Shown: positions 1 to 64,000 of the stretch, in pieces
Layout of the letters: each line of letters begins with the position of its first letter
Position numbering within the stretch: position 1 is the stretch's first letter
Assembly: GCF_900112765.1 (NCBI RefSeq)
Contig: NZ_FOMZ01000001.1
Span: forward strand, 1-64,000
Direction of reading: 5' to 3'
Source of the DNA: Actinopolyspora alba
Lineage (GTDB): Bacteria; Actinomycetota; Actinomycetes; Mycobacteriales; Pseudonocardiaceae
Length of the DNA: 64,000 nucleotides
Translations under genes and position numbers: made by a program
Notes under the pieces: generated by a model
Seen by the model: the letters and a program-made list of their open reading frames with translations, nothing else
The model's database searches: none
Told to the model about the DNA's origin: nothing

Positions 1-3000
1 CCCGTCGCCGTCACCGAGTCGGTCGCCCCACCTCGGTCACCATCGACATCGACGGTGACCTCTACCAGGTGTTTCTCACCTTGGCCGGTGATGGTGGCCG
101 TCACCCGCTCCGGCCCGGTCTCCCCACTCTGCGGGTCGGTGGCCAACACCCGATCCCCGAGCTCGACCTCCTCGATCGCGACCCGCGACCCATCGGCCAA
201 CACCACCTCGGTACCCGGCACGAAACTGTTCGGCGTGCACCCACCACCAGCACCCGACGAACCGCCAGAGCCCGACGACCGCGCCGAACCACTACCGGGC
301 AGATCCGGCGTCGACCCCGGACGGGACATGCCGCCACCACGCCGGAGACCACCCACAGCCCCCAACGCATCCGGCACGAACCCACCGGCATCCTCCGCAG
401 AACCCGCCGACGCCGCATCCGCGGCCAACACGCCCAGCTCGATCGGCTCCTGGTTGTCCAGCCGATCCAACCTGTCGCGCACCTGGTCGGAGACCGTGTT
501 CGACGGTTTCGGCTTGGGGTGATGCGTCATCGCATCCTCACGCACCCGATTCCGCCGCGCCGCCAACCGGGCCGCCTCACGCGCCGCCGCCCTGGCCTGA
601 GCGATCGCCGCCCGCGACGAGACCTCCACACCCGCCGAACCACCAGCGGAAACGGCCACACGCCCACCGACGTGCCCCACGCCCTTACCGAACCGACCAC
701 CGGCCCTACCACGGCCCTTACCCCGACCGCGACTCTTACCCTTGCTCTTGGCCTTGGTCTTACCGCCCCCGCGGTTGAACTTCCTACCACTGGACGGCAC
801 GTCGTCGACGGTCTTACCGGCCTTCCGGCCCCGGCTCCAGGTCTTGTAGCCCTTGTAGGCGGTCTTGACCCCCTTGGCGATCTTGCCGAACGGCGTGAAG
901 TTCGCCGCCGTCCAGGCACACCCCGCCCAGGAGCCCTGCAAACACCGCTTGGCGTCGTTGTAGCCCGACACCTCCTTGACGACATCGACCACCGAACCCC
1001 AGAAGTAGCCCCGCGGATCCACCCGCGTCAGCGGATTACCACCCGCGTAGGCGTACCGGTTGGCATCGGTCGTGCTGGTCGGATCCAGGTTCGCCGAGTC
1101 GCGCGAGGTGAACGTGCCCGTGCCGGGCCGGTACCAGCGCGAGCCCATGTTCACCTTGCCGCTGTCGGAATCGGTGAACTGCCCCTGGTAACCCAGCGAG
1201 GGCTGCGAGCCCTCCTGCTCGCTCACCTGGCCGAACGGCGAGTACGAGCGCCACCCCGACACCGAACCGTCACCCGGCGAGACCGTGCCCACCAGGTCGG
1301 TGTGCTGGTTGGTCACCGCGATCCCGGCCGAGTCGCCGTTGCCGACCCCGAGCGCGGCACCCTCCGGCGTGTAGGAGTACTCGCTCTGCCCGTCCGAGGT
1401 CACCTTCAGCGAGTCGCCCGCGTAGGACAGTGAACGCGACCCGGACGAGACCAGCCGGTTCAGCGCGTCGTAGCCGTAGGACTTGCCGCCGTCGGCGGTC
1501 ATCTCGCCGTAGGCGTTGAACCGCACGTCGGTGGTGGTCCCACCCGCGCTCCGGGCGGTCACGGTGCCGCGCGCCGAGTACTCGAACTCGGTGCCGCCCC
1601 GCGAGAGCAGCCGGTTGCGTTCGTCGTAGGTGGCCGTCTCACCGCCGGAGCCGACGAGGTTGCCCGCCGCGTCCCAGGAGTACTGGGTGACCTGGTCACC
1701 GTTGTCCCAGGAGGTGAGCCTGCCCGCCTTGTCGTAGGTGTAGTTCGAGGTCGTGGTGGCCGAGGCCGTCGAGTTCTGCTTGCTGATCAGCCGGTCGGCG
1801 ACGTCGTAGTCGTAGGACAGCTCCGTGCTGACCGAGTCGTCGGCCCGGTGCACCGTGTCGGAGGAGAGCCTGCTGAGCTCGTCGTAGCCGTACTCGCGGT
1901 AGGTCCCCTGACTGCCGTACTCCACGCGGGCGCGGCGCCCGGCGTCGTCGTAGCCGTACGTGGCGGTGATGCCGGTGAGCGGGTCCACCGCCGTGGCCAG
2001 CCGTCCGGCCGCGTCGTAACCGAACGACGCCTCGCCCGCCGCCGTGGTGGTGGTGCTGATCCTGCCCTCGTCGTCGTAGGCGAAGGTGGAGTCACCGGAG
2101 GGGCCGCTGGCCGAGACCAGGTTGCCTCGGTCGTCGTAGCCGAAGGTGTTGGTCTTGCCGGACACCGTGGCCGAGGTCATCCGCCCGGCCTTGTCGTAGC
2201 CGAAGCTCCGGTCCGGGGTGGACGCCTCCGCGCCGGAGCCGCTCTCGCCGACGAGGTTGCCCAGCGCGTCGTAGGACTTGCTGACGGTCACCCCGCCCGG
2301 TTGGATCTCCCGCTTCACCCGTCCCAGCGCGTCGTAGGCGGTGGTGTAGGTGCGGTCGGCGGCGTCCGGGTGCCGCTCGGTGGCGGGCTCGATCGTGGAC
2401 TCGGTCGTGTTCCACGAGTTGACGGTGTAGACGGTGTTGTTGCCGTTGCCGTCGGTGGCCCTGGTGACGTTGCCCGCCGCGTCGTAGCCGTAGCTGGTGG
2501 TGATCTCCTCGCCGTCGGCGACCGGGCGGGTGATCGAGCGCAGCCGGTTCAGCGGGTCGAACGAGCGGGTGGTGGTCACCCCGTGCGCGTCGGTGCTGCT
2601 GACCTGGTTGCCCGCCCGGTCGTAGCCGAAGCCGCGGCTGCGCACCTCGTTACCGGCGGCGTCCAGATCGGCCGTGCGCAGCAGCCTGCCCGCGAGGTCG
2701 TACTCGTAGGTGGTGGTCACCCCGGACGGCTCGGTGATCGAGACCGGCTTGCCCTGCGCGTTGTGGACCGACGTGGTGGTGTTGCCCGCCGGGTCGGTCA
2801 TGCTCACCGGGTTGCCGAGGTCGTCGTGCTCGTAGGTGGTGGTCAAGCCGGTGGGCGTGCTGACCGAGGCCGGGTTGCCCAGCGCGTCGTAGGTGTAGCG
2901 GGTGGTCAGGTTCCTGGTCGGTTCCGGCACGCGCTCCACCACGGTGGAGGTGATCGTCCTGCCGAGCTCGTCGTAGGTGTAGTGCCGCTCGGCGCCGGTC

Positions 3001-6000
3001 ACGTCGGTGACCGAGAGCCGCTCGCCCAGCGGGTCGTAGGTGGCGCGCCACACGCCGCCGGACTGCTCGCCCTCGCGTGCGGGATTGGTGCGCCGCACCA
3101 GGTTGCCCAGTTCGTCGTAGCCGAACGTGGTGGTGTCGCCCAGCGCGTCGGTGCTCTCGACCACGCGACCGGCCGCGTCGTAGCTCTTGGTGCTGGTGGC
3201 GGTGATCGGCTGGCTCGCGCCCGGCGGGGTGTAGTCGGGCCTGGTGGTGCTCACCTGCCGCCCGGCCTTGTCGTAGGCGCTGGTGGTCACGTTGCCGTTC
3301 GGGCCGCGCCGCGCCACCGCTTCGCCGAAGGTGTTGTAGCCGTTGGTGACCACCGGCGAGACGGGCTCGGCCGGGTTGCCGCCGGATTCGGCCCGCACCT
3401 CCGGTCGCGTCACGGTGACGCGCCTGCCGAGCGCGTCGTAGCCGTACTCGGTGGTGAACTCTGCCGCGTCGGCGCCCTGCGCGGTGCCCCTCGGGTCCAC
3501 CGTGGACGTCACGAGCCCGCGCTGGTCGCGGTGGCTCTTCGACACCAGGGTTTCCCCGCCGGTGTGGACGGTGTGCGAGAGGCGCCGCCCCATCGGGTCG
3601 TAGCCGCTCTCGGCGTGCCGGACGATCTCGCCCTTGGGGTTCCGGTCGATGACCTCGACCGGGTTGCCGACCGCGTCGTAGCTGGTCTCGGTGGAGCGCA
3701 GCACCCGCTCGCCCTCGCGGTCGGTGCTGCGCACCGGGCGTCCGGCGGGGTCGTACTCGGTGCTGGTGCTGTACTGCCCGTCGCCGCGGACCACCAGCGA
3801 CTCGGAGCCGTTGCCCAGGTACTCGTAGCGCCGCAGCAGCAGGTCGCGGGTCTCGCCGCTTTCCGGGTCCTGATAGTCCAGCAGTCGCTCGGCCGCGAGC
3901 TGCCCGTCGTCGTAGTAGGTGCGGGTGGTGGTGCGGCCCATCGCGTCGGTGACGCTGGCCAGCCGGCCCGCCGGGTCGTAGGCGCGGGACTCCAGCACCA
4001 CGTCGTGCGGTTCGGAACCGTCACCGCTGAACCCGGTCACCGTCATGGTGGCCAGCTGGTGCCGGGCGGCGGTGTAGGTGTAGGTGTACTCGGTCCCGGT
4101 GGGCGTCACCCGGCGCACTACCTCGCCGAACTCGTCGTACTCGGTGCGGGTGACCCCGCCCTCGGGGCCGGTGACCTCCAGGCGACGGCCCCGGTTGTCG
4201 TAGGTGTAGGAGGTGGTGCGGGCCGGGTCGTTGCCCAGCGCGTCGTCCACCGTGGTCTCGGCGATGCTGCCGTCGCCGTTGTAGGTGTTGCGCACCCGGC
4301 GCTGGTGGAGCTCGCCGGTGACGGCGTTCTCGGTCTCGGGCCCGACCTTCTCGACCAGCCTGGATGCCTGGTCGTAGTCGAAGGTGGTGGTCAGCCCGTC
4401 CGGTTCGCTGTCGGAGATCTGGGTCTCGGTGGTCTTGCGCCCGAGCCCGTCGTAGTCGTACTCGGTGACCAGCCCGGCCGGGTCGGTGACGCCGGCCAGG
4501 TCACCGGCGCTGGTGTAGGTGTAGCTGGTCGTGTTGCCCGCCGGGTCGGTCTCGGAGGCCAGCAGCCCCGGTGGCTGGGTTCCGCCGTCCGGTGCGGTTT
4601 CGTCGCCGGTGGTGTAGGCGTTGGTGGTGGTGCGCTGGGCACCGCCGGTCTCACCCGGCTCCGAGGTGCTGGTGAGCTTGCCCGCGGCGTTGTAGGAGTA
4701 GGTGGTCAGGTAGGTGTCGTCGGTCTCGGAGGCCGAGCGGGCGTCCCGGAACTCGGTGACCTTGCCGTTGCGCGGGTCCAGCGGGTCGTCGGGGTTGTGG
4801 TAGTAGGAGCGGTAGCTGGTGTAGCACTTCTCGGTGCCGTCGGTGCGGCACCGGGTGCGGGACAGCTGGTTGCCGCGTTCGTCGTTGGAGATCCTGGTGG
4901 TGTTGCCGTTGGCGTCGGTGATCCGGTTGACGAACCCGCCGGTGTCGTAGCCGTACACCTTGGTGGCGCCGTCCGAGTTGGTCACCGAGATGGTCCGGCC
5001 ACCGGCGTTGGGATCGTAGGTGTAGGTGCGGACCCCGCCGTCCGGACCGGTGATGTCCACGGCCGTGGCCGCGTTCCTGGCCGAGTAGTGGTCGGCCACG
5101 CTGGCGCTGTCCAGCGGCCGGTGGTAGAGGGCCACCTCGCCGATGGAACCCTCGAAGTGGTTCCACACCTGGTCGGGCAGGGCGGGCCAGTCCTTCGAGT
5201 CGACCTGTCCGATGCCGAGGAAGTCGTAGCGGAAGAAGTTGTCTACCTCGCCCGATTGCGATCCCACCATGTCGCCGTCCAGGTAGAGCCGCTGCGAGTC
5301 GCCGGCGGCCGACAGCGCCACGTGGTGCCACTCACCGTCGTTGACGGCCGAGTCGGTGGTGATCCCCGAAACCTCGCCGTTGCGGAAGTGCCCGCGCAGC
5401 TTGCCGTCGGTGCCCACGTAGAGCACCGGCACGGCACCGGTGGACGGTTGGGAGACGTTCGGCCCGAAGTAGCCGGTGGCGTAAAGCACCCCGCCGGCCG
5501 AGCTGGAGGTCTTGAACCACATCTCCACGGACAGTCGGCTGCGGCCGCGCGCCTGGCTGTTGGGCAGGCGCACGTACGAGCTCTGCCCGTCGAAACCGAC
5601 GGCTCCCGCACCGCGCATCGGCGGGGAAACGCCCTTGTCGACACCGTGGTAGGTGGCGTCGGTCAGCGCGTGCACCGATTCGGCGTGCGTGCTGCCCGCC
5701 GGATCACCCAGTGTCCAGAGGGTGTGGACGTTCTCCTCGCGCACGGCCGCCCGGTAGTCGGCCGCGTCGCCGCGCGCCGCGTAGTGCTCCTGGGCGTCGG
5801 AGGCCGAGACCCCGTAGGGGTACAGCGCGACCTGGCCGATCGAGCCCTCGAAGTAGCCCCAGGTGCCCTCGGGCTTGGCGGGCCAGTTCAGGCCGTTGAG
5901 CAGCCCGGTTCCGACGTAGCCGTAGGGGTCGATGTTCTGCAGCTCGCCCTGCAGCGTCTGGACGGCGTTACCGTCCAGGTACAGCGTCTGCTGCTCGGGC

Positions 6001-9000
6001 TTGCCGGACAGCATCACCTGGTGCCACTGGCCGTCGTTGACCTGGTTCGCCGAGACGGCGCCCTCGGTCTTGGCGTTCCAGAAGTGGCCGTGCAGCTTGC
6101 CGTCGGTGCCCACGTAGAGCACCGGCATGGCACCGCCGGTGGGGTTCTCGTCGTCCGGGCGGTTGTTGCCCGTGGAGAACAGCACACCGCCGTCGGTGCT
6201 GGAGGTCTTGAACCACAGTTCGACCGCCAGTCGTTTCCTGCCGGTGAGCGCGTCGTCCGGCAGCTGGACGTAGGAGCTCTGCCCGTCGAAGGAACGCGCC
6301 GCGGTGTCCGGGAACGGGCCGGAGGTGCGCGAGACCGAGTGGTACTCGGCGCGCCGCAGCGCGGGACCGCTGCGCGCGGTGGTTCCCTCGTTCTCCCGCA
6401 GTCGCCAGTGGGCGTTCGGGCGCGATCCGGTCACCGCTTCGCCGTAGCGGAACCCGTCACCCTCGGTGGTGGACTCGCCGACCTGCCAGGTGCCGCCGTC
6501 CGAGTCGGTGTAGCTGGTCACCCTGGCGGTGGACGAATCGTAGGAGATCTCGGCCGCGTAGGCACCACCCGCGCGCTTGATGGAGGTCAGCTGCTCGGTG
6601 GCGGCGCGGGCCTCGTAGTGCTCGGCGGCGACGGTCCGGCCCAGCGGCTGGTGGTACATCGCCACCTCGGCGATGTCGCCGTCGAAGTAGTCCCACGTCG
6701 CGTTGGGGGCGGCGGGCCAGTCGCGGGAGTTGAACCAGCCCGCGCCGACGTGGTTGAGCGGGTCGACGTTGGCGAGTTTTCCGCTCTGGCTGCCCACGGT
6801 CCGCCCGTCGAGGAACAGCGTCTGGGTGTCGCGGGCGCCGGAGAGCACGACGTGGTGCCACTCGCCGTCGTTGACGGTGGAACCGGTGGCGATCCCGGCC
6901 GTCTTGCCGTTCCAGAAGTGGCCGTGCAGCTTGCCGTCGGTGCCCACGTAGAGCACCGGCATGGCGGCGTCGCTCGGGTTCGAGGTGCCCGGCCGGTCGT
7001 AGCCGGTGGAGAACAGGATCTCACCGTTGGAACTGCTGGTCTTGAACCACATCTCCACGGCCAGGTACTGCGAGTTGCGCACCATGTCGTCGGGCAGCTG
7101 GACGTAGCTGGACGAGCCGTCGAAACCGGCCGCGGTGGTGGAGCTGCCCGCGATCGGGCCGGGCCTGCCGTGGGTGAGGTCGTGGGAGGTGGCTTCCTTG
7201 GACTCCCAGTAGCCGGGCACCTCGCTGGTCACGGCGGTGCCGGACTCTTCGGACAGTCGCCAGTAGGCGCGCGGGTTGGCGTCGAGCGTGACCGCGCGGT
7301 AGTGCGAGCTGTCGGTGTAGGTGTAGTTGTCACAGGCCCCGGTGGGGTCGCAGACCCTGGTGAGGCGGTCGCCGTCGTAGTGGTAGTGCCAGGTCAGCAC
7401 CGGATCCGGCGCGGTGCTGACCTCGGTGACGTGCCCGCCGGAGAAGGTCAGGTTCAGCGAGCGCCCCGAGGTGGCGTCGGTGACCGTGGCGAGGTTGCCC
7501 GAGCCGTCGTAGGAGAGGTGCTGCTCGCGTCCCTGCGCGTCGACGATCCGGCTCAGCCGTCCGTTCGAGTCGAACTCGTAGCGTTGGCCGCCCTGGGTGC
7601 GCAGCGTCCAACCGTCCGATTCGGTGCGCACCAGCGTGGCGGTGCGTCCGGAGGGGGTGGCGTAGCTGCCGTCGGGATTCCGCCCGTAGCGGGCCTGCTG
7701 CCCGCTGGCGTAGGTGACCACGACGTTGCCGGAACCGTCGTCGTCGGGCACCACCCGCGCGTCCCACTTGGTCGACCAGCCGGAGCCGAAGGCCAGGTTC
7801 TGCCTGGGGTCGAGGCTGTTGTAGGAGCGCGCCACGGACAGTTCCGGCCCCACGGCGGCGATCTCGGCGTCGGTCTCGACCTCGGCGAAGTTGCCCACGC
7901 CGGGGTCGACGCGCCCACCGACCTCGTCACCGGACGAGAGGTGGCTGGTCACCGGTGGCTGCGGCACCTTGGTGGTCAGGTGGGAGCCCTGCGTCCAGGG
8001 GCTGGCGATCCGCATGTCGCCGATCTGGCCGTACCAGACGTAGTTCTCGCCCCAGGTGAGCTCGCCTTCCGGCACCGACCAGACCGGGGAGTCCACCCAG
8101 CCGGAGTTGAAGCAGTCCTCACCGGGCGCGGAGCAGACCTTGAAGCGGTAGTTGATGCCCTCGCCCGGGTAGACGTCCTGGTCGTGACCGGTCAGCGCGA
8201 GCGTGGGGGTCAGCACCGAGGCGTTGTAGTCGCTGGGCGGCGACATGGAGTCCACGGCGGGCGGCTGGTTGGGCACGGTGAACGCCACCGACGCCGACAT
8301 CGGCGCACCGGTCCAGGAGAACCGGTTGGTGCCGTAGTGGTCCATGTCCCAGCGCAGCGAGTACTCGCCCGGCGGCAGTTTCTCGACGCGGGCGTCGAGG
8401 GTGACCGTCTGTCCGGGAGCGACGTCGTGCGGCATGTCCGTCCACGCCGTGGAGGTGCGCGGCAGCTCGTTGCCCTCGGCGTCCCAGAGCCGGTAGCCCA
8501 GCTTGTAGTCGTTGTCCGGGGTCCAGGTGTCGCGCCCGCGGTTGGTCACCGTGACGCTCATCCGGCCGTCGTCGCTGCTGGTGACGACCGGGCTCATGCC
8601 GCCGAGCTCGTAGTCGGCCCAGTACGGCGTGTAGGTGACCTCCAGGTAGGGCGGGTTGGCCGAGGCCGCGCTGGCGAACTTCTTCCAACCCTTGGAGTCG
8701 GTGTCCGAGGCGCGCAGCGCCAGGCCGTGGTTGGGCTCGCCGTGGGTCCAGCCGTGCACGAGATCGCGCCCGGCGTTGCCCAGCGGGATGTCCACCCACT
8801 GCGACCCGCAGCTGTCGTTGTAGCCGTGGGCGAAGCTCTTGCGGGCGATCTCCGCTCCGGTGGTCGGGCCGGGATAGCTCTTGTTGCCCTGCACCGACCA
8901 GGGCTGGGTGACCTCGTGCACCCGCACCGGCCTGGGATCGCAGGAGTAGGACCAGGTCTCGAACATCCGCAACCTGGCACCGAGGACGTAGTTGCCCGCC

Positions 9001-10205
9001 AGCTCGGAGCTGATCGAGTCGAACTTCAGGAAGGCGGCGGCCTTGTTGCCACCGCCGTTGTAGGTGCCCACGCTCATGTTGGGCTCGCCCGAGTAGTCGC
9101 TGTCGTAGGGCGACTGCACGTAGGTGGTGCCGTCGGTGTCCTTGCCGACCACGCTCGGGTCGACCTTGACCGGGAAGACCCGCTCCGGGTCCGCGAGCCA
9201 CTCCTCGTCCACCGAGACCCGCAGCACGGGCTGCTCGGCGTCGCCGACGATCTCGTACTTCACACCGTCGGAGCGCACGCCCTCACCGGAGCGGGGGTGG
9301 ACGTTGGAGTCCACCATGTAGCCCGGTGGGATGACGTGGCGGACCTCGCCCTCGGAGTCCTTGAGCAGCACCGAGCCCTCGTGCAGCTCCGGCGTGAGGT
9401 CGCCGACGTTCATCGGGAAGTCCCACACGGTCGGCGCGTCGGCCGACTTCAGCAGGATCGTCTCCTTGATACCGACGGCGGTGGCCTGCAGGTTGAGATC
9501 GGCCCGCGGCCGGATCCCCGGGTAGGTGACCGAGCTGCCGGAGACCTTCGCGGCGACGTCGGCGGCGTCGGCCACCCGGAATCCCAGGGATCTGCCGTCG
9601 GCGAGTTCGATCGAGGCGATCTCGGAGGTGTTCGCGGCGTCCGCGAAGTTCTTGGTCCGCGAGTCGGTGGTGGTCTTCCAGACGCCGCCGTCCTGTTCCA
9701 GGGTCAGATCGACCGGCTGGAGGCCGCCGTCGGCGGTCTCGGCGAACTTCTGGCTCTGGTAGACGCGCAGCGTCCTGGTGCCGTCGGCGTTGGCGAAGGT
9801 CTGGCTCTGGCTGGAGCGCTCACTCTTGAGCTCACGGCTGGTGCTGGGATCGAACCCTCGAGTGGCGGCGTCCGGTTCGGAGCCGATGCTGACCTTCGCC
9901 TTCTCCGGCAACTGCTGCGGCAGTTCCGGGGCGGGCGGGCGTTCGTCCGAGGGCAGTCCCTCGGCGGGCGGCGCGTTGTGCGACTTCCCGCCGGATCCGT
10001 TCTCGGCCGAGGTGTCCTCGCTGGAGGCGTCGTGGGAGCGCCCGGCCGCACTGCCCTGCCGCTGTTCCGGGATCTCGCCCTGCGTGGCGGCCCGCGCCTG
10101 CAGCTGCGGGGCGTTGATCAGGCCCATGACCACTGCCAACGCGAGCAGCAGCGATCCGAGCCTGGCGGGACGCAGCGTGTTGCCACGGCGCGCGTCGTAG
10201 CTCAT
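1..10205 (-). CDS. Giant secreted Rhs/YD-repeat protein with three LamG domains and a HINT domain; 3' end outside window
   Basis: Read on the minus strand, the frame is open from an ATG at 10205 (GAGGAAC ribosome site) to the left edge, so about 3,400 codons are visible and the C-terminus is missing. Residues 1-40 form a signal peptide (hydrophobic LGSLLLALAVVMGLINAP, then ARA-AT). Residues ~355-530 resemble DNRLRE domains of cell-wall proteins. YD-type sequence starts near 770. Three LamG-like jellyrolls lie at ~968-1200, 1255-1475 and 1488-1700, each with a WFKTSS...LYVGTDGKL...VNDGxWHxV pattern. Dozens of YD repeats (GYDxxGRxxxxxD) follow to ~3020. The Rhs core RWYRPGTGTFTSRD ends in DPRGY near 3060. 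From ~3320 a cysteine starts CTPNSFVPGTEVVLADGS, the opening of the HINT domain typical of polymorphic toxins. Known family role: a YD shell encapsulating a C-terminal toxin. The payload and any immunity gene lie left of the window. No transposase is visible nearby. Confidence 0.93.
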   Translation of the reverse strand, partial: MSYDARRGNTLRPARLGSLLLALAVVMGLINAPQLQARAATQGEIPEQRQGSAAGRSHDASSEDTSAENGSGGKSHNAPPAEGLPSDERPPAPELPQQLPEKAKVSIGSEPDAATRGFDPSTSRELKSERSSQSQTFANADGTRTLRVYQSQKFAETADGGLQPVDLTLEQDGGVWKTTTDSRTKNFADAANTSEIASIELADGRSLGFRVADAADVAAKVSGSSVTYPGIRPRADLNLQATAVGIKETILLKSADAPTVWDFPMNVGDLTPELHEGSVLLKDSEGEVRHVIPPGYMVDSNVHPRSGEGVRSDGVKYEIVGDAEQPVLRVSVDEEWLADPERVFPVKVDPSVVGKDTDGTTYVQSPYDSDYSGEPNMSVGTYNGGGNKAAAFLKFDSISSELAGNYVLGARLRMFETWSYSCDPRPVRVHEVTQPWSVQGNKSYPGPTTGAEIARKSFAHGYNDSCGSQWVDIPLGNAGRDLVHGWTHGEPNHGLALRASDTDSKGWKKFASAASANPPYLEVTYTPYWADYELGGMSPVVTSSDDGRMSVTVTNRGRDTWTPDNDYKLGYRLWDAEGNELPRTSTAWTDMPHDVAPGQTVTLDARVEKLPPGEYSLRWDMDHYGTNRFSWTGAPMSASVAFTVPNQPPAVDSMSPPSDYNASVLTPTLALTGHDQDVYPGEGINYRFKVCSAPGEDCFNSGWVDSPVWSVPEGELTWGENYVWYGQIGDMRIASPWTQGSHLTTKVPQPPVTSHLSSGDEVGGRVDPGVGNFAEVETDAEIAAVGPELSVARSYNSLDPRQNLAFGSGWSTKWDARVVPDDDGSGNVVVTYASGQQARYGRNPDGSYATPSGRTATLVRTESDGWTLRTQGGQRYEFDSNGRLSRIVDAQGREQHLSYDGSGNLATVTDATSGRSLNLTFSGGHVTEVSTAPDPVLTWHYHYDGDRLTRVCDPTGACDNYTYTDSSHYRAVTLDANPRAYWRLSEESGTAVTSEVPGYWESKEATSHDLTHGRPGPIAGSSTTAAGFDGSSSYVQLPDDMVRNSQYLAVEMWFKTSSSNGEILFSTGYDRPGTSNPSDAAMPVLYVGTDGKLHGHFWNGKTAGIATGSTVNDGEWHHVVLSGARDTQTLFLDGRTVGSQSGKLANVDPLNHVGAGWFNSRDWPAAPNATWDYFDGDIAEVAMYHQPLGRTVAAEHYEARAATEQLTSIKRAGGAYAAEISYDSSTARVTSYTDSDGGTWQVGESTTEGDGFRYGEAVTGSRPNAHWRLRENEGTTARSGPALRRAEYHSVSRTSGPFPDTAARSFDGQSSYVQLPDDALTGRKRLAVELWFKTSSTDGGVLFSTGNNRPDDENPTGGAMPVLYVGTDGKLHGHFWNAKTEGAVSANQVNDGQWHQVMLSGKPEQQTLYLDGNAVQTLQGELQNIDPYGYVGTGLLNGLNWPAKPEGTWGYFEGSIGQVALYPYGVSASDAQEHYAARGDAADYRAAVREENVHTLWTLGDPAGSTHAESVHALTDATYHGVDKGVSPPMRGAGAVGFDGQSSYVRLPNSQARGRSRLSVEMWFKTSSSAGGVLYATGYFGPNVSQPSTGAVPVLYVGTDGKLRGHFRNGEVSGITTDSAVNDGEWHHVALSAAGDSQRLYLDGDMVGSQSGEVDNFFRYDFLGIGQVDSKDWPALPDQVWNHFEGSIGEVALYHRPLDSASVADHYSARNAATAVDITGPDGGVRTYTYDPNAGGRTISVTNSDGATKVYGYDTGGFVNRITDANGNTTRISNDERGNQLSRTRCRTDGTEKCYTSYRSYYHNPDDPLDPRNGKVTEFRDARSASETDDTYLTTYSYNAAGKLTSTSEPGETGGAQRTTTNAYTTGDETAPDGGTQPPGLLASETDPAGNTTSYTYTSAGDLAGVTDPAGLVTEYDYDGLGRKTTETQISDSEPDGLTTTFDYDQASRLVEKVGPETENAVTGELHQRRVRNTYNGDGSIAETTVDDALGNDPARTTSYTYDNRGRRLEVTGPEGGVTRTEYDEFGEVVRRVTPTGTEYTYTYTAARHQLATMTVTGFSGDGSEPHDVVLESRAYDPAGRLASVTDAMGRTTTRTYYDDGQLAAERLLDYQDPESGETRDLLLRRYEYLGNGSESLVVRGDGQYSTSTEYDPAGRPVRSTDREGERVLRSTETSYDAVGNPVEVIDRNPKGEIVRHAESGYDPMGRRLSHTVHTGGETLVSKSHRDQRGLVTSTVDPRGTAQGADAAEFTTEYGYDALGRRVTVTRPEVRAESGGNPAEPVSPVVTNGYNTFGEAVARRGPNGNVTTSAYDKAGRQVSTTRPDYTPPGASQPITATSTKSYDAAGRVVESTDALGDTTTFGYDELGNLVRRTNPAREGEQSGGVWRATYDPLGERLSVTDVTGAERHYTYDELGRTITSTVVERVPEPTRNLTTRYTYDALGNPASVSTPTGLTTTYEHDDLGNPVSMTDPAGNTTTSVHNAQGKPVSITEPSGVTTTYEYDLAGRLLRTADLDAAGNEVRSRGFGYDRAGNQVSSTDAHGVTTTRSFDPLNRLRSITRPVADGEEITTSYGYDAAGNVTRATDGNGNNTVYTVNSWNTTESTIEPATERHPDAADRTYTTAYDALGRVKREIQPGGVTVSKSYDALGNLVGESGSGAEASTPDRSFGYDKAGRMTSATVSGKTNTFGYDDRGNLVSASGPSGDSTFAYDDEGRISTTTTAAGEASFGYDAAGRLATAVDPLTGITATYGYDDAGRRARVEYGSQGTYREYGYDELSRLSSDTVHRADDSVSTELSYDYDVADRLISKQNSTASATTTSNYTYDKAGRLTSWDNGDQVTQYSWDAAGNLVGSGGETATYDERNRLLSRGGTEFEYSARGTVTARSAGGTTTDVRFNAYGEMTADGGKSYGYDALNRLVSSGSRSLSYAGDSLKVTSDGQSEYSYTPEGAALGVGNGDSAGIAVTNQHTDLVGTVSPGDGSVSGWRSYSPFGQVSEQEGSQPSLGYQGQFTDSDSGKVNMGSRWYRPGTGTFTSRDSANLDPTSTTDANRYAYAGGNPLTRVDPRGYFWGSVVDVVKEVSGYNDAKRCLQGSWAGCAWTAANFTPFGKIAKGVKTAYKGYKTWSRGRKAGKTVDDVPSSGRKFNRGGGKTKAKSKGKSRGRGKGRGRAGGRFGKGVGHVGGRVAVSAGGSAGVEVSSRAAIAQARAAAREAARLAARRNRVREDAMTHHPKPKPSNTVSDQVRDRLDRLDNQEPIELGVLAADAASAGSAEDAGGFVPDALGAVGGLRRGGGMSRPGSTPDLPGSGSARSSGSGGSSGAGGGCTPNSFVPGTEVVLADGSRVAIEEVELGDRVLATDPQSGETGPERVTATITGQGEKHLVEVTVDVDGDRGGATDSVTAT

Positions 10206-10648
10206 CAGAAGTTCCTCACCAGCCGTGAGCCGCGACCCGCCCCACCGCGACAGCGGAGAGCCGACCACGACCCGAGTGGAACCGAGCGGAGCACCGGCCA
10301 CGCCGGAGCGACGGAACGCGGTGTGCCCACACCGGACCCGTCTCCCTTCGGTCCCGAACTGCACGTACCGGCGTCACGCGGCGGACCCCGGCAATCCGGG
10401 CCCGGCCGTCGAAACGCCCGGCGGAACTTAGCCGTGAAACTGGCGTGAATTGAAGAGGGTATATCTCTTTGTGATCTTTTTGTGCCGATCAACCGGTTCG
10501 CGCGGTGTTCGTTTTCACAATTTTCGACATGGACAAGAAATCGTTTGACGATTAAACCGCGCGCGTGGAACCTTCGAGCGCTCTCCGTGAGAACACTCTT
10601 CGTGTCGGGGACGTGATTCCCGCGCGTTCGGTTGCGTCACCCGGAGTG
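10206..10648. other. Intergenic region upstream of the Rhs gene
   Basis: About 440 bases without a convincing gene. The stretch 10440-10560 is markedly AT-rich for this genome and contains runs such as TATATCTCTTTG and TTTTTGTG on the plus strand. It is the likely promoter area for the Rhs gene on the minus strand, but no clear -35/-10 pair with proper spacing could be fixed. The part between 10250 and 10430 is GC-rich and shows no coding signal on either strand. Confidence 0.5.
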
Positions 10649-10684
10649 AAAAAAGAATCCGCCGGGAGACGGATTCCCGGCGGA
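10649..10684 (-). terminator. Rho-independent terminator of the 2-epimerase gene
   Basis: A perfect 10-bp stem (TCCGCCGGGA at 10658-10667 with TCCCGGCGGA at 10675-10684) is followed on the minus strand by a T-rich tract read from 10657 down to 10649. It lies 78 bases past the stop of the minus-strand epimerase gene, as expected for its terminator. Confidence 0.8.
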
Positions 10685-10761
10685 CGCGGTGATCGCCGAT
10701 CTCGGTGTCGCGGGGCGACGGGAACGGACGACGAGCGGAGCGTCCGACCGCGAGAGCGGGA

Positions 10762-12024
10762 TCAGCCGAAGTGCTCGGGCAGCCCCGTCGAGTCCGCGGA
10801 CGAGCACGCCCCGGACGCGGGTGAGGTAGCGGCCACGAACGGTTCGGGAAGTTCCGGAGCCGCACCGAGCAGCCACGCCAGTACGGCCTCGGCCCGCTCG
10901 GCGCCGCGACCGTCACCGAACGGATTGCCGCCGGCCAGCATCGACTCCCTGGCACGGGCGTCGTCGAGCAACCGCGAGGCGTGGTGCACGATCCGGGCCC
11001 GCTCGGAGCCCACCAGCAGAGCACACCCCGCGTCGACGGCTTCGGTGCGTTCGGTGACGTCGCGCAGCACCAGCACCGGAACGCCGAAGGCCGGCGCCTC
11101 CTCCTGGATCCCGCCCGAATCGGAGAGCACCAGTGTGCTGGCGGCGAGCACGTGCGCCAGCTCACCGTAGGGCAGTGGATCGGTGACCAGCACGCGGGGA
11201 TCGGCCTCGAACATGCCCCGGACCATCCCGCCGACCCGCGGATTGGGATGAGCGGGCAGCACCACCCGGATGTCGGGATGCAGCGTGGTCAGCTCCCGGA
11301 CCGCGGTGAGAATGCGCCGCATCGGCTCACCCCAGGATTCCCTGCGGTGCACGGTCACCAATACCAATCGATCGTCGCCGTTGGCGGCCCGTTCCACCGT
11401 CCCGGCCAGTTCCCCGTTCTCGAACACCCTTTCACCGCGGGTTGCCGATTCCACCGCGTCCACCACGGTATTGCCACTCACCAGGATTCTTTCGGGGGCG
11501 ATCCCGGAATCGCGCAGATTCCGCGCCGCGAGCTCGGTAGGGGCGAGATGAAAATCGCCGGCCTGGGTGACCATTCTTCGGTTGAGTTCCTCCGGGAACG
11601 GCGCTCGCAGGTCGAACGAGCGAAGTCCCGCCTCCAGATGGACCACCGGAACACGGCGCCAGAAAGCGGTGAGCGCGCCCGCCAGCGTCGTGGTGGTGTC
11701 ACCCTGCACCAGCACCGCTGCCGGCGGCCGGCTCTCGGCCAACTCGTCCAGAGCCGTGATCAGCTCGCTCAGCAGTTCCGGCTGCGTCCCGCTGCCGCGG
11801 CGCACCGTGATGTCCACGTCGGACTCCAGGCCGAAGGTGCGCAACGCCTGCGAAACCATTTCCGGATGCTGTCCGGACGCCACCATTACCGGACGTATCC
11901 GACCGTTGTCGAACGACGCGCGGGCAACCGGGGCGAGTTTGACCGCCTCGGGGCGTGTTCCCGCGACGAGCCACACTTCTGACTGCCCGTGAGGTGCGAA
12001 ACTGTTAATCTCGCTGCCGTACAT
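10762..12024 (-). CDS. wecB: UDP-N-acetylglucosamine 2-epimerase (non-hydrolysing)
   Basis: A 420-residue cytosolic enzyme, the usual length of the family. It interconverts UDP-GlcNAc and UDP-ManNAc, supplying ManNAc units for surface polysaccharides. Visible motifs are GTRPEAVKLAP (22-32), VQGDTTT (106-112), HLEAGLRS (129-136), PFPEELNRR (142-150), VTVHRRES near 240 and DSGGIQEEAP near 315, which carry the sugar-nucleotide site. The ATG at 12024 was chosen over an upstream start because GGAGG sits 9 bases before it and the conserved core begins soon after. The last ~25 residues are a Ser/Ala-rich tail. It is divergent from a small membrane protein and a family-2 glycosyltransferase, which suggests that the product feeds a secreted or wall glycan. 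The polymer itself cannot be inferred. Confidence 0.93.
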   Translation of the reverse strand: MYGSEINSFAPHGQSEVWLVAGTRPEAVKLAPVARASFDNGRIRPVMVASGQHPEMVSQALRTFGLESDVDITVRRGSGTQPELLSELITALDELAESRPPAAVLVQGDTTTTLAGALTAFWRRVPVVHLEAGLRSFDLRAPFPEELNRRMVTQAGDFHLAPTELAARNLRDSGIAPERILVSGNTVVDAVESATRGERVFENGELAGTVERAANGDDRLVLVTVHRRESWGEPMRRILTAVRELTTLHPDIRVVLPAHPNPRVGGMVRGMFEADPRVLVTDPLPYGELAHVLAASTLVLSDSGGIQEEAPAFGVPVLVLRDVTERTEAVDAGCALLVGSERARIVHHASRLLDDARARESMLAGGNPFGDGRGAERAEAVLAWLLGAAPELPEPFVAATSPASGACSSADSTGLPEHFG

Positions 12025-12162
12025 ATTCCGCGACCTCCGACACGCCGAAAACGGCCGACTCTGCTCGACCCACAGGGGATCTATACCGAAAGAAGCGCGG
12101 TACCGCATGCACGTCCGCGCTCGTGTCCGAATAATGAAAGATCTTGTTCGAACGGAGTGGAC

Positions 12163-12348
12163 ATGTATTCTCTTCGGTTCTGCGGCGCTGCCGTGTCCAG
12201 CATGGGAATCGCGAGCACCAGCGGTAACCCCGGTGTTCTCTACGGTGTTCTGTCGATCCTTTCACTGCTGGCGTTGCTGCTGGCCGTGCGATCCGTGCGA
12301 CTGCACCGGCGACCGGAGGCCACGCTCCTGATCGGGCACGAGAAATGA
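12163..12348 (+). CDS. Small single-span membrane protein, translationally coupled to the glycosyltransferase
   Basis: A 61-residue protein with one hydrophobic segment (VLYGVLSILSLLALLLAV, about residues 26-43) followed by basic residues (RSVRLHRRPE), implying a single membrane span with an inside-positive C-terminus. The ATG at 12163 has GGAG about seven bases upstream. The stop overlaps the next start in ATGA (12345-12348), so it is very likely co-translated with the glycosyltransferase and may be its partner or a membrane anchor. I recognise no family. Confidence 0.7.
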   Translation: MYSLRFCGAAVSSMGIASTSGNPGVLYGVLSILSLLALLLAVRSVRLHRRPEATLLIGHEK

Positions 12349-13616
12349 TCGGATGGTTCCCGGTAGTACTGATGATCGTACTACTCGTCTGGTGGCCCAC
12401 GCTGAATCTGCTACTCGCGGCGTTCTCGTGGCGGGTTCCGGCGTCCGTGACGGAGCACGACGAGAACGAGCCGTTCTCGTTCTTCATCGTGATCCCGACG
12501 CTGAACGAGGAACGCGTCATCGCAAGCACGGTCGATCACGCACTGGCACTGGGGAGCCCCGAAACGCCGGTTCGGGTGCTGGTGATCGACGACGACTCCG
12601 ACGACGACACCCGCGCGATACTGGCGGGCATCACCGACCCCCGACTGCACGTGATCCACCGCGAACCACCCCGGGCACGCCTCGGCAAGGGCGACTCGCT
12701 CAACCAGGCGTGCGGCTACATCCTCAGCCACACGGAGCTGGATCCCGCGCGAACCGTGGTCGGCGTGCTCGACGGTGACGGCCGGGGCAGCCCCGACATG
12801 CTCGGCGAAGTCACGAAGATGCTGCGTGACGAGACGATCGGTGCGGTGCAGTGCGGAATACGCATCCAGAACCGCGAGAGTGTGCTGGCACTGCTGCAGG
12901 ACCTGGAGTTCGGCGTGATGATGGACTCCGTGCAGCTGCTGCGGGATCTGCTCGGCAGTGTGGGACTGGGTGGCAACGGCCAGTTCATCCGGCTCTCCGT
13001 GCTCGCCTCGTACTCCTGGTCCGACAGCCTGGTGGAGGACTACGAATTCGCGCTGCGGTTGCACTTGGACGGTGTGCGCGTCAGATACACCAACAGTGCA
13101 CGCGTCGGCCAGCAGGGGCTTCCGGACGTACCGAGGCTGCTGCGGCAACGAGCCCGCTGGGCACAGGGCAATCTGCAGTGCGCGCACCACGTTCCGAGCC
13201 TGGTGAGATCGCGTGCGGTGAGCAATCCGGCGCTGCTGGACTTTCTGCTGGCGTTGATCATGCCCTGGGCGACGGTCCCGATGTCGGTGATATTCAGCGG
13301 CCTGGTCGCGCTCAGCGTGGTCACCACCACCGCGGCGACCACCGGAAACGTGCTCACGGCTGCCCCGGCGATCGTGCTGGCCTCCGCCACCTGGCTGTTC
13401 CTGCTGTTCCTGCCCGGACTGGTGTGGGGTCTGGTGCACCGCCTGCGACTGGGTGACGAGCCGCTGCGGCGTTGCCTGCTGGCCGGAGTGTGCTATCCGG
13501 GTTTCCTGCTGTGCGGGGTGTTAGCCACGTGGCGCGCGATGTTCCGCAGGGTGACGCGGCGGAACTCCTGGGCCAAGACGGACCGGGTACCCGACCGGTC
13601 CGTCGTGGCGGAGTGA
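12345..13616 (+). CDS. Membrane family-2 processive glycosyltransferase
   Basis: A 423-residue integral membrane enzyme of the GT2 type, related in plan to cellulose or hyaluronan synthases. A membrane span at ~4-27 is followed by a cytosolic GT-A domain with IPTLNEE (50-56), IDDDSDD (81-87), DGDGR (143-147), EDYEF (231-235) and RQRARW (267-272). The last is the QxxRW-type motif of processive enzymes with the first position shifted to RQRARW. Further spans lie at ~298-325, 340-365 and 378-395. It starts in an ATGA overlap with the small membrane protein and is divergent from the 2-epimerase, so UDP-ManNAc or UDP-GlcNAc are plausible donors by inference. Leu393 is encoded by TTA (13521-13523), a rare codon tied to developmental control through the bldA tRNA in related genera. 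The substrate is unknown. Confidence 0.88.
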   Translation: MIGWFPVVLMIVLLVWWPTLNLLLAAFSWRVPASVTEHDENEPFSFFIVIPTLNEERVIASTVDHALALGSPETPVRVLVIDDDSDDDTRAILAGITDPRLHVIHREPPRARLGKGDSLNQACGYILSHTELDPARTVVGVLDGDGRGSPDMLGEVTKMLRDETIGAVQCGIRIQNRESVLALLQDLEFGVMMDSVQLLRDLLGSVGLGGNGQFIRLSVLASYSWSDSLVEDYEFALRLHLDGVRVRYTNSARVGQQGLPDVPRLLRQRARWAQGNLQCAHHVPSLVRSRAVSNPALLDFLLALIMPWATVPMSVIFSGLVALSVVTTTAATTGNVLTAAPAIVLASATWLFLLFLPGLVWGLVHRLRLGDEPLRRCLLAGVCYPGFLLCGVLATWRAMFRRVTRRNSWAKTDRVPDRSVVAE

Positions 13617-13728
13617 GGTTCTCCGGGCGGCGCGCCGGAGACTCCCCGACCATTCGAGGCGAGCGGTGGGCTCTCCCGCCGTACCGCCCCGAAGCCGAGT
13701 GCCGCGGCTCGCCACGGACGATGGACGC

Positions 13729-14625
13729 ATGACCGACACCGCGCGCGACGGCGGGAACTTCCGACGACTGGCACCGGGCCAACGCACCGTGGTTCAGCTC
13801 GCCGCCCAGGACTCCCCGGAGCCACGGAAGCTGTTCGAGACGGCGGAGATCCTGCTCGAAGCCCCCAACTGGACCCCGGACGGCAGCGCGCTGCTGCTCA
13901 ACGGGAACGGGGCGCTGTGGCGGCTCGACGCCGCTCGTCCCGACGACGTCGAACACGTCCCGCTGACCGGGGTGCCGGACATCAACAACGATCACGTGCC
14001 CGCACCGGACGGGCGGACCGTTTACGTCACGGCCAAGGACGGGCACATCTACGCCGCCCCGATCACCGGAGGCGCGGCCACCCGGCTGACCGAGGACGAC
14101 GGGTGGCGGCACTACCTGCACGGCGTCAGTCCGGACGGAAGGAGTCTGGCGTGCGTGCTGCTGCCGAGCGGTGGGGACGGTACAGCCGGTGAGCTGGCGG
14201 TACTGCCCGCCACGGGCGGTCCCGTGCGGGTGCTGGAGACCGGGCCGGGACACCTCGACGGGCCGGAGTACACCCCGGACGGCGAGTGGATCGTGTTCAA
14301 CGACGAGTCGTTCGGCGGGGAGCCCGGGCACGCGCAGCTGGCACGCGTCCCCGCCGAAGGGGGAACACCTCGTCGGCTGGTGAGCTCGGCGACCGTGGAC
14401 TGGTTCCCGCACGTCTCACCGGACGGCAGGTACGCGAACTACCTGTCCTACCCGGCCGGGACTCTCGGGCACCCGCCCGACACCGAGGTGGCGATCCACG
14501 TGGTCTCCACCGCGGACTGGCAGACCCCGATCCGCACCTTCCCGCTGTTCGGTGGGCAGGGCACCAGCAACGTGGGCAACTGGGCTCCCGACAGCGGTCG
14601 GTTCGCCTTCGTCTCCTACGGGTAG
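13729..14625 (+). CDS. PD40/TolB-like beta-propeller protein
   Basis: A 298-residue protein without a signal peptide. Repeated blades carry WTPDGSAL, APDGRTVYV, SPDGRSLACV, TPDGEWIVF, SPDGRYANY and WAPDSGRFAFVSY, the PD40 signature of TolB-type WD propellers. DNDH- and HYLHG-containing loops resemble the oligogalacturonide lyase-like propeller group, but no catalytic set can be confirmed. The start at 13729 (ATGACCGAC) is preferred to one 63 bases upstream because the upstream residues look like non-coding read-through. It is probably a cytosolic sensor or a sugar-related propeller. Its mRNA 3' side carries a pair of palindromic repeats. Confidence 0.75.
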   Translation: MTDTARDGGNFRRLAPGQRTVVQLAAQDSPEPRKLFETAEILLEAPNWTPDGSALLLNGNGALWRLDAARPDDVEHVPLTGVPDINNDHVPAPDGRTVYVTAKDGHIYAAPITGGAATRLTEDDGWRHYLHGVSPDGRSLACVLLPSGGDGTAGELAVLPATGGPVRVLETGPGHLDGPEYTPDGEWIVFNDESFGGEPGHAQLARVPAEGGTPRRLVSSATVDWFPHVSPDGRYANYLSYPAGTLGHPPDTEVAIHVVSTADWQTPIRTFPLFGGQGTSNVGNWAPDSGRFAFVSYG

Positions 14626-14730
14626 GACTTCGGCGGCTCGGTCCGCGAAATTGGTTTCGTGGCGGAACCTCCGGCACGGCGGTGCCGGAGGCGAGGGCGC
14701 TCGGAGCTCGGCCTGCGTCGATGGCGCGGC

Positions 14731-14798
14731 GATTTCGCGAGAAATTGACGGCCACGGAGCCACACCACCCCACCGGACCGACGATTTCGTGAGAAATC
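14731..14798 (+). repeat. Palindromic repeat doublet (locus A)
   Basis: Two hairpin units, GATTTCGCGAGAAATT at 14731-14746 and GATTTCGTGAGAAATC at 14783-14798, lie 52 bases apart downstream of the PD40 gene. Each has a 5-6 bp stem with a GNRA-type loop (GCGA or GTGA) in the plus-strand transcript. The 36-base spacer is clearly related to that of the doublet at 50866-50933 (both contain GCCACACC and CACCGG). A decayed relative (CGAAATTGGTTTCG) is at ~14646. The rest of the 354-base gap 14626-14980 shows no gene. Confidence 0.8.
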
Positions 14799-14980
14799 GA
14801 GCCGTCGCTGCGATGTGAGTACCGGCGGAACACCACGTCCGAGCGGACCGGGACCGGCGCGAGCGACGGCAGGTGAGCGCGGGATGATGGCGGCGTCCCA
14901 CTTACGGGACGAGGTGACTACGCCGGTCCGGACAGAGTGGCCCGGACAGATCAGTTTTCCGAGACAGGAGCCCGAGCAGC

Positions 14981-15814
14981 GTGTCCGACCACACCGCACC
15001 TACCTCCGGCAAGCAGGACCGAAGCGAGCTGCGAGCCGACTGCTCGAACTGCTTCGGGTTGTGCTGCGTCGCGCTGCCCTTCGCCGTCTCCGCCGATTTC
15101 CCCGTGGACAAGGAGGCCGGAACTCCCTGCGGGAACCTGCTGGCGGACTTCGGCTGCGGCATTCACCCCCGACTACGGGAGGAAGGCTTCGCGGGCTGCG
15201 TCACCTTCGACTGCTTCGGCGCCGGGCAGCGCGTCTCACAGCACACCTTCGAGGGAACCGACTGGCGGCGGGCGCCGCACACCGCACGAGCGATGTTCGA
15301 CTCGTTCGGGATGATGCGCCAGCTCCACGAACTGCTCTGGTACCTCACCGAGGCACTGGAGCTGGCGCGGCCCCGCGAGTTGCGGGAGGAACTGCGGGCC
15401 GCATTCGACCGCGTCGAGGGCCTCACCGAACTCAGCGCCGAAGCGCTCGTGGCACTGGATCCGAACGCGCTCCGCGACGAGATCAATCCACAGCTGCTGC
15501 GCACCAGCGAGCTGGCGCGCGAGGGACTCCCGGCGTACGGGGTGAACCATCGCGGGGCCGACCTGTTGGGCGCCGACCTGAGTGGGGCCGAGCTGCGGGG
15601 CGCCAGCCTGCGCGGGGCCTGCCTGATCGGTGCGAGGCTCAGCGGCGCTGATCTGCGAACCGCCGACGTGATCGGTGCCGACCTACGAGGGGCCGATCTC
15701 GCCGGTGCCGACCTGCGCGGCAGCCTGTTCCTGACCCAGCCACAGGTCAACGCCGCTCTTGGGGACGCGCGAACCGGCTTGCCCGAAACGTTTTCCCGCC
15801 CCGCGCACTGGTGA
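14981..15814 (+). CDS. Pentapeptide-repeat protein with N-terminal Cys cluster
   Basis: A 277-residue protein. The N-terminus holds CSNCFGLCC (Cys21, 24, 28, 29) plus further cysteines to ~65, which resembles the metal-chelating CxxCxxxCC cluster of YkgJ/UPF0153 proteins. The middle is helical (~100-170). From ~185 to 250 a right-handed pentapeptide helix is evident: GADLLGADLSGAELRGASL and onwards, with A(D/N/S)LxG periodicity of five. The GTG start at 14981 follows AGGAG. Pentapeptide helices can mimic DNA or mediate protein contacts. Here the fused Cys domain suggests a metal- or redox-responsive cytosolic factor, but the function is not known. Confidence 0.85.
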   Translation: MSDHTAPTSGKQDRSELRADCSNCFGLCCVALPFAVSADFPVDKEAGTPCGNLLADFGCGIHPRLREEGFAGCVTFDCFGAGQRVSQHTFEGTDWRRAPHTARAMFDSFGMMRQLHELLWYLTEALELARPRELREELRAAFDRVEGLTELSAEALVALDPNALRDEINPQLLRTSELAREGLPAYGVNHRGADLLGADLSGAELRGASLRGACLIGARLSGADLRTADVIGADLRGADLAGADLRGSLFLTQPQVNAALGDARTGLPETFSRPAHW

Positions 15815-15818
15815 TCCG

Positions 15819-15851
15819 GAAAAGCCCGGCGTGCCACTCGCATCGGCCGGG
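15819..15851 (-). terminator. Terminator downstream of the first tRNA-Ala
   Basis: On the minus strand CCCGGC (15851-15846) can pair with GCCGGG (15829-15824 region) and is followed by CTTTTCC. It lies about 30 bases past the 3' end of the tRNA gene. Confidence 0.55.
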
Positions 15852-15881
15852 TCGGACGCGGAGGGGGCGAAGTATTGCCTG

Positions 15882-15954
15882 TGGAGCTGACGGGACTCGA
15901 ACCCGTGACCCCCTGACTGCCAGTCAGGTGCGCTACCAACTGCGCCACAGCCCC
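15882..15954 (-). tRNA. tRNA-Ala(GGC), copy 1
   Basis: A 73-base cloverleaf with acceptor GGGGCTG/CAGCTCC including the alanine identity pair G3:U70, D arm GCGCAGTTGGTAGCGC, anticodon loop CTGGCAG (anticodon GGC), T arm ACGGGTTCGAGTCCCGT and discriminator A. The 3' CCA is not encoded. The mature sequence is identical to the copy at 21914-21986. Confidence 0.97.
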
Positions 15955-16110
15955 GTTTTCCCGATCGGGATGTTCAGCTCGTCGTGACCGCTCATCCCTT
16001 GCGCGGACACGATACACCGTCCGCACGCGAGCCGTTCGGGGCCTCCCCCGAGCAGTTGCCCACGCGGATGCCCGGGCCGCCGGTGACGGCCCGGACCCGG
16101 CGTGCTCACA

Positions 16111-16677
16111 TCACACGGCCTCGCGCATGTCGTGCATGATCGCGAGCTGGGCCTTCTGAGTGGACATCATGTCCTGGGACATCTGGTTCAACTCCTGGTC
16201 GCTGCCGTTGAGGATCACGTCCCGCAACATCGCGACCGCACCGTCGTGGTGCGGGATCATCAGGTCCAGGAACATCCGGTCGAACTCGGCTCCGGAGAGC
16301 GTCGCGAGCCGGTCCATCTCCTCCCGGGTGGCCATACCCATCCGCTCGAGCATGTCGGGGTTGTCCAGCACCTCCTGGTAGGCGGTCTCCGGATCGGTCA
16401 CCGGCAGACCGTTGCGGCCCTGCCAGCCCCGCATCATCTGAATTTCCAGACTCTGCTCGGTGCGAATGCGGTCGGCCAGCGACTTCAGCTCGGGATCCGC
16501 CGCGCGGTCCGGAGCCAGTTCGGACATGACGATCGCCTGGTAGTGGTGCGGGATCATCATGCGGGTGAACTCGGCGTCGGCCTCGTTGTACGCCCGGGTG
16601 GCCGCACTCGCGGTCCCGGCACCGAGCAGAGCCGCCAGCAGCACCACCACCAGCGGGGAAAGCTTCCGCAGGAACAT
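16111..16677 (-). CDS. Secreted DUF305 protein
   Basis: A 188-residue exported protein with a signal peptide (KLSPLVVVLLAALLGAG, cleavage after ASA, residue ~26). Two half-repeats of the DUF305/ferritin-like fold carry MMIPHHYQAIVMS (~40) and LMIPHHDGAVAML (~140), each with the family's His-His pair, plus Met-rich helices. Related proteins are linked to copper handling, but the role of most is untested. The ATG at 16677 follows GGGAG. It lies 65 bases after the LVIVD-repeat gene and is probably the second gene of that operon. Confidence 0.9.
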   Translation of the reverse strand: MFLRKLSPLVVVLLAALLGAGTASAATRAYNEADAEFTRMMIPHHYQAIVMSELAPDRAADPELKSLADRIRTEQSLEIQMMRGWQGRNGLPVTDPETAYQEVLDNPDMLERMGMATREEMDRLATLSGAEFDRMFLDLMIPHHDGAVAMLRDVILNGSDQELNQMSQDMMSTQKAQLAIMHDMREAV

Positions 16678-16742
16678 CGCCTGCTCCCTTCCGAACGGCC
16701 CGCGCCGGGCCCGGTGGCGACCGGACCCGGCGGCAGGACGGA

Positions 16743-18125
<1,383 letters not shown>

Positions 18126-18539
18126 TCGGTCAACCTCCCTGAAATCCCCAACTCAGGACTCGCCGGGCGAGCCGGAGGATCCCGAGTTTTCCGGCGAGGA
18201 TCCTTACACGCCGGAACGGCTCCGGACAGGGTGCGATCGGGTATTTACGCATCGCACAGCAGGAAACATGGCCGCATGTCGCAATGATCGCTACGCCGAA
18301 AGGAGCACCGAATCGGACAAAAGGACCTACCGGAGCCCTCAACGTATTTCACAGCGGAGCGGGTGCCGATCGGCGAAACCGCACTTCCAGGAGACCGGGG
18401 GTGGTTCGCTGCCCGCCCACCCGCGAGTTCTCTCGCGCGGACGGCCCGGTGTGGCCACTGCTCGACACCGGGCCGCCTCGGGCGAGAGCCCCGAAACGTT
18501 CCACCGAGCGACACGGGAGAACCGAGCCACCGACTCCCG
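18126..18539. other. Intergenic region between the GH62 and LVIVD genes
   Basis: 414 bases without a gene. It holds a perfect 10-bp inverted repeat, GGCCCGGTGT at 18443-18452 with ACACCGGGCC at 18465-18474 and a 12-base loop, placed 66 bases after the GH62 stop on the minus strand. This is a likely terminator although no T-tract follows. The part next to 18125 should contain the LVIVD promoter, but no confident box was found. Confidence 0.5.
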
Positions 18540-19601
18540 TCAGCAGGACGAGTTGGTCTGGGTCAGCAGCCCGAGCTCGTACGGGAGCTGGGAGTACTCA
18601 CCGCCGGCGTTCGGATCCTTGCCCTGGTAGAGGAACTGGAGCCTGCAGGGGTCGATCGTCATGGTCTGGTCGACACCGGAGCGGATCAGCTCGCCGTGGC
18701 TGATGTCGGCCGTCCATCGTCCACCGGGGAACGTGACGTTGTTGGACCTGGCGAACGGGTTCCGCTCGGTGTCGGCCAACCGGTTCCAGAAGCCGTCGAT
18801 GCTGTCGGCGGTCCAGGAGCGGAACCAGCGATGACCGTCGCTGCCGATGGCCTCCACCAGCAGCAGGTACTTGCCGGTTCCCGCCACCTTGTAGACGTTG
18901 CTCGCCTCGAACAGGTCCTCGGGGGTGTCCCACACGGCGATCTCGGTATCGCCGAAGCCGTAGGGGAACTGCCCGATCGTGGTCTCCGCACGGTAGAGGT
19001 GACCGTTGTCGTCGGAGGAGAACAGGTAGCACATGGCCGAGTCGCAGGTGACCCAGAAGTCCACCCAGTGCCCGTCACCGATGTTGTCGGAAACGATGTC
19101 CGGCATGCTGTCCATGAGGTTCCTCGGCTCGGACCAGGAGCTCGGATCGCTCGGATCGTCCGTGGTGGAGTACGAGGGAACCCCGGTCTGGTAGACCAGG
19201 TACCACTTGTCCTGGGGCTCGAAGTAGAACACCTGCGGTGCGGCGCGGTATCCGGAGCCGATGGCGGACTGGTCGAGGTAGTAGTGCGGGGCCGAGGAGG
19301 CCTGCGACCAGTCGCTGAAGTGGGTGTAGACCAGGTTCCAACCTCCCGATTCGCTCGCTGTCGTCCCGTACACCAACCACTCGCCGTCGTAGCGCACCAC
19401 CGAGGGGTCCTTGAAGGAGACCGCGTCGTGGTTCGCGTCGGGTTTGGGGCTGATCAACGGGCCGGTGGAGGTCCACTGGAAGCTCGACGGCAGCTCGGCC
19501 GTGGTGTCCGCGCTCGCTGCCGTGTCCGTGTAACCGGCGGACATGCCGCCGGCAGCGATCATCGCGGCGGCCAGCACCGCGAACCAGCGTGAGTATCGCA
19601 C
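18540..19601 (-). CDS. Secreted GH62 alpha-L-arabinofuranosidase
   Basis: A 353-residue extracellular enzyme that removes arabinose side chains from arabinoxylan. The signal peptide covers ~1-31 (WFAVLAAAMIAAGGMSAG). The mature part matches GH62 throughout: FQWTSTGPLISPK (41-53), KDPSVV (64-69, with the catalytic-base Asp of the five-bladed propeller), a WSQASSAPHYYLDQS motif, APQVFYFEPQDKWYLVYQT, a WVDFWVTCDSAMCYLF disulfide segment, NPFA, NVTF and SHGELIRSG near the end. The GTG at 19601 has AAGGAGGAG six bases upstream. There is no extra binding module. A CebR-type operator lies 124 bases upstream, which suggests that plant-polysaccharide breakdown products control it. Confidence 0.95.
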   Translation of the reverse strand: MRYSRWFAVLAAAMIAAGGMSAGYTDTAASADTTAELPSSFQWTSTGPLISPKPDANHDAVSFKDPSVVRYDGEWLVYGTTASESGGWNLVYTHFSDWSQASSAPHYYLDQSAIGSGYRAAPQVFYFEPQDKWYLVYQTGVPSYSTTDDPSDPSSWSEPRNLMDSMPDIVSDNIGDGHWVDFWVTCDSAMCYLFSSDDNGHLYRAETTIGQFPYGFGDTEIAVWDTPEDLFEASNVYKVAGTGKYLLLVEAIGSDGHRWFRSWTADSIDGFWNRLADTERNPFARSNNVTFPGGRWTADISHGELIRSGVDQTMTIDPCRLQFLYQGKDPNAGGEYSQLPYELGLLTQTNSSC

Positions 19602-19724
19602 TGGGGTCTCCTCCTTGCGGAAGCGGTTTCCCGGGACCGAGTGGGCGGATCTCCCGGAAGGGTTCGAACCGGACACATCGCTGTGGCAGCGCCATCCGGC
19701 AGCACCGGCTCGCCTCTCGTTTTG

Positions 19725-19738
19725 TGGGAGCGCTCCAA
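19725..19738. promoter_or_regulatory. CebR/LacI-type operator upstream of GH62
   Basis: The sequence TGGGAGCGCTCCAA differs at one position from the 14-bp palindrome TGGGAGCGCTCCCA known for CebR-type LacI regulators of cellulose and other polysaccharide genes in streptomycetes. It stands in the upstream region of the minus-strand GH62 gene. Confidence 0.7.
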
Positions 19739-20272
19739 TGATTGCCCTGCGCCGAGCAGAACAGCCAACGGAGCACTGCGGATGAGAGTGGACACCGATC
19801 CCGGAATCGGCCGGCACACCACGGTGTGAACAGCCGATCCTCTTCCGGTTCTCCGGTCGCGAAGCACCGGAGAGCACGCATCACCGGAAGGCCTGAATCC
19901 CGATCACACGGAACCCTCCTCGTGACTCTCGCCCACGGAGTTGTCGCGACAACCCCGAAAGGATTGTCCGTCATACCGAACAAGGTTCGAAGCTGTCGGG
20001 AACCGAAGTTCCTCGAAGTTCCGATCGCTGTCAACACTCGCACGAGAACGACTTCCCGGATTGGCTCGGCAGCACCAGCCGTCAACCGCTCGACGGGCGA
20101 ACTCGGGCGAAATCCGTTTCGGGACTCGTCCTCACGCCGAGAAGTCCGTTCAGCGCCCCGTCGTGCCGAGCCGATCGGGACTCCGTCACGGAACCGACCG
20201 GCTCGGCAGGGACACGAGAGCCGCGATACTCAGCCGAAAGCACCCCGGCGCGACTGGTTACACGGTGGCCGC
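19739..20272. other. Long intergenic region upstream of the GH62 operator
   Basis: About 530 bases between the 3' end of the glutamate dehydrogenase gene and the GH62 operator. No frame with plausible codon use or ribosome site was found on either strand, and no clear terminator for the dehydrogenase gene was seen. Confidence 0.4.
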
Positions 20273-21814
<1,542 letters not shown>

Positions 21815-21860
21815 CTACCGGATCAAGGGCGCCCCGGGGGAGGAAGAGACCGCTGACGCG

Positions 21861-21895
21861 AAAAACCCCGCACCGCGCGAGCGCGAAGTGCGGGG
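21861..21895 (-). terminator. Rho-independent terminator of the second tRNA-Ala
   Basis: Stem CCCCGCAC (21866-21873) with GTGCGGGG (21888-21895), followed on the minus strand by TTTTT (21865-21861). It lies 18 bases past the tRNA 3' end. Confidence 0.85.
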
Positions 21896-21913
21896 TCATC
21901 GAAGTACTTACTG

Positions 21914-21986
21914 TGGAGCTGACGGGACTCGAACCCGTGACCCCCTGACTGCCAGTCAGGTGCGCTACCAACTGCGCCACAGCCCC
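21914..21986 (-). tRNA. tRNA-Ala(GGC), copy 2
   Basis: A 73-base tRNA gene identical in its mature part to the copy at 15882-15954, with the same anticodon GGC, G3:U70 pair and no encoded CCA. The flanks beyond about 10 bases differ from copy 1. Confidence 0.97.
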
Positions 21987-22278
21987 TTGTTCGGTTCTCC
22001 CGGTAGGCCGGCTCGGTTTTTCGTTTCCGACCCCGCCTTCCGTTGTGCCACTACTTTACAACAGGGCGAACCCCTTCCGAGCAGGGGGTCCCACTTTTTC
22101 GATCACAAGAACCAGAGGCGTCGTGCCCAGCGGTTTCGCAACCGCTTACGTCGACCGATCCGACAGCGGGCAACGCGGTGGGGCGAACGAGCCCGTCGGC
22201 ACCCCCGAAAGCACCCGAAGTGAGCCACACCACGCGCACTCCGAGGTCTCGGTCGCCCGCACCGCCGCCACGCGGCGT

Positions 22279-22500
22279 TCAACCCGCTCGGGCGCCCTCC
22301 CGGGTGCGCCTCGGGTCGACCTCCCGTTCGGGATGCCTGCGGAGGTACTCCTGCTCCAGCTCGAACGTCCTGCGGGTGTGTTCCTCCAGGGCGTCCGAGG
22401 AACCGTGCAGAAACGTCTCGTTCCGCGTCTCGTGCAGGTGCCGCAGCTCCCGCCGCAGGTCGACCTCGGACAACTCGGTTGCTTCCACTCCGGTTTCCAT
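22279..22500 (-). CDS. DUF6158 family protein
   Basis: A 73-residue cytosolic protein, nearly all helical and rich in Glu and Arg. Its core ELSEVDLRRELRHLHETRNE and the segment FLHGSSDALEEHTRRTFELE match the small DUF6158 family common in actinobacteria. The function is unknown. The ATG at 22500 was taken. A GTG at 22506 sits seven bases after GGAGG and is an equally good start, adding two residues. It follows the MFS gene on the same strand and may be co-transcribed with it. Confidence 0.85.
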   Translation of the reverse strand: METGVEATELSEVDLRRELRHLHETRNETFLHGSSDALEEHTRRTFELEQEYLRRHPEREVDPRRTREGARAG

Positions 22501-22619
22501 GGACACGCGCTCCCCTCCCCACCGGGTTTTTCGCGGGGGTACCCGGTTGGCGGCGGTGCGACACCCGTCGCCGGGAATTCGTTCCGCCATGCCCGTTCCG
22601 CCGCGCCCGTTCCGGTCGA

Positions 22620-23912
22620 CTACGCGGGATCTGCCGACTCGACGTTCCGATCGGAATCGGTCGGCTCGGAACGGGACTTGCGGCCGAGCGTCTCCGGCGC
22701 GAACAGCCAGGTCACCATCGCGACCAGCGCCACACAACCGGTGAGCAGGAACGCGGCACGGTAGGACAACGCGCCCGCCAGCGCACCCGCCAGCGGCGGC
22801 CCGATGATCGTGCCGACGTCGGCCGACATCTGGAAGGCGGCCAGCACCGGGCCGCCCTTGGCCTTCGGCCCGACGATGTCGGCCACGGCCGCGCTCTGCG
22901 CCGGGGTGCACAGCCCCATGCCGATTCCGCCCACCAGCGAGGCCCCCAGCAGCCAGGGCACCGACTCGCTGAATCCGATCGCGGCGCTGCCCACAGCGGC
23001 GATGGCCAACCCGCTCAGCAGCATCGGTTTGCGCCCGCGCGAGTCGGCCAGCCTGCCCGCCGGTAACAGCACGGCCGCGTTGCCCGCCGCGAACACCGAC
23101 AGGGCGATACCGGTCATCGCGTCGGGCAGCCGCATCGCCTCGACGATGAACAGCGGGATCAGCGCGATCCGCACGCCCTGCGCGGTCCAGCCCTTGCTGA
23201 AGTTCGCCAGCAGCGAGGCGCGGTAACTGGCGTCCCGCAACGCGGTGGTGACCCTGAGGTCGGGGGCGTCGGCGTACTGCTGCGGATCGGCCAGCGTGGA
23301 GTCGCGCAGCAGGAACCAGCCGACGAAGGCGGCCAGGTACAGCGCGATGCCGTAGATCAGGAAGGGCAGTCGCAGCGAGAACCCGATCAGCAGCCCGCCG
23401 AGCACCGGACCCGAGATGCTGCCCAGCAGGAAGCTGGTCGCCCACAGCCCGGAGGCCCTGGCACGCAGGTGTGCCGGGGCGAGCCGCACCAGCAGGGCCA
23501 GCGCCGAGACGGTGAACATGGTGGAGCCGATGCCGCCGAGCCCCCGGAACACCAGCAGCTGCCAGTAGGACTGCGCGAAGGCGCAGGCGGTGGAGCTGAT
23601 GCCGACGATGACGATGCCGAGCACGTAGTTCGGCCGCTCGCCGAACGCCGAGACCAGCCGTCCGCTGGCGGGGGCGAAGACGAGCCGCATCAGCGCGAAG
23701 GCACTGACGATGAAAGCCGCGGCCGTCACGCCGACGTTGAAGCTGGTCGCGAAGGTGGGCAGCGCGGGCGAGACGATGCCCATCCCGATGGCGACGATGA
23801 AACCGCCGCTGATCAGGACCCATATCTCGCGGGGCAGCTCGGACAGCGTGCTCGACTTGCGTGGCGATTCGTTCGGCTGGTTCTCGGTCGCGGTCGGCGA
23901 GGTCTCCGGCAC
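22620..23912 (-). CDS. Major facilitator superfamily transporter (drug-efflux type)
   Basis: A 430-residue inner-membrane protein with about 12 predicted spans. The GxLaDrxGrkxxl loop is visible as GRLADSRGRKPML between spans 8 and 9 and as GRLVSAFGERPNYVLG between spans 2 and 3. A GGIGSTMFTVSAL motif in span 4 and ATSFLLGSISGPVLGGLL in span 5 (motif C, the antiporter signature) suggest proton-driven export. The GTG at 23912 follows AAGGAGG. An upstream ATG would add 22 residues without a good ribosome site. The substrate is unknown. Confidence 0.9.
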   Translation of the reverse strand: MPETSPTATENQPNESPRKSSTLSELPREIWVLISGGFIVAIGMGIVSPALPTFATSFNVGVTAAAFIVSAFALMRLVFAPASGRLVSAFGERPNYVLGIVIVGISSTACAFAQSYWQLLVFRGLGGIGSTMFTVSALALLVRLAPAHLRARASGLWATSFLLGSISGPVLGGLLIGFSLRLPFLIYGIALYLAAFVGWFLLRDSTLADPQQYADAPDLRVTTALRDASYRASLLANFSKGWTAQGVRIALIPLFIVEAMRLPDAMTGIALSVFAAGNAAVLLPAGRLADSRGRKPMLLSGLAIAAVGSAAIGFSESVPWLLGASLVGGIGMGLCTPAQSAAVADIVGPKAKGGPVLAAFQMSADVGTIIGPPLAGALAGALSYRAAFLLTGCVALVAMVTWLFAPETLGRKSRSEPTDSDRNVESADPA

Positions 23913-24161
23913 TGTGCCTCCTTGTCGTCCAGCAGGGCACAAGTTCACTCGATCGTGAAATATTCCCGATCTCGCCACCCCGGGCGGGATTTCGCCACAC
24001 GTGACGCGGTGCTCACCGGCCGCGACGACTACCGGAGATTACAGCGCCCACCGGAGATACAGTGCCCACCGGACGTCCTGTCCGGCACTCCGTTCTCGGA
24101 GAGAAGATGCGAGCCGGCGGGAGAGATCGCCACTCGACAGGCACGGCGGACCGTGGCGTAG

Positions 24162-25007
24162 CTATTCGAGGAGTTCGTCCACGCGGCGGGTGTAGGCGGT
24201 GACGGCGTAGGCGGTCTCGAAGCCGCAGGACTCCGCGAAGCGCTGCGCGGATCCGCCGTCCTCGGCGTGCGTGGCCACCAGCAGCGCCCCGCGTTCCACG
24301 GCCGCGTCCACCCCGACGCGCAGCAGCTCACCGCCCCTGCCTCGATTGCGCCTGCCGGGGCGTACCGCGATGTGCTCGACCAGTCCCATGCCGCTCTCGG
24401 CGAAACCGAGCACGAACCCGGCCACCCGTTCGAGCTCGCCGTCGTCCAGCACGTGCAGGAAGCACCGTGGATCGTCCAGCCGCTGGCCGAGGTTGCGCGG
24501 CAGGCGGCGTTCGGCCCCGGACGAGAGGTCCAGTTCGTCCGCCAGCAGCTCGGCCACCGAGGGCAGGTCGTCCTGCACCGCTTCGCGCACCGGGTGGGTG
24601 CCGATGGCCTCGGTCTCGCGTGCGGCCGGGTCGGGGCGGTACAGCAGCGCGACGTTCTCGGCGACCGCGTGCCAGCCCGAGTCGTCGGCGATCCCCTCGA
24701 TGTCGGCCACCGTGGTCGGGGAGGCGTGCACCACGGCCTCGGGCCTGCCCGACTCGGCGAACACGCTCTCCAGCCGGAACAGCGTGGTGGCGACCTCGGC
24801 GGAGGTGCCCCACAATCCGCAGGCGCGGTTGCCGAGGGCCAGCGGGTTACCCGCGTTGAGCACGACGTCGGCGACGCCGACCTTGCCGACTCGCCCCTCG
24901 CGCACCGCCCCGGAGGCCAGCTGCGCGCGCTCCACCAGCGCGGCGAGGTCACGGGCCTGCTCCGGTGCGAGCAGTTCTTCGTCGTCCGGATCGTGTAGCG
25001 GGTCCAC
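24162..25007 (-). CDS. GNAT family N-acetyltransferase
   Basis: A 281-residue protein. The C-terminal half (~140-281) is a GNAT domain with the acetyl-CoA loop VRPGRRNRGRGGELL (R-G-x-G-G) and a closing AQRFAESCGFETAYAVTAY strand. The N-terminal half (~40-130) looks like a degenerate second GNAT-like domain (VVLNAGNPLALGNRAC, TTLFRLESVFAES). The GTG at 25007 is the only good start in frame. The acceptor is unknown. No coding neighbour is co-oriented within 130 bases on the 5' side. Confidence 0.85.
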   Translation of the reverse strand: MDPLHDPDDEELLAPEQARDLAALVERAQLASGAVREGRVGKVGVADVVLNAGNPLALGNRACGLWGTSAEVATTLFRLESVFAESGRPEAVVHASPTTVADIEGIADDSGWHAVAENVALLYRPDPAARETEAIGTHPVREAVQDDLPSVAELLADELDLSSGAERRLPRNLGQRLDDPRCFLHVLDDGELERVAGFVLGFAESGMGLVEHIAVRPGRRNRGRGGELLRVGVDAAVERGALLVATHAEDGGSAQRFAESCGFETAYAVTAYTRRVDELLE

Positions 25008-25138
25008 GACAACATTCTGCCGTTAAGACCAACGGCCGTCGGTTACCATCACGTGGAATACGCGGAAACGGCGCCCCGAAACGACCCGGGCTACCTCAGA
25101 TCGCCTCGGGACGCCGTGTCGGTGGTGTCCGCGCGGGT

Positions 25139-25333
25139 TCAGCCGAACCGGTCGGTCTTGACCGCCGTCACGAACGCCCGCCACTGCGAACCACTGGCCG
25201 TGACGAACCCGGCCGAACGATCCTTGCTGTCCCGCACCGCCGCGCCGTCGGCGATCCGACCGACCTCGACGCACGCCGTTTGATGCTGCGAACGGCTGGA
25301 CTTACGCCATCCTTCGGGGTGGTGTGCCGTCAC
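25139..25333 (-). CDS. DUF397 protein
   Basis: A 64-residue protein of the DUF397 family: WRKSSRSQHQTACVEVG, VRDSKDRSAG, and W-x-A-F-V near the end are the diagnostic elements. Its ATG overlaps the stop of the XRE gene by four bases, so the pair is translationally coupled. Such pairs (WhiJ/AbaA type in Streptomyces) influence development and secondary metabolism. In some reports they are discussed as toxin-antitoxin-like, with DUF397 the small partner. Its activity here is not shown by sequence. Confidence 0.92.
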   Translation of the reverse strand: MTAHHPEGWRKSSRSQHQTACVEVGRIADGAAVRDSKDRSAGFVTASGSQWRAFVTAVKTDRFG

Positions 25334-26184
25334 TGCGAGTTCTCCGTTTCGTTGGCGATACGAGCGATGAGCTCCGTGGAATCCTCAGGGCTCATCACCA
25401 ACTGCCGGAGCGTACCCGCCGCTTCCTGATATGCCCGACCATCCTCGGGCTCGTGCAGGAAGGTGGAGGAACTGTACTGCTCTATGTGGACGATCGGTTT
25501 CGACTTCGGGAATTCGAACAGGATGAAGGCTCCCGCGTGCGCGGGGTGCCACCTCTCGATTCCGGCTGGGATGACCTGCACAGTCACTCTTTCCCAACTC
25601 GCCACGTCGACGATGTGCCGAAGTTGCTCGGCGAGAACGGCACGACCACCGATCGGATTGCGCAACGCGGTTTCCATGATGAGAGCGGTGAAGTGCGGAC
25701 CCTGCTTGTTCGTCAGGATCTCTCGCCTTCCGAGCCGAAGCGTGACACGTGCTTCGACATCGCTGCTCGAAGCTCCCGTCATTACCGCTCGTGCGTAGTC
25801 GGCGATCTGCAGCAATCCCGGCAGCACCATCGTCGATACTTCGGTCACCTGAGTGGCGTCCCGCTCGAACTCGATCAGGGTGGTCAACTCATGTTGCACA
25901 CCAGGCACACCAGGTGAGACCCAGTTGGGTTCCCCTGCGCCACGTGCCATCTCGACGAGTCTTTCGCGCTCGTTCTCGGAAACCCCCAGTGCCGTGAGGA
26001 TGCTCGCCACGTACTCCGGCGCCGGAGGAGTCGAATGTCCGCTCTCGTGACGCGAAATCTTCGAGTGATCGGTATCGAGACGGCGCGCCAGTTCGCGAAC
26101 ACCTATACCGCACTCTTCGCGTGCTCTTCGCAGTTCAGCGCCGAGAGCACGCGCTCTTGGCGTACCTCCGTTGGTGCGAGCCAT
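25330..26184 (-). CDS. XRE-family regulator with DUF5753 domain (WhiJ-like)
   Basis: A 284-residue cytosolic regulator. Residues ~14-70 are a helix-turn-helix (LRRAREECGIGVRELARRLD, HSKISRHESG). Residues ~95-275 are the DUF5753 domain with VLPGLLQIADYARAV, a family hallmark, and IVHIEQYSSSTFLHEPEDG towards the end. The codon use is less GC-biased than in neighbouring genes. It is divergent from the zinc-finger operon across 141 bases containing two inverted repeats that could be its operators. It likely controls both sides of the locus, by analogy to WhiJ-type loci. Confidence 0.93.
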   Translation of the reverse strand: MARTNGGTPRARALGAELRRAREECGIGVRELARRLDTDHSKISRHESGHSTPPAPEYVASILTALGVSENERERLVEMARGAGEPNWVSPGVPGVQHELTTLIEFERDATQVTEVSTMVLPGLLQIADYARAVMTGASSSDVEARVTLRLGRREILTNKQGPHFTALIMETALRNPIGGRAVLAEQLRHIVDVASWERVTVQVIPAGIERWHPAHAGAFILFEFPKSKPIVHIEQYSSSTFLHEPEDGRAYQEAAGTLRQLVMSPEDSTELIARIANETENSQ

Positions 26185-26261
26185 ACACCGATCCTAGTTG
26201 GACACGCGAACGGACAAAGTCAACCGATCGTGGGATTGCGAGCTGTGGGGCATCACTAGCA

Positions 26262-26279
26262 ATCTGGTGCACACCAGAT
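26262..26279. promoter_or_regulatory. Inverted repeat, candidate operator 1 of the XRE locus
   Basis: ATCTGGTG-CA-CACCAGAT: perfect 8-bp arms around two bases, in the divergent promoter region 47 bases before the zinc-finger gene start. It is a plausible binding site for the XRE regulator. Confidence 0.55.
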
Positions 26280-26290
26280 CGCACCAGCGA

Positions 26291-26301
26291 CACCACTGGT
26301 G
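26291..26301. promoter_or_regulatory. Inverted repeat, candidate operator 2 of the XRE locus
   Basis: CACCA-C-TGGTG: 5-bp arms that share the CACCA/TGGTG core with operator 1, and 29 bases downstream of its start. Two related sites close together suggest cooperative binding. Confidence 0.45.
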
Positions 26302-26325
26302 AGAAGAGTTCCAGTAGGAGTGATC

Positions 26326-26580
26326 ATGTCACACCCCTTCACCTGGGTGCCCGGAGATCGGGCCAGGCACGCCAGTCAGGACCAGGTTCCGTCCTTCTCG
26401 GGCAACGAGTTCCCGCCCGACATCACGGTGACGACGCTTTGCGGGCAGCGGGTCACCAGCGCCACCGGTGATCTCGCCTGGCTTTGGAAGACCTGCCGCG
26501 CCTGCGACGAGCGAACCCGCGAGATCGCGGGTCTGGAACCACTGGCCGAGATCGAACGACGGATCGGAGCGAACTCATGA
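26326..26580 (+). CDS. Small zinc-finger-like protein, first gene of the divergent operon
   Basis: An 84-residue protein starting at an ATG with GTAGGAG upstream. Its core LCGQRVTSATGDLAWLWKTC-RACDE contains a CG pair, then C-x-x-C about 20 residues later, a likely single metal site together with an N-terminal His (SHPFTWVPG, RHA). The stop overlaps the next start (ATGA). Small proteins of this kind often accompany DUF397/XRE pairs. The pattern recurs in the protein at 61522-61755. Confidence 0.8.
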   Translation: MSHPFTWVPGDRARHASQDQVPSFSGNEFPPDITVTTLCGQRVTSATGDLAWLWKTCRACDERTREIAGLEPLAEIERRIGANS

Positions 26581-26885
26581 GCAACCCCCACACCCACCTG
26601 GCCGGACTGCTGACCCAGGGCCACTGGCTGCTGGAGCGAGCCGCCTACGAGATCGGCGGAAACCGCTACAGCCCCACCCAGTGCGACGACACCGCTGACG
26701 CGCTGGAGCAGCTGGCCGCGGCGCTTCACGAGCACGCCGCGACCCTGCCGCGCGGCGAGCTCACCGCCGGAACCGAGCACCCCGCCGAAGCGGACGGTCC
26801 CGACCCGAGCAGCGGGAACGACGGGAACGACAAAAGCGACGGGGAACGCGGAAACGACAGGGACCACGGGAACGAGGATGACTGA
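26577..26885 (+). CDS. Hypothetical protein with acidic low-complexity tail
   Basis: A 102-residue protein. Residues 1-60 are predicted helical (HTHLAGLLTQGHWLLERAAYE, DDTADALEQLAAALHEHAAT). Residues ~65-102 are a disordered Gly/Asp/Asn/Glu tail. It starts in an ATGA overlap with the zinc-finger gene and overlaps the next gene by eight bases, so all three are translationally coupled. I recognise no family. Confidence 0.75.
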   Translation: MSNPHTHLAGLLTQGHWLLERAAYEIGGNRYSPTQCDDTADALEQLAAALHEHAATLPRGELTAGTEHPAEADGPDPSSGNDGNDKSDGERGNDRDHGNEDD

Positions 26886-27270
26886 ACCACTGCTCGCGTT
26901 GACCGGTGCTTTCCTGCTGCCCGCCGTGGCGATCACCCTGGCGATCCGCACGCATCCGAGCCGGTACCGACCCCGCCACGCACTGGCCGGGGTGGACGCA
27001 CTGACCGTGGGAAAACTGCTCCACCGGACGACGGGGGCGCTCCCGACGTACCGCCCCGGACTCGCGGGCCGTGAAACACGGCGGATGAGCTGGTCGGGCA
27101 CGCTTTGGCCCCTCGACGATCCCCCGGGAAAGGGACGCCCCGGTAGCCGTTACCTACCGGGGAGCCCGACTGCCGAATCTACCGTGCCGGACCGGGACCA
27201 CGACTCACCGGACCAGCACCCGGAGCTGCTGCTCATGCGCCGCGTGCTCGACGGACTCCGCACCCTGTAG
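26878..27270 (+). CDS. Hypothetical protein with one N-terminal membrane span
   Basis: A 130-residue protein with a hydrophobic N-terminus (LLALTGAFLLPAVAITLAI, ~5-23) that could be a membrane anchor or uncleaved signal, followed by a Pro/Arg/Asp-rich soluble part and a C-terminal helix ELLLMRRVLDGLRTL. Third gene of the operon with an eight-base overlap. No family recognised. Confidence 0.7.
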   Translation: MTEPLLALTGAFLLPAVAITLAIRTHPSRYRPRHALAGVDALTVGKLLHRTTGALPTYRPGLAGRETRRMSWSGTLWPLDDPPGKGRPGSRYLPGSPTAESTVPDRDHDSPDQHPELLLMRRVLDGLRTL

Positions 27271-27341
27271 CCCGACACTCCCCCGACCACGGCCCGACCG
27301 CCGCGAAACCCCCGACGACCGGGGCGGCCGGGCCGTCCCCG

Positions 27342-27379
27342 CCCGGCCGGGTCCCCTCCCCGCTCCCGACCCGGCCGGG
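27342..27379 (+). terminator. GC-rich hairpin after the three-gene operon
   Basis: Perfect 12-bp arms CCCGGCCGGGTC (27342-27353) and GACCCGGCCGGG (27368-27379) with a 14-base loop, 71 bases after the operon stop. There is no T-tract, so termination is inferred from position and stem strength only. Confidence 0.5.
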
Positions 27380-27415
27380 CCCCCCACCCCGCCGCGGTAC
27401 ACCCCGACGCCCGGC

Positions 27416-27476
27416 GATTTCGCGAGAAATCGACACCGCGCTGCGCCGCATCCCGCCGTCAATTTCTCGCGAAATC
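27416..27476. repeat. Palindromic repeat pair in inverted order (locus B)
   Basis: GATTTCGCGAGAAATC at 27416-27431 and AATTTCTCGCGAAATC at 27461-27476. The second unit is in the opposite orientation, so the whole forms a larger inverted repeat. Read on the minus strand the second unit continues GATTTCGCGAGAAATTGACG as at locus A. The 412-base gap 27271-27683 otherwise holds only the hairpin at 27342 and GC-rich, purine-biased sequence with no gene. Confidence 0.75.
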
Positions 27477-27605
27477 GCGGAGACAGCGGCGGAGGGGTGA
27501 GGGAGACGGCAGCGGGGGTGCGGGAGACGCAGCGGGGCGACTCGGCTCACGGGGCAGCGGCACGAGGCTCAAGTCACGACGCCGAGACCGAACCACGATG
27601 TGGTC

Positions 27606-27618
27606 GTTGTTGCACAAC
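27606..27618. promoter_or_regulatory. Inverted repeat upstream of the Co/Ni importer operon
   Basis: GTTGT-TGC-ACAAC, 5-bp arms around three bases, 66 bases before the first gene of the importer operon. A metal-responsive repressor would be expected to act here, but the site does not clearly match a named consensus. Confidence 0.35.
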
Positions 27619-27683
27619 TGTGGTCACAGCACCACGACGGCACCTAGCCTGAGCGGGAGATCAGCGCCCCTAGGGAGCATGCC

Positions 27684-28421
27684 GTGCACACCACTCCGCT
27701 CGCCCTGCACATGACGGACGGGTTGTTGAACGCGCCGACCGCCCTGCTGTTCGGCGCGATCGCGCTGGCCGGAATCGGGTTCTCGCTGGTCAAGGCCCGA
27801 GCCACGCTGGACGATCGCACCGCGCCGATGGCGGGCCTGGTGGCGGCCTTCGTCTTCGCCGCCCAGATGATCAATTTCCCGGTGCTGCCCGGCGTCAGCG
27901 GACACCTGCTCGGAGGCGCGCTGGTCGCGATCCTGGTCGGCCCGTGGGTGGGCACGCTGTGCGTGTCCATCGTGCTGGTGGTGCAGTCGCTGCTGTTCGC
28001 CGACGGCGGCCTGACGATGCTCGGCGCCAACATCACCAACATGGCGCTGCTCGGCACCGCCGCCAGCTACCTGGTGGCGGTGGCACTGCGCCCTCTCGCG
28101 AGACGCAACAGATCCGGACTGCTGGTCACAGCCTTCCTCGCCGGAACGATCAACACCGTCATGGCCTCGGTGGGCTTCCTGCTGGAGTACTGGATCGGCG
28201 GGGCGGCCGGTTTCTCCGTGGCACAGGCCGTGCTGCCCATGCTCGGCATCCACCTGCTGATCGGCATCGGCGAGGGAATCATCACCGCGCTGACCGTCGG
28301 CGCGGTCGCGGCGGGCCGTCCCGACCTGATCCGGCTGCTGCGTGCGACCCCGAGCAGTGGACGACCGACCGCGCGAGGCGACACCGAATCCGCGTCGGGA
28401 ACCGTGGAAGGCAGGTCATGA
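27684..28421 (+). CDS. cbiM: CbiM/NikM-type substrate-binding permease of a Co/Ni ECF importer
   Basis: A 245-residue membrane protein with about seven spans. It is the S-component that binds Co2+ or Ni2+ through its N-terminus. Family features: HMTDGLLNAPT near the start (compare M-H-x-P-D-G), FAAQMINFPVLPGVSGHLLGG around residue 60-80 with the ligand His, LGANITNMALLG, and LGIHLLIGIGEGIITA. The GTG at 27684 has GGAG six bases upstream and gives an M-H N-terminus, but adds seven residues before the conserved HMTDG. A CTG at 27705 would place Met-His exactly at the family position. The Asp/Gly-rich tail is variable. Next gene starts in an ATGA overlap. Confidence 0.93.
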   Translation: MHTTPLALHMTDGLLNAPTALLFGAIALAGIGFSLVKARATLDDRTAPMAGLVAAFVFAAQMINFPVLPGVSGHLLGGALVAILVGPWVGTLCVSIVLVVQSLLFADGGLTMLGANITNMALLGTAASYLVAVALRPLARRNRSGLLVTAFLAGTINTVMASVGFLLEYWIGGAAGFSVAQAVLPMLGIHLLIGIGEGIITALTVGAVAAGRPDLIRLLRATPSSGRPTARGDTESASGTVEGRS

Positions 28422-28828
28422 ACAACACAGCACAGCGCCGCCGCGGTGGCAGGACGTTCTTCGTCCGGTTCGGCGTGGTCGCACTGTTCGTCGCCGCGGT
28501 GGTGTCCTATCTGGCCGATTCCTCCCCCGACGGGCTCGAAACCGTCACCCGGCAGGGCTGCGAGACGGTGCGGACCTCGAACGGCGAACAGCTCACCGGT
28601 GACTGCATCGCGCGCGGCGGTACGGAGCACGCTTTCGCCGAGAGCCCGCTGGCGGACTACACCGTACTGGGCAACAGCTCGTTGACCGGGCTCGCGGGAA
28701 TCCTCGGTGTGCTCGTCACCCTGCTGCTGGCGGGCGGACTGTTCGCACTGCTGCGCAAGCCGAGCGGCCCGACCTCGGGCAGTTCGACCACCGCACCGAA
28801 CGGTGACCCGCCCGACACCGGACGATGA
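28418..28828 (+). CDS. PDGLE-domain component of the Co/Ni importer (CbiN/NikN-like)
   Basis: A 136-residue protein with a membrane span at ~15-33 (FFVRFGVVALFVAAVVSYLAD), then the motif SSPDGLE that names the domain, an extracytoplasmic loop of ~60 residues with two cysteines (CETVR, CIARG), and a second span at ~88-110 (LTGLAGILGVLVTLLLAGGL). Such two-span proteins are required with CbiM for substrate loading. It overlaps both neighbours by four bases, giving tight coupling. Confidence 0.9.
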   Translation: MNNTAQRRRGGRTFFVRFGVVALFVAAVVSYLADSSPDGLETVTRQGCETVRTSNGEQLTGDCIARGGTEHAFAESPLADYTVLGNSSLTGLAGILGVLVTLLLAGGLFALLRKPSGPTSGSSTTAPNGDPPDTGR

Positions 28829-29604
28829 GCGCGGGCGACGGCGGTGTGCTGCACCTGCCGGGTGACAGCGCGCTGCACCGGCTGGCACCGCAGATCAAGT
28901 TGCTCGCCGCGTTCGGCGTGGTGCTCTGCGTGGTCGCCACCCCGCGCGCCGCGTTCTGGGCCTTCGGTGGCTTCGCACTGCTGCTCGGCGCGCTGGCCGC
29001 CGTGGCACGGATCCCTCCGGGCTGGCTGGCCCGCCGCCTGCTGATCGAGCTGCCGTTCGTGGTGCTCGCGCTGGTGCTGCCGTTCGCACTCGGCGGGGAA
29101 CGCACCGAGGTGGCCGGGCTGGCGCTGTCGGTCCCCGGGCTGCTCGCGGCATGGAACATCCTCGCCAAAGGCACGCTGGGCCTGTTCTGCTCGCTGACGC
29201 TGGCAGCCACCACCTCCCCCAGGGAGCTGCTGCTGGGGCTGCAGCGACTGCGCACCCCCACGACACTGATCATGATCTCATCGTTGATGCTGCGCTACGT
29301 CGGCGTCGTGATCGGCGAGGCGGGCCGGATGCGGCTGGCGCGGATCTCGCGCGGGGACAGTCCGCGCTTTCTGTGGCAGGCGAACGCGACCGCCCGCGGT
29401 GTCGGCACGCTGTTCCTGCGGTGCTACGAACGCGGGGAGCGGGTGCACCTGGCCATGGTCGCGCGCGGCTGGTCCGGTGAACTGCCGGAGCCGAACGAAC
29501 CACGTCAGGTGACGCGGGGTCAGGAGGTGCGGAACTGGCTGCTGGGCCTGAGCCCGGCGGCGACGAGCGCTGTGATCGCGGGAGTGGCAGTGTGGACGAG
29601 CTGA
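28825..29604 (+). CDS. cbiQ: CbiQ-type transmembrane (ECF-T) subunit
   Basis: A 259-residue protein with about five or six spans and the coupling-helix motifs of ECF-T proteins: MLRYVGVVIGEAGRMRLARISRG (first A-R-x type motif) and a second near LAMVARGWSGELPE (A-R-G). These helices dock to the ATPases. Starts in ATGA overlap with the PDGLE gene. Confidence 0.93.
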   Translation: MSAGDGGVLHLPGDSALHRLAPQIKLLAAFGVVLCVVATPRAAFWAFGGFALLLGALAAVARIPPGWLARRLLIELPFVVLALVLPFALGGERTEVAGLALSVPGLLAAWNILAKGTLGLFCSLTLAATTSPRELLLGLQRLRTPTTLIMISSLMLRYVGVVIGEAGRMRLARISRGDSPRFLWQANATARGVGTLFLRCYERGERVHLAMVARGWSGELPEPNEPRQVTRGQEVRNWLLGLSPAATSAVIAGVAVWTS

Positions 29605-30392
29605 ACGAGAAAGCGGGCGGCACGGAGACCGCGCCGCTGATTTCGCGGGGGAACGACGCGGCGAACCCCGTGCTGGAACTGTCCGGACTCACCTACTCGT
29701 ATCCGGACGGCACCGAAGCGCTGCACCGGATCGGACTGCGCGTCGAGCAGGGGGAACGGGTCGCGCTGCTGGGACCGAACGGCGCGGGCAAGACCACGCT
29801 CACCCTGCACCTCAACGGCATCATCCCGGCGCGGCAGGGCCACCTGGCGATCGACGGGCTGGAGGTCGCCGAACCGAACCTGCGCGAGATCCGCCGCATG
29901 GTTGGGCTGGTGTTCCAGGACCCCGAGGACCAGTTGTTCATGCCCACGGTGCGCGAGGACGTTGCCTTCGGGCCGATCAACTTCGGGGTGCGGGGCACCG
30001 ATCTGGAAGAACGGGTGCGGCGAGCGTTGGAAGCGGTGGGCATGACCGAGCACGCCGACCGGGCACCGCTGCGGCTGTCCGGTGGGCAGCGCAAGCGGGT
30101 GGCGCTTGCCACGGTGCTGGCCTGCGACCCCAGGCTGCTGGTGCTCGACGAACCCTCGGCCGGGCTGGAGCCGGTGGCACGCCGCGAGCTGGCGGAACTG
30201 CTGCTGGAGCTGAACCCGACGATGCTGATGGTCACCCACGACCTGCCCTACGCCCTGCAGCTGTGTCCGCGCAGCGTGCTGCTCGACGGTGGCCAGGTGG
30301 TCGCCGACCGCCCGACCGCCGAACTGCTGGCCGACACCGAGCTACTCGCCGCGCACCGGCTGGAGCTGCCCTACGGTTTCCGCCCCGAGTGA
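29592..30392 (+). CDS. cbiO: CbiO-type ATPase of the Co/Ni ECF importer
   Basis: A 266-residue ABC ATPase that drives the importer. Walker A GPNGAGKTT (~58-66), Q-loop VFQDPEDQLF, signature LSGGQRKRVALA, Walker B LLVLDEPSAGLEP and H-loop VTHDLPYA are all intact. An N-terminal extension of ~35 residues precedes the ABC domain. The GTG start lies inside the end of cbiQ (13-base overlap). The operon thus encodes a complete S-T-A importer with a single ATPase. Confidence 0.94.
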   Translation: MDELNEKAGGTETAPLISRGNDAANPVLELSGLTYSYPDGTEALHRIGLRVEQGERVALLGPNGAGKTTLTLHLNGIIPARQGHLAIDGLEVAEPNLREIRRMVGLVFQDPEDQLFMPTVREDVAFGPINFGVRGTDLEERVRRALEAVGMTEHADRAPLRLSGGQRKRVALATVLACDPRLLVLDEPSAGLEPVARRELAELLLELNPTMLMVTHDLPYALQLCPRSVLLDGGQVVADRPTAELLADTELLAAHRLELPYGFRPE

Positions 30393-30485
30393 TCCCGGTC
30401 CGGACGGACACGGCGGAATAGCGCAGGAGCGTGAAAGCTTTTCGGAAACCGCGAAGCCCCACGCCCCGAGGAACGCGAGAGCGGG

Positions 30486-31175
30486 ATGTCGGGAACACCG
30501 CGCCACGAGGTGATCGTCATCGGCGGTGGCCAGGCTGGGCTCGCGGCGGGATACTTCCTGCGCAGAGCGGGCGTGGACTTCGTGATCCTCGGCGAGCGGC
30601 AGCAGGTCGGCTGGGCGTGGCAGCACATGTGGCCATCGCTGCGGCTGTTCTCCCCCGCTCCGCACAACTCGCTGCCCGGCTGGCCGATGCCACCACAGCC
30701 CGGCGCGGAATTTCCCACGGTCGACCACGCGGTCGAATACCCGCTGGAACACGAACGCCGCTACGAACTGCCCGTGCGACGACCGGTGCGGGTCGACGGG
30801 GTGCGGCGAGCCCGCGAACGAGGAGTGCTGCACGCGCTTCCGATGTTCGACGGGCTCACCCGACGTGGCGCGGCATGGGCGGACGGAACCGAGCGGGAGT
30901 TCGACGACGTCGTGTGGTGCACCGGGTTCCGGCCCGCCCTTCGGCAACCGCGTCCACTGGGGCCGCGCGGACGGCACGGCCGCATTCCCACCGAGGGAAC
31001 CCGCAGTCTCGAACAGCCGAGGTTGCATCTGCTGGGCTACGGCGAGTGGACCGGTGCCGCCTCGGCCACTCTGATCGGTGTGGGCCGCACCGCCCGGAGC
31101 GCTGTCGCGGAACTGACCGCCGAACTCGACGGCTCCCCGGAACAGCGCTCCACCGTCACGGGGCGGAGCGGCTGA
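30486..31175 (+). pseudogene. Flavin-dependent monooxygenase with the NADPH domain deleted
   Basis: A 229-residue open frame. The N-terminus is an FAD-binding Rossmann fold (VIVIGGGQAGLAAGYFLRR) followed by VGWAWQHMWPSLRLFSP, typical of CzcO/ArsO-like flavoproteins of about 350 residues. After the conserved PVRRPVRVDGVRR (~residue 105) the protein jumps directly to ARERGVLHALPMFDGLT and the C-terminal WCTGFRPALR and LLGYGEWTGAASATLIGVGRTAR. In family members I know, about 130 residues between these points contain ATGTW and the second GxGxxA NADPH site. The junction is in frame. This is either a pseudogene by internal deletion or a minimal FAD protein. It follows cbiO on the same strand by 93 bases. 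Confidence 0.7.
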
Positions 31176-31295
31176 CCTCGCGCCTCCCCGCCCCGTGGGG
31201 CCACACCGGTATCCACCACCGACCGGCGGACGACGGGACGTACCGGATCGCCCGGGCGGCGGTCTCACCCGGTGTGGTGGTCACCGACTCGCGAG

Positions 31296-32639
31296 CTACC
31301 CGGCACCGTTCGGCTGTGCCCTGCGGTGGGCACGGTTACGGATACCGAGCACCACAGAGGCCAGCAGCGCGGCCAGCACCGAACCCAGCAACACGGCGAC
31401 CTTGACGTTCTCACCACGTTCACCGGCGCCGAAGGCGAGTTCACCGATCAGTAGCGAGACGGTGAAACCGATTCCCGCGAGCAGCGAGAGACCGATCAGG
31501 TCCCACCAGGACAGGTTGGCGTCGAGCTGGGCCCCGGTGAACTTGGCCATCAGGAACGTCGCACCGAAGATGCCGACCAGCTTGCCGAGCACCAGCCCCG
31601 CCATCACCGCGGGAACCACCGGATCCGCGAAGGCGGTCGCGATGCCGCTCCCGCCGAGCGAAACCCCGGCCGCGAACAGCGCGAACAGCGGTACCGCCAC
31701 CCCTGCCGAGATCGGGCGCCAGCGGTGTTCCAGGTGCTCGGCGGGTCCGGGTTCGCTGCCACCCCGGCCCAGCACCGGAACCGTGAAGCCCAGCAGCACA
31801 CCGGCGATGGTGGCGTGCACTCCGGACTCGTGCACCAGTCCCCAGGCCAGCACACCGAGCACCAGCAGCACCGGCCACCACGGACCGCGCAGCCGCACCA
31901 GCAACGCGAAAGCCACTATCGGCAGCACGGCCCCCAGCAGCGGCAGCGGATGGAAGTCGTCGGTGTAGAACACGGCGATGACCGTGATCGCCAGCAGGTC
32001 GTCGACCACCGCGAGCGTCAGCAGGAAGGCGCGCAACGCGCTGGGCAGGTACTTGCCGACGATCGCGAGCACGGCCAGCGCGAAAGCGATGTCGGTGGCC
32101 GTGGGGATCGCCCAGCCACGCAACGCGTCCCCGCCCGCTGTGGAGGCGATGACGAAGAAGAACAGGGCGGGGACGATCATTCCCGCCACGGCCGCCACCA
32201 CGGGCAGCACGGCTCTTCGCGGATTGCGCAGTTCACCCACCACGAACTCGCGCTTGAGCTCCAGGCCGACCACGAAGAAGAAGATCGCCAGCAGCCCGTC
32301 CGAGGTCCAGTGCTTGAGGTTCAGGTCCAGCCCGAGGAACTCCCCGCCCGGCCAGGGGACGAACTCGGCGGCCGTCTTGTAGGTCTCGCCCCACGGCGAG
32401 TTGACCCAGAGCAGCGCGAGCACCGCGGCCACGAGCACCAGCACACCGCCGACGGCCTCCGTGCGCAGGATGTCGGCGAGGGTGCGCTTCTCGGCATCGG
32501 GGGTGGGGGCGAACAAGCGCCGCACCGGATTGCGCTGCGTCTCCTCGGAACGCGAGTCCTGGGGTCGGGAATGCTCGTGCGGGGAACTCCCGTCCTGGGA
32601 ATCCGCACGTGCTTCGTCACGCTGGGGATCGGTCGCCAT
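31296..32639 (-). CDS. nhaA: Na+/H+ antiporter NhaA
   Basis: A 447-residue membrane protein with about 12 spans, exporting Na+ in exchange for H+. The functional centre is visible: [20 protein letters not shown] with the TDIAFA motif and [13 protein letters not shown] with the paired aspartates that bind Na+. The first ~50 residues form an acidic, disordered N-terminal extension ([19 protein letters not shown]). The ATG at 32639 has AGGA seven bases before it. GTG/TTG codons just upstream are too close to that site. It suits an organism facing salt or alkaline stress. Confidence 0.95.
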
Positions 32640-32889
32640 CAACACGTCCTGTTCGGGTCGTCCATCAACTTCCCGCCGACCAGTCTTCCCGGCACACCAT
32701 TTGCCTGATTTTACGTGCTGACGCTGCGTTCACGCTTGACAGCGATACGCGAAGATTCGCGTGGATCAACCCGCGGTCAGCTCCGTGACCAGGGAATAGC
32801 ACCGGAACGGAACGCACGGGGACGGCAGGGTCACTCGCGTGAAAGCGGAGAGACCACGTCAACGGTGATCGTTGTCACCCGGTAACGAC

Positions 32890-33918
32890 TCAGCCGAGTT
32901 CGGCCGGATGAGCGTGCACCGTGGCACCGGAAAGTCGGGGCAGCTCCCGGTGCAGGTCACGCTCGGCCTCGTGCGCGATCTCGTGCGCCCGGTACAGCGT
33001 GAGTTCCGCGGCGACACCGAGTTGCACCTCGGCGTGCAGGGCGTGCCCGATCCAGCGCAGCCGCACCGCCTCCACCGAACGCACGTCCGGATGGGTGCCC
33101 AGCGCCCGGTAGGCGGTGTCGGTCAGCTCCGGCGCCACCGAGTCCATCAACCGCGCCAGAATCCGCTTGGCCGCCGACCAGGTGACCATCGCGATGGCCA
33201 GACCGATCAGCAGACCTACCAGTGGATCCAGCAACGGCCACCCCAGTGCCGCCCCACCAGCGGCGAGCACCACGCCGAGCGAGGTGAACGAGTCCGTCCT
33301 GGCGTGCAGCCCGTCCGCCACGAGTGCGGCCGAACCGATCCGGTGGCCGGTGCGGATGCGTATCCGAGCGGCGAGCTCGTTGCCGCAGAACCCCACACCA
33401 CCGGCCAGCGCCACCAGCAGCGGATCACCGATGCCGGCGGGGTCGAACAACCGGTGTGCGGACTCGACCAGTGCGGCCACCGCCGAACCCGCGATCACCA
33501 GCACCACGAGCACCCCGGCGACGTCCTCGGCTCGGCCGTAACCGTAGGGGAAGCGACGGTTGGCGGGTCTGCGCGCCAGCAGGAACGCCGCCGCGAGCGG
33601 GACGGCGGTGAGCGCGTCGGCGATGTTGTGCAGCGTGTCGGACAACAGCGCCACCGAGCCGGAGAACCACAGCACGCCCGCTTGCAGCGCGGCGGTGGCG
33701 GTGAGCACCAGCAGCGAGAGCCACAGGGCGCGCATTCCCGCGCGACTGCCCTCCAGCTCGGTGTCCACCCGTTCGGCGGGGTCGTGCTCGTGGGGCAGGA
33801 AGAAATGCCCGAGCCGGTGGAGCAGTCCCCCCACGAGGGCCGAACGCGTGGCGCGCGGTCCGCGCGGGGAATCGCTCCGCCCGACCTGGCCGTGGCCGTG
33901 GGAATGGTTTCCACTCAT
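32890..33918 (-). CDS. Cation diffusion facilitator (Zn/Co/Cd exporter)
   Basis: A 342-residue CDF protein with six spans at ~65-220. A His-rich N-terminus (GNHSHGHGQVG) and HEHDP follow the usual metal-sensing pattern. The metal sites are SDTLHNIADA in span 2 (D-x-x-x-H/D type) and HARTDSFTS in span 5 (H-x-x-x-D). The C-terminal ~85 residues are the cytosolic ferredoxin-like domain (VRSVEAVRLRWIGHALHAEVQ, VHAHPAEL). The ATG at 33918 follows GGAGG. Transport direction and metal are inferred from the family. Confidence 0.92.
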   Translation of the reverse strand: MSGNHSHGHGQVGRSDSPRGPRATRSALVGGLLHRLGHFFLPHEHDPAERVDTELEGSRAGMRALWLSLLVLTATAALQAGVLWFSGSVALLSDTLHNIADALTAVPLAAAFLLARRPANRRFPYGYGRAEDVAGVLVVLVIAGSAVAALVESAHRLFDPAGIGDPLLVALAGGVGFCGNELAARIRIRTGHRIGSAALVADGLHARTDSFTSLGVVLAAGGAALGWPLLDPLVGLLIGLAIAMVTWSAAKRILARLMDSVAPELTDTAYRALGTHPDVRSVEAVRLRWIGHALHAEVQLGVAAELTLYRAHEIAHEAERDLHRELPRLSGATVHAHPAELG

Positions 33919-34034
33919 CGCCTGCCTCCGATACTCGCCGTCGCGGTGAGCACGGCGGTATCGTAGCCGCACGACCCCGCACGCGACGACGGCGCAGCAG
34001 CGGAAATGTGGCAACAACGGAGCGGCTTGGCGTC

Positions 34035-34050
34035 AATTTCTCGCGAAATC
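34035..34050 (-). repeat. Single copy of the palindromic repeat (locus C)
   Basis: On the minus strand it reads GATTTCGCGAGAAATT, and the sequence on both sides (GGCGCGGC before, GACG after) matches locus A unit 1. It lies between tmRNA and the cation exporter gene, 117 bases before the exporter start. Confidence 0.75.
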
Positions 34051-34095
34051 GCCGCGCCCGATGAGGGAGAGACACCGGGCGCGGCGCGGTGCTCC

Positions 34096-34131
34096 GACAA
34101 CGAAAAACCCCGCGACAACGAAAAACCCCGC
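34096..34131. repeat. 18-bp tandem duplication of the tmRNA terminator tail
   Basis: GACAACGAAAAACCCCGC occurs twice in a row (34096-34113 and 34114-34131). On the minus strand this gives two successive T-tracts after the tmRNA terminator stem. Confidence 0.85.
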
Positions 34132-34154
34132 CCGGCGGGACTCGCCGGGCGGGG
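34121..34154 (-). terminator. Rho-independent terminator of tmRNA
   Basis: A perfect 12-bp stem, CCCCGCCCGGCG (34126-34137) with CGCCGGGCGGGG (34143-34154), five-base loop, followed on the minus strand by TTTTT. It lies 38 bases past the tmRNA 3' end. Confidence 0.92.
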
Positions 34155-34191
34155 TATCACTTCGAGATTCGCGCGGTCACCGGGACCGCAG

Positions 34192-34561
34192 TGGAGGTGC
34201 CGGGATTCGAACCCGGGTCCTCTGTCGCCTCACCAAGGCTTCTCCGTGCGCAGTCCGCTCTGTCTCTACTCGGCTTCACCGGTCACGCGAACAAGCCGGT
34301 GTGACAAGCCCAGTCGCTGTGCGATGTCCCGTTCAGTCCCGCGACCGAACTAAACGGTGAGTCCCCTAACCGATGCCGGGGTCCGGGTCGGAGACTTACC
34401 CGGTCCGACAGAGTCGCTACTCGCTCAGGCGGCGAGTGCGAACTCGCGCTGACTCTTGTTGTCGGCGCTTGTTAATTTACGGCGACGCTTTACGGTGGTC
34501 TTCCGCCTGCACCGGCACGCTTCCCTTGGCTCAACGGCCAGAGTCGAAACCGTTCACCCCC
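34192..34561 (-). ncRNA. ssrA: Transfer-messenger RNA
   Basis: A 370-base tmRNA that rescues stalled ribosomes. The 5' end GGGGGTGAACGGTTTCGAC and the 3' end GGTTCGAATCCCGGCACCTCC-A form the tRNA-Ala-like domain with a 7-bp acceptor including G3:U70. CCA is not encoded. The tag reading frame starts with GCC at 34466 and runs to a TGA at 34425, encoding ADNKSQREFALAA, which ends in the ALAA degradation signal. The preceding AAATTAAC resembles the usual resume context. smpB, its protein partner, lies 1.2 kb upstream on the same strand. Confidence 0.98.
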
Positions 34562-34746
34562 GTGTTTTGTTACTAAGCAACCTGTTGTGCGACAGTCCGC
34601 CCCCACCGGGCGAACTCGCCCGGACGGAGCCGTATCCAACATCATAACGTACGACTCCCGCCCGATCACTCCCGGTCCGGCGGATCGGTTCGCGAAAAGT
34701 CCCGCGGGGCGAACCACCGGTTCACGGACCGGCAACCACGACCCGG

Positions 34747-35655
34747 TCAATCGTATCCGAGCAACCGTGCGGGCGTGTCGTACAACACCGCACGCAGGAA
34801 CGATATTCCCAGTCGCTCCTCGGCTGCGGCCCAGCCGGCCACGGCTGCCAGCTGCTCGGCGTAGGGATAGGGGATGTTCGGGAAGTCGGAGCCGAACACC
34901 ACCCGCTCCGCCACGGGCACCAGCCGGTCGGCCCAGTCCGGGGGCAACGGCGCGAACCGCTCGCTGAAGGCGACACCGACCATCGTGGTGTCCAGGTAAA
35001 CCCCGGGGTGGTCCCGCGCCAGCTCCAGCGCGCGGCCGTACTCGGGCATACCGGCGTGCGCCAGCACCGCCACCAGCCCCGGATGGCGTTCGAGCACCTC
35101 GGCGAACACGTCCAGCCCGGTGAACTCCCCGCGCAGCGGGCCGTGACCGCAGTGCACCACCACCGGCACCCCGGACTCGGCCAACAGCTGCCACGGTCGC
35201 CGCAGCAGCGGGTCACGCGGGTCGAACCCGCCCACCTGGACGTGCACCTTGAAGCAACGCGCCCCACCTTCCAGGGCGGCGGCCACGTACTCGGCGGCTC
35301 CCGGTTCCGGATACATCGTGGCGGTGGGCACGGCACCGGGCGTGGTACGGCCGAATTCGAGCGCCCAGCGGTTGAGCCACTCGGCCATCCCCGGTTTGTG
35401 CGGATACACCAGCGGAGCGAACAAGCGCACCCCGAGGCCGGACAGCACGTCGAGCCGGGTCGGCTCGTCGAAGCGGTACCGGATCGGCCAGTCGATCCCG
35501 TAGTGAGTACCGGCCAGGTCGAAGTAGTCCCAGACCTTGTGCAGCACGCGCTCGGGCAGGAAGTGCGTGTGCAGATCCACCAGCCCCGGCAGGCCGAGGG
35601 AGGCGAGCCAGTCCGGAACCTCCTCGTCGGACGACGGCCCCTCGAGCCCGCTCAC
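34747..35655 (-). CDS. Amidohydrolase-2 family metal-dependent hydrolase/decarboxylase
   Basis: A 302-residue TIM-barrel protein of the amidohydrolase family that includes aminocarboxymuconate-semialdehyde decarboxylase. Motifs visible are VDLHTHFLP (HxH metal ligands, ~27-35), a KVHVQVGGFDP segment at mid-barrel, VVHCGHGP (His ligand), VAVLAHAGMPEYG, and VVFGSDFPNIPY (the conserved Asp) near the end. The GTG at 35655 is used. It sits between smpB and tmRNA without an obvious functional link. Confidence 0.88.
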   Translation of the reverse strand: MSGLEGPSSDEEVPDWLASLGLPGLVDLHTHFLPERVLHKVWDYFDLAGTHYGIDWPIRYRFDEPTRLDVLSGLGVRLFAPLVYPHKPGMAEWLNRWALEFGRTTPGAVPTATMYPEPGAAEYVAAALEGGARCFKVHVQVGGFDPRDPLLRRPWQLLAESGVPVVVHCGHGPLRGEFTGLDVFAEVLERHPGLVAVLAHAGMPEYGRALELARDHPGVYLDTTMVGVAFSERFAPLPPDWADRLVPVAERVVFGSDFPNIPYPYAEQLAAVAGWAAAEERLGISFLRAVLYDTPARLLGYD

Positions 35656-35733
35656 CGCGGGCGGCCGAACGCCGCGTGCGCCACCCGGTCCGAACGCGGC
35701 CGATCACACGGGATTCGTCCGCCCAACGGCATC

Positions 35734-36210
35734 TCAGCGCATGCCCTTCCGGTGCTGGCCGATCGCCCGCGCCATCTCACGCTCGGCGTCGCGCTTGGCC
35801 ATGTCCCTGCGCTTGTCGTGGATCCGCTTGCCTCGGGCGAGTGCCAGCTCGACCTTGGCCTTGCCGTCGGAGAAGTACAACGAGAGCGGCACCAGGCTCA
35901 GCCCGCTCTCCTTGGTCTTGCCCAGCAGTCGTTCGATCTCGTCGCGGTGCAGCAGCAGCTTGCGCGAACGACGCGGGGCGTGGTTGGTCCACGTCCCCTC
36001 GGTGTACTCGGGGATGTGCACGTTGCGCAGCCACACCTCGCCCCGGTCGATCGTCGCGAAGGAGTCGACCAGCGAGGCTCGTCCCTGACGGAGACTCTTC
36101 ACCTCGGTTCCGGTCAGCACCATGCCGCCCTCGTAGGTGTCCAGCACCGTCCAGTCGTGCCGCGCCTTGCGGTTGCGCGCGATCAGGTTGTGGCCACGTT
36201 CCTTTGCCAT
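35734..36210 (-). CDS. smpB: SsrA-binding protein SmpB
   Basis: A 158-residue RNA-binding protein, the partner of tmRNA in trans-translation. [66 protein letters not shown] and the basic C-terminal tail [17 protein letters not shown], which enters the mRNA channel, are all canonical. The ATG at 36210 starts MAKERGH as in homologues. A start 51 bases further upstream would add residues not seen in the family. The ribosome site is weak. Confidence 0.97.
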
Positions 36211-36322
36211 ACCGGCGAGCATAGCGCTGCGCCCGACGAGTGGACCACGTGGTTTTCGCACGCGGTGCGGCCCGGCCCCCGGTGCCGAGCGCCGAGGTGT
36301 CGGGCCGCGAAACGAGCGCTCC

Positions 36323-37225
36323 TCAGATCCGGACGTACAGCCGCAGGGTGAGATACCCGGTCAGGCCGGAGATCGCCGAGGCCACCAGCACCAGGATCGG
36401 TGCCACGAAGGCCACGTCGGCGTAACTGACCGGGGTCAGCAGGTTGGCGTTGGTCAGCGGCTTCATCAGCCCGTCCAGGAACGCCTCCTTGAGCACCATG
36501 AGCAGCCCGGTCGCCGCGACGGAACCGATGATGCCGGAGACCATGGCCTCCAGCAGGAAGGGCAGCTGGGTGTACCAGCGGGAAGCACCCACCAACCGCA
36601 TGATGCCCGTCTCGGTGCGGCGGTTGAACGCCGAGAGCTGGATGGTGTTCGAAATCAGCAGCAGCGCGGCGAACGCCTGCAACGCGGCGATCAGGAACGT
36701 CCCGTCACGCACGTCGTTGAGCTTGTTGACCATGTTCCGCACGAACTGGGACTGGTCGTTGATCGAACCGATGCCGGTACGTCCCTCGAACTGCTCCTTG
36801 ATGGCCCGCGGCGTGACGTTGTCGCCCAACTCGACCCACAGGGCCGCGGGCAGTGCCTTGGGGCGAACCAGTTCCTGCAGCTGCGGCTGGTTCGAGAACT
36901 CCTCGGTCGCCCGCTCGAAGATGGCCTGGCGGTTCAGATACTGCACCGACCGCACACCGGAGGCCTGCTCCAGCTCGGAACGGATCCCCGAACAGGGATC
37001 GTTGGCGCACTCGGGATCGTTGGCACTGACGTCCTCGCTCATGTAGACGACGACGTCTGCCGCGTCGCGCAGCGATTCCTGGGCCTGATCCACCTTGCGG
37101 ACGACGATCAGGCCACCACCGAGCAGGGTGAGGGAAACCGCGGTGGTCAGGATCATCGCGATCGTCATCGACACGTTGCGACGAAGGCCGTTGACGACCT
37201 CGCTGGATACGAAGCTCGCGCGCAT
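36323..37225 (-). CDS. ftsX: Cell-division protein FtsX
   Basis: A 300-residue membrane protein with a span at ~21-42, a large extracytoplasmic domain (~43-170) holding two cysteines (PECANDPC), and three spans near the C-terminus (~175-195, 225-250, 268-290). With FtsE it forms an ABC-type complex that activates wall hydrolases at the division septum. It follows ftsE by 64 bases and is part of the prfB-ftsE-ftsX-smpB order of actinobacteria. Confidence 0.95.
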
Positions 37226-37289
37226 CTTGAGTCAGCTTTCGGTGCGTTCTGCGACTTGGGGTTCGGGGCTGCCCTTGCGTGCGGCGGGC

Positions 37290-37979
37290 TCAGCGGCCCA
37301 CGCCGTACACACCACGGGCGTCGTCACGGATGACCTGACCGTGACTGAGCTCGACGACCCTCCTACGCATGGAGTCGACGATCGAGTGGTCGTGCGTGGC
37401 CATGACCAGCGTGGTTCCGGTGCGGTTGATGCGCTCCAGCAACAGCATGATGTCCTGGCTGGTGTCCGGATCGAGGTTTCCGGTGGGCTCATCGCACATC
37501 AGCACCAGCGGCCGGTTGACGAACGCCCTGGCTATGGCGACCCGCTGCTGTTCACCGCCGGACAGCTCGACCGGCATCCGGTCCGCCTTGCCGTCCAGAC
37601 CGACGAGCTGCAGCACCTCGGGAACCACCTTGCGGATGGTGTGCCGGGGTTTTCCGATCACTTCGAGGGCGAAGGCGACGTTGCCGAAGACGGTCTTGTT
37701 GTTGAGCAGGCGAAAGTCCTGGAACACACAACCGACCCGCTGCCGCAGCTTGGGAACGCGCCGTCTCGGCAGCTTGGCGACGTTCCAGTCGGCGACGATC
37801 ACCCGACCTCGGGTCGGTACCTCCTCCCGCAGCAGCAGCTGCAGGAACGTGGACTTGCCCGACCCGGAGGGGCCGATGAGGAATACGAACTCGCCCTTGT
37901 CCACGGACACCGAGACGTCGTCGAGTGCGGGGCGCGCCAACGTCTTGTACGTCTTTGACACGTGTTCGAGCCGGATCAC
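37290..37979 (-). CDS. ftsE: Cell-division ATP-binding protein FtsE
   Basis: A 229-residue ABC ATPase. Walker [10 protein letters not shown] (~36-44), Q-loop CVFQDFRLL, signature [14 protein letters not shown], Walker [14 protein letters not shown] and H-loop ATHDHSIVD are complete. The GTG at 37979 begins [11 protein letters not shown] as in homologues. It drives FtsX. The 272-base gap before prfB may hold the operon promoter, but no box is certain. Confidence 0.97.
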
Positions 37980-38251
37980 GGGCAGTGAGCTTACCTGCGA
38001 CCACTCGGAGGACCTTCACTCACCCGTACCATTGGTTGCACTCGGCCAATTACCATGCGCGCTTTTCGAACGCGGGTAGAGACGCGAGCGGCTTCGGACC
38101 GCGCGGGCGGCGGAGAGCACGCCGGGAGGCACCCACCGGAACCGCCCACGCGGGAGGGAGCTCCACGACATCCGAGCCGCCGGGAGAGCACGGGGCCTGC
38201 GCGGGCGGGTTACGGCACGGCGGCTCGCCGAGGTGGTACGGCGAGCTCGGA

Positions 38252-39370
38252 TCAGCTCTGCTGTTCCTGGTCGTGCTGCTGCTTGCGCCACCGGATACCG
38301 GACTCCAGCAGCCCGTCGATCTGCCCCTCGAGCACCGACTCGGGGTTTCCCACCTCGTAGCCGCTACGGAGGTCCTTGACCATCTGGTACGGATGCAGCA
38401 CGTAGGAACGGATCTGGTTGCCCCAGCCGGAACCGCTGCTGTCGCGCAGCGCGTCGAGCTGGGCCCGCTCCTCCTCCCGCTTGCGCGCCAGCAGCTTGGA
38501 CTGCAACACCCGCATGGCCGCTGCCTTGTTCTGCAGCTGGGACTTCTCGTTCTGGCAGGAAACCACGATCCCCGTGGGGTGGTGGGTCAGCCGAACCGCC
38601 GAATCGGTGGTGTTCACGCTCTGCCCGCCGGGGCCGGATGAGCGGAACACGTCCACCCGGATGTCCTTCTCGGGGATCTCCACGTGGTCGGTCTCCTCGA
38701 CCACCGGCAGCACCTCCACACCCGCGAACGAGGTCTGCCTGCGCCCCTGGTTGTCGAACGGTGAGATACGCACCAAGCGGTGGGTGCCCTGTTCCACCGA
38801 AAGGGTGCCGTAGGCGAAGGGGGTGTCCACCCGGAAGGTCGCGGACTTCACGCCCGCCTCCTCCGCGTAGGAGGTGTCGTAGACCTCGGTCCCGTACTCG
38901 TGGCGTTCCGCCCACCGCAGGTACATCCGCAGCAGCATCTCGGCGAAGTCGGCGGCGTCCACGCCGCCCGCCTCCGCCCGGATGGTGACCATGGCGGAAC
39001 GCTCGTCGTACTCGCCCGAGAGCAGGGTGCGGATCTCCAGATCGGCGAGATCCTTCTTGAGCTGGCCGCGTTCCTGCTCGGCCTCGGCGACGCTGGCGCT
39101 GTCGTCCTCGTTCTCACCGAGTTCGTAGAGCACTCCGAGGTCTTCGAGACGCTGTCGAAGCCCGGTGATCTTGCGCAGATCGCTCTGCTTGTACACGAGC
39201 TGGCTGTTGATCCGCTGGGCGTATTCGACGTCGTCCCACAGGTCCGGGCGAGCCGCTTCCTCCTCCAGCTCCGCGATCCGGGCCCGCAACGCATCGAGAT
39301 CCATGACTCGCTCGATGCCCTCGAGGGTTTCGGACATGTCCTTGAGCTCGGCGGCGACGTCGGGGTTCAC
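38252..39370 (-). CDS. prfB: Peptide chain release factor 2
   Basis: A 372-residue release factor that reads UGA and UAA. The SPF recognition tripeptide is at [14 protein letters not shown] (~203-205) and the catalytic GGQ at [17 protein letters not shown] (~248-250). The frame is uninterrupted from the GTG at 39370, so the programmed frameshift used for autoregulation in many other bacteria is absent. The Gln/His-rich tail ([11 protein letters not shown]) is short. Confidence 0.97.
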
Positions 39371-39451
39371 GGTTCCCCAGCCTACTTCACAGCTTCACGG
39401 CCACGGACGTGGACCGGCGGTCCTTTTCCGAGCTCGGACCTCACGCGAAGG

Positions 39452-39949
39452 TCATTCGGGTATCGCGTCGAGCATCTTGATGACCGCACGGTTGTGCGCC
39501 ACCGAGAAGTCCGCCGCGGCCTTCTCGTAGGGGTCCTCGGCCACCTTGGCGGCGTTCTTGGCCTCGTTGAGCTTCTCGACGTACTGCTCACGGGCCGAGG
39601 TGACCAGGTGGTCACGTTGTTTCGCGGTGAGCATGCCGGCATAGCGCAACCGCAACAGCAGCGGGCTGCGCACGTTGTCCGGCCCCGGTTCGGTGTTCAG
39701 CCACGACTTGAAGGCACGCTTGCCCGCCGCCGTGATGATGTACTGCTGGCTGGAGCGGGGCCCCTGTTTGCCGAGGCGCAACATGCCGTCCTCGGCCAGC
39801 GCGGGCAGTTCCCGGTAAACCTGGCTGCGGGTGACGCTGAAGAACCCGCTGAACCGGTCGGTGGCCGCGGCCACCAACTGTCCCCCGGTCATCGGCCCCT
39901 CGTGGAGAAGTCCCAGCAAGGCTGCGGATGTCGCATTCAGGTCGGTCAC
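39452..39949 (-). CDS. PadR-family transcriptional regulator
   Basis: A 165-residue protein. The N-terminal winged helix contains TSAALLGLLHEGPMTGGQLVAAA, YRELPALAEDGMLRLG and the tyrosine-rich wing QYIITAAGKRAFKSWL. The C-terminal helices (~95-165) resemble the PadR-like dimerisation domain. The GTG at 39949 follows TAGGAG. Earlier start codons lack a ribosome site. Ligand and targets are unknown. Confidence 0.88.
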   Translation of the reverse strand: MTDLNATSAALLGLLHEGPMTGGQLVAAATDRFSGFFSVTRSQVYRELPALAEDGMLRLGKQGPRSSQQYIITAAGKRAFKSWLNTEPGPDNVRSPLLLRLRYAGMLTAKQRDHLVTSAREQYVEKLNEAKNAAKVAEDPYEKAAADFSVAHNRAVIKMLDAIPE

Positions 39950-40306
39950 GGCTCCTACGGTGCCACGGCACTGACAGGCTGTCCACAATGGCCGTATGCC
40001 GTGTCCGAAACAGCAGCGCAACCACTGGGTTCGGTGAACACGCAACGCATCCAATCAAGCGCTTGGAACCACTGTCGCGACCCGGATTCACTTTCATCGC
40101 GGTTTCATCCCCCGGGAGCGACCGATTCGTGCACTCACTGTCCGCTGGACAGGGTCAATTTTTAACTCGAAATGGGTAAATCTGGTTGAGATGCTGCGTA
40201 AGACCCGCTGTTAAGGGCACCCTTCACACTGGCCGGCAGCGTAACGGGGCCGGGCACTGCGACGGGAACGTACGGGACGGACCCGCCGAGCTAGGGAGGT
40301 AACACC
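39950..40306. other. Intergenic region between the PadR gene and the small zinc-ribbon gene
   Basis: 357 bases with no gene. A perfect palindrome CAAGCGCTTG (40056-40065) could be a regulator site. TTGAGA (40186-40191) and TGTTAA (40209-40214) with 17 bases between may be a promoter for the downstream plus-strand gene. The stretch 40150-40190 is AT-rich relative to its surroundings. Confidence 0.4.
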
Positions 40307-40519
40307 GTGCATCGGAGTCTGCTGCGGACCAAGCTCGCCCAGAGCAGGACCAAGGTGGCGAGCAAGGTTTCGGAACGGGCGAAGTCGATGATGCCGATCC
40401 AGGTGGAGAATCCGCACAACTGCATAGTGTGCGGCCGCAAGATGCGTGCCTTCCGCAGCGGGAGCAGCGAGGGGCGGGTCTGCTCGCCCAACTGTGCCCG
40501 CAAGTGGGCCGACGGCTGA
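40307..40519 (+). CDS. Small zinc-ribbon-like protein
   Basis: A 70-residue basic protein. The first ~35 residues are a positively charged helix (RTKLAQSRTKVASKVSERAK). The rest carries CIVCGRKMRAF and VCSPNC, a CxxC...CxxxC metal site that resembles treble-clef fingers of nucleic-acid-binding proteins. The GTG at 40307 has AGGGAGGT seven bases upstream, an excellent site. No family is recognised. RNA or DNA binding is an inference. Confidence 0.75.
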   Translation: MHRSLLRTKLAQSRTKVASKVSERAKSMMPIQVENPHNCIVCGRKMRAFRSGSSEGRVCSPNCARKWADG

Positions 40520-40750
40520 GGTCGACGGGCACGAGATCCGGGCTCGGCGATGCACGGGCCCGGAAACCGTGGAAACCACGTGCCCGTTTGCTGTGTCTCC
40601 GGCTCACGTCGCCTACCGGCGCCCGGTATCGACCCCGACAGCGACCTACCGCCCCCACTCGGGCTCGCCCCGGGGAAGGATCCCCACGAGAGGGCTCGTG
40701 AAGCGACCCTACGAAACGCCTCGCGAAGGACCGGGACCCGCGAACACGAT

Positions 40751-40781
40751 TCGACCCCCGAAGCCGTGCTCCGGGGGTCGA
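40751..40781 (-). terminator. Hairpin after the first initiator tRNA
   Basis: A 10-bp stem TCGACCCCCG (40751-40760) with CGGGGGTCGA (40772-40781) and an 11-base loop, immediately downstream of the tRNA on the minus strand. No T-tract follows. Confidence 0.55.
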
Positions 40782-40787
40782 TCTCAG

Positions 40788-40861
40788 TAGCGGGGACAGG
40801 ATTCGAACCTGTGACCTCTGGGTTATGAGCCCAGCGAGCTACCGAACTGCTCCACCCCGCG
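40788..40861 (-). tRNA. Initiator tRNA-fMet(CAT), copy 1
   Basis: A 74-base tRNA starting CGCGGGGTGGAGCAG. It has an unpaired first position (C1 opposite U72) and three consecutive G:C pairs in the anticodon stem (CTGGG-CTCATAA-CCCAG), the two hallmarks of the initiator. The T loop is TTCGAAT. CCA is not encoded. A shared upstream segment with TAGAGT (likely -10) precedes it. Confidence 0.96.
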
Positions 40862-41126
40862 CCGTGTTTCGTTGTAGTTGCAACTCTACACCGCCGCCCG
40901 CGACCGCCACACAGGGGGGTGCTCAACCGATGATCCTCTCCGCTCATCAGCGGTTTCCCCTCCACCGAACCGGGGAACAACACCTCGTACCGGATGACGG
41001 ACCGGCAAGCGTGCGCGGCTCACGTGTCCGCCCAGGAGGGGTGCCGCGATCCGGACGTGGTCCGGCTCGTGCCGCTTCCGCAGCGGTGCCGAAGGAATCC
41101 CCGACGGGGCGAACCCCAGCCGGACG

Positions 41127-41161
41127 AAAAATCGCCCCCTTCCGGGGTCCCGGAAGGGGGC
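41127..41161 (-). terminator. Rho-independent terminator of the second initiator tRNA
   Basis: A 12-bp stem GCCCCCTTCCGG (41134-41145) with CCGGAAGGGGGC (41150-41161), four-base loop, then GATTTT on the minus strand. It begins seven bases after the tRNA. Confidence 0.85.
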
Positions 41162-41168
41162 TTTCTGG

Positions 41169-41242
41169 TAGCGGGGACAGGATTTGAACCTGTGACCTCT
41201 GGGTTATGAGCCCAGCGAGCTACCGAACTGCTCCACCCCGCG
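41169..41242 (-). tRNA. Initiator tRNA-fMet(CAT), copy 2
   Basis: Differs from copy 1 at one base in the T loop (TTCAAAT instead of TTCGAAT). It has the same C1:U72 mismatch and G:C-rich anticodon stem. The 33 bases 5' of the gene (41242-41274) are identical to those of copy 1 (40861-40893), so promoter and gene were duplicated together about 381 bases apart. The 306 bases between the copies hold only terminator and promoter sequence. Confidence 0.96.
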
Positions 41243-41386
41243 CCGTGTTTCGTTGTAGTTGCAACTCTACACCGTGGCCACCCACCCCCGCGCAGGGGGT
41301 GGGGGTTACCGCGTTTTCGCTTGTCACGGAGCGGTTGGACCACCGGAACCGGGTGGCCGCTCGACCACCCGGTTCCCCACTACGGA

Positions 41387-44300
41387 TCAGCCACCGTCGC
41401 CGGTGACCTCCTCGTAACGGTTCATGGCTTCCTCCAGTCGCTGGAACGCCTGACCCAGCTGGCCGAGGTCACCGGAGCTCTGCGCGGAACGGACCTCTTC
41501 CATCGCGGCCTGCACCTCCTGCACGGCCTGGTTCACCTCGGAGCTGTTCTGCTGCCCCTGACCACTGCCCTGCTGCTGGTCCTGGTCGCTCTGCTGATCC
41601 TGGTCGCCCTGCTGCTGCCCCTGATCGCCCTGCTGTTGTCCTTGGTCGCCCTGCTGCTGGCCCTGACCGTCCTGCTGCTGGTTCTCGTCCTCGGCGGTCT
41701 CGGTGTTCTGCCCCGCCCCGGGACCGAACACCTGCTCCAGCGAGCCCTGCAACGTATCGGCATAGCCGACGCTGTCGCCGTAGGAGGTCAGCACCCTGGC
41801 CAACTGCGGGTAGGAGTCCTCGCTGTTCGGCCGGATGTAGATCGGCTCCACGTAGAGCATCCCGCCCTCGACCGGCAGGGTCAGCAGGTTACCGAACATC
41901 GCCCGAACCCCGGGGTTGTCGAACAGCGTCCGGTCCTCGGTGACCTTCGGCGTCGACTCCATCTGCCGCTGCACCTGCACCGGCCCCGGCGTCTGGTTGT
42001 CCGTGGGCAGCTCCAGCATGGTGATCTGACCGTAGGTCTCGGGATCCGAGGAGGCCGAGATCCACGCGGACAGGTTCGGACGTTCCAGCGCCGTCATCGC
42101 ACTGGTCAGCTGGAAGGTCGGCCGGTTCTGCGTGGGTGCCTGCGCGATCACGTAGAACGGCGGCTGCTTCTCACCGGAACCGCTGCGCTGGTCCTGGTTC
42201 GGATCGTTGGGAACCTCCCAGAAACCGCGGGTGGCGTAGAAGTCGCCCGGGTCGTCCACGTGGTAGCGGGCGAGCAGCTCGCGCTGCACCTTGAACATGT
42301 CGGCGGGATAGCGGAAGTGCTGCCGCAGCTCGTCACTGATCTCGCTCTTCGGCTTGATCACGCCCGGGAAGACGCCCTTCCAGGCCTCCAGCACCGGATC
42401 CTTCTCACCGAACTCGTAGAGCGTCACCTCGCCGGTGTAGGCGTCCACGGTGGCCTTCACCGAGTTCCGGATGTAGTTGATCTGCTGGTCGGGCTGAGCG
42501 ACGTTGCTGGTGGAGTCGCTGGCCGCCTGCCCGAACGAGGTCAGCTTGGAGTAGGGGTAGTTGTTCAGCGTGGTGTAGCCGTCGACGATCCACTTGATCT
42601 TCCCGTCGATCACGGCCGGGTAGGGATCGCCGTCCAACTTGAGCCACGGGGCGACCTTCTGCACCCGCTCCCGCGGATTGCGGTTGAACATGATCTGCGA
42701 CTGCGAGCCGATCTCCTGGTTGAACAGGATGTTGCGCTCGCCGTAGTTGGCCGCGAACACGGCACGGTTGAACCAGTTCCCGATGCCGACGCCACCCTCA
42801 CCCTTGTAGGTGTAGCGCGAGTTCTGCGTGTCGTACTCCTGCGGCTCCTCACCCTGCTCGGCACCGACGATGGCGTAGTCCTGGTTGAGCTCGCCGTAGT
42901 AGACCCTGGGCTGCTCGACCGGGATCTCGCCCTGGCCATCGTTGGCGACATCGCTCATCGAGAACACCGGGTAGGCACCGGTGTCGCCTCCTTCGCCGGG
43001 CACCGAGCTGACGCGGTCGGCGGGTGCGCTCACGAAACCGTTGCCGTGGGTGTAGACCATGTGCCGGTTGATCCAGGACTGCTGGTTCTCGGCCAGGCCA
43101 TCGGTGTTGATCCCGCGCACGGCGACCAGGTAGTCCTGCAGTTCGCCGTTCTCGTCCCGGTAGCGGTCGATGTCGAGCTCTTCCGGGAACCCGTAGAAGT
43201 TGAACTGCTGCTGCAGCTGGGTGAACGTCTCGGAGAGCAGGCTCGGGTCGAGCAGCCGTACGTTGGAGACGGTGCCGGTGTCCTGGGCGACCTCCTCCGG
43301 AGTGACATCGGAACCATCCGAGCCGGAACCGGAACCACCGGAGTCCGAGTCACCGCCCTGCGTGTAGTTCTCGCGAACTGTCACGTCCTCCTTGCTGATG
43401 CCGAAGGCCTGCCTGGTGGCGGCTATGTTGCGCTCGATGGAGGTCGCCTCGCGCTGGTTGGCGTTGGGTTCGACCGAGAACTGCTGCAGCAGTGCGGGCC
43501 ACAGCGCGCCGATGACCAGACTGGACAGCACCAGCAACACCGTCGCCAGCGCCGGAATCTGCAGGTTGCGCAGGAACACGGCGGCGAAGAAGGCCAGCGC
43601 GCAGATGATGGAGATGCAGAGCAGGATCACCTTCGCGGGCATCACCGCGTTGAGGTCGGTGTAGCTGGCACCGGTGAACAGCTCACTGCGCTGCGAAAGC
43701 AGCAGATCCCAGCGGTCGAAGAAGAAGTCGACGGCCTTGAGCAGCACGAAGATCCCGGCCAGCAGGGCGAGTTGGATCCGGGCGGGCTGCGAGATCTGCC
43801 CGGACCTGCCCGCGAGCTTGATGCCACCGAAGATGTAGTGCACGGCCAGTGCGCCGAAGAACGACAGCGTGACGGCGATGAACGCCCAGGCCAGCAGCCA
43901 GCGGAAGAACGGCAGCTGGAAGATGTAGAGGCTGATGTCGTTGCCGAAGACCGGGTCCTCGGTCCCGAACGGGGTGCGGTTCAGGAACAGCTGCACCATG
44001 CGCCAGTCTCCGGTGGCGGCCAGACCACCGATGGCGCCGACGATCGCCGGGATTCCGATGCCGAACCACTTGGACCGCTGCGTGATGACGGTGCGGTATC
44101 GCATCAGCGGGTCGTCCTGCCCACTTCCGAGCGGCACGAACACGGGTCTGTTGCGATAGGCCAGCCAGAGGTTCAACGCCAGGATTCCGGCGAGGAAAAC
44201 GGCCGCACAGACGAACAACACGATCCGGGTGAGCACGATCGTCGTGAAGATCCCCCGGTAGTCGATACTGCCGAACCACAGCCAATTGACGTATGTCCCG

Positions 44301-44407
44301 ATCAGGCGTGATCCGACTATCAGTCCTACCAGCACGACCGCGCCCAGGATCAGAAGGATCCGGCTTCGCCGGGACAAATTGGGTACTCCTACCGGCCTCG
44401 TGGCCAC
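41387..44407 (-). CDS. UPF0182 family large membrane protein
   Basis: A 1,006-residue protein of the UPF0182 family (Rv3193c type). Seven hydrophobic spans fill ~15-320 (for example ILLILGAVVLVGLIVGSRLI, IQLALLAGIFVLLKAVDFFF, TVLLVLSSLVIGALWPALL). The large remaining part is extracytoplasmic, with GIGNWFNRAVFAANYG and FRYPADMFKVQRELLARYHV as conserved blocks. Near the C-terminus a Gln/Gly/Asp tract of 7-residue repeats (QQQGDQG) separates a final helical segment. The GTG at 44407 follows AGGGAG. Homologues are essential or near-essential envelope proteins of unknown function. Confidence 0.94.
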   Translation of the reverse strand: MATRPVGVPNLSRRSRILLILGAVVLVGLIVGSRLIGTYVNWLWFGSIDYRGIFTTIVLTRIVLFVCAAVFLAGILALNLWLAYRNRPVFVPLGSGQDDPLMRYRTVITQRSKWFGIGIPAIVGAIGGLAATGDWRMVQLFLNRTPFGTEDPVFGNDISLYIFQLPFFRWLLAWAFIAVTLSFFGALAVHYIFGGIKLAGRSGQISQPARIQLALLAGIFVLLKAVDFFFDRWDLLLSQRSELFTGASYTDLNAVMPAKVILLCISIICALAFFAAVFLRNLQIPALATVLLVLSSLVIGALWPALLQQFSVEPNANQREATSIERNIAATRQAFGISKEDVTVRENYTQGGDSDSGGSGSGSDGSDVTPEEVAQDTGTVSNVRLLDPSLLSETFTQLQQQFNFYGFPEELDIDRYRDENGELQDYLVAVRGINTDGLAENQQSWINRHMVYTHGNGFVSAPADRVSSVPGEGGDTGAYPVFSMSDVANDGQGEIPVEQPRVYYGELNQDYAIVGAEQGEEPQEYDTQNSRYTYKGEGGVGIGNWFNRAVFAANYGERNILFNQEIGSQSQIMFNRNPRERVQKVAPWLKLDGDPYPAVIDGKIKWIVDGYTTLNNYPYSKLTSFGQAASDSTSNVAQPDQQINYIRNSVKATVDAYTGEVTLYEFGEKDPVLEAWKGVFPGVIKPKSEISDELRQHFRYPADMFKVQRELLARYHVDDPGDFYATRGFWEVPNDPNQDQRSGSGEKQPPFYVIAQAPTQNRPTFQLTSAMTALERPNLSAWISASSDPETYGQITMLELPTDNQTPGPVQVQRQMESTPKVTEDRTLFDNPGVRAMFGNLLTLPVEGGMLYVEPIYIRPNSEDSYPQLARVLTSYGDSVGYADTLQGSLEQVFGPGAGQNTETAEDENQQQDGQGQQQGDQGQQQGDQGQQQGDQDQQSDQDQQQGSGQGQQNSSEVNQAVQEVQAAMEEVRSAQSSGDLGQLGQAFQRLEEAMNRYEEVTGDGG

Positions 44408-44645
44408 AGCGCACTCCCTGGTGACGATCCGCGGGCAACGGGGCCGGGTCACCGGTGCGACCCGGGCTCCCGTGCGGTCAACTCTACGACCTCGTCACGA
44501 GATGGTGGGACGCGCCCGCGAATTCGCATCAAACGGACATCCCGCCCAACGCGGGATCACCGGGTGGAAAGGTGTGCCGATCACCTGCGACGAGCGCTGC
44601 CACGGGGATCGAACCGGGAGGTCTCGGCGGTGCGACGATGGGTGA

Positions 44646-45209
44646 ATGTCGTCCGCTATCACCGAGGAAATGACCGCGGGGTTGCCCGCGGTGGCACGCG
44701 AGATCGAGCAGTTCGTGGCTTCGGAAGGCTGGGAACGTCCGGCCAGAATGTTCGCGCTGGTCGACACCGCGGAGCTGCTGGAGGCCGAGCCCGGCCTGGC
44801 CGAACAGCTCAACACGAGTTCGACACTGACGCCGGTGGAGCAGGAAGAGCTGCCCGGCAACGACATCGGCGAGGCCCTGGCTGGTATCGGCTGGCCGGAA
44901 CGGGTACTGGGCTGCGCGCTGGTCCAGGAGATCGTGGTGCTGCCCCCGGAGGCCGAGCAGGAGCTTCCGAGCGAGGACGACGCCGCGCGGAGCGCCGCCG
45001 CGCAACACCCGGAACGCCGGGAAGCACGGCTGGTCGCCGCCGTACTGCGCGGCGGTACGCAGACCTGCCTGCTGCGATTGCGCAACAAGGACCCCGAAGT
45101 CGACGACGGCTTCGACGGTGATCCGGAGCGGGAGGAGGGCGAGCTCGTCGAGGACAGTGCCCTGGCACCGAACCTGCTCAACGCGATGCACGCCACCTTC
45201 GAGGAGTGA
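44646..45209 (+). CDS. PPA1309 family protein
   Basis: A 187-residue acidic cytosolic protein of the PPA1309 family, named after a Propionibacterium gene. Conserved segments are FALVDTAELLEAEPGLA, LAGIGWPERVLGCALVQEIV and SALAPNLLNAMHATF. The family is regularly found beside UPF0182 and the PDZ-Lon protease in actinobacteria, which supports a link to envelope biology, but no activity is known. Confidence 0.9.
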   Translation: MSSAITEEMTAGLPAVAREIEQFVASEGWERPARMFALVDTAELLEAEPGLAEQLNTSSTLTPVEQEELPGNDIGEALAGIGWPERVLGCALVQEIVVLPPEAEQELPSEDDAARSAAAQHPERREARLVAAVLRGGTQTCLLRLRNKDPEVDDGFDGDPEREEGELVEDSALAPNLLNAMHATFEE

Positions 45210-45301
45210 CGTTCCGTCGGGGGTCCGAGGCCGGTGAACGCCACTTCGGTCCCTGAGCGGCCCGGCTGTCGGCACCCGGACCCACCGGGTGCCGCGCCGA
45301 A

Positions 45302-46327
45302 TCAGCAGCGCGGGGGTGTCTCCCCAGCCCGGACCGATTCGAGCGCGTCGACCGCCTCGTCGAGGGTTCCCACCTCGATCAGCCGCATGCCCTCGGGGGC
45401 CTGGGACCTGGCCGCGGCGCAGTTGCCCTCCGGCACCAGGAAGATCTCGGCGCCCGCCTCGTGGGCGTTGGTCATCTTGAAACCGATACCGCCGATGCGA
45501 CCCACGTTGCCCTGCGAGTCGATCTCACCGGTGCCCGCGATGAACTTGCCGTCCGTGAGTTGGCCCGGGGTGAGTTTGTCCACCACGGCCAGCGAGAACA
45601 TCAGTCCGGCGGAGGGGCCACCGATGTCGGGCAGCCTGATGTCGACCTCGAAATCGACCCGCGGACGCAGCGCGGGTTGCACACCCAGAAACCCCTGGGA
45701 GCGGTCGTCCGGCGGTTGCGCGAGCCGGATGGTGGTCCGCTGCGGCTGCTGCTGCTCGTGCCTGAACCGGATGGTGACCCGCTGGCCCGGCTCGATGCCC
45801 GACAGGGCGTCCACCAACGAGCGCGGGTCACTCAGCTCGGTGCCGTTCGCCGCGATCAGCTCGTCTCCCGGCTGGATCACCCCTTCGGCGGGGCTGTCGG
45901 CGACTATCTCCTCGGCGACGAGTTCGGTGGGGTAACCGAGATGACGCAGCGCCGCGGTCTCGGCGGCGGTCTGCGAGTTGCGGAAAGCACGCGTGTTGGT
46001 CCGCTGGACCTGCTGCTCGGTCTTGTCCGGTGGGAAGTAGAGCTCGCGCGGCGCCAGGGCGTATTCGCCGCTTACCCAGAAGGTCAGCGCGCTGAAGATC
46101 GACAGTTCGTCGGTGACCGAGACGGTGGTCATGTTGAGATGGCCACTCGTCGGGAAGGTCTTCGTACCATCGATCCGGACTACCTGCCTGCCCTGGGAAG
46201 AGCCGAGCGTGTCATGGGTGGGACCGGGTCCCAGTGCCACGTAGGGCACCGGAACGAACACTCCCAGCAGCCCGAAGACCACGACCAGAACGACACTCGT
46301 AAGCAGGGTCCAGGTACGGCGACTCAC
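45302..46327 (-). CDS. Membrane-anchored PDZ-Lon protease (YlbL type)
   Basis: A 341-residue protein with one N-terminal span (LLTSVVLVVVFGLLGVFVPV), a PDZ domain at ~130-200 (ADSPAEGVIQPGDELIAANG), and a C-terminal Lon-type proteolytic domain. The Ser-Lys dyad is visible: GGPSAGLMFSLA (Ser ~240) and GIGFKMTNAHEAGA (Lys ~282), with GTGEIDSQGNVGRIGG between. The active site would face outside. The GTG at 46327 is chosen because it starts the membrane span. Corresponds to Rv3194c. Confidence 0.94.
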   Translation of the reverse strand: MSRRTWTLLTSVVLVVVFGLLGVFVPVPYVALGPGPTHDTLGSSQGRQVVRIDGTKTFPTSGHLNMTTVSVTDELSIFSALTFWVSGEYALAPRELYFPPDKTEQQVQRTNTRAFRNSQTAAETAALRHLGYPTELVAEEIVADSPAEGVIQPGDELIAANGTELSDPRSLVDALSGIEPGQRVTIRFRHEQQQPQRTTIRLAQPPDDRSQGFLGVQPALRPRVDFEVDIRLPDIGGPSAGLMFSLAVVDKLTPGQLTDGKFIAGTGEIDSQGNVGRIGGIGFKMTNAHEAGAEIFLVPEGNCAAARSQAPEGMRLIEVGTLDEAVDALESVRAGETPPRC

Positions 46328-46404
46328 AGCACGACACCCTACGTGCCGCACACCGACGGCCGGCGGGCGACTTGCGCGGCGCCCGAGATGTGGAGTTCGG
46401 CGGC

Positions 46405-46479
46405 GACGATCCCGAGCCGGGCCGGGACGATCCCGAGTCAGGTTGGGACGATCCCGAGTCGGGTAACGACGATCTCGAC
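46405..46479. repeat. Four 21-bp-spaced iterons in a divergent promoter region
   Basis: GACGATCCCGAG begins at 46405, 46426 and 46447, and GACGATCTCGA at 46468, each exactly 21 bases apart. They lie between the PDZ-Lon gene (start 46327, minus) and the DUF2342 gene (start 46553, plus). A 21-bp period is two helical turns, so all copies face one side of the DNA. Confidence 0.8.
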
Positions 46480-46552
46480 ACCACGTTCGCCCTCGGCGAG
46501 CGGCCGACCGCTCACCTACTGCCCGTCCGCCTGTTCCGCGTACGGTGGAACC

Positions 46553-48010
46553 ATGAGTGATGTGCCCTTCGGGTTCGGCCCCCAAGATCCCGACAACGAG
46601 GAACCCGATGATCGCAACAGGGGCGACTCATCGGACGGTGGCTCCGGGGGCGGCGCCGGCTTTTCCGGAGGAGCGGGTTCCTTCCCCGGCTTCGGCGGGA
46701 TGCCGGGTCCCGGGGGCATGCCCGGTTCCGGCGGTATGCCGAATTTCGACATCAGCGCGCTCGGCCAGATGCTGACCCAGCTCGGGCAGGCCCTCAGCCA
46801 CTCCTCGAGTGGTGACTCGGGGCCGGTCAACTACGACCTGGCCAAGCAGCTGGCCCACCAGCAGCTGCAGACCAACAAGCACACCGAGCGGCCGACCCAG
46901 CAGCAGACCAAGGCCATCGAGGACGGCATCCAGCTCGCCGAGCTCTGGCTGGACCCCACGACCGCATTCCCGACCGGTACGCACGTGGTGCGGTCCTGGT
47001 CGGCAGGCGACTGGGTGGACAACACGCTGCCCACCTGGAAGCGGCTGTGCGATCCGGTGGCCGAGCGCGTCTCCGAGGCGTGGCTGGAAGCGCTGCCGGA
47101 CGAGGCCAAGCAGGCCGCTGGGCCGATCGTGTCCATGCTCGGCCAGATGGGCGGGCTGACCTTCGGGTCCCAGCTGGGCAACGGGCTGGCACAGCTCGGC
47201 GGTGAAGTGCTCACCTCCACCGACGTGGGGCTCCCGCTCGGCCCGGACGGGACGGCCGCACTGCTGCCCGCCAACATCGAGCGTTTCGGGAAGGGCCTGG
47301 ATCGTCCCGCCAGCGAGGTGACCGTCTTCCTGGCGGCACGGGAGGCCGCGCACCACCGGCTGTTCAGTCACGTGCCCTGGCTGCGGCAGCGGTTGCTGGC
47401 GACAGTCGAGGAGTACGCACGCGGTATCCACGTCGACACCTCCTCGCTGGAGGACCTGGCGAGCAAGGTCGATCCGAGCGACCCGAACTCGATGCAGGAG
47501 TTGATGAACTCCGGCATGCTGGAACCGCGAACCACCGACGAGCAACAGGCCGCGCTGACCCGGCTGGAGACGCTGCTGGCCCTGGTCGAGGGCTGGGTCG
47601 ACGTAGTGGTCGCCGACGCGGTCGGGGAACGACTGCCCGGCGCCGACGCGCTCAGCGAGACGGTGCGACGCAGGCGCGCCACCGGCGGACCCGCCGAGCA
47701 GACCTTCGCGACCCTCGTGGGACTGCAGCTGCGTCCGCGCCGGCTGCGGGCGGCGGCATCGCTGTGGCGGCTGCTCACGGAACGGCACGGTGTCACGAGC
47801 CGTGACCGGGTCTGGGATCACCCGGATCTGTTGCCGGACGGTTCCGATCTGGACGAGCCGCTGGACTTCGCCGATCGCTGGGGCCAGAGCAACGAGGATC
47901 TGGACGATCCGATCGCGGCCATTCGACGGGCCGAGGCCGCCGAGCAGGCGGGCGAATCCGGTTCGGAGGATTCCACCGGCGAGGAGCGCGGCGAGGACGA
48001 CGACCGCTGA
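46553..48010 (+). CDS. DUF2342 zinc-dependent metalloprotease
   Basis: A 485-residue cytosolic protein of the DUF2342/coenzyme F420-type hydrolase-like family annotated as zinc-dependent metalloprotease. The N-terminal ~60 residues are Gly/Pro-rich (GGAGFSGGAGSFPGFGGMPG). Conserved parts are WSAGDWVDNTLPTWKRLCDP, QLGNGLAQLGGEVL and AAREAAHHRLFSHVPWLRQRL, where the His pair and Glu of the metal site lie (~264). C-terminal RPRRLRAAASLWRLLTERHG precedes an acidic tail. The ATG at 46553 starts MSDVPFGFG as in homologues. Corresponds to Rv3195. Confidence 0.92.
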   Translation: MSDVPFGFGPQDPDNEEPDDRNRGDSSDGGSGGGAGFSGGAGSFPGFGGMPGPGGMPGSGGMPNFDISALGQMLTQLGQALSHSSSGDSGPVNYDLAKQLAHQQLQTNKHTERPTQQQTKAIEDGIQLAELWLDPTTAFPTGTHVVRSWSAGDWVDNTLPTWKRLCDPVAERVSEAWLEALPDEAKQAAGPIVSMLGQMGGLTFGSQLGNGLAQLGGEVLTSTDVGLPLGPDGTAALLPANIERFGKGLDRPASEVTVFLAAREAAHHRLFSHVPWLRQRLLATVEEYARGIHVDTSSLEDLASKVDPSDPNSMQELMNSGMLEPRTTDEQQAALTRLETLLALVEGWVDVVVADAVGERLPGADALSETVRRRRATGGPAEQTFATLVGLQLRPRRLRAAASLWRLLTERHGVTSRDRVWDHPDLLPDGSDLDEPLDFADRWGQSNEDLDDPIAAIRRAEAAEQAGESGSEDSTGEERGEDDDR

Positions 48011-48257
48011 TCGGCATCCCGGCTCTGTCGCCGGGGCCGGCCGATCCACGACCGGGTACTCGCTCCCTCGGAACCGAACGCGGGCGATCCGGCGTGCGGG
48101 ACGGCTCGACTTCGATCGAGCGGTCGGACGACGTCGGGCCCCGTTTCCGCGAACAGGGTCCCGCGAAGACGGCACGGCCGGGCGAGGCGGGGCGCTGTTC
48201 GTCGCCGGTCGCACTCGCCGCCGCCCGACCACCGGCCTCACCGGGGGCGGATTCCGG

Positions 48258-48812
48258 TCAGTCGACTTCGTCGCCGGATTCCGGTTCCTCGGCTCCCGTC
48301 CCGAGATCGGCGGCCGCGGTCAGCCCTTCGAGATAGCCGATGGCCCGTTCCGTCCTGGGATAGCGGTTCACCCACTCCCAGAAGTCCGCGCCGTGGCCCG
48401 GAACCAGCAAGTGCGCGAGTTCGTGCACCAGCACGTAGTCGAGCACCCAGCTCGGGACCTCCCGAAGCCTGCGACTGACGCGGATGGTGCCCTCGGCGGG
48501 TGTGCAGGAAGCCCATCTGGTGCGCATCGGGGCGACCCATCGGACTCCGGCCGCCACGGCGAGCCCGTCCAGATAACGCTGGGACAGTTCGGCGCACCGG
48601 TTCAGCAGCGCTTCGTCGGAAGCCCTGGCCGGCGACTTGCGGCGAGTCTCGCTGCGACGCAGTCTGCTGAGCATCTCGTCGACCCAGTGCCGCTCCTCGG
48701 CACGGCTCATCCGCGCGGGTAGCAGTACGACCACCTTGCCACCGTCCCGGTACGCACTGACCGTCTGCTTTCTCCGCTTGCTGCGGCGCACCTCCACTTG
48801 CGGTTCGGTCAC
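48258..48812 (-). CDS. YgjP/WLM-type M48-like metallopeptidase
   Basis: A 184-residue protein. The catalytic motif VHELAHLLVPGHGADFW (~128-144, HExxH plus a downstream His) and VAPMRTRWASCTPAEGTIRVS are diagnostic of the YgjP (DUF45) family. The N-terminal strand-rich part VEVRRSKRRKQTVSAYRDGG is typical. The GTG at 48812 is the first start consistent with homologues. Corresponds in position to the short metallopeptidase gene beside the DUF2342 gene in relatives. Confidence 0.93.
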   Translation of the reverse strand: MTEPQVEVRRSKRRKQTVSAYRDGGKVVVLLPARMSRAEERHWVDEMLSRLRRSETRRKSPARASDEALLNRCAELSQRYLDGLAVAAGVRWVAPMRTRWASCTPAEGTIRVSRRLREVPSWVLDYVLVHELAHLLVPGHGADFWEWVNRYPRTERAIGYLEGLTAAADLGTGAEEPESGDEVD

Positions 48813-49107
48813 GACCGGAGAGCCTAGCGAGGTCGATCGTGCTCGCGGGTTCCGCTGTGATCCGAACCGCAGATCAACTGCCCATTCCGCATCGAGGAAT
48901 CGGGGGAGCGCTGCGAATATGACTGATCGACACGAATCGAACACGCGCTGCTACCCCCGAACGGGTTAAGACATTCATCCGAAATCGCGATATGCCGAGC
49001 TCCTGCGCGCTGCTCCGGGCGCGGGTACCTTTTGCCCAGCACAGTTCCGAGGCCCGCCATGACGAGCTTGAACGCTTCGGAAGAACAGTTACCCAGTGGA
49101 GGCAGCC

Positions 49108-49272
49108 GTGGCCGAGACGTACAACGGTTACTGCGTAAAGTGCCGGGAGAAGCGGGACTTCACCGGTGAGATATCGGAGACGAACGGTAGACGGATGGCC
49201 AAGGGGACCTGCCCGGTCTGCGGCACCAAGATGACCCGCATTCTCGGCAAGGCGCACAACACCCAGGGCTAG
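49108..49272 (+). CDS. DUF5679 zinc-ribbon protein
   Basis: A 54-residue protein too short for most gene callers. It starts at GTG with GTGGAGG six bases upstream and reads AETYNGYCVKCREKRDF, then MAKGTCPVCGTKMTRILGK. The two CxxC pairs form a zinc ribbon of the DUF5679 type, common in actinobacteria near ABC1-kinase genes. Role unknown. Its stop codon lies inside a 16-bp tandem repeat. Confidence 0.92.
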   Translation: MAETYNGYCVKCREKRDFTGEISETNGRRMAKGTCPVCGTKMTRILGKAHNTQG

Positions 49273-49309
49273 CACGCCCCAGGGCCAGCACGCCCCAGGG
49301 CCAGCACGC
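49264..49309 (+). repeat. 16-bp tandem repeat over the DUF5679 stop codon
   Basis: Three units start at 49264, 49280 and 49296: CAGGGCTAGCACGCCC, CAGGGCCAGCACGCCC and CAGGGCCAGCACGCAT. Only the first contains the TAG stop, so the duplication arose from the end of the gene. Confidence 0.85.
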
Positions 49310-49547
49310 ATCGCCGCCGAGGAGCGAGCCCCGGCGGTGAACAATGCCGCTCACAACCGCGTCGACGGCTCCTGGGACGGCGATTCGTCCGTTTTCGACC
49401 CCCTTTCACCGGTTCGGCGGAACGATCCGTCGAGGACGATCTTGCACACGGCTACGCGAAAACCTCTAGCATGTCGGTGAACCCGTAGGCGTGTGCTCCG
49501 GGACGGCTCGTTGTCCCGGCGCCCTGCCGACTGGAAGGGAGTTCCCC

Positions 49548-50858
49548 GTGAGCGACGTCCCCCGCCGAGCAGCACAGCGCACCGCCAAGCTCGCCAGCCT
49601 GCCGCTCGGCGCCGCGGGCAGAGTGGCCGCGGGATGGGGGAAGCGGCTCACCGGGCAGGACGCGGACACCGTCAGCGCCGATTTCTCCGCGCGTACGGCC
49701 GAACAGCTGTTCGCCGTGCTCGGGCAGCTCAAGGGTGGGGCGATGAAGTTCGGGCAGGCGCTGAGCGTGTTCGAGGCCGCCGTACCCGATGAACTCGCCG
49801 AGCCATACCGGGACGCACTGTCCAAGCTGCAGACGACCTCGCAGCCGATGTCGGAGTCCAGCGTACGGCGCACCCTGGACGAGCAGTTGGGAAGCGGCTG
49901 GCACGCGCGCTTCGCCGAGTTCGACGAGTCGCCCACCGCCGCCGCGAGCATCGGCCAGGTGCATCGGGCGGTCTGGCACGACGGCAGGGAGGTCGCCGTC
50001 AAGATCCAGTACCCGGGCGCGGACGAGGCACTGCGTTCCGACCTGCGCCAGTTGATGCGCTTCTCCCGGCTCTTCCAGTCGATGCTGCCCGGCGCGGAGA
50101 TCAAACCGCTGCTGCGCGAGTTGCAGGACAGGATGGTCGAGGAGCTGGACTACCGCACCGAGGCCGACAACCAGCGCTCGTTCGCGACGGTGTTCGAGGG
50201 CGACGAGCTGGTGCACGTCCCCCGGGTGGTGGCGAGCTCACCCAAGGTCATGGTCACCGAGTGGGTGTCGGGCACGCCGTTCGCCGAGATCATCAGCAAT
50301 GGGAGCCGGGAACAGCGCGACCGGGCGGGCGAGCTGCTCGGCGAGTTCCACTTCTCGTCCCCGGCCCGGGTCGGCCTGCTGCATGCCGATCCCCATCCCG
50401 GCAACTTCCAGCTACTTCCCGACGGCAGGCTGACAGTGATCGACTTCGGCGCGGTCGCCAGACTCCCGGAAGGACTGCCGAGGACGCTGGGACGCATGCT
50501 GCGGCTGGCGCTCGAGGACCGGGCCGAGGAGCTCATGGAACTGCTGCGGAACGATCGGTTCGTGCAGACGGACTCCGAACTCCGTGCCGAGGACGTGCAG
50601 GCGTACCTCGGGCCGTTCGTGGATCCGGCGCGAACCGAGACCTTCCACTTCACCCGCTCGTGGCTACAGCGGCAGGCCGACCGGGTGGGGGATCTGCGCA
50701 GTCCCGAGTTCCGCACCGGCCGGTCGCTGAACCTGCCCCCGGACTACCTGCTGATACACCGGGTGACGCTGGGAGCGACCGGAATCCTGTGCCAGCTGGA
50801 CGCGGAGGTACCCGCCAGGGAGATCATCTCGCACTGGCAGCCCGGATTCGCGGACTGA
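49548..50858 (+). CDS. ABC1/UbiB-family atypical kinase
   Basis: A 436-residue protein of the ABC1 (ADCK/UbiB) family. The KxGQ motif is at LKGGAMKFGQALSVF (~62-76), the ATP-binding AAASIGQVHRAVW with the Ala-rich loop at ~125, VAVKIQYPGAD with the catalytic Lys (~148), EELDYRTEADNQRSF, HADPHPGNFQLL and VIDFGAVARL (metal-binding DFG). These point to a small-molecule or lipid kinase/ATPase rather than a protein kinase. The GTG at 49548 follows GAAGGGAG. Corresponds to Rv3197, adjacent to whiB7 in mycobacteria. Confidence 0.94.
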   Translation: MSDVPRRAAQRTAKLASLPLGAAGRVAAGWGKRLTGQDADTVSADFSARTAEQLFAVLGQLKGGAMKFGQALSVFEAAVPDELAEPYRDALSKLQTTSQPMSESSVRRTLDEQLGSGWHARFAEFDESPTAAASIGQVHRAVWHDGREVAVKIQYPGADEALRSDLRQLMRFSRLFQSMLPGAEIKPLLRELQDRMVEELDYRTEADNQRSFATVFEGDELVHVPRVVASSPKVMVTEWVSGTPFAEIISNGSREQRDRAGELLGEFHFSSPARVGLLHADPHPGNFQLLPDGRLTVIDFGAVARLPEGLPRTLGRMLRLALEDRAEELMELLRNDRFVQTDSELRAEDVQAYLGPFVDPARTETFHFTRSWLQRQADRVGDLRSPEFRTGRSLNLPPDYLLIHRVTLGATGILCQLDAEVPAREIISHWQPGFAD

Positions 50859-50865
50859 GGGCGGC

Positions 50866-50933
50866 GATTTCGCGAGAAATCGAGGGACGCGGGGCCACAC
50901 CGCACCACCGGCCCGGCGATTTCGCGAGAAATC
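50866..50933 (+). repeat. Palindromic repeat doublet (locus D)
   Basis: Two perfect units GATTTCGCGAGAAATC at 50866-50881 and 50918-50933, 52 bases apart as at locus A, with a related GC-rich spacer (GGGGCCACACC, CACCACCGG). The first unit starts seven bases after the ABC1-kinase stop. Confidence 0.85.
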
Positions 50934-51006
50934 GACGCACCCTCGGCGCTCTCGGCACCGAACACCCACCACCCTCGCAATCGGCGCCGCCGCGGGTTCT
51001 CCGGTG

Positions 51007-51077
51007 CGGCTCTCGCGAGGAAGGCCCGACGTTGTGTAGGTCGCTACCCGACGTCGGGCCTCCCGGAGCGAGAGCCG
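51007..51077. terminator. Nested hairpin between convergent genes
   Basis: Outer arms CGGCTCTCGC (51007-51016) and GCGAGAGCCG (51068-51077), inner arms AGGCCCGACGT (51022-51032) and ACGTCGGGCCT (51051-51061). It lies between the ends of the ABC1-kinase and methyltransferase genes and could stop transcription from both sides. No T-tract on either strand. Confidence 0.65.
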
Positions 51078-51130
51078 TGCGCGAGGTTCCGCCACACGCA
51101 CCCCTACGAAAACCGGGGTGACGAACCCTG

Positions 51131-51994
51131 TCACGTGGGTTTGCGGCCGACGAACACGCTGTGCGCGGCGAGGTAGTAGAGATCGTCCCGCCGCCCTGCG
51201 TAGTGCGGCCCCCGCTCGTCGAGCAGCTGGTCTAGCGCGGCCAGGTCGTCGGCGGAGCACTCCTCCACGGCGGCCTCGCGCAGCCACTCCAACCTGCGCA
51301 GCACGATGTCGCGCACCGAACCGGTGACCGGAGCGGGCCAGTCCACCAGGTAGCTCCACGACTCGACGTCTCCCAGCCCCGCCTGCCGCAGTGCCGTCGA
51401 CCAACCGACGGGCAGCCGCACCGTACCCGGCATCTCGGCTCGCATCCGGCGGAACCAGGAGTGCCGCGCCGCCAGCAGGCGCTCCTCCAGTCCGGGTTCA
51501 CCGACACCGACGTCCCAGGGCAGCACGTGCGCCCACAGCCCGGACTCCACGACAACCAGTCTGCCTCCCGGACGGACCAGTTCCGCCAGCCGACGCAAGC
51601 CGGCCAGCTGGTCGGGCAGGTGGTGCACGACCAGCGAGGAGAAAACCAGATCGGCACTGCCCACCGCGGCACCGAGTTCCTCGTCGGCGGCATCGGCCCG
51701 CACGCCGCGCACCTCGACCCCCGAGGCGGCGTGTTCGGTGGCGTGGCGCTCGGCCTCGGCGAGCAGCTCAGGCGCGGAATCGACGAGGGTAACCGTGCCA
51801 CCCGGCAGAGTGGCGGCGAACGCCGCGGCCGCGCCGCCCGCCCCTGATCCGACGTCGATCACCGAGTGGCAGGCGTCCCCCGCGACCAGTGTCTCCGCGA
51901 TTCGCCGTGTCTGGGTCGCGGTGAGGCCGTCCTCGTCCCGCAGCTGCCGCAACCGGGTGTCCCAGTCGATGTTGTCGTGCGAATGATGGTGCAT
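51131..51994 (-). CDS. SAM-dependent class I methyltransferase
   Basis: A 287-residue protein. The SAM-binding fold shows VIDVGSGAGGAAAAFAA (motif I, ~45-60), VTLVDSAPELL (acidic end of strand 2), DADAADEELG and VFSSLVVHHLPDQLAGL. The N-terminus is His-rich (MHHHSHDN). The ATG at 51994 is chosen because the upstream open frame has no family-like residues. The ribosome site is poor and TAAGCT lies ten bases before it, so a leaderless transcript is possible. Substrate unknown. Confidence 0.87.
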   Translation of the reverse strand: MHHHSHDNIDWDTRLRQLRDEDGLTATQTRRIAETLVAGDACHSVIDVGSGAGGAAAAFAATLPGGTVTLVDSAPELLAEAERHATEHAASGVEVRGVRADAADEELGAAVGSADLVFSSLVVHHLPDQLAGLRRLAELVRPGGRLVVVESGLWAHVLPWDVGVGEPGLEERLLAARHSWFRRMRAEMPGTVRLPVGWSTALRQAGLGDVESWSYLVDWPAPVTGSVRDIVLRRLEWLREAAVEECSADDLAALDQLLDERGPHYAGRRDDLYYLAAHSVFVGRKPT

Positions 51995-52520
51995 GATCAA
52001 CAAGCTTAGCCGGTCGGACAACCGAATTCCGCTCCGCACAACGGCATCCGGCCCGGTTCCGACGGTGTGCCCGTCCGGGCGGGGCCTCGGCACGCCCGGT
52101 TCGGGCGAACACCGGTGGCCGGCTCGTACGCGAACACCGCGCACTCGCCGGGCCACGACAGCTCATCGAGCTCGTCCGAACTCACGCGTCGGACGGAACT
52201 TCTCCGGTCGTGTCGTCGACCGGAGGAGGTTGTGTTCCGCGGTCGAGGGGCCCCGGGAGGTCGCGAACCGCGCCCCTCGGGCACCCCGCTCGGAACTCGG
52301 ATCAGATACGCCGTTCGTAACGTTCGGCCCGTCGGGACGCGAAGCACGCCAACCGGCGCCAGAACCGCACGGCGGCGATCCGGTGCGGCAGCCTGGCGCG
52401 CTCGGCTTCACCGCGGAACTGTCGACAGCGTAATCGCGTGGTTTCCTCGGGATACATTCCGCTGGTCTCACTTCCGTGAACATGGCTGTTCGGTTGTTGG
52501 TCGGAGCGGTCTCGCGGTGA
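51995..52520. other. Intergenic region between the methyltransferase and whiB7
   Basis: 526 bases without a supported gene on either strand. A perfect 9-bp stem CTCCGGTCG (52202-52210) with CGACCGGAG (52217-52225) and a six-base loop may terminate the whiB7 transcript, though no T-tract follows. Confidence 0.4.
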
Positions 52521-52892
52521 TCACGCGGCACGTCCGCGGACCGCCGAACCACCCGCACCGGCCGGGTCGGCCGACCGGTGCTTGCGGGGCCGCCCCCTCG
52601 GCCGTTTGCGAGCGATCACGGAGCCGTGTTCGACGATCTCGCCGCCCCAGACCCCCCAGGGCTCCGCCCGCGCCAGAGCTCCCGCCAGGCACTCGGACCT
52701 GATCGGGCACTCGGCGCACAGCTGCTTGGCGCGTTCGAGTTCGGACGGGTTCTCGGCGAACCACAGGTCCGGATCCCGACGACACGGGACTCGCTCGTCC
52801 GTGTCGGGCGCGGTGTGCAGCAGAGCGGAAACGGCTCCGCCGTGATTGCCGGTCTCGCCCCAGGTTGCCGCAGGGGCACTGCCGGTCGACAT
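52521..52892 (-). CDS. whiB7: WhiB7-type redox-sensing regulator with AT-hook
   Basis: A 123-residue Wbl protein. The four Fe-S cysteines are in VPCRRDPDLWF and QLCAECPIRSECLAG (C...CxxCxxxxxC). The turn GVWGGEI follows, and then the AT-hook ARKRPRGRPRKH, which identifies WhiB7 among Wbl proteins. WhiB7 contacts the primary sigma factor and activates intrinsic antibiotic-resistance genes. The ATG at 52892 has AGGAGGAG upstream. uvrD2 lies upstream on the same strand, as in Mycobacterium. A ~400-base leader with upstream ORFs and an attenuator precedes it. Confidence 0.93.
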   Translation of the reverse strand: MSTGSAPAATWGETGNHGGAVSALLHTAPDTDERVPCRRDPDLWFAENPSELERAKQLCAECPIRSECLAGALARAEPWGVWGGEIVEHGSVIARKRPRGRPRKHRSADPAGAGGSAVRGRAA

Positions 52893-52985
52893 GCGTTCTC
52901 CTCCTGATGAGATGAATTCTTCGACGCTGTTCGGCGCTATAAGTTGATCCAATTTGGACGGAAGATTCGAGAACGGGGACACATT

Positions 52986-53019
52986 AAAAAAGCCGCGAAC
53001 CCCATACCGGGTCCGCGGC
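52986..53019 (-). promoter_or_regulatory. Transcription attenuator in the whiB7 leader
   Basis: On the minus strand GCCGCGGACCC pairs with GGGTTCGCGGC-type sequence (11-bp stem with one G-T pair, six-base loop) and is followed directly by TTTTTT (52991-52986). It lies 94 bases before the whiB7 ATG and 31 bases after the end of upstream ORF 2, so it would block whiB7 unless antiterminated. Confidence 0.8.
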
Positions 53020-53050
53020 CGAAAGAGCGATTGTCACTCGACTGAGTAAC

Positions 53051-53230
53051 TCAGGTACTTCGCTCCGGCACGACCCGACCCGGGTAGGTTTTGCTCGGCT
53101 CAACATCACGATGCGTGCACAGACGCGCGGGGCCGATATTCGCGGCTCGCTTCGCGAACGTCGACATACCGGTGCTCATCGGCGCGATCGCGTGCTGGTC
53201 CACCGCCGACAACCAGTCGTTTCTACGCAT
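53051..53230 (-). CDS. Upstream ORF 2 in the whiB7 leader
   Basis: A 59-codon frame starting ATG at 53230 (MRRNDWLSAVDQHAIAP) with a modest GAAGGCGG site, ending in a TGA that lies within a small hairpin CTGAG-TAA-CTCAG (53042-53054). It overlaps the end of upstream ORF 1. Its position between promoter and attenuator suggests that its translation senses ribosome stress, as shown for whiB7 leaders in mycobacteria. Direct proof of translation is lacking. Confidence 0.55.
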   Translation of the reverse strand: MRRNDWLSAVDQHAIAPMSTGMSTFAKRAANIGPARLCTHRDVEPSKTYPGRVVPERST

Positions 53231-53270
53231 CGCGCACACCGCCTTCTCGTGACCCCGGCCGGACGAGCAT
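53223..53270 (-). CDS. Upstream ORF 1 in the whiB7 leader
   Basis: A 15-codon frame MLVRPGSREGGVRDA with a strong GGAGAGGAC site directly before the ATG. Its TAG overlaps the start region of upstream ORF 2 (ATGCGTAG), an arrangement that allows reinitiation or competition. Probably regulatory rather than producing a functional peptide. Confidence 0.45.
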   Translation of the reverse strand: MLVRPGSREGGVRDA

Positions 53271-53294
53271 GTCCTCTCCGGCCTGCCGACAGGC

Positions 53295-53334
53295 AGATTA
53301 TTCGGGGGGCCACACACGGCGCAAGTGATTTTTC
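53295..53334 (-). promoter_or_regulatory. Predicted whiB7 promoter with AT-rich activator motif
   Basis: On the minus strand GAAAAAT (53334-53328) is followed after three bases by TTGCGC (-35, 53324-53319) and, 18 bases on, TAATCT (-10, 53300-53295). An AT-rich element three bases upstream of the -35 is the known signature of promoters activated by WhiB7 through its AT-hook, including its own. Confidence 0.7.
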
Positions 53335-53572
53335 ACAGCGTTGTGCCCAGCGGTGGAAACTCCCGCGCCGAGTGGATTTCGCCGGCCGGTCGGCGTCCTG
53401 ACCGGACAACCGGGAACCACCGGAGCGGAGCACACCGACCCGCGCTCTCCCGCGCGGGGACGGATGTGGCATGAGTTACCCACCCGGTGCCGGAAACACC
53501 GTGGCGGGGTCGGCAGCGGCCGTGGGCGAACATCCCGTGAAGCGAGGTGACAGGTCCTACCCGCCGCTTCTC

Positions 53573-55693
53573 CTAGCCGCCGCTGTGATCGCTCCCGTTG
53601 ACGAGTCCGAGCACATCGGCCCCGAACCGCTCCAGTTTGGTCGCTCCCACTCCCGAAATCCTGCTCAGCGCCTCGGAATCGTCCGGTCGCTGTTCCGCTA
53701 TGGCCAGCAGCGTGGCATCGCTGAACACCACGTAGGCGGGTACCCGCAGCTGTTGCGCCCGCTCGGTGCGCCAGCCGCGCAGCTTCGTGAGCAGTTCCTC
53801 GTCCACGTCCGAGGGACAACCGGAGCAGCGCCCCAGCTTCACATCGGCGGTCGCGGTCAGCGGTGTCGAGCAGATCCGGCAGTGAACCTCGCGAGCCCGC
53901 CGGGAACCGGCCGACTTCTCCCGCCGTTTCGGCTTCGAGTCCGGGGCGGAGTTCTCGGCGGGGTCGAGCTCACGCAGGAACCGACTGCGTCGGCGTTTGC
54001 GGCCACCGCCCTGCCCCCGGTAGGTCGACCAGGACAGCCGAACCCGCTGCCGGGCACGTGTCACTCCCACGTAGAACAACCGCCGCTCCTCCTCGACGGC
54101 GTCCTCGTCCCCGTCGGCGTACTGGATCGGCAGCGTTTTCTCCACGAGCCCGACGAGGAACACCGTGTCCCATTCCAACCCTTTGGCGGCGTGCAGCGAG
54201 GCGAGCGTGACCCCTTCGACCGTGGGGGGATGCTGCGCGGACGCACGGGTGTCGAGCTCGGCCACGTAGTGCGTCAGGTCGGCCTGCTCCACCTGCCCCG
54301 CCAGCTCGTCGGCGAGTTCGGCCAGCGCGTGCAACGACTGCCACCGCTCCAGCGCGGCACCGCCGGAGGGAGCCCGTTCGGTCAGGCCGACCTCGGAAAG
54401 GACCTCACGCACCACCTTGGGAAGCTCACCGGGCCCGGTGTTCCCCCGGTTCGCCGCGCCGCGCAGCGCGGTGATCGCCTGCCGCACCTCGGTGCGCGCG
54501 AAGAACCGCTCGCCGCCCCGAACCTGGTAGGGGATACCGGCCTCCGACAGGGTCTGCTCGTACAGTTCGGACTGCGCGTTCACGCGGTACAGCACGACCA
54601 TCTCCGAGAACGGCACCCCGTTGCCCGCCAGCCGGGCGATCCGGCGGGACACCGCACGCGCCTCCTCGGCCTCGTCGTCGTGCGCGGCGAACTCCGGTTC
54701 GGGGCCGTCGGGCAGCTGCCCCACCAGGGTGAGTTCGGTTCCCGACGACCCGGTGTCCTCCCCCTCCGCTCCCCGATCCGGACTCGCGGCGCCGATGACC
54801 CGGTTGGCCAGCGTGACCACCTGCGGTGTGGAACGGTAGTCGCGTTCCAGCTTGACCACCTCGGCGTTCTGGTAGCGCCGCGGAAAGTCGACCAGCCAAC
54901 GGGGCGAAGCACCGGCGAACGAGTAGATGGTCTGATTGGCATCACCCACCACGGTGAGGTCGTCACGCTGCCCGAGCCAGGCATCGAGCACTCGCTGCTG
55001 CAACGGGGTGACGTCCTGGTACTCGTCCACCACGAAGCTGCGGTACTGCGCGCGGAACTGCTCGGCCACCTCGGTGTTCTCCTCCAGGATGGCCGCGATG
55101 TGCAGCAGCAGATCGTCGAAGTCCAGCACCTTCGCCGAGTTCTTGAGCTTCTCGTAGCCCTCGAAGACCTTCGTGAAGTGTTCCGGCGGAACCGGGCACT
55201 CGCGTCCCCGCTCAGCGGCGGCCGCCGGATAGCGCTCGGGGGTGAGCAGCGTCGCCTTGGCCCACTCGATCTCGGTGGCCAGATCGCGCACCGAGTCCTG
55301 GTCGGTGGCCAGCCGCAGCCTGCCCGCCGCCTGGGTGACCAACCGGAACTTCTGCTCGGTCAGCGGCCACAGCTCGTCGCCGATCACTCTCGGCCAGAAG
55401 TACCGCAGTTGCCGGAAAGCGGCCGCGTGGAAGGTCTGCGCCTGAACTCCGTCGGCACCGAGACCGCGCAACCTGCTACGCATCTCGCCCGCCGCGCGCG
55501 CGGTGAAGGTCACGGCCAGCACCTGCTGCGGCACGACCAGGCCGCGCTGCACCAGCCAGGCGATACGGTGGGTGATCGTACGGGTCTTGCCCGTCCCCGC
55601 ACCCGCCAGCACGCAGACCGGACCGCGCGGAGCCGTCACCGCGGCACGCTGTTGCGGATCGAGACCTTCCAGCAGGCGCGGTTGATCGGTCAT
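53573..55693 (-). CDS. uvrD2: UvrD2-type DNA helicase with tetracysteine and HRDC
   Basis: A 706-residue superfamily-1 helicase that unwinds DNA 3' to 5'. Walker A LAGAGTGKTRT (~28-38), AVTFTARAAGEM, DEYQD (motif II, ~222), VGDANQTIYSFAGA, ERDYRST, VEGVTLASLHAAKGLEWD and FYVGVTRAR follow in order. The C-terminus carries CRICSTP and GRCSGCP (tetracysteine, ~597-620) and a final HRDC domain (ALSRISGVGATKLERFG), the UvrD2 architecture of Mycobacterium. The ATG at 55693 begins the conserved part. nudC lies directly upstream on the same strand. Corresponds to Rv3198c. Confidence 0.96.
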   Translation of the reverse strand: MTDQPRLLEGLDPQQRAAVTAPRGPVCVLAGAGTGKTRTITHRIAWLVQRGLVVPQQVLAVTFTARAAGEMRSRLRGLGADGVQAQTFHAAAFRQLRYFWPRVIGDELWPLTEQKFRLVTQAAGRLRLATDQDSVRDLATEIEWAKATLLTPERYPAAAAERGRECPVPPEHFTKVFEGYEKLKNSAKVLDFDDLLLHIAAILEENTEVAEQFRAQYRSFVVDEYQDVTPLQQRVLDAWLGQRDDLTVVGDANQTIYSFAGASPRWLVDFPRRYQNAEVVKLERDYRSTPQVVTLANRVIGAASPDRGAEGEDTGSSGTELTLVGQLPDGPEPEFAAHDDEAEEARAVSRRIARLAGNGVPFSEMVVLYRVNAQSELYEQTLSEAGIPYQVRGGERFFARTEVRQAITALRGAANRGNTGPGELPKVVREVLSEVGLTERAPSGGAALERWQSLHALAELADELAGQVEQADLTHYVAELDTRASAQHPPTVEGVTLASLHAAKGLEWDTVFLVGLVEKTLPIQYADGDEDAVEEERRLFYVGVTRARQRVRLSWSTYRGQGGGRKRRRSRFLRELDPAENSAPDSKPKRREKSAGSRRAREVHCRICSTPLTATADVKLGRCSGCPSDVDEELLTKLRGWRTERAQQLRVPAYVVFSDATLLAIAEQRPDDSEALSRISGVGATKLERFGADVLGLVNGSDHSGG

Positions 55694-55801
55694 GCCGGGA
55701 ATCCTCGCAGAAACGCGACGAGTGGCGACCGACACACCCGCCGCGAACGAAGTACACACCTCGTCACCGGCCGGGTGCCGCTCCGGAAGAGCGGCACGGA
55801 T

Positions 55802-56746
55802 TCATTCCGCGACATTGGCCCAACCGCGCAGCATCCGGTGCGCGATCGATACGCCCGGCGGGAGCCACAGACCGTCGACCGGTTCGTCGTGCCCCAGCGC
55901 CGCGCGTACGTGCTCCCGCGAGACCCAGTGCGCCTCGGCGATCTCGCCGGGTGCCGGCCGTAGCGGCTCGCGTGGGTCCGCGACGGCCGAGAAGCCCATC
56001 ATCAGCGATCGCGGGAAGGGCCAGGGCTGACTGCCCAGGTACCTGATGTCGGAGACCGGCACCCCGACCTCCTCGTGGACCTCGCGGCTCACGCACCCTT
56101 CCAGGGACTCGCCCATCTCCACGAATCCGGCCAGCACCGAGAACCGCTCGGCGGGCCAGACGACCTGGCGCGCGAGGAGCACGTGATCGGCGCCGTCGTG
56201 CACCAGACAGATCATGGAGGGGTCGGTGCGCGGGTACTCCTCGTGTCCGCACCCGGTGCAGCGTCTGGCCCAACCGCTGCGGATGCGTTCGGTTCCGGCA
56301 CCGCACAGCGCGCAGTAGCGGGCACGATCGTGCCAGGCGAGCAGCCCCACCGCGGTGGTGAGCAGGGCCGCCTCCACGTCGCCCAACCACTCGCCCACCG
56401 CGCGCAGTCCCTGCCAGTCGGCTCCGGAATCGCGGGGGCGGACCCGGACACCCCAGTGGGCCACTCCGTCGTGCGTGCCCAGCAGTACGGCGTGGCCACC
56501 GTGGTCGGAGAACTCGTCCGGCCGGTGCCAGGCGAGTCGCCCGCTCGATTCCAGTGGAGCGCGGCCGCGCTGGTCGACGGGCAGCACCCGCCCACCGGAC
56601 CACAGGGTCGCCGCGTGTTCCGGATCGTCCCGCTGCTGGTCGGACAGCGCCACGGATGAACGGGACAGCAGCGGTGTGCTGTCGAGCTGGAACGCCTCGG
56701 CCGCGGCACGTTCCGATGCCGAACCGAACTCCGAACAGGTCGTCAC
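55802..56746 (-). CDS. nudC: NAD+ diphosphatase / NAD-decapping hydrolase
   Basis: A 314-residue Nudix enzyme that cleaves NADH and NAD-capped RNA. The zinc ribbon has CALCGAG and CTGCGHEEYPR. The Nudix box reads GFVEMGESLEGC-REVHEEVG (catalytic Glu), followed by SQPWPFPRSLMMGFSA, the NudC-specific motif. The GTG at 56746 overlaps the stop of the M16 gene by four bases, implying co-translation. Corresponds to Rv3199c. Confidence 0.95.
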   Translation of the reverse strand: MTTCSEFGSASERAAAEAFQLDSTPLLSRSSVALSDQQRDDPEHAATLWSGGRVLPVDQRGRAPLESSGRLAWHRPDEFSDHGGHAVLLGTHDGVAHWGVRVRPRDSGADWQGLRAVGEWLGDVEAALLTTAVGLLAWHDRARYCALCGAGTERIRSGWARRCTGCGHEEYPRTDPSMICLVHDGADHVLLARQVVWPAERFSVLAGFVEMGESLEGCVSREVHEEVGVPVSDIRYLGSQPWPFPRSLMMGFSAVADPREPLRPAPGEIAEAHWVSREHVRAALGHDEPVDGLWLPPGVSIAHRMLRGWANVAE

Positions 56747-58110
56747 GGCAGCGTCACACCACCGAGGCCACGCAGCTGTTCCCCGAGTTGTTCGGCGTCT
56801 CCCACCACGACCCCGGTGAACGCCGTCGGGACGTACCAGCGCGCGGCATCGGCCACCTGCTGGTGAGTGACCGCACGCAGCCGGTCGGGGTGTTCGGACA
56901 ACCAGTCCTGCCCCAGTCCGAGAGCCGCGACGTTCATCAGCATCGAGGCAAGGCCCGACTGCGAGGAGGTCGAGGTCAGCAACCCGCCGATGGCGTACTG
57001 CCGCGCGGACTCGACCTCGGCCTCACTCGGCCGGACCAGGGCGAGTTTGCCGAGCTCGTAACGGATCTCCAGCAGCGCCGCCGCGGTGACCTCGCTGGCG
57101 GTGTCGGCGTCCACCAGGATCGTGCCGTTGTCCGGAGTGAACTCGAACGTGGAGTGCGCGCCGTAGGTGTAGCCCTTGTCCTCGCGGATGTTCTCCACCA
57201 GACGCGAGGAGAAGTAGCCGCCGAAGACCAGGTTGGCGATCTGCAGCGCCGGGTAGCGTTCGTCGGTTCGGGGGACCGCCTGGGCGGAGAACCGCAGCTG
57301 CGACTGCACCGCGCCCTCCCGGTGCACCAGGCGGACGTCGCCGCCGACCACCTCGGGCAGCGCCGGAAGCTCACGAGCCGCCCCGGCCGCGTGCCAGCCG
57401 GACGTCATGCGGCGCACCGTCTCCACGGTCGCCTCGGGATCGATGTCGCCGACCAGCACCAGCGTGGAGCCGCGCGGCAGGACCGCGTCCCGGTGCAACT
57501 GCCTCACCTGTTCGGGGGTCACCTCGGCCACGTCAGCGGCCTGCGGCACCTCCCTGGCGAACGGGTGGTCCCCGTAGCGGTGGTACTGCAACTCCTCGCG
57601 GGCGATGGTGCGGGGCTGGGAACGGGCGACCGTGATCCGCTCGACCAGCCGGTCCCGCTCGCCCGAGACCTCGTGCTCCGGGTAGGAAGCCTCGGTCAGC
57701 GCGTCGGTGAGCACGTCGAGCAGGGTTTCCATCCCGCTGGCGAGCGCGTCCCCGGTGATGCTGAGCCGCTCGGGATCGACCACGGCCTGCAACGTGCCGC
57801 CGACCGCGGCGAGGTCGGTGTCCATGCGCACCCGGTCCCGACGTTCGGTCCCGGTGAGCAGGGTCTCGGCGAGCACTTCGGCCCTGGCCGGGTGAGCGGC
57901 GTCCTCACCGGCGAAGGGAATCCGCAGCCGCAGCTCGACCATCGGCACCGCGCCGTGGCGCGCCGCGATGACCCGCAGCCCGTTCTCGAGCACGGTGTCC
58001 ACCGTCTCGGGCTGCCTGCCCGCACGCGGCTCGGCCAGCGGCGGCAGCGGCCGCGGTCCCTGCTCGGTGTGTCCGATCCGCTCGGCACTGCGATGGGTCG
58101 CGCTGGTCAT
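56743..58110 (-). CDS. M16-family protein, non-catalytic partner
   Basis: A 455-residue insulinase/MPP-like protein. It has the fold (TVLENGLRVIAARHG, DPERLSITGDALASGMETLLDVLTDAL, ENIREDKGYTYGAHS) but the HxxEH zinc motif is absent at the expected N-terminal position, where PFAGEDAAHPARAEV stands. It is therefore probably the structural subunit of a heterodimer with the next gene upstream, with which it overlaps by four bases. It also overlaps nudC. Confidence 0.9.
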   Translation of the reverse strand: MTSATHRSAERIGHTEQGPRPLPPLAEPRAGRQPETVDTVLENGLRVIAARHGAVPMVELRLRIPFAGEDAAHPARAEVLAETLLTGTERRDRVRMDTDLAAVGGTLQAVVDPERLSITGDALASGMETLLDVLTDALTEASYPEHEVSGERDRLVERITVARSQPRTIAREELQYHRYGDHPFAREVPQAADVAEVTPEQVRQLHRDAVLPRGSTLVLVGDIDPEATVETVRRMTSGWHAAGAARELPALPEVVGGDVRLVHREGAVQSQLRFSAQAVPRTDERYPALQIANLVFGGYFSSRLVENIREDKGYTYGAHSTFEFTPDNGTILVDADTASEVTAAALLEIRYELGKLALVRPSEAEVESARQYAIGGLLTSTSSQSGLASMLMNVAALGLGQDWLSEHPDRLRAVTHQQVADAARWYVPTAFTGVVVGDAEQLGEQLRGLGGVTLP

Positions 58111-59429
58111 GCGGCACCTCCGTCGGCGTCGCCGGTGGGTTCGATTTCCAGGACGGCGCGGGCTTCCGGCCGGAGCGCCTTGGCCGCGGCGGCCACTTCC
58201 TCGGCGGTGACGGCGCCGACCCTGGTGGGAAGTTCCCCGACGAGTTCGGCGCGCCCGTGCAGCAGTTCGGTGCTGCCGAGGTCCAGGGTGCGCGAAACCA
58301 GCCGGTCGTGATCACGGTGCAGCCCGGCTGACCACCGCGCGGTCACTCTGGAGAGTTCCTCGGCCGTGGGGCCTTCGGTGGCCAACCGCTCCAGCTCGGA
58401 GTCGACGGCGTCGACGACGCGGTCGGTGGTCACCTCCGGGCTGTGGATGGCTGTGATGGTGAAGGTGTCCGGGTCGCGTGCGTCGAGGGGAGCTCCCATC
58501 AACCCCGCGCCCGCGTGCACGTCCACCACCAGCGAGTCGCGGTAGACGAGCCGCTGCTGCAGCCGGGAGGCGTCACCGTCGCTGAGCACGGCGGCGAGCA
58601 CGACGTTGGCGAGGTACTCGTCCAGCTCGCCGACCGGATCGGGCAGGCGGTAGCCCAGCGCCACCGCGGGGAGCGGGGCGTGCGGGTCCTGGTGCCGGTC
58701 CCGCAGCTCGCCCGAGGGGGCGGGTTCCGCGAAGGAGGGGCGTTCCGGCACCGAACGGGCGGGCACGTCCCCGAAGTGCTTGTGCACCAGGTCGGTGGCG
58801 TGGTCGACGTCGATGTCGCCGGTGATGGTCAGTACCGCGTTCCCGGGGGCGTAGTAGGTGTCGAAGAACGCGGCGCAGTCGTCGACGGTGGCTCGTTCGA
58901 GATCGGTGAAGTCGCCGTATCCGTTGTGGGCGTTGGCGAACGTGGAGTAGAGCACGGGCGGCAGCAGGATCCACGGGAACCCGCCGTAGGGACGGTTGAG
59001 GACGTTGAGCCGGATCTCCTCCTTGACCACGTCCACCTGGTTGCGGAGGTTCTCCTCGGTGAGCCGGGGAGCACGCATCCGGTCGGCTTCCAGGAACAGC
59101 GCGCGCTCCAGCGCGTTGGAGGGCAGCACCTGGAAGTAGTCCGTGTAGTCCTGATGCGTCGAACCGTTGAAGATTCCGCCGGACCCCTGCACGTGACGGA
59201 AGTGGGCGAGTTTCTCGAGACTCTCGCTGCCCTGGAACATCAGGTGTTCGAACAGGTGAGCGAAGCCGGTTCGGCCTTCCGGCTCGGAACGGAAGCCCAC
59301 GTCGTAGTGCACGCTGACTCCGACCACCGGAGGCCCGCCGGGTGCGGTGGAGCCCGGTTCGGCATCCGGTGCGAGCACCACGCGCAGCCCGTTGGGCAGG
59401 GTGACGCGATGCGGTTGCGGTTCGACCAT
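58107..59429 (-). CDS. M16-family zinc protease, catalytic subunit
   Basis: A 440-residue M16 peptidase. The inverted zinc motif HLFEHLMFQG (HxxEH) is at ~58-67, with the distal Glu in a NQVDVVKEEIRLNVLN segment (~130-145). The C-terminal half keeps the substrate-side fold. The preceding PNGLRVVLAPD strand is typical. It overlaps the non-catalytic partner in ATGA. In bacteria such pairs degrade peptides, and no signal peptide is seen here. Confidence 0.93.
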   Translation of the reverse strand: MVEPQPHRVTLPNGLRVVLAPDAEPGSTAPGGPPVVGVSVHYDVGFRSEPEGRTGFAHLFEHLMFQGSESLEKLAHFRHVQGSGGIFNGSTHQDYTDYFQVLPSNALERALFLEADRMRAPRLTEENLRNQVDVVKEEIRLNVLNRPYGGFPWILLPPVLYSTFANAHNGYGDFTDLERATVDDCAAFFDTYYAPGNAVLTITGDIDVDHATDLVHKHFGDVPARSVPERPSFAEPAPSGELRDRHQDPHAPLPAVALGYRLPDPVGELDEYLANVVLAAVLSDGDASRLQQRLVYRDSLVVDVHAGAGLMGAPLDARDPDTFTITAIHSPEVTTDRVVDAVDSELERLATEGPTAEELSRVTARWSAGLHRDHDRLVSRTLDLGSTELLHGRAELVGELPTRVGAVTAEEVAAAAKALRPEARAVLEIEPTGDADGGAA

Positions 59430-59670
59430 GCCCTCAGCCTACGTGCGCGGGAAGCCCTAGCGGTGAGCACCCTGGTGAACACTCGGCGTGTCCGAGATCG
59501 GACGAATCGTCCACCCGGACGCGCGATCGACGGGCGGAATTCCGTGGGGATTCCACCGAAGGGTGGACGGTGGAATACGGCGTCGGGAGCAACACGGCCG
59601 GAGCAGTGGTGCCCTGTGAGCGCGGTGAGCCGTGTCGGGCAACGGAGGGGCGAGAACGGTCGAGTGACCC

Positions 59671-60123
59671 CTAACCCGGCTCCCCGGGGCGGGCGGAACG
59701 CAGCAGCAGTACGTACCCGGCACCGGAGAGGGCCGCGAGCACCAGCAGTACCCAACCGAGCCGCCCGCTCAGTCCGGTGCCGCCGGTTCCGTGCTCGGCG
59801 TCGACCGGACGCGCGAGCGCGTCGTCCCCCAGCGGTTCGGGCACCCGGACCCGTAATCGCGTCCCCTCGGAATGACCGCAGCCGTCGAACGGGACGCGGG
59901 TCGCGTCTCCGTCCGCCGTGAGCTCCACGAGGTCGTGCGCGTCGCGTTCCGCGCAGGAGGCGGACTGGACCACCGTCGCGGTGGTGCGGCGCGTCCGCAC
60001 CGTGGTGTCACCGCCGAACGCGTCGGTCAGCGGCCACCACGCGATCACCACCGCGCCGATCCCGGTCGATAACAGCACCACCAGGATCAGCAACACCGAT
60101 GCGGAACCACTCCCTCGCGCCAC
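59671..60123 (-). CDS. Two-span membrane protein
   Basis: A 150-residue protein. One span at ~8-30 (VLLILVVLLSTGIGAVVIAWW), an extracytoplasmic loop with two cysteines (SASCAERD, FDGCGHSEG) and Arg/Glu-rich segments, and a second span near the C-terminus (LGWVLLVLAALSGAGYVLLL). The GTG at 60123 follows GAGGATC. The disulfide-ready loop suggests a small envelope protein. No family recognised. Confidence 0.72.
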   Translation of the reverse strand: MARGSGSASVLLILVVLLSTGIGAVVIAWWPLTDAFGGDTTVRTRRTTATVVQSASCAERDAHDLVELTADGDATRVPFDGCGHSEGTRLRVRVPEPLGDDALARPVDAEHGTGGTGLSGRLGWVLLVLAALSGAGYVLLLRSARPGEPG

Positions 60124-60394
60124 GACGCGATCCTCGCAGAGGAACCGCGCTCCCCGACTCGCAACTCGGTCGCGACGGCGCGCGGCGCGGGACGTGTTCT
60201 CTCGGGACGGCCCTGTGCCGCGTCGGAGGTCCAACGATCCCGGTCACTGCTGATTCGGCGGCAGGACACCGAACGACACCGATCGGGAGTTAGGCTCGTC
60301 GGAAGCACAGCAGCGGACCGGAACACGAACGACGAATCAGTCCACAGCTCAATCCACAGCGGACAGTGCCGGAGCAGGCCGACAACACGCTTCC

Positions 60395-61507
60395 ATGACT
60401 CCACCACAGCGCCCACAGTCGCCGCACGACCCCGATGTTCCGGTGAACGACTCCGGAACCGACTCGCACTGCTCGGGGGCGTATCACACTTCTCGGGCGA
60501 GTGACGGAATCGGCGCCGTCGCCGTCATCGTGGCGGTCCTGAGTGGCGTGATTCTGCTGTTCCTCTCGTCGGCGGGGCTGCTTCCGCACTTCGGAGCGGG
60601 GGCGAGCGAGCACAGCTACGAGCGGCACGGCGACGACGGGATCGCGATCTCCCCGGTCGATCCCTCACCACTTCCCACCACGGACCCGACGACCGACAGT
60701 CATCCGGCCCCCGAGCACGCGCTGGAGGAGGACCAGCAGCAACGCGGTCCGGCGATGACCGGACGGTCCGAACGCACTCCCACCGGGATGCGTCCCCGTC
60801 CGGTTACCTCACTCGGTGCGCACCCGTTCAACATCCCGGGGAACGGAGCGGTCGACACCGAGTGCGACCTTCCCGCCTTCGACACGGACACGGCCGCACA
60901 ACGGGCTTTCCTACGGTCGCTGGCACCGTGCCTGATGGAAATGTGGACCCCGGCACTGCGGGAGGCGAATCTTCCGGTGCGGACTCCGGACGTGGTCGTG
61001 ACGAACGGAGACGTGCACAGTCCCTGCGGCGATCGGGGTTGGGAGCGGACCGCCATGTACTGCGGCGGCGACCACACGATCTACTGGACAGCCAGGCACT
61101 ACTCGCGCATCGAGGGCCGTGAGACCGCCGGCCCCTACCTGGGGCAGTTCGCGCACGAGTTCGGCCACGCCCTCCAGGGAATGACCGGGATCAGCGAGGC
61201 GTACGGCAGAGCGGTGCACGAGGCGGGCGGCGCCGAGACCTCCGAAGGACTCGAACTGTCGCGCAGGCACGAGCTGCAGGCAACCTGCTACGGCGGGCAG
61301 GCACTGGCCGCGTTGCAGCACGGCGGAGTGAACAACGACCACATCCTGTCCGCGCTGCGCGACGCGAGCAATCGGGGTGACCAAGCGGGTGAGGCCCGCA
61401 GCCACGGCAGCACGGAACACAACAGGCTGTGGGCGCACCGGGGATTCCGCACGAACCGGATCACCGAGTGCGACACCTGGTCGGCCGAGGACTCCGAAGT
61501 GTCCTGA
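60395..61507 (+). CDS. Neutral zinc metallopeptidase (YpfJ type)
   Basis: A 370-residue membrane-anchored protease. After a ~35-residue soluble start a span lies at ~38-60 (GIGAVAVIVAVLSGVILLFL). An acidic, Pro/Thr-rich linker precedes the catalytic domain, where FAHEFGHALQGMTG (~250-262) gives HExxH. YCGGDHTIYWTA, RHELQATCYGGQAL and the final SHGSTEHNRLWAHRGF are typical of the YpfJ/putative neutral zinc metallopeptidase family. The C-terminal cysteine (ECDTW) could pair with the N-terminal ECDLP. Confidence 0.92.
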   Translation: MTPPQRPQSPHDPDVPVNDSGTDSHCSGAYHTSRASDGIGAVAVIVAVLSGVILLFLSSAGLLPHFGAGASEHSYERHGDDGIAISPVDPSPLPTTDPTTDSHPAPEHALEEDQQQRGPAMTGRSERTPTGMRPRPVTSLGAHPFNIPGNGAVDTECDLPAFDTDTAAQRAFLRSLAPCLMEMWTPALREANLPVRTPDVVVTNGDVHSPCGDRGWERTAMYCGGDHTIYWTARHYSRIEGRETAGPYLGQFAHEFGHALQGMTGISEAYGRAVHEAGGAETSEGLELSRRHELQATCYGGQALAALQHGGVNNDHILSALRDASNRGDQAGEARSHGSTEHNRLWAHRGFRTNRITECDTWSAEDSEVS

Positions 61508-61521
61508 TCCCGGCTCGCCCC

Positions 61522-61755
61522 TCATTCGAGGGTCGCATCGGCCTGCTCCTGCTCCTCGATCAGGATGTTCGTGCAGTCCCAGCACGTCGGCGCCTGGAAC
61601 CAGTCGAGCTCACTGGGCTCGGCCATGGCGCACTGCACGCCGCAGACCGAGGTGTCCGAGGCTCTGCCCTGCCAACGCTTACCCCGGAAGGCGTGACGGA
61701 CCAGGCGCGTGGAGCTACGACTGCTCACGGGCAACCAGTAGTGGTGTGTGTCCAT
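61522..61755 (-). CDS. Small zinc-finger-like protein, paralogue-like to 26326-26580
   Basis: A 77-residue protein starting MDTHHYWLPV. The core DTSVCGVQCAMAEPSELD followed by WFQAPTCWDCTNIL gives a CG(xx)C pair and a TCxxC pair, a pattern very close to LCGQ...WKTCRAC in the protein at 26326-26580. It ends in an acidic helix. It overlaps nothing but follows the next gene on the same strand by five bases, forming a two-gene unit. The ribosome site is weak. Confidence 0.72.
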   Translation of the reverse strand: MDTHHYWLPVSSRSSTRLVRHAFRGKRWQGRASDTSVCGVQCAMAEPSELDWFQAPTCWDCTNILIEEQEQADATLE

Positions 61756-61760
61756 CGGGA

Positions 61761-62015
61761 TCAGTGCTTCCAAGTGGGCCGGGCGGTGGGCAACTTCAGA
61801 TAGGCGGTGAAACACTCCTCGCAGAACGGCCGGTTGTGGGCCATCTGGTACTGCCGGGGATCGGCGGCGGGCGGAGCATCGACCGAGGCGTGCCGGCCGA
61901 GGGGCTCCACCGGACCACCCCGACTCGGAGGTATGTCCATTGTGGCGTGCTGATTCGGCTCGCCCTCCGGTTTCACCCAGTAGACGCTGGGACGTTCCGT
62001 CGAGTGCTCGGTCAC
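61761..62015 (-). CDS. Small Pro-rich protein, first gene of a pair
   Basis: An 84-residue protein starting at GTG after GGGAGGTGAAG. It is disordered and Pro-rich (DIPPSRGGPVEP) and ends with PFCEECFTAYLKLPTA, a single CxxC. The N-terminal WVKPEGEPNQHA echoes the first residues of small proteins in DUF397 loci. No family assigned. The 252 bases before it (62016-62268) contain the likely promoter for this unit and no gene. Confidence 0.65.
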   Translation of the reverse strand: MTEHSTERPSVYWVKPEGEPNQHATMDIPPSRGGPVEPLGRHASVDAPPAADPRQYQMAHNRPFCEECFTAYLKLPTARPTWKH

Positions 62016-62268
62016 CGCTTCACCTCCCGACACGTTCCGCCACGGCGCACGCGGAACGGACCTGGGGATGTCTCCCTGTTCCACATATCACCATGAGTAT
62101 CGGCACATTAACGAAGCGTGACTAGATCACGACAGTGGGCATCTTGTTAGCCGTCGGTTCGAATCATCGCTTCGCGCCGGAACAGCCGACCAGACCGGCC
62201 CGCCGCGCGAACGCACTCCGAACATCCGAGCGGGCCGCCCACTCGCTGACTCCACGACGGATGCCCGT

Positions 62269-63381
62269 TCAGGCGGTGGTGACCTTCTTGACGTAGAGCA
62301 GCCGGTCGCCCGCCTCGATCGCGTCGGCCTCCGGAGCGTCCACCCGGTAGAGCTGCCCCTCGCGGACCAACCCGAGCACGATGTCGGAGAGATGGCGCGG
62401 CGATCCTCCCACTTCGGTGCGCTCGACCTCGCGCTCCGCGATGGCCAGCCCGAGGTCCGGACTGAGCAGGTCCTCGAACATCTCCACGACCGAGGGCGTG
62501 GAAGTGGCTATCCCCAGCAGCCTGCCCGAGGTCTCACTGGAGATGACCACGGAATCGGCACCCGACTGCCGCAGCAGGTGGACGTTCTCCGCCTCGCGCA
62601 CCGCGGCCACGATCTGCGCCTTGGGAGCCAGTTCCCTGGCGGTGAGCGTCACCAGCACCGCGGTGTCGTCCCGCGGCGGGGCCACCACCACGGCACGCGC
62701 CCGCGGGATTCCGGCGACCCGCAGCACGTCCGATCTGGTGCCGGAGCCGTTGACGGTCACCAGGCCCAGTGAGGACGCGGCCTCCAACGCGGTGGGTTCG
62801 GTGTCCACCACGACGATGTTGCCCGCTTCGGCACCCTCTCCGAGCAGGGCCGTCACGGCGGACCTGCCCTTGGTGCCATAACCGATCACGACGACGTGGT
62901 CGCGCACCCTGGACCTCCAGTGTTGGATCTTGAACGCTTGGCGGGAACGTTCGGTGAGCACTTCCAGTGTGGTTCCGACCAGCACGATCAGGAACAGCAC
63001 CCGCAGCGGCGTGATGACCAGCACGTTGACCAGGCGGGCCGAGGGGCTCACCGGGGCGATGTCCCCGTAGCCGGTGGTGGAGAGCGAGACCGTCGCGTAG
63101 TACAACGCGTCCAGCACGCTCAACGGGGTCCCGTCGGTGTCGCTGTAACCGCCCCGATCGAGATACACCAGCAGCACGGTGACGGCGAGCGCCAGACTGG
63201 CGCCGATCACCCTGCGCACGATCGATTTGACCGGACCGATGGCGGTGGCGGGCATTCGAACCACCCCGACCAGCGCGTGGTCCGGACGGTCCGTCAGGCG
63301 GTCGGTCAGCGCTGCCTCGGAGCGACGTCCGGACAGCGAACGACGTCCGAGTCGCGCGGGTCGGCCCTTGTGCTTGTCCAC
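62269..63381 (-). CDS. Potassium channel with TrkA-N (RCK) domain
   Basis: A 370-residue membrane protein. A basic N-terminal tail leads to a two-span pore: one span at ~75-92 (LALAVTVLLVYLDRGG), the pore loop YYATVSLSTTGYGDIAPVSP with selectivity filter TTGYGD, and a second span LVNVLVITPLRVLFLIVLVGTT. The cytosolic RCK domain follows with the dinucleotide motif VVVIGYGTKGRSAVTALL and a C-terminal TrkA-C-like part (GDRLLYVKKV). It conducts K+ in response to a nucleotide or NAD(H). The GTG at 63381 begins VDKHKGRPARLG as in homologues. Corresponds to Rv3200c, but separated from nudC here. Confidence 0.92.
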   Translation of the reverse strand: MDKHKGRPARLGRRSLSGRRSEAALTDRLTDRPDHALVGVVRMPATAIGPVKSIVRRVIGASLALAVTVLLVYLDRGGYSDTDGTPLSVLDALYYATVSLSTTGYGDIAPVSPSARLVNVLVITPLRVLFLIVLVGTTLEVLTERSRQAFKIQHWRSRVRDHVVVIGYGTKGRSAVTALLGEGAEAGNIVVVDTEPTALEAASSLGLVTVNGSGTRSDVLRVAGIPRARAVVVAPPRDDTAVLVTLTARELAPKAQIVAAVREAENVHLLRQSGADSVVISSETSGRLLGIATSTPSVVEMFEDLLSPDLGLAIAEREVERTEVGGSPRHLSDIVLGLVREGQLYRVDAPEADAIEAGDRLLYVKKVTTA

Positions 63382-63713
63382 GGGCGGAAACGGTAACGCC
63401 CCGGCGAGAAGGGAATACTCGCGCTCCCGCCCGGGAGCGTTTTCGCCGGTGCCGAATCCTTCCTCCCGAGCAGAACACGCGCTGGCGTGGACCTCACGGA
63501 CTTGATCGATATCGACACGCTCCGCCGTTGACTCGTACGCGGTCCGCGCATTAAGTTTTCGAACATCGTTCGGAATGCCGAACAATATCTCCCGGTCGGA
63601 GCACAGGAATCCGTCCCGGAGAAGACCCCGATCGTCACGGCTTTTCGGACAGCGCATCACACCGCACGACAGAAGCACCCGTGGAACCGGCTCAGGTTGG
63701 GGAAATTTCGCGC
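63382..63713. other. Intergenic region between the K+ channel and the right-edge glycosidase
   Basis: 332 bases without a gene. It should contain both divergent promoters. ACATCGTTCGGAATG-type AT-richer sequence occurs around 63550-63600. No operator palindrome comparable with that of the GH62 gene was found. Confidence 0.35.
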
Positions 63714-64000
63714 ATGCCAGGAAATTCGTTTCGCACCGGAATTCGAGCGGCGTCCGCGTACACCGCTCTGACGTTGTCGCTGCTGCTCGGTGGAGTGTCA
63801 CTCGCTCCGCTCGGAACCGGCGTGGCCGAGGGGACGACCTCGACGGCGCACGGGCCGACCGCGAACGAGCCCGACGAGGAACGCGAGAAAGCTCCGCCGC
63901 CGGAGCGGAGACCGAAGAAGGGCTACCTGTTCACCTACTTCACCGGATCGGGCAGCGCCGACGGCGAACAGGTGCATTTCGCCGTCAGCCGGGGCAACGA
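63714..64000 (+). CDS. Secreted glycoside hydrolase-like protein (GH43-like start), 3' part outside window
   Basis: The first 95 codons of a gene running off the right edge. A signal peptide is clear (RAASAYTALTLSLLLGGVSLAP, ~11-32). An acidic linker (TANEPDEEREKAPPPE) is followed by KKGYLFTYFTGSGSADG and EQVHFAVSRGND, which match the opening blade of GH43-type arabinosidases/xylosidases. If so, it would act on arabinoxylan with the GH62 enzyme at 18.5-19.6 kb. The assignment rests on this short segment. Confidence 0.65.
   Translation, partial: MPGNSFRTGIRAASAYTALTLSLLLGGVSLAPLGTGVAEGTTSTAHGPTANEPDEEREKAPPPERRPKKGYLFTYFTGSGSADGEQVHFAVSRGN

Follow-up and report, generated by a model that had tools for sequence, protein, structure and literature searches.

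We identified in Actinopolyspora alba a locus that we interpret, with high confidence, as a polymorphic toxin system made up of a secreted Rhs shell, a HINT domain, an ADP-ribosyltransferase (ART) tip of the RhsF-CT kind, an antidote gene (imm1), and recombining spare cassettes. The stretch analyzed, hereafter the window, comprises 64,000 nucleotides and corresponds to bases 1-64,000 of contig C32 in a 5.24 Mb genome assembled into 42 contigs. Base 1 of the window is base 1 of the contig; consequently, the shell gene is cut by the end of the assembly, and we located its missing 3' end on a second contig, C24. The features of the locus are collected in Table 1.

An open reading frame of 3454 codons on the minus strand encodes the shell; it is open from a GTG (position 10364) and reaches window base 3 without a stop. 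The ATG at 10205 is the likely start codon, which agrees with the preliminary description of this DNA. In Pfam and NCBIfam searches this frame matched DUF6531, the Rhs-associated core, YD repeats in 22 stretches, and RHS repeats in 15 (PF05593, E 2.6e-129). A Hint domain opens at about position 242; its match covers only 32 residues and, at 20.9 bits, falls short of the 32.1-bit cut-off. Together with a secretion signal called by eye, these results bear out the delivery parts listed previously (signal peptide, YD shell, Rhs core, and HINT start) and add Laminin_G_3, found in three stretches within the YD region and absent from that earlier account. A plus-strand open reading frame (1848-10448) overlaps the shell frame; because the minus frame shows about 93% G+C at third positions and Pfam domains were found in the family search of that frame, the plus-strand frame is taken as its shadow. 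Upstream of the shell, at window positions 10765-13613, there is a UDP-N-acetylglucosamine 2-epimerase gene (E 5.1e-98) together with a divergent glycosyltransferase gene, and both also lie beside the shell in the sister genomes G180 and G369.

Table 1. Features of the toxin locus in the window and on contig C24, and the tips borne by the shell in six Actinopolyspora genomes.
Feature	Position	Strand or frame	Basis
Gene of the giant Rhs/YD polymorphic-toxin shell, truncated at its 3' end by the contig border	window 1..10205	-	Open reading frame and domains; orthologues in five sister genomes
Putative secretion signal at the N terminus (hydrophobic, up to ...QLQARA)	window 10089..10205	-	Translation, by eye
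DUF6531 (residues 817-893 of the 3454-residue frame)	window 7686..7916	-	E 2.2e-12
Laminin-G-like module (residues 1107-1241)	window 6642..7046	-	Laminin_G_1, E 5.1e-17
Laminin-G-like module, best stretch (residues 1592-1757)	window 5094..5591	-	Laminin_G_3, E 3.3e-44, whole protein
Top-scoring RHS repeat, one of 15 PF05593 stretches	window 3078..3182	-	Pfam
Rhs-associated core, PxxxxDPxG motif (NPLTRVDPRG, codons from 1037)	window 1008..1244	-	TIGR03696, E 6.8e-18
HINT self-cleavage domain, first half, from Cys (GCTPNSF)	window 1..242	-	Hom_end_hint, E 0.0004
Exact 71-base overlap with C24 start (reverse complement), where the gene appears to continue	window 1..71	.	End-overlap and genome search
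HINT end and toxin tip	C24:1-654	frame 1 of C24	Translation
imm1, TTG start, 106 codons, overlapping the stop of the tip	C24:648-968	downstream of tip	Translation
HINT remnant	C24:1121-1161		Sequence match
imm1 paralogue without toxin	C24:1377-1697		Homology
Silent cassette 1, LHH nuclease tip and SUKH antidote	C24 array		E 3.6e-24 (tip), E 3.3e-15 (antidote)
Silent cassette 2, unnamed tip with motif EINHIPA, and its antidote	tip at L009 (G000:C24):5315-5680		No family match
More antidote genes	C24 array		
Shell tip of this genome, ART-like			
Shell tip of G180, AHH nuclease			E 1.4e-16
Shell tip of G369, unnamed, 113 residues			
Shell tip of G200 and G751, EINHIPA tip			
Shell tip of G062, non-specific nuclease			E 4.6e-22

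The continuation of the gene and its frame were computed from the contig ends. The first 71 bases of C24, at the end of that contig, are the reverse complement of window 1-71, which is the longest exact end overlap, and the codon phase agrees across the junction, where HLVEVTVDVDGDRGGATDSVTAT closes the window translation and opens frame 1 of C24. A genome search with window 1-3000 returned at least 12 matches (the best 40 of 312 first-look candidates were scored). With the 71 bases as query there were at least four (40 of 56 candidates scored): among them the window and C24:1-71 are identical, and the remaining two, both within C24, show 94% identity. In G180, window 1-13,976 aligns without a break at 97.3%, and in G369 window 1-13,179 does so at 96.6%, in both cases to the end of the compared stretch; the C24-side match resumes at 95-98% from C24 10.2 kb (G180) and 5.7 kb (G369), and what lies between the matched flanks is a variable array. 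As for the HINT domain, its N-terminal Cys is in the window and its C-terminal His-Asn ('LVHN') is on C24, where this half matches PT-HINT (E 7.7e-12) and is followed by a tip of 121 residues. Since the overlap is identical only at C24:1-71, in phase and at a contig end, with flanks continuous in two sisters, the shell gene appears to pass from the end of C32 into the start of C24, and the two pieces would add up to a full protein of about 3,600 residues.

The tip differs from the shell in composition (57% versus 70% G+C). When a profile of four tip relatives was compared with the PDB, a single match up to E 1 was obtained (9zdm_B, E 1.3e-13), and the tip sequence by itself also reaches 9ZDM at E 0.002. 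This entry corresponds to RhsF-CT of Chromobacterium violaceum, described as an ADP-ribosyltransferase toxin that places ADP-ribose onto RNA in vitro; alanine mutants of its R, Y, or E lose toxicity in E. coli, that of its S shows reduced toxicity, and, according to its authors, BLASTp and motif searches gave nothing significant for it (PMC13324451). Residues R16, S54, Y66, and E105 of the tip align, counted with one constant offset, with RhsF R1403, S1445, Y1456, and E1497, R being aligned in the profile match and S, Y, and E in both the single-sequence and the profile matches. The same four residues are invariant in a four-row alignment of the relatives (R16, S54, Y66, and E107 in its first row). 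A model of the nearest relative gave its best alignments to ART-fold enzymes and toxins; 9ZDM is absent from these 50 fold rows, whose library ends on 2026-04-08. Judged from the sequence comparisons, the tip is probably an RhsF-CT-like ADP-ribosyltransferase toxin that would add ADP-ribose to molecules of rivals. We rejected its assignment to DUF7587 (Pfam PF24494): the match, 73-92 residues long in the tip and in three more distant proteins related to it, stays below the curated Pfam cut-off in all four (24.9 bits against 27 for the tip). The NCBIfam search of the tip gave no match.

Relatives of the tip were found in four actinobacterial genera (Actinopolyspora, Streptomyces, Nonomuraea, and Actinoplanes). 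Scanning contigs with the HINT end and tip protein yielded 41 pattern-matching stretches, 16 of them confirmed, at 14 loci, and the class-wide profile search placed relatives in two of 394 genomes, this one included. The protein that contains a distant relative at one locus (L015, in G196) also bears a putative T7SS signal domain (PF21725, E 2.7e-24): the same kind of toxin on a different export route.

Immediately 3' of the tip, imm1 shares its lower G+C content (56%, versus 70% in the shell). We computed its linkage to the tip over 21 tips, five of them ART-like (the one from this genome and four relatives) and 16 others. Each of the four related tips, besides the one in this genome, has a homologue of imm1 (41-71% identity) directly behind it, and a full copy was found within 700 bases downstream of none of the 16 other tips (14 distinct, two of the 16 being cassettes present twice, L032/L055 and L034/L051). 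One of these, L046, is followed after about 540 bases by 23 residues from an imm1 homologue. Given this linkage, we consider it very likely that imm1 encodes the antidote to the tip. No imm1 homologue was found beside the five more distant tip relatives in the compared DNA, and a match to imm1 occurs in three of 397 genomes of the order, this one included, all in a single genus. Neither Pfam nor NCBIfam gave a match for imm1, and the PDB gave no believable one: three weak matches to designed coiled-coil proteins (E 0.12-0.23) were taken as chance, and the imm1 profile did not match RhsFi up to E 1. In two sisters (L022:16590-17032, plus strand, and L024:13994-14436, minus strand) the match to the tip is confined to its final 43 residues, with a stop inside in G369, and the adjacent antidote is whole; antidotes outlast their toxins in these genomes. 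Whole imm1 homologues number three in G180 and one in G369.

These results answer the question left by the preliminary description, which suggested that a variable toxin and a matching immunity gene could lie beyond the left edge of the window and proposed to extend the sequence, translate it to the stop, and compare the tip with toxin and profile databases. The payload has been located on C24 and translated to its stop, and a likely antidote has been found in the small gene that overlaps this stop and is linked to the tip in its four relatives. The suggestion that the toxin was previously undescribed did not hold, given that the tip is related to RhsF-CT, a match found in the PDB, with Pfam contributing only the sub-cut-off hit. 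We also looked for a protein that ends shortly after HINT or carries a housekeeping C-terminus and found neither; the variability attributed to the region after HINT is supported by the sister genomes, as follows.

HINT matches were obtained in eight of 10 genomes searched within the genus, and the first 747 residues of the shell match once each in six of the 10, with 88-97% identity in the five sisters; the last third of the shell is also homologous in the sisters checked. The N-terminal match of the G062 shell reads one TGA, and the other shells none. These six orthologous shells carry five different tips, the shell of the five sisters bearing four tips other than the one found here (Table 1). 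The active tip of G369 and a spare cassette of the same genome are identical over about 660 bases, which take in the whole toxin and the beginning of the antidote. Over the 600 bases leading up to this stretch the two copies differ in eight of 10 windows (88-100% identity per 60 bases), and past it a window in the antidote retains 44 of 60 bases. Such a pair is as expected from recent copying, the direction of which we infer. The 113-residue tip of G369 (L024:16235-16573, minus strand) and its spare copy (L024:12234-13235, minus strand) have no Pfam match at E 0.001 (a chance-like one appears at 0.22), and NCBIfam gave none for the tip. In the PDB it drew 12 hits (E 0.00026-0.16), each of them a designed beta-trefoil protein matched over some 22-31 residues; no single stretch passed alone, and we took all 12 as chance. 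As an undescribed toxin, this tip is a better candidate than that of the window. Two homologues of its antidote (76-78%) are present in A. alba.

On C24, the array occupies 1-11.2 kb and shows 57% G+C, versus 67-70% around it. It contains two silent cassettes, neither with a shell, and two whole HINT copies homologous to that of the window (PT-HINT, E 2.7e-21 and 2.8e-20). The tip characterized by EINHIPA...SGPAIRMDI.DH (L009, L047), silent here and borne by the shell in two sisters, has no family match; by eye, it resembles a His-dependent nuclease. The array also holds homologues of the antidotes to the tips of four of the five sisters, with best identities of 78% (G369), 93% (G200), 91% (G751), and 60% (G062, a weaker case, since its antidote belongs to the common SUKH family). 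The antidote of G180 has no homologue in the array, and neither the window nor C24 14-33 kb holds a homologue of the sister-tip antidotes.

Regarding the mechanism, the giant Rhs shell would be secreted with HINT and the tip at its C-terminal end. Cleavage by HINT is predicted to occur at 'LVHN' and to release the 121-residue toxin, which would use NAD+ to put ADP-ribose on a target in rival cells; our best guess for this target is RNA, because RhsF-CT modifies RNA in vitro. The producer would be shielded from its own tip by imm1, behind which sit spare cassettes (HINT and other tips) and spare antidotes, and homologous recombination in the HINT region would swap tips. No match was found in this genome for T6SS_VipA, one T6SS component, with a search that detects E. 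coli among 14 control genomes, nor for Phage_sheath_1; delivery by a T6SS or a sheath was thus rejected (one family each, a divergent system still being possible). On this basis, a WapA-like secreted route is our best guess for delivery.

Three other explanations deserve attention. The contigs might not join as proposed, so that the live tip is another one and C24:1-654 an extra spare cassette. The HINT copies within C24 (93% identity to the first bases of the window over 254 bases and 95% over 383) are repeats able to break or mislead assemblies; among the scored matches, identity is nevertheless confined to C24:1-71, which is in phase and opens its contig, and two sisters have both flanks unbroken and in the same order. 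We regard such a misjoin as very unlikely. A more serious alternative, although still unlikely, is that the tip, with its ART fold, works as an NAD(P) glycohydrolase, killing through NAD depletion rather than by tagging a target. A published ART-fold Rhs toxin, Tne5, defines such a family (PMC13285283), and fold matches alone cannot separate the two activities; however, the sole PDB sequence match of the tip is RhsF-CT, which put ADP-ribose on RNA in vitro.

It is also conceivable that the shell acts within the colony of the producer, in self/non-self sorting or as a toxin-antitoxin system; rivals would then not be killed, and the cassettes would be debris. A type II toxin-antitoxin function of Rhs elements has been published (PMC7043789), and the T6SS_VipA and Phage_sheath_1 searches recognized no delivery machine. 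We regard this explanation as quite improbable, given that the secretion signal, HINT, the exchange of tips among sisters, and the stockpiling of antidotes suit competition between strains, as in the secreted polymorphic toxin that we favor.

Compared with known systems, this locus resembles RhsF/RhsFi in having an Rhs C-terminal tip, similar over most of its length and with the same R, S, Y, and E, and a small antidote gene adjoining the toxin gene. It differs in that RhsF is described as a FIX-domain T6SS effector (PMC13324451), whereas here we find a secretion signal, laminin-G modules, and HINT, and the sequence of imm1 is not recognizably that of RhsFi, a protein with six helices. The tip profile has no sequence match up to E 1 to TreX/TreTu of Xenorhabdus bovienii (PDB 8s2m, 9gco, 8s2n). 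RHS repeats, laminin-G, HINT, a variable tip, cassettes, and strings of immunity genes are shared with the HINT polymorphic toxins of Zhang et al. 2012, whose account of HINT processing, laminin-G, toxin-immunity cassettes, and immunity gene strings (PMC3482391) describes families from which we infer cleavage, tip release, and entry. There is no difference in principle from what is described there, except that here exchange can be traced between sisters at one locus; this kind of system is already well described, and the locus is a fresh example of it. In a limited check of the literature, we found no description of this locus or of a link between RhsF-CT and actinobacteria, and no paper on DUF7587 or on Actinopolyspora with Rhs.

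We tentatively propose, as a possibility somewhat short of an even chance, that the locus is an arms ledger of sister species, in which one shell exchanges its tips through HINT homology and antidotes are kept against the weapons that the sisters carry at present. The newly solved RhsF-CT gains relatives in the four actinobacterial genera. The six sister genomes offer a direct test ground for tip swapping and antidote keeping. If our reading is true, the RhsF-CT-like R-Y-E toxins would form one family, present in proteobacteria with a T6SS as well as on secreted shells of actinobacteria, and their antidotes would be unrelated in sequence.
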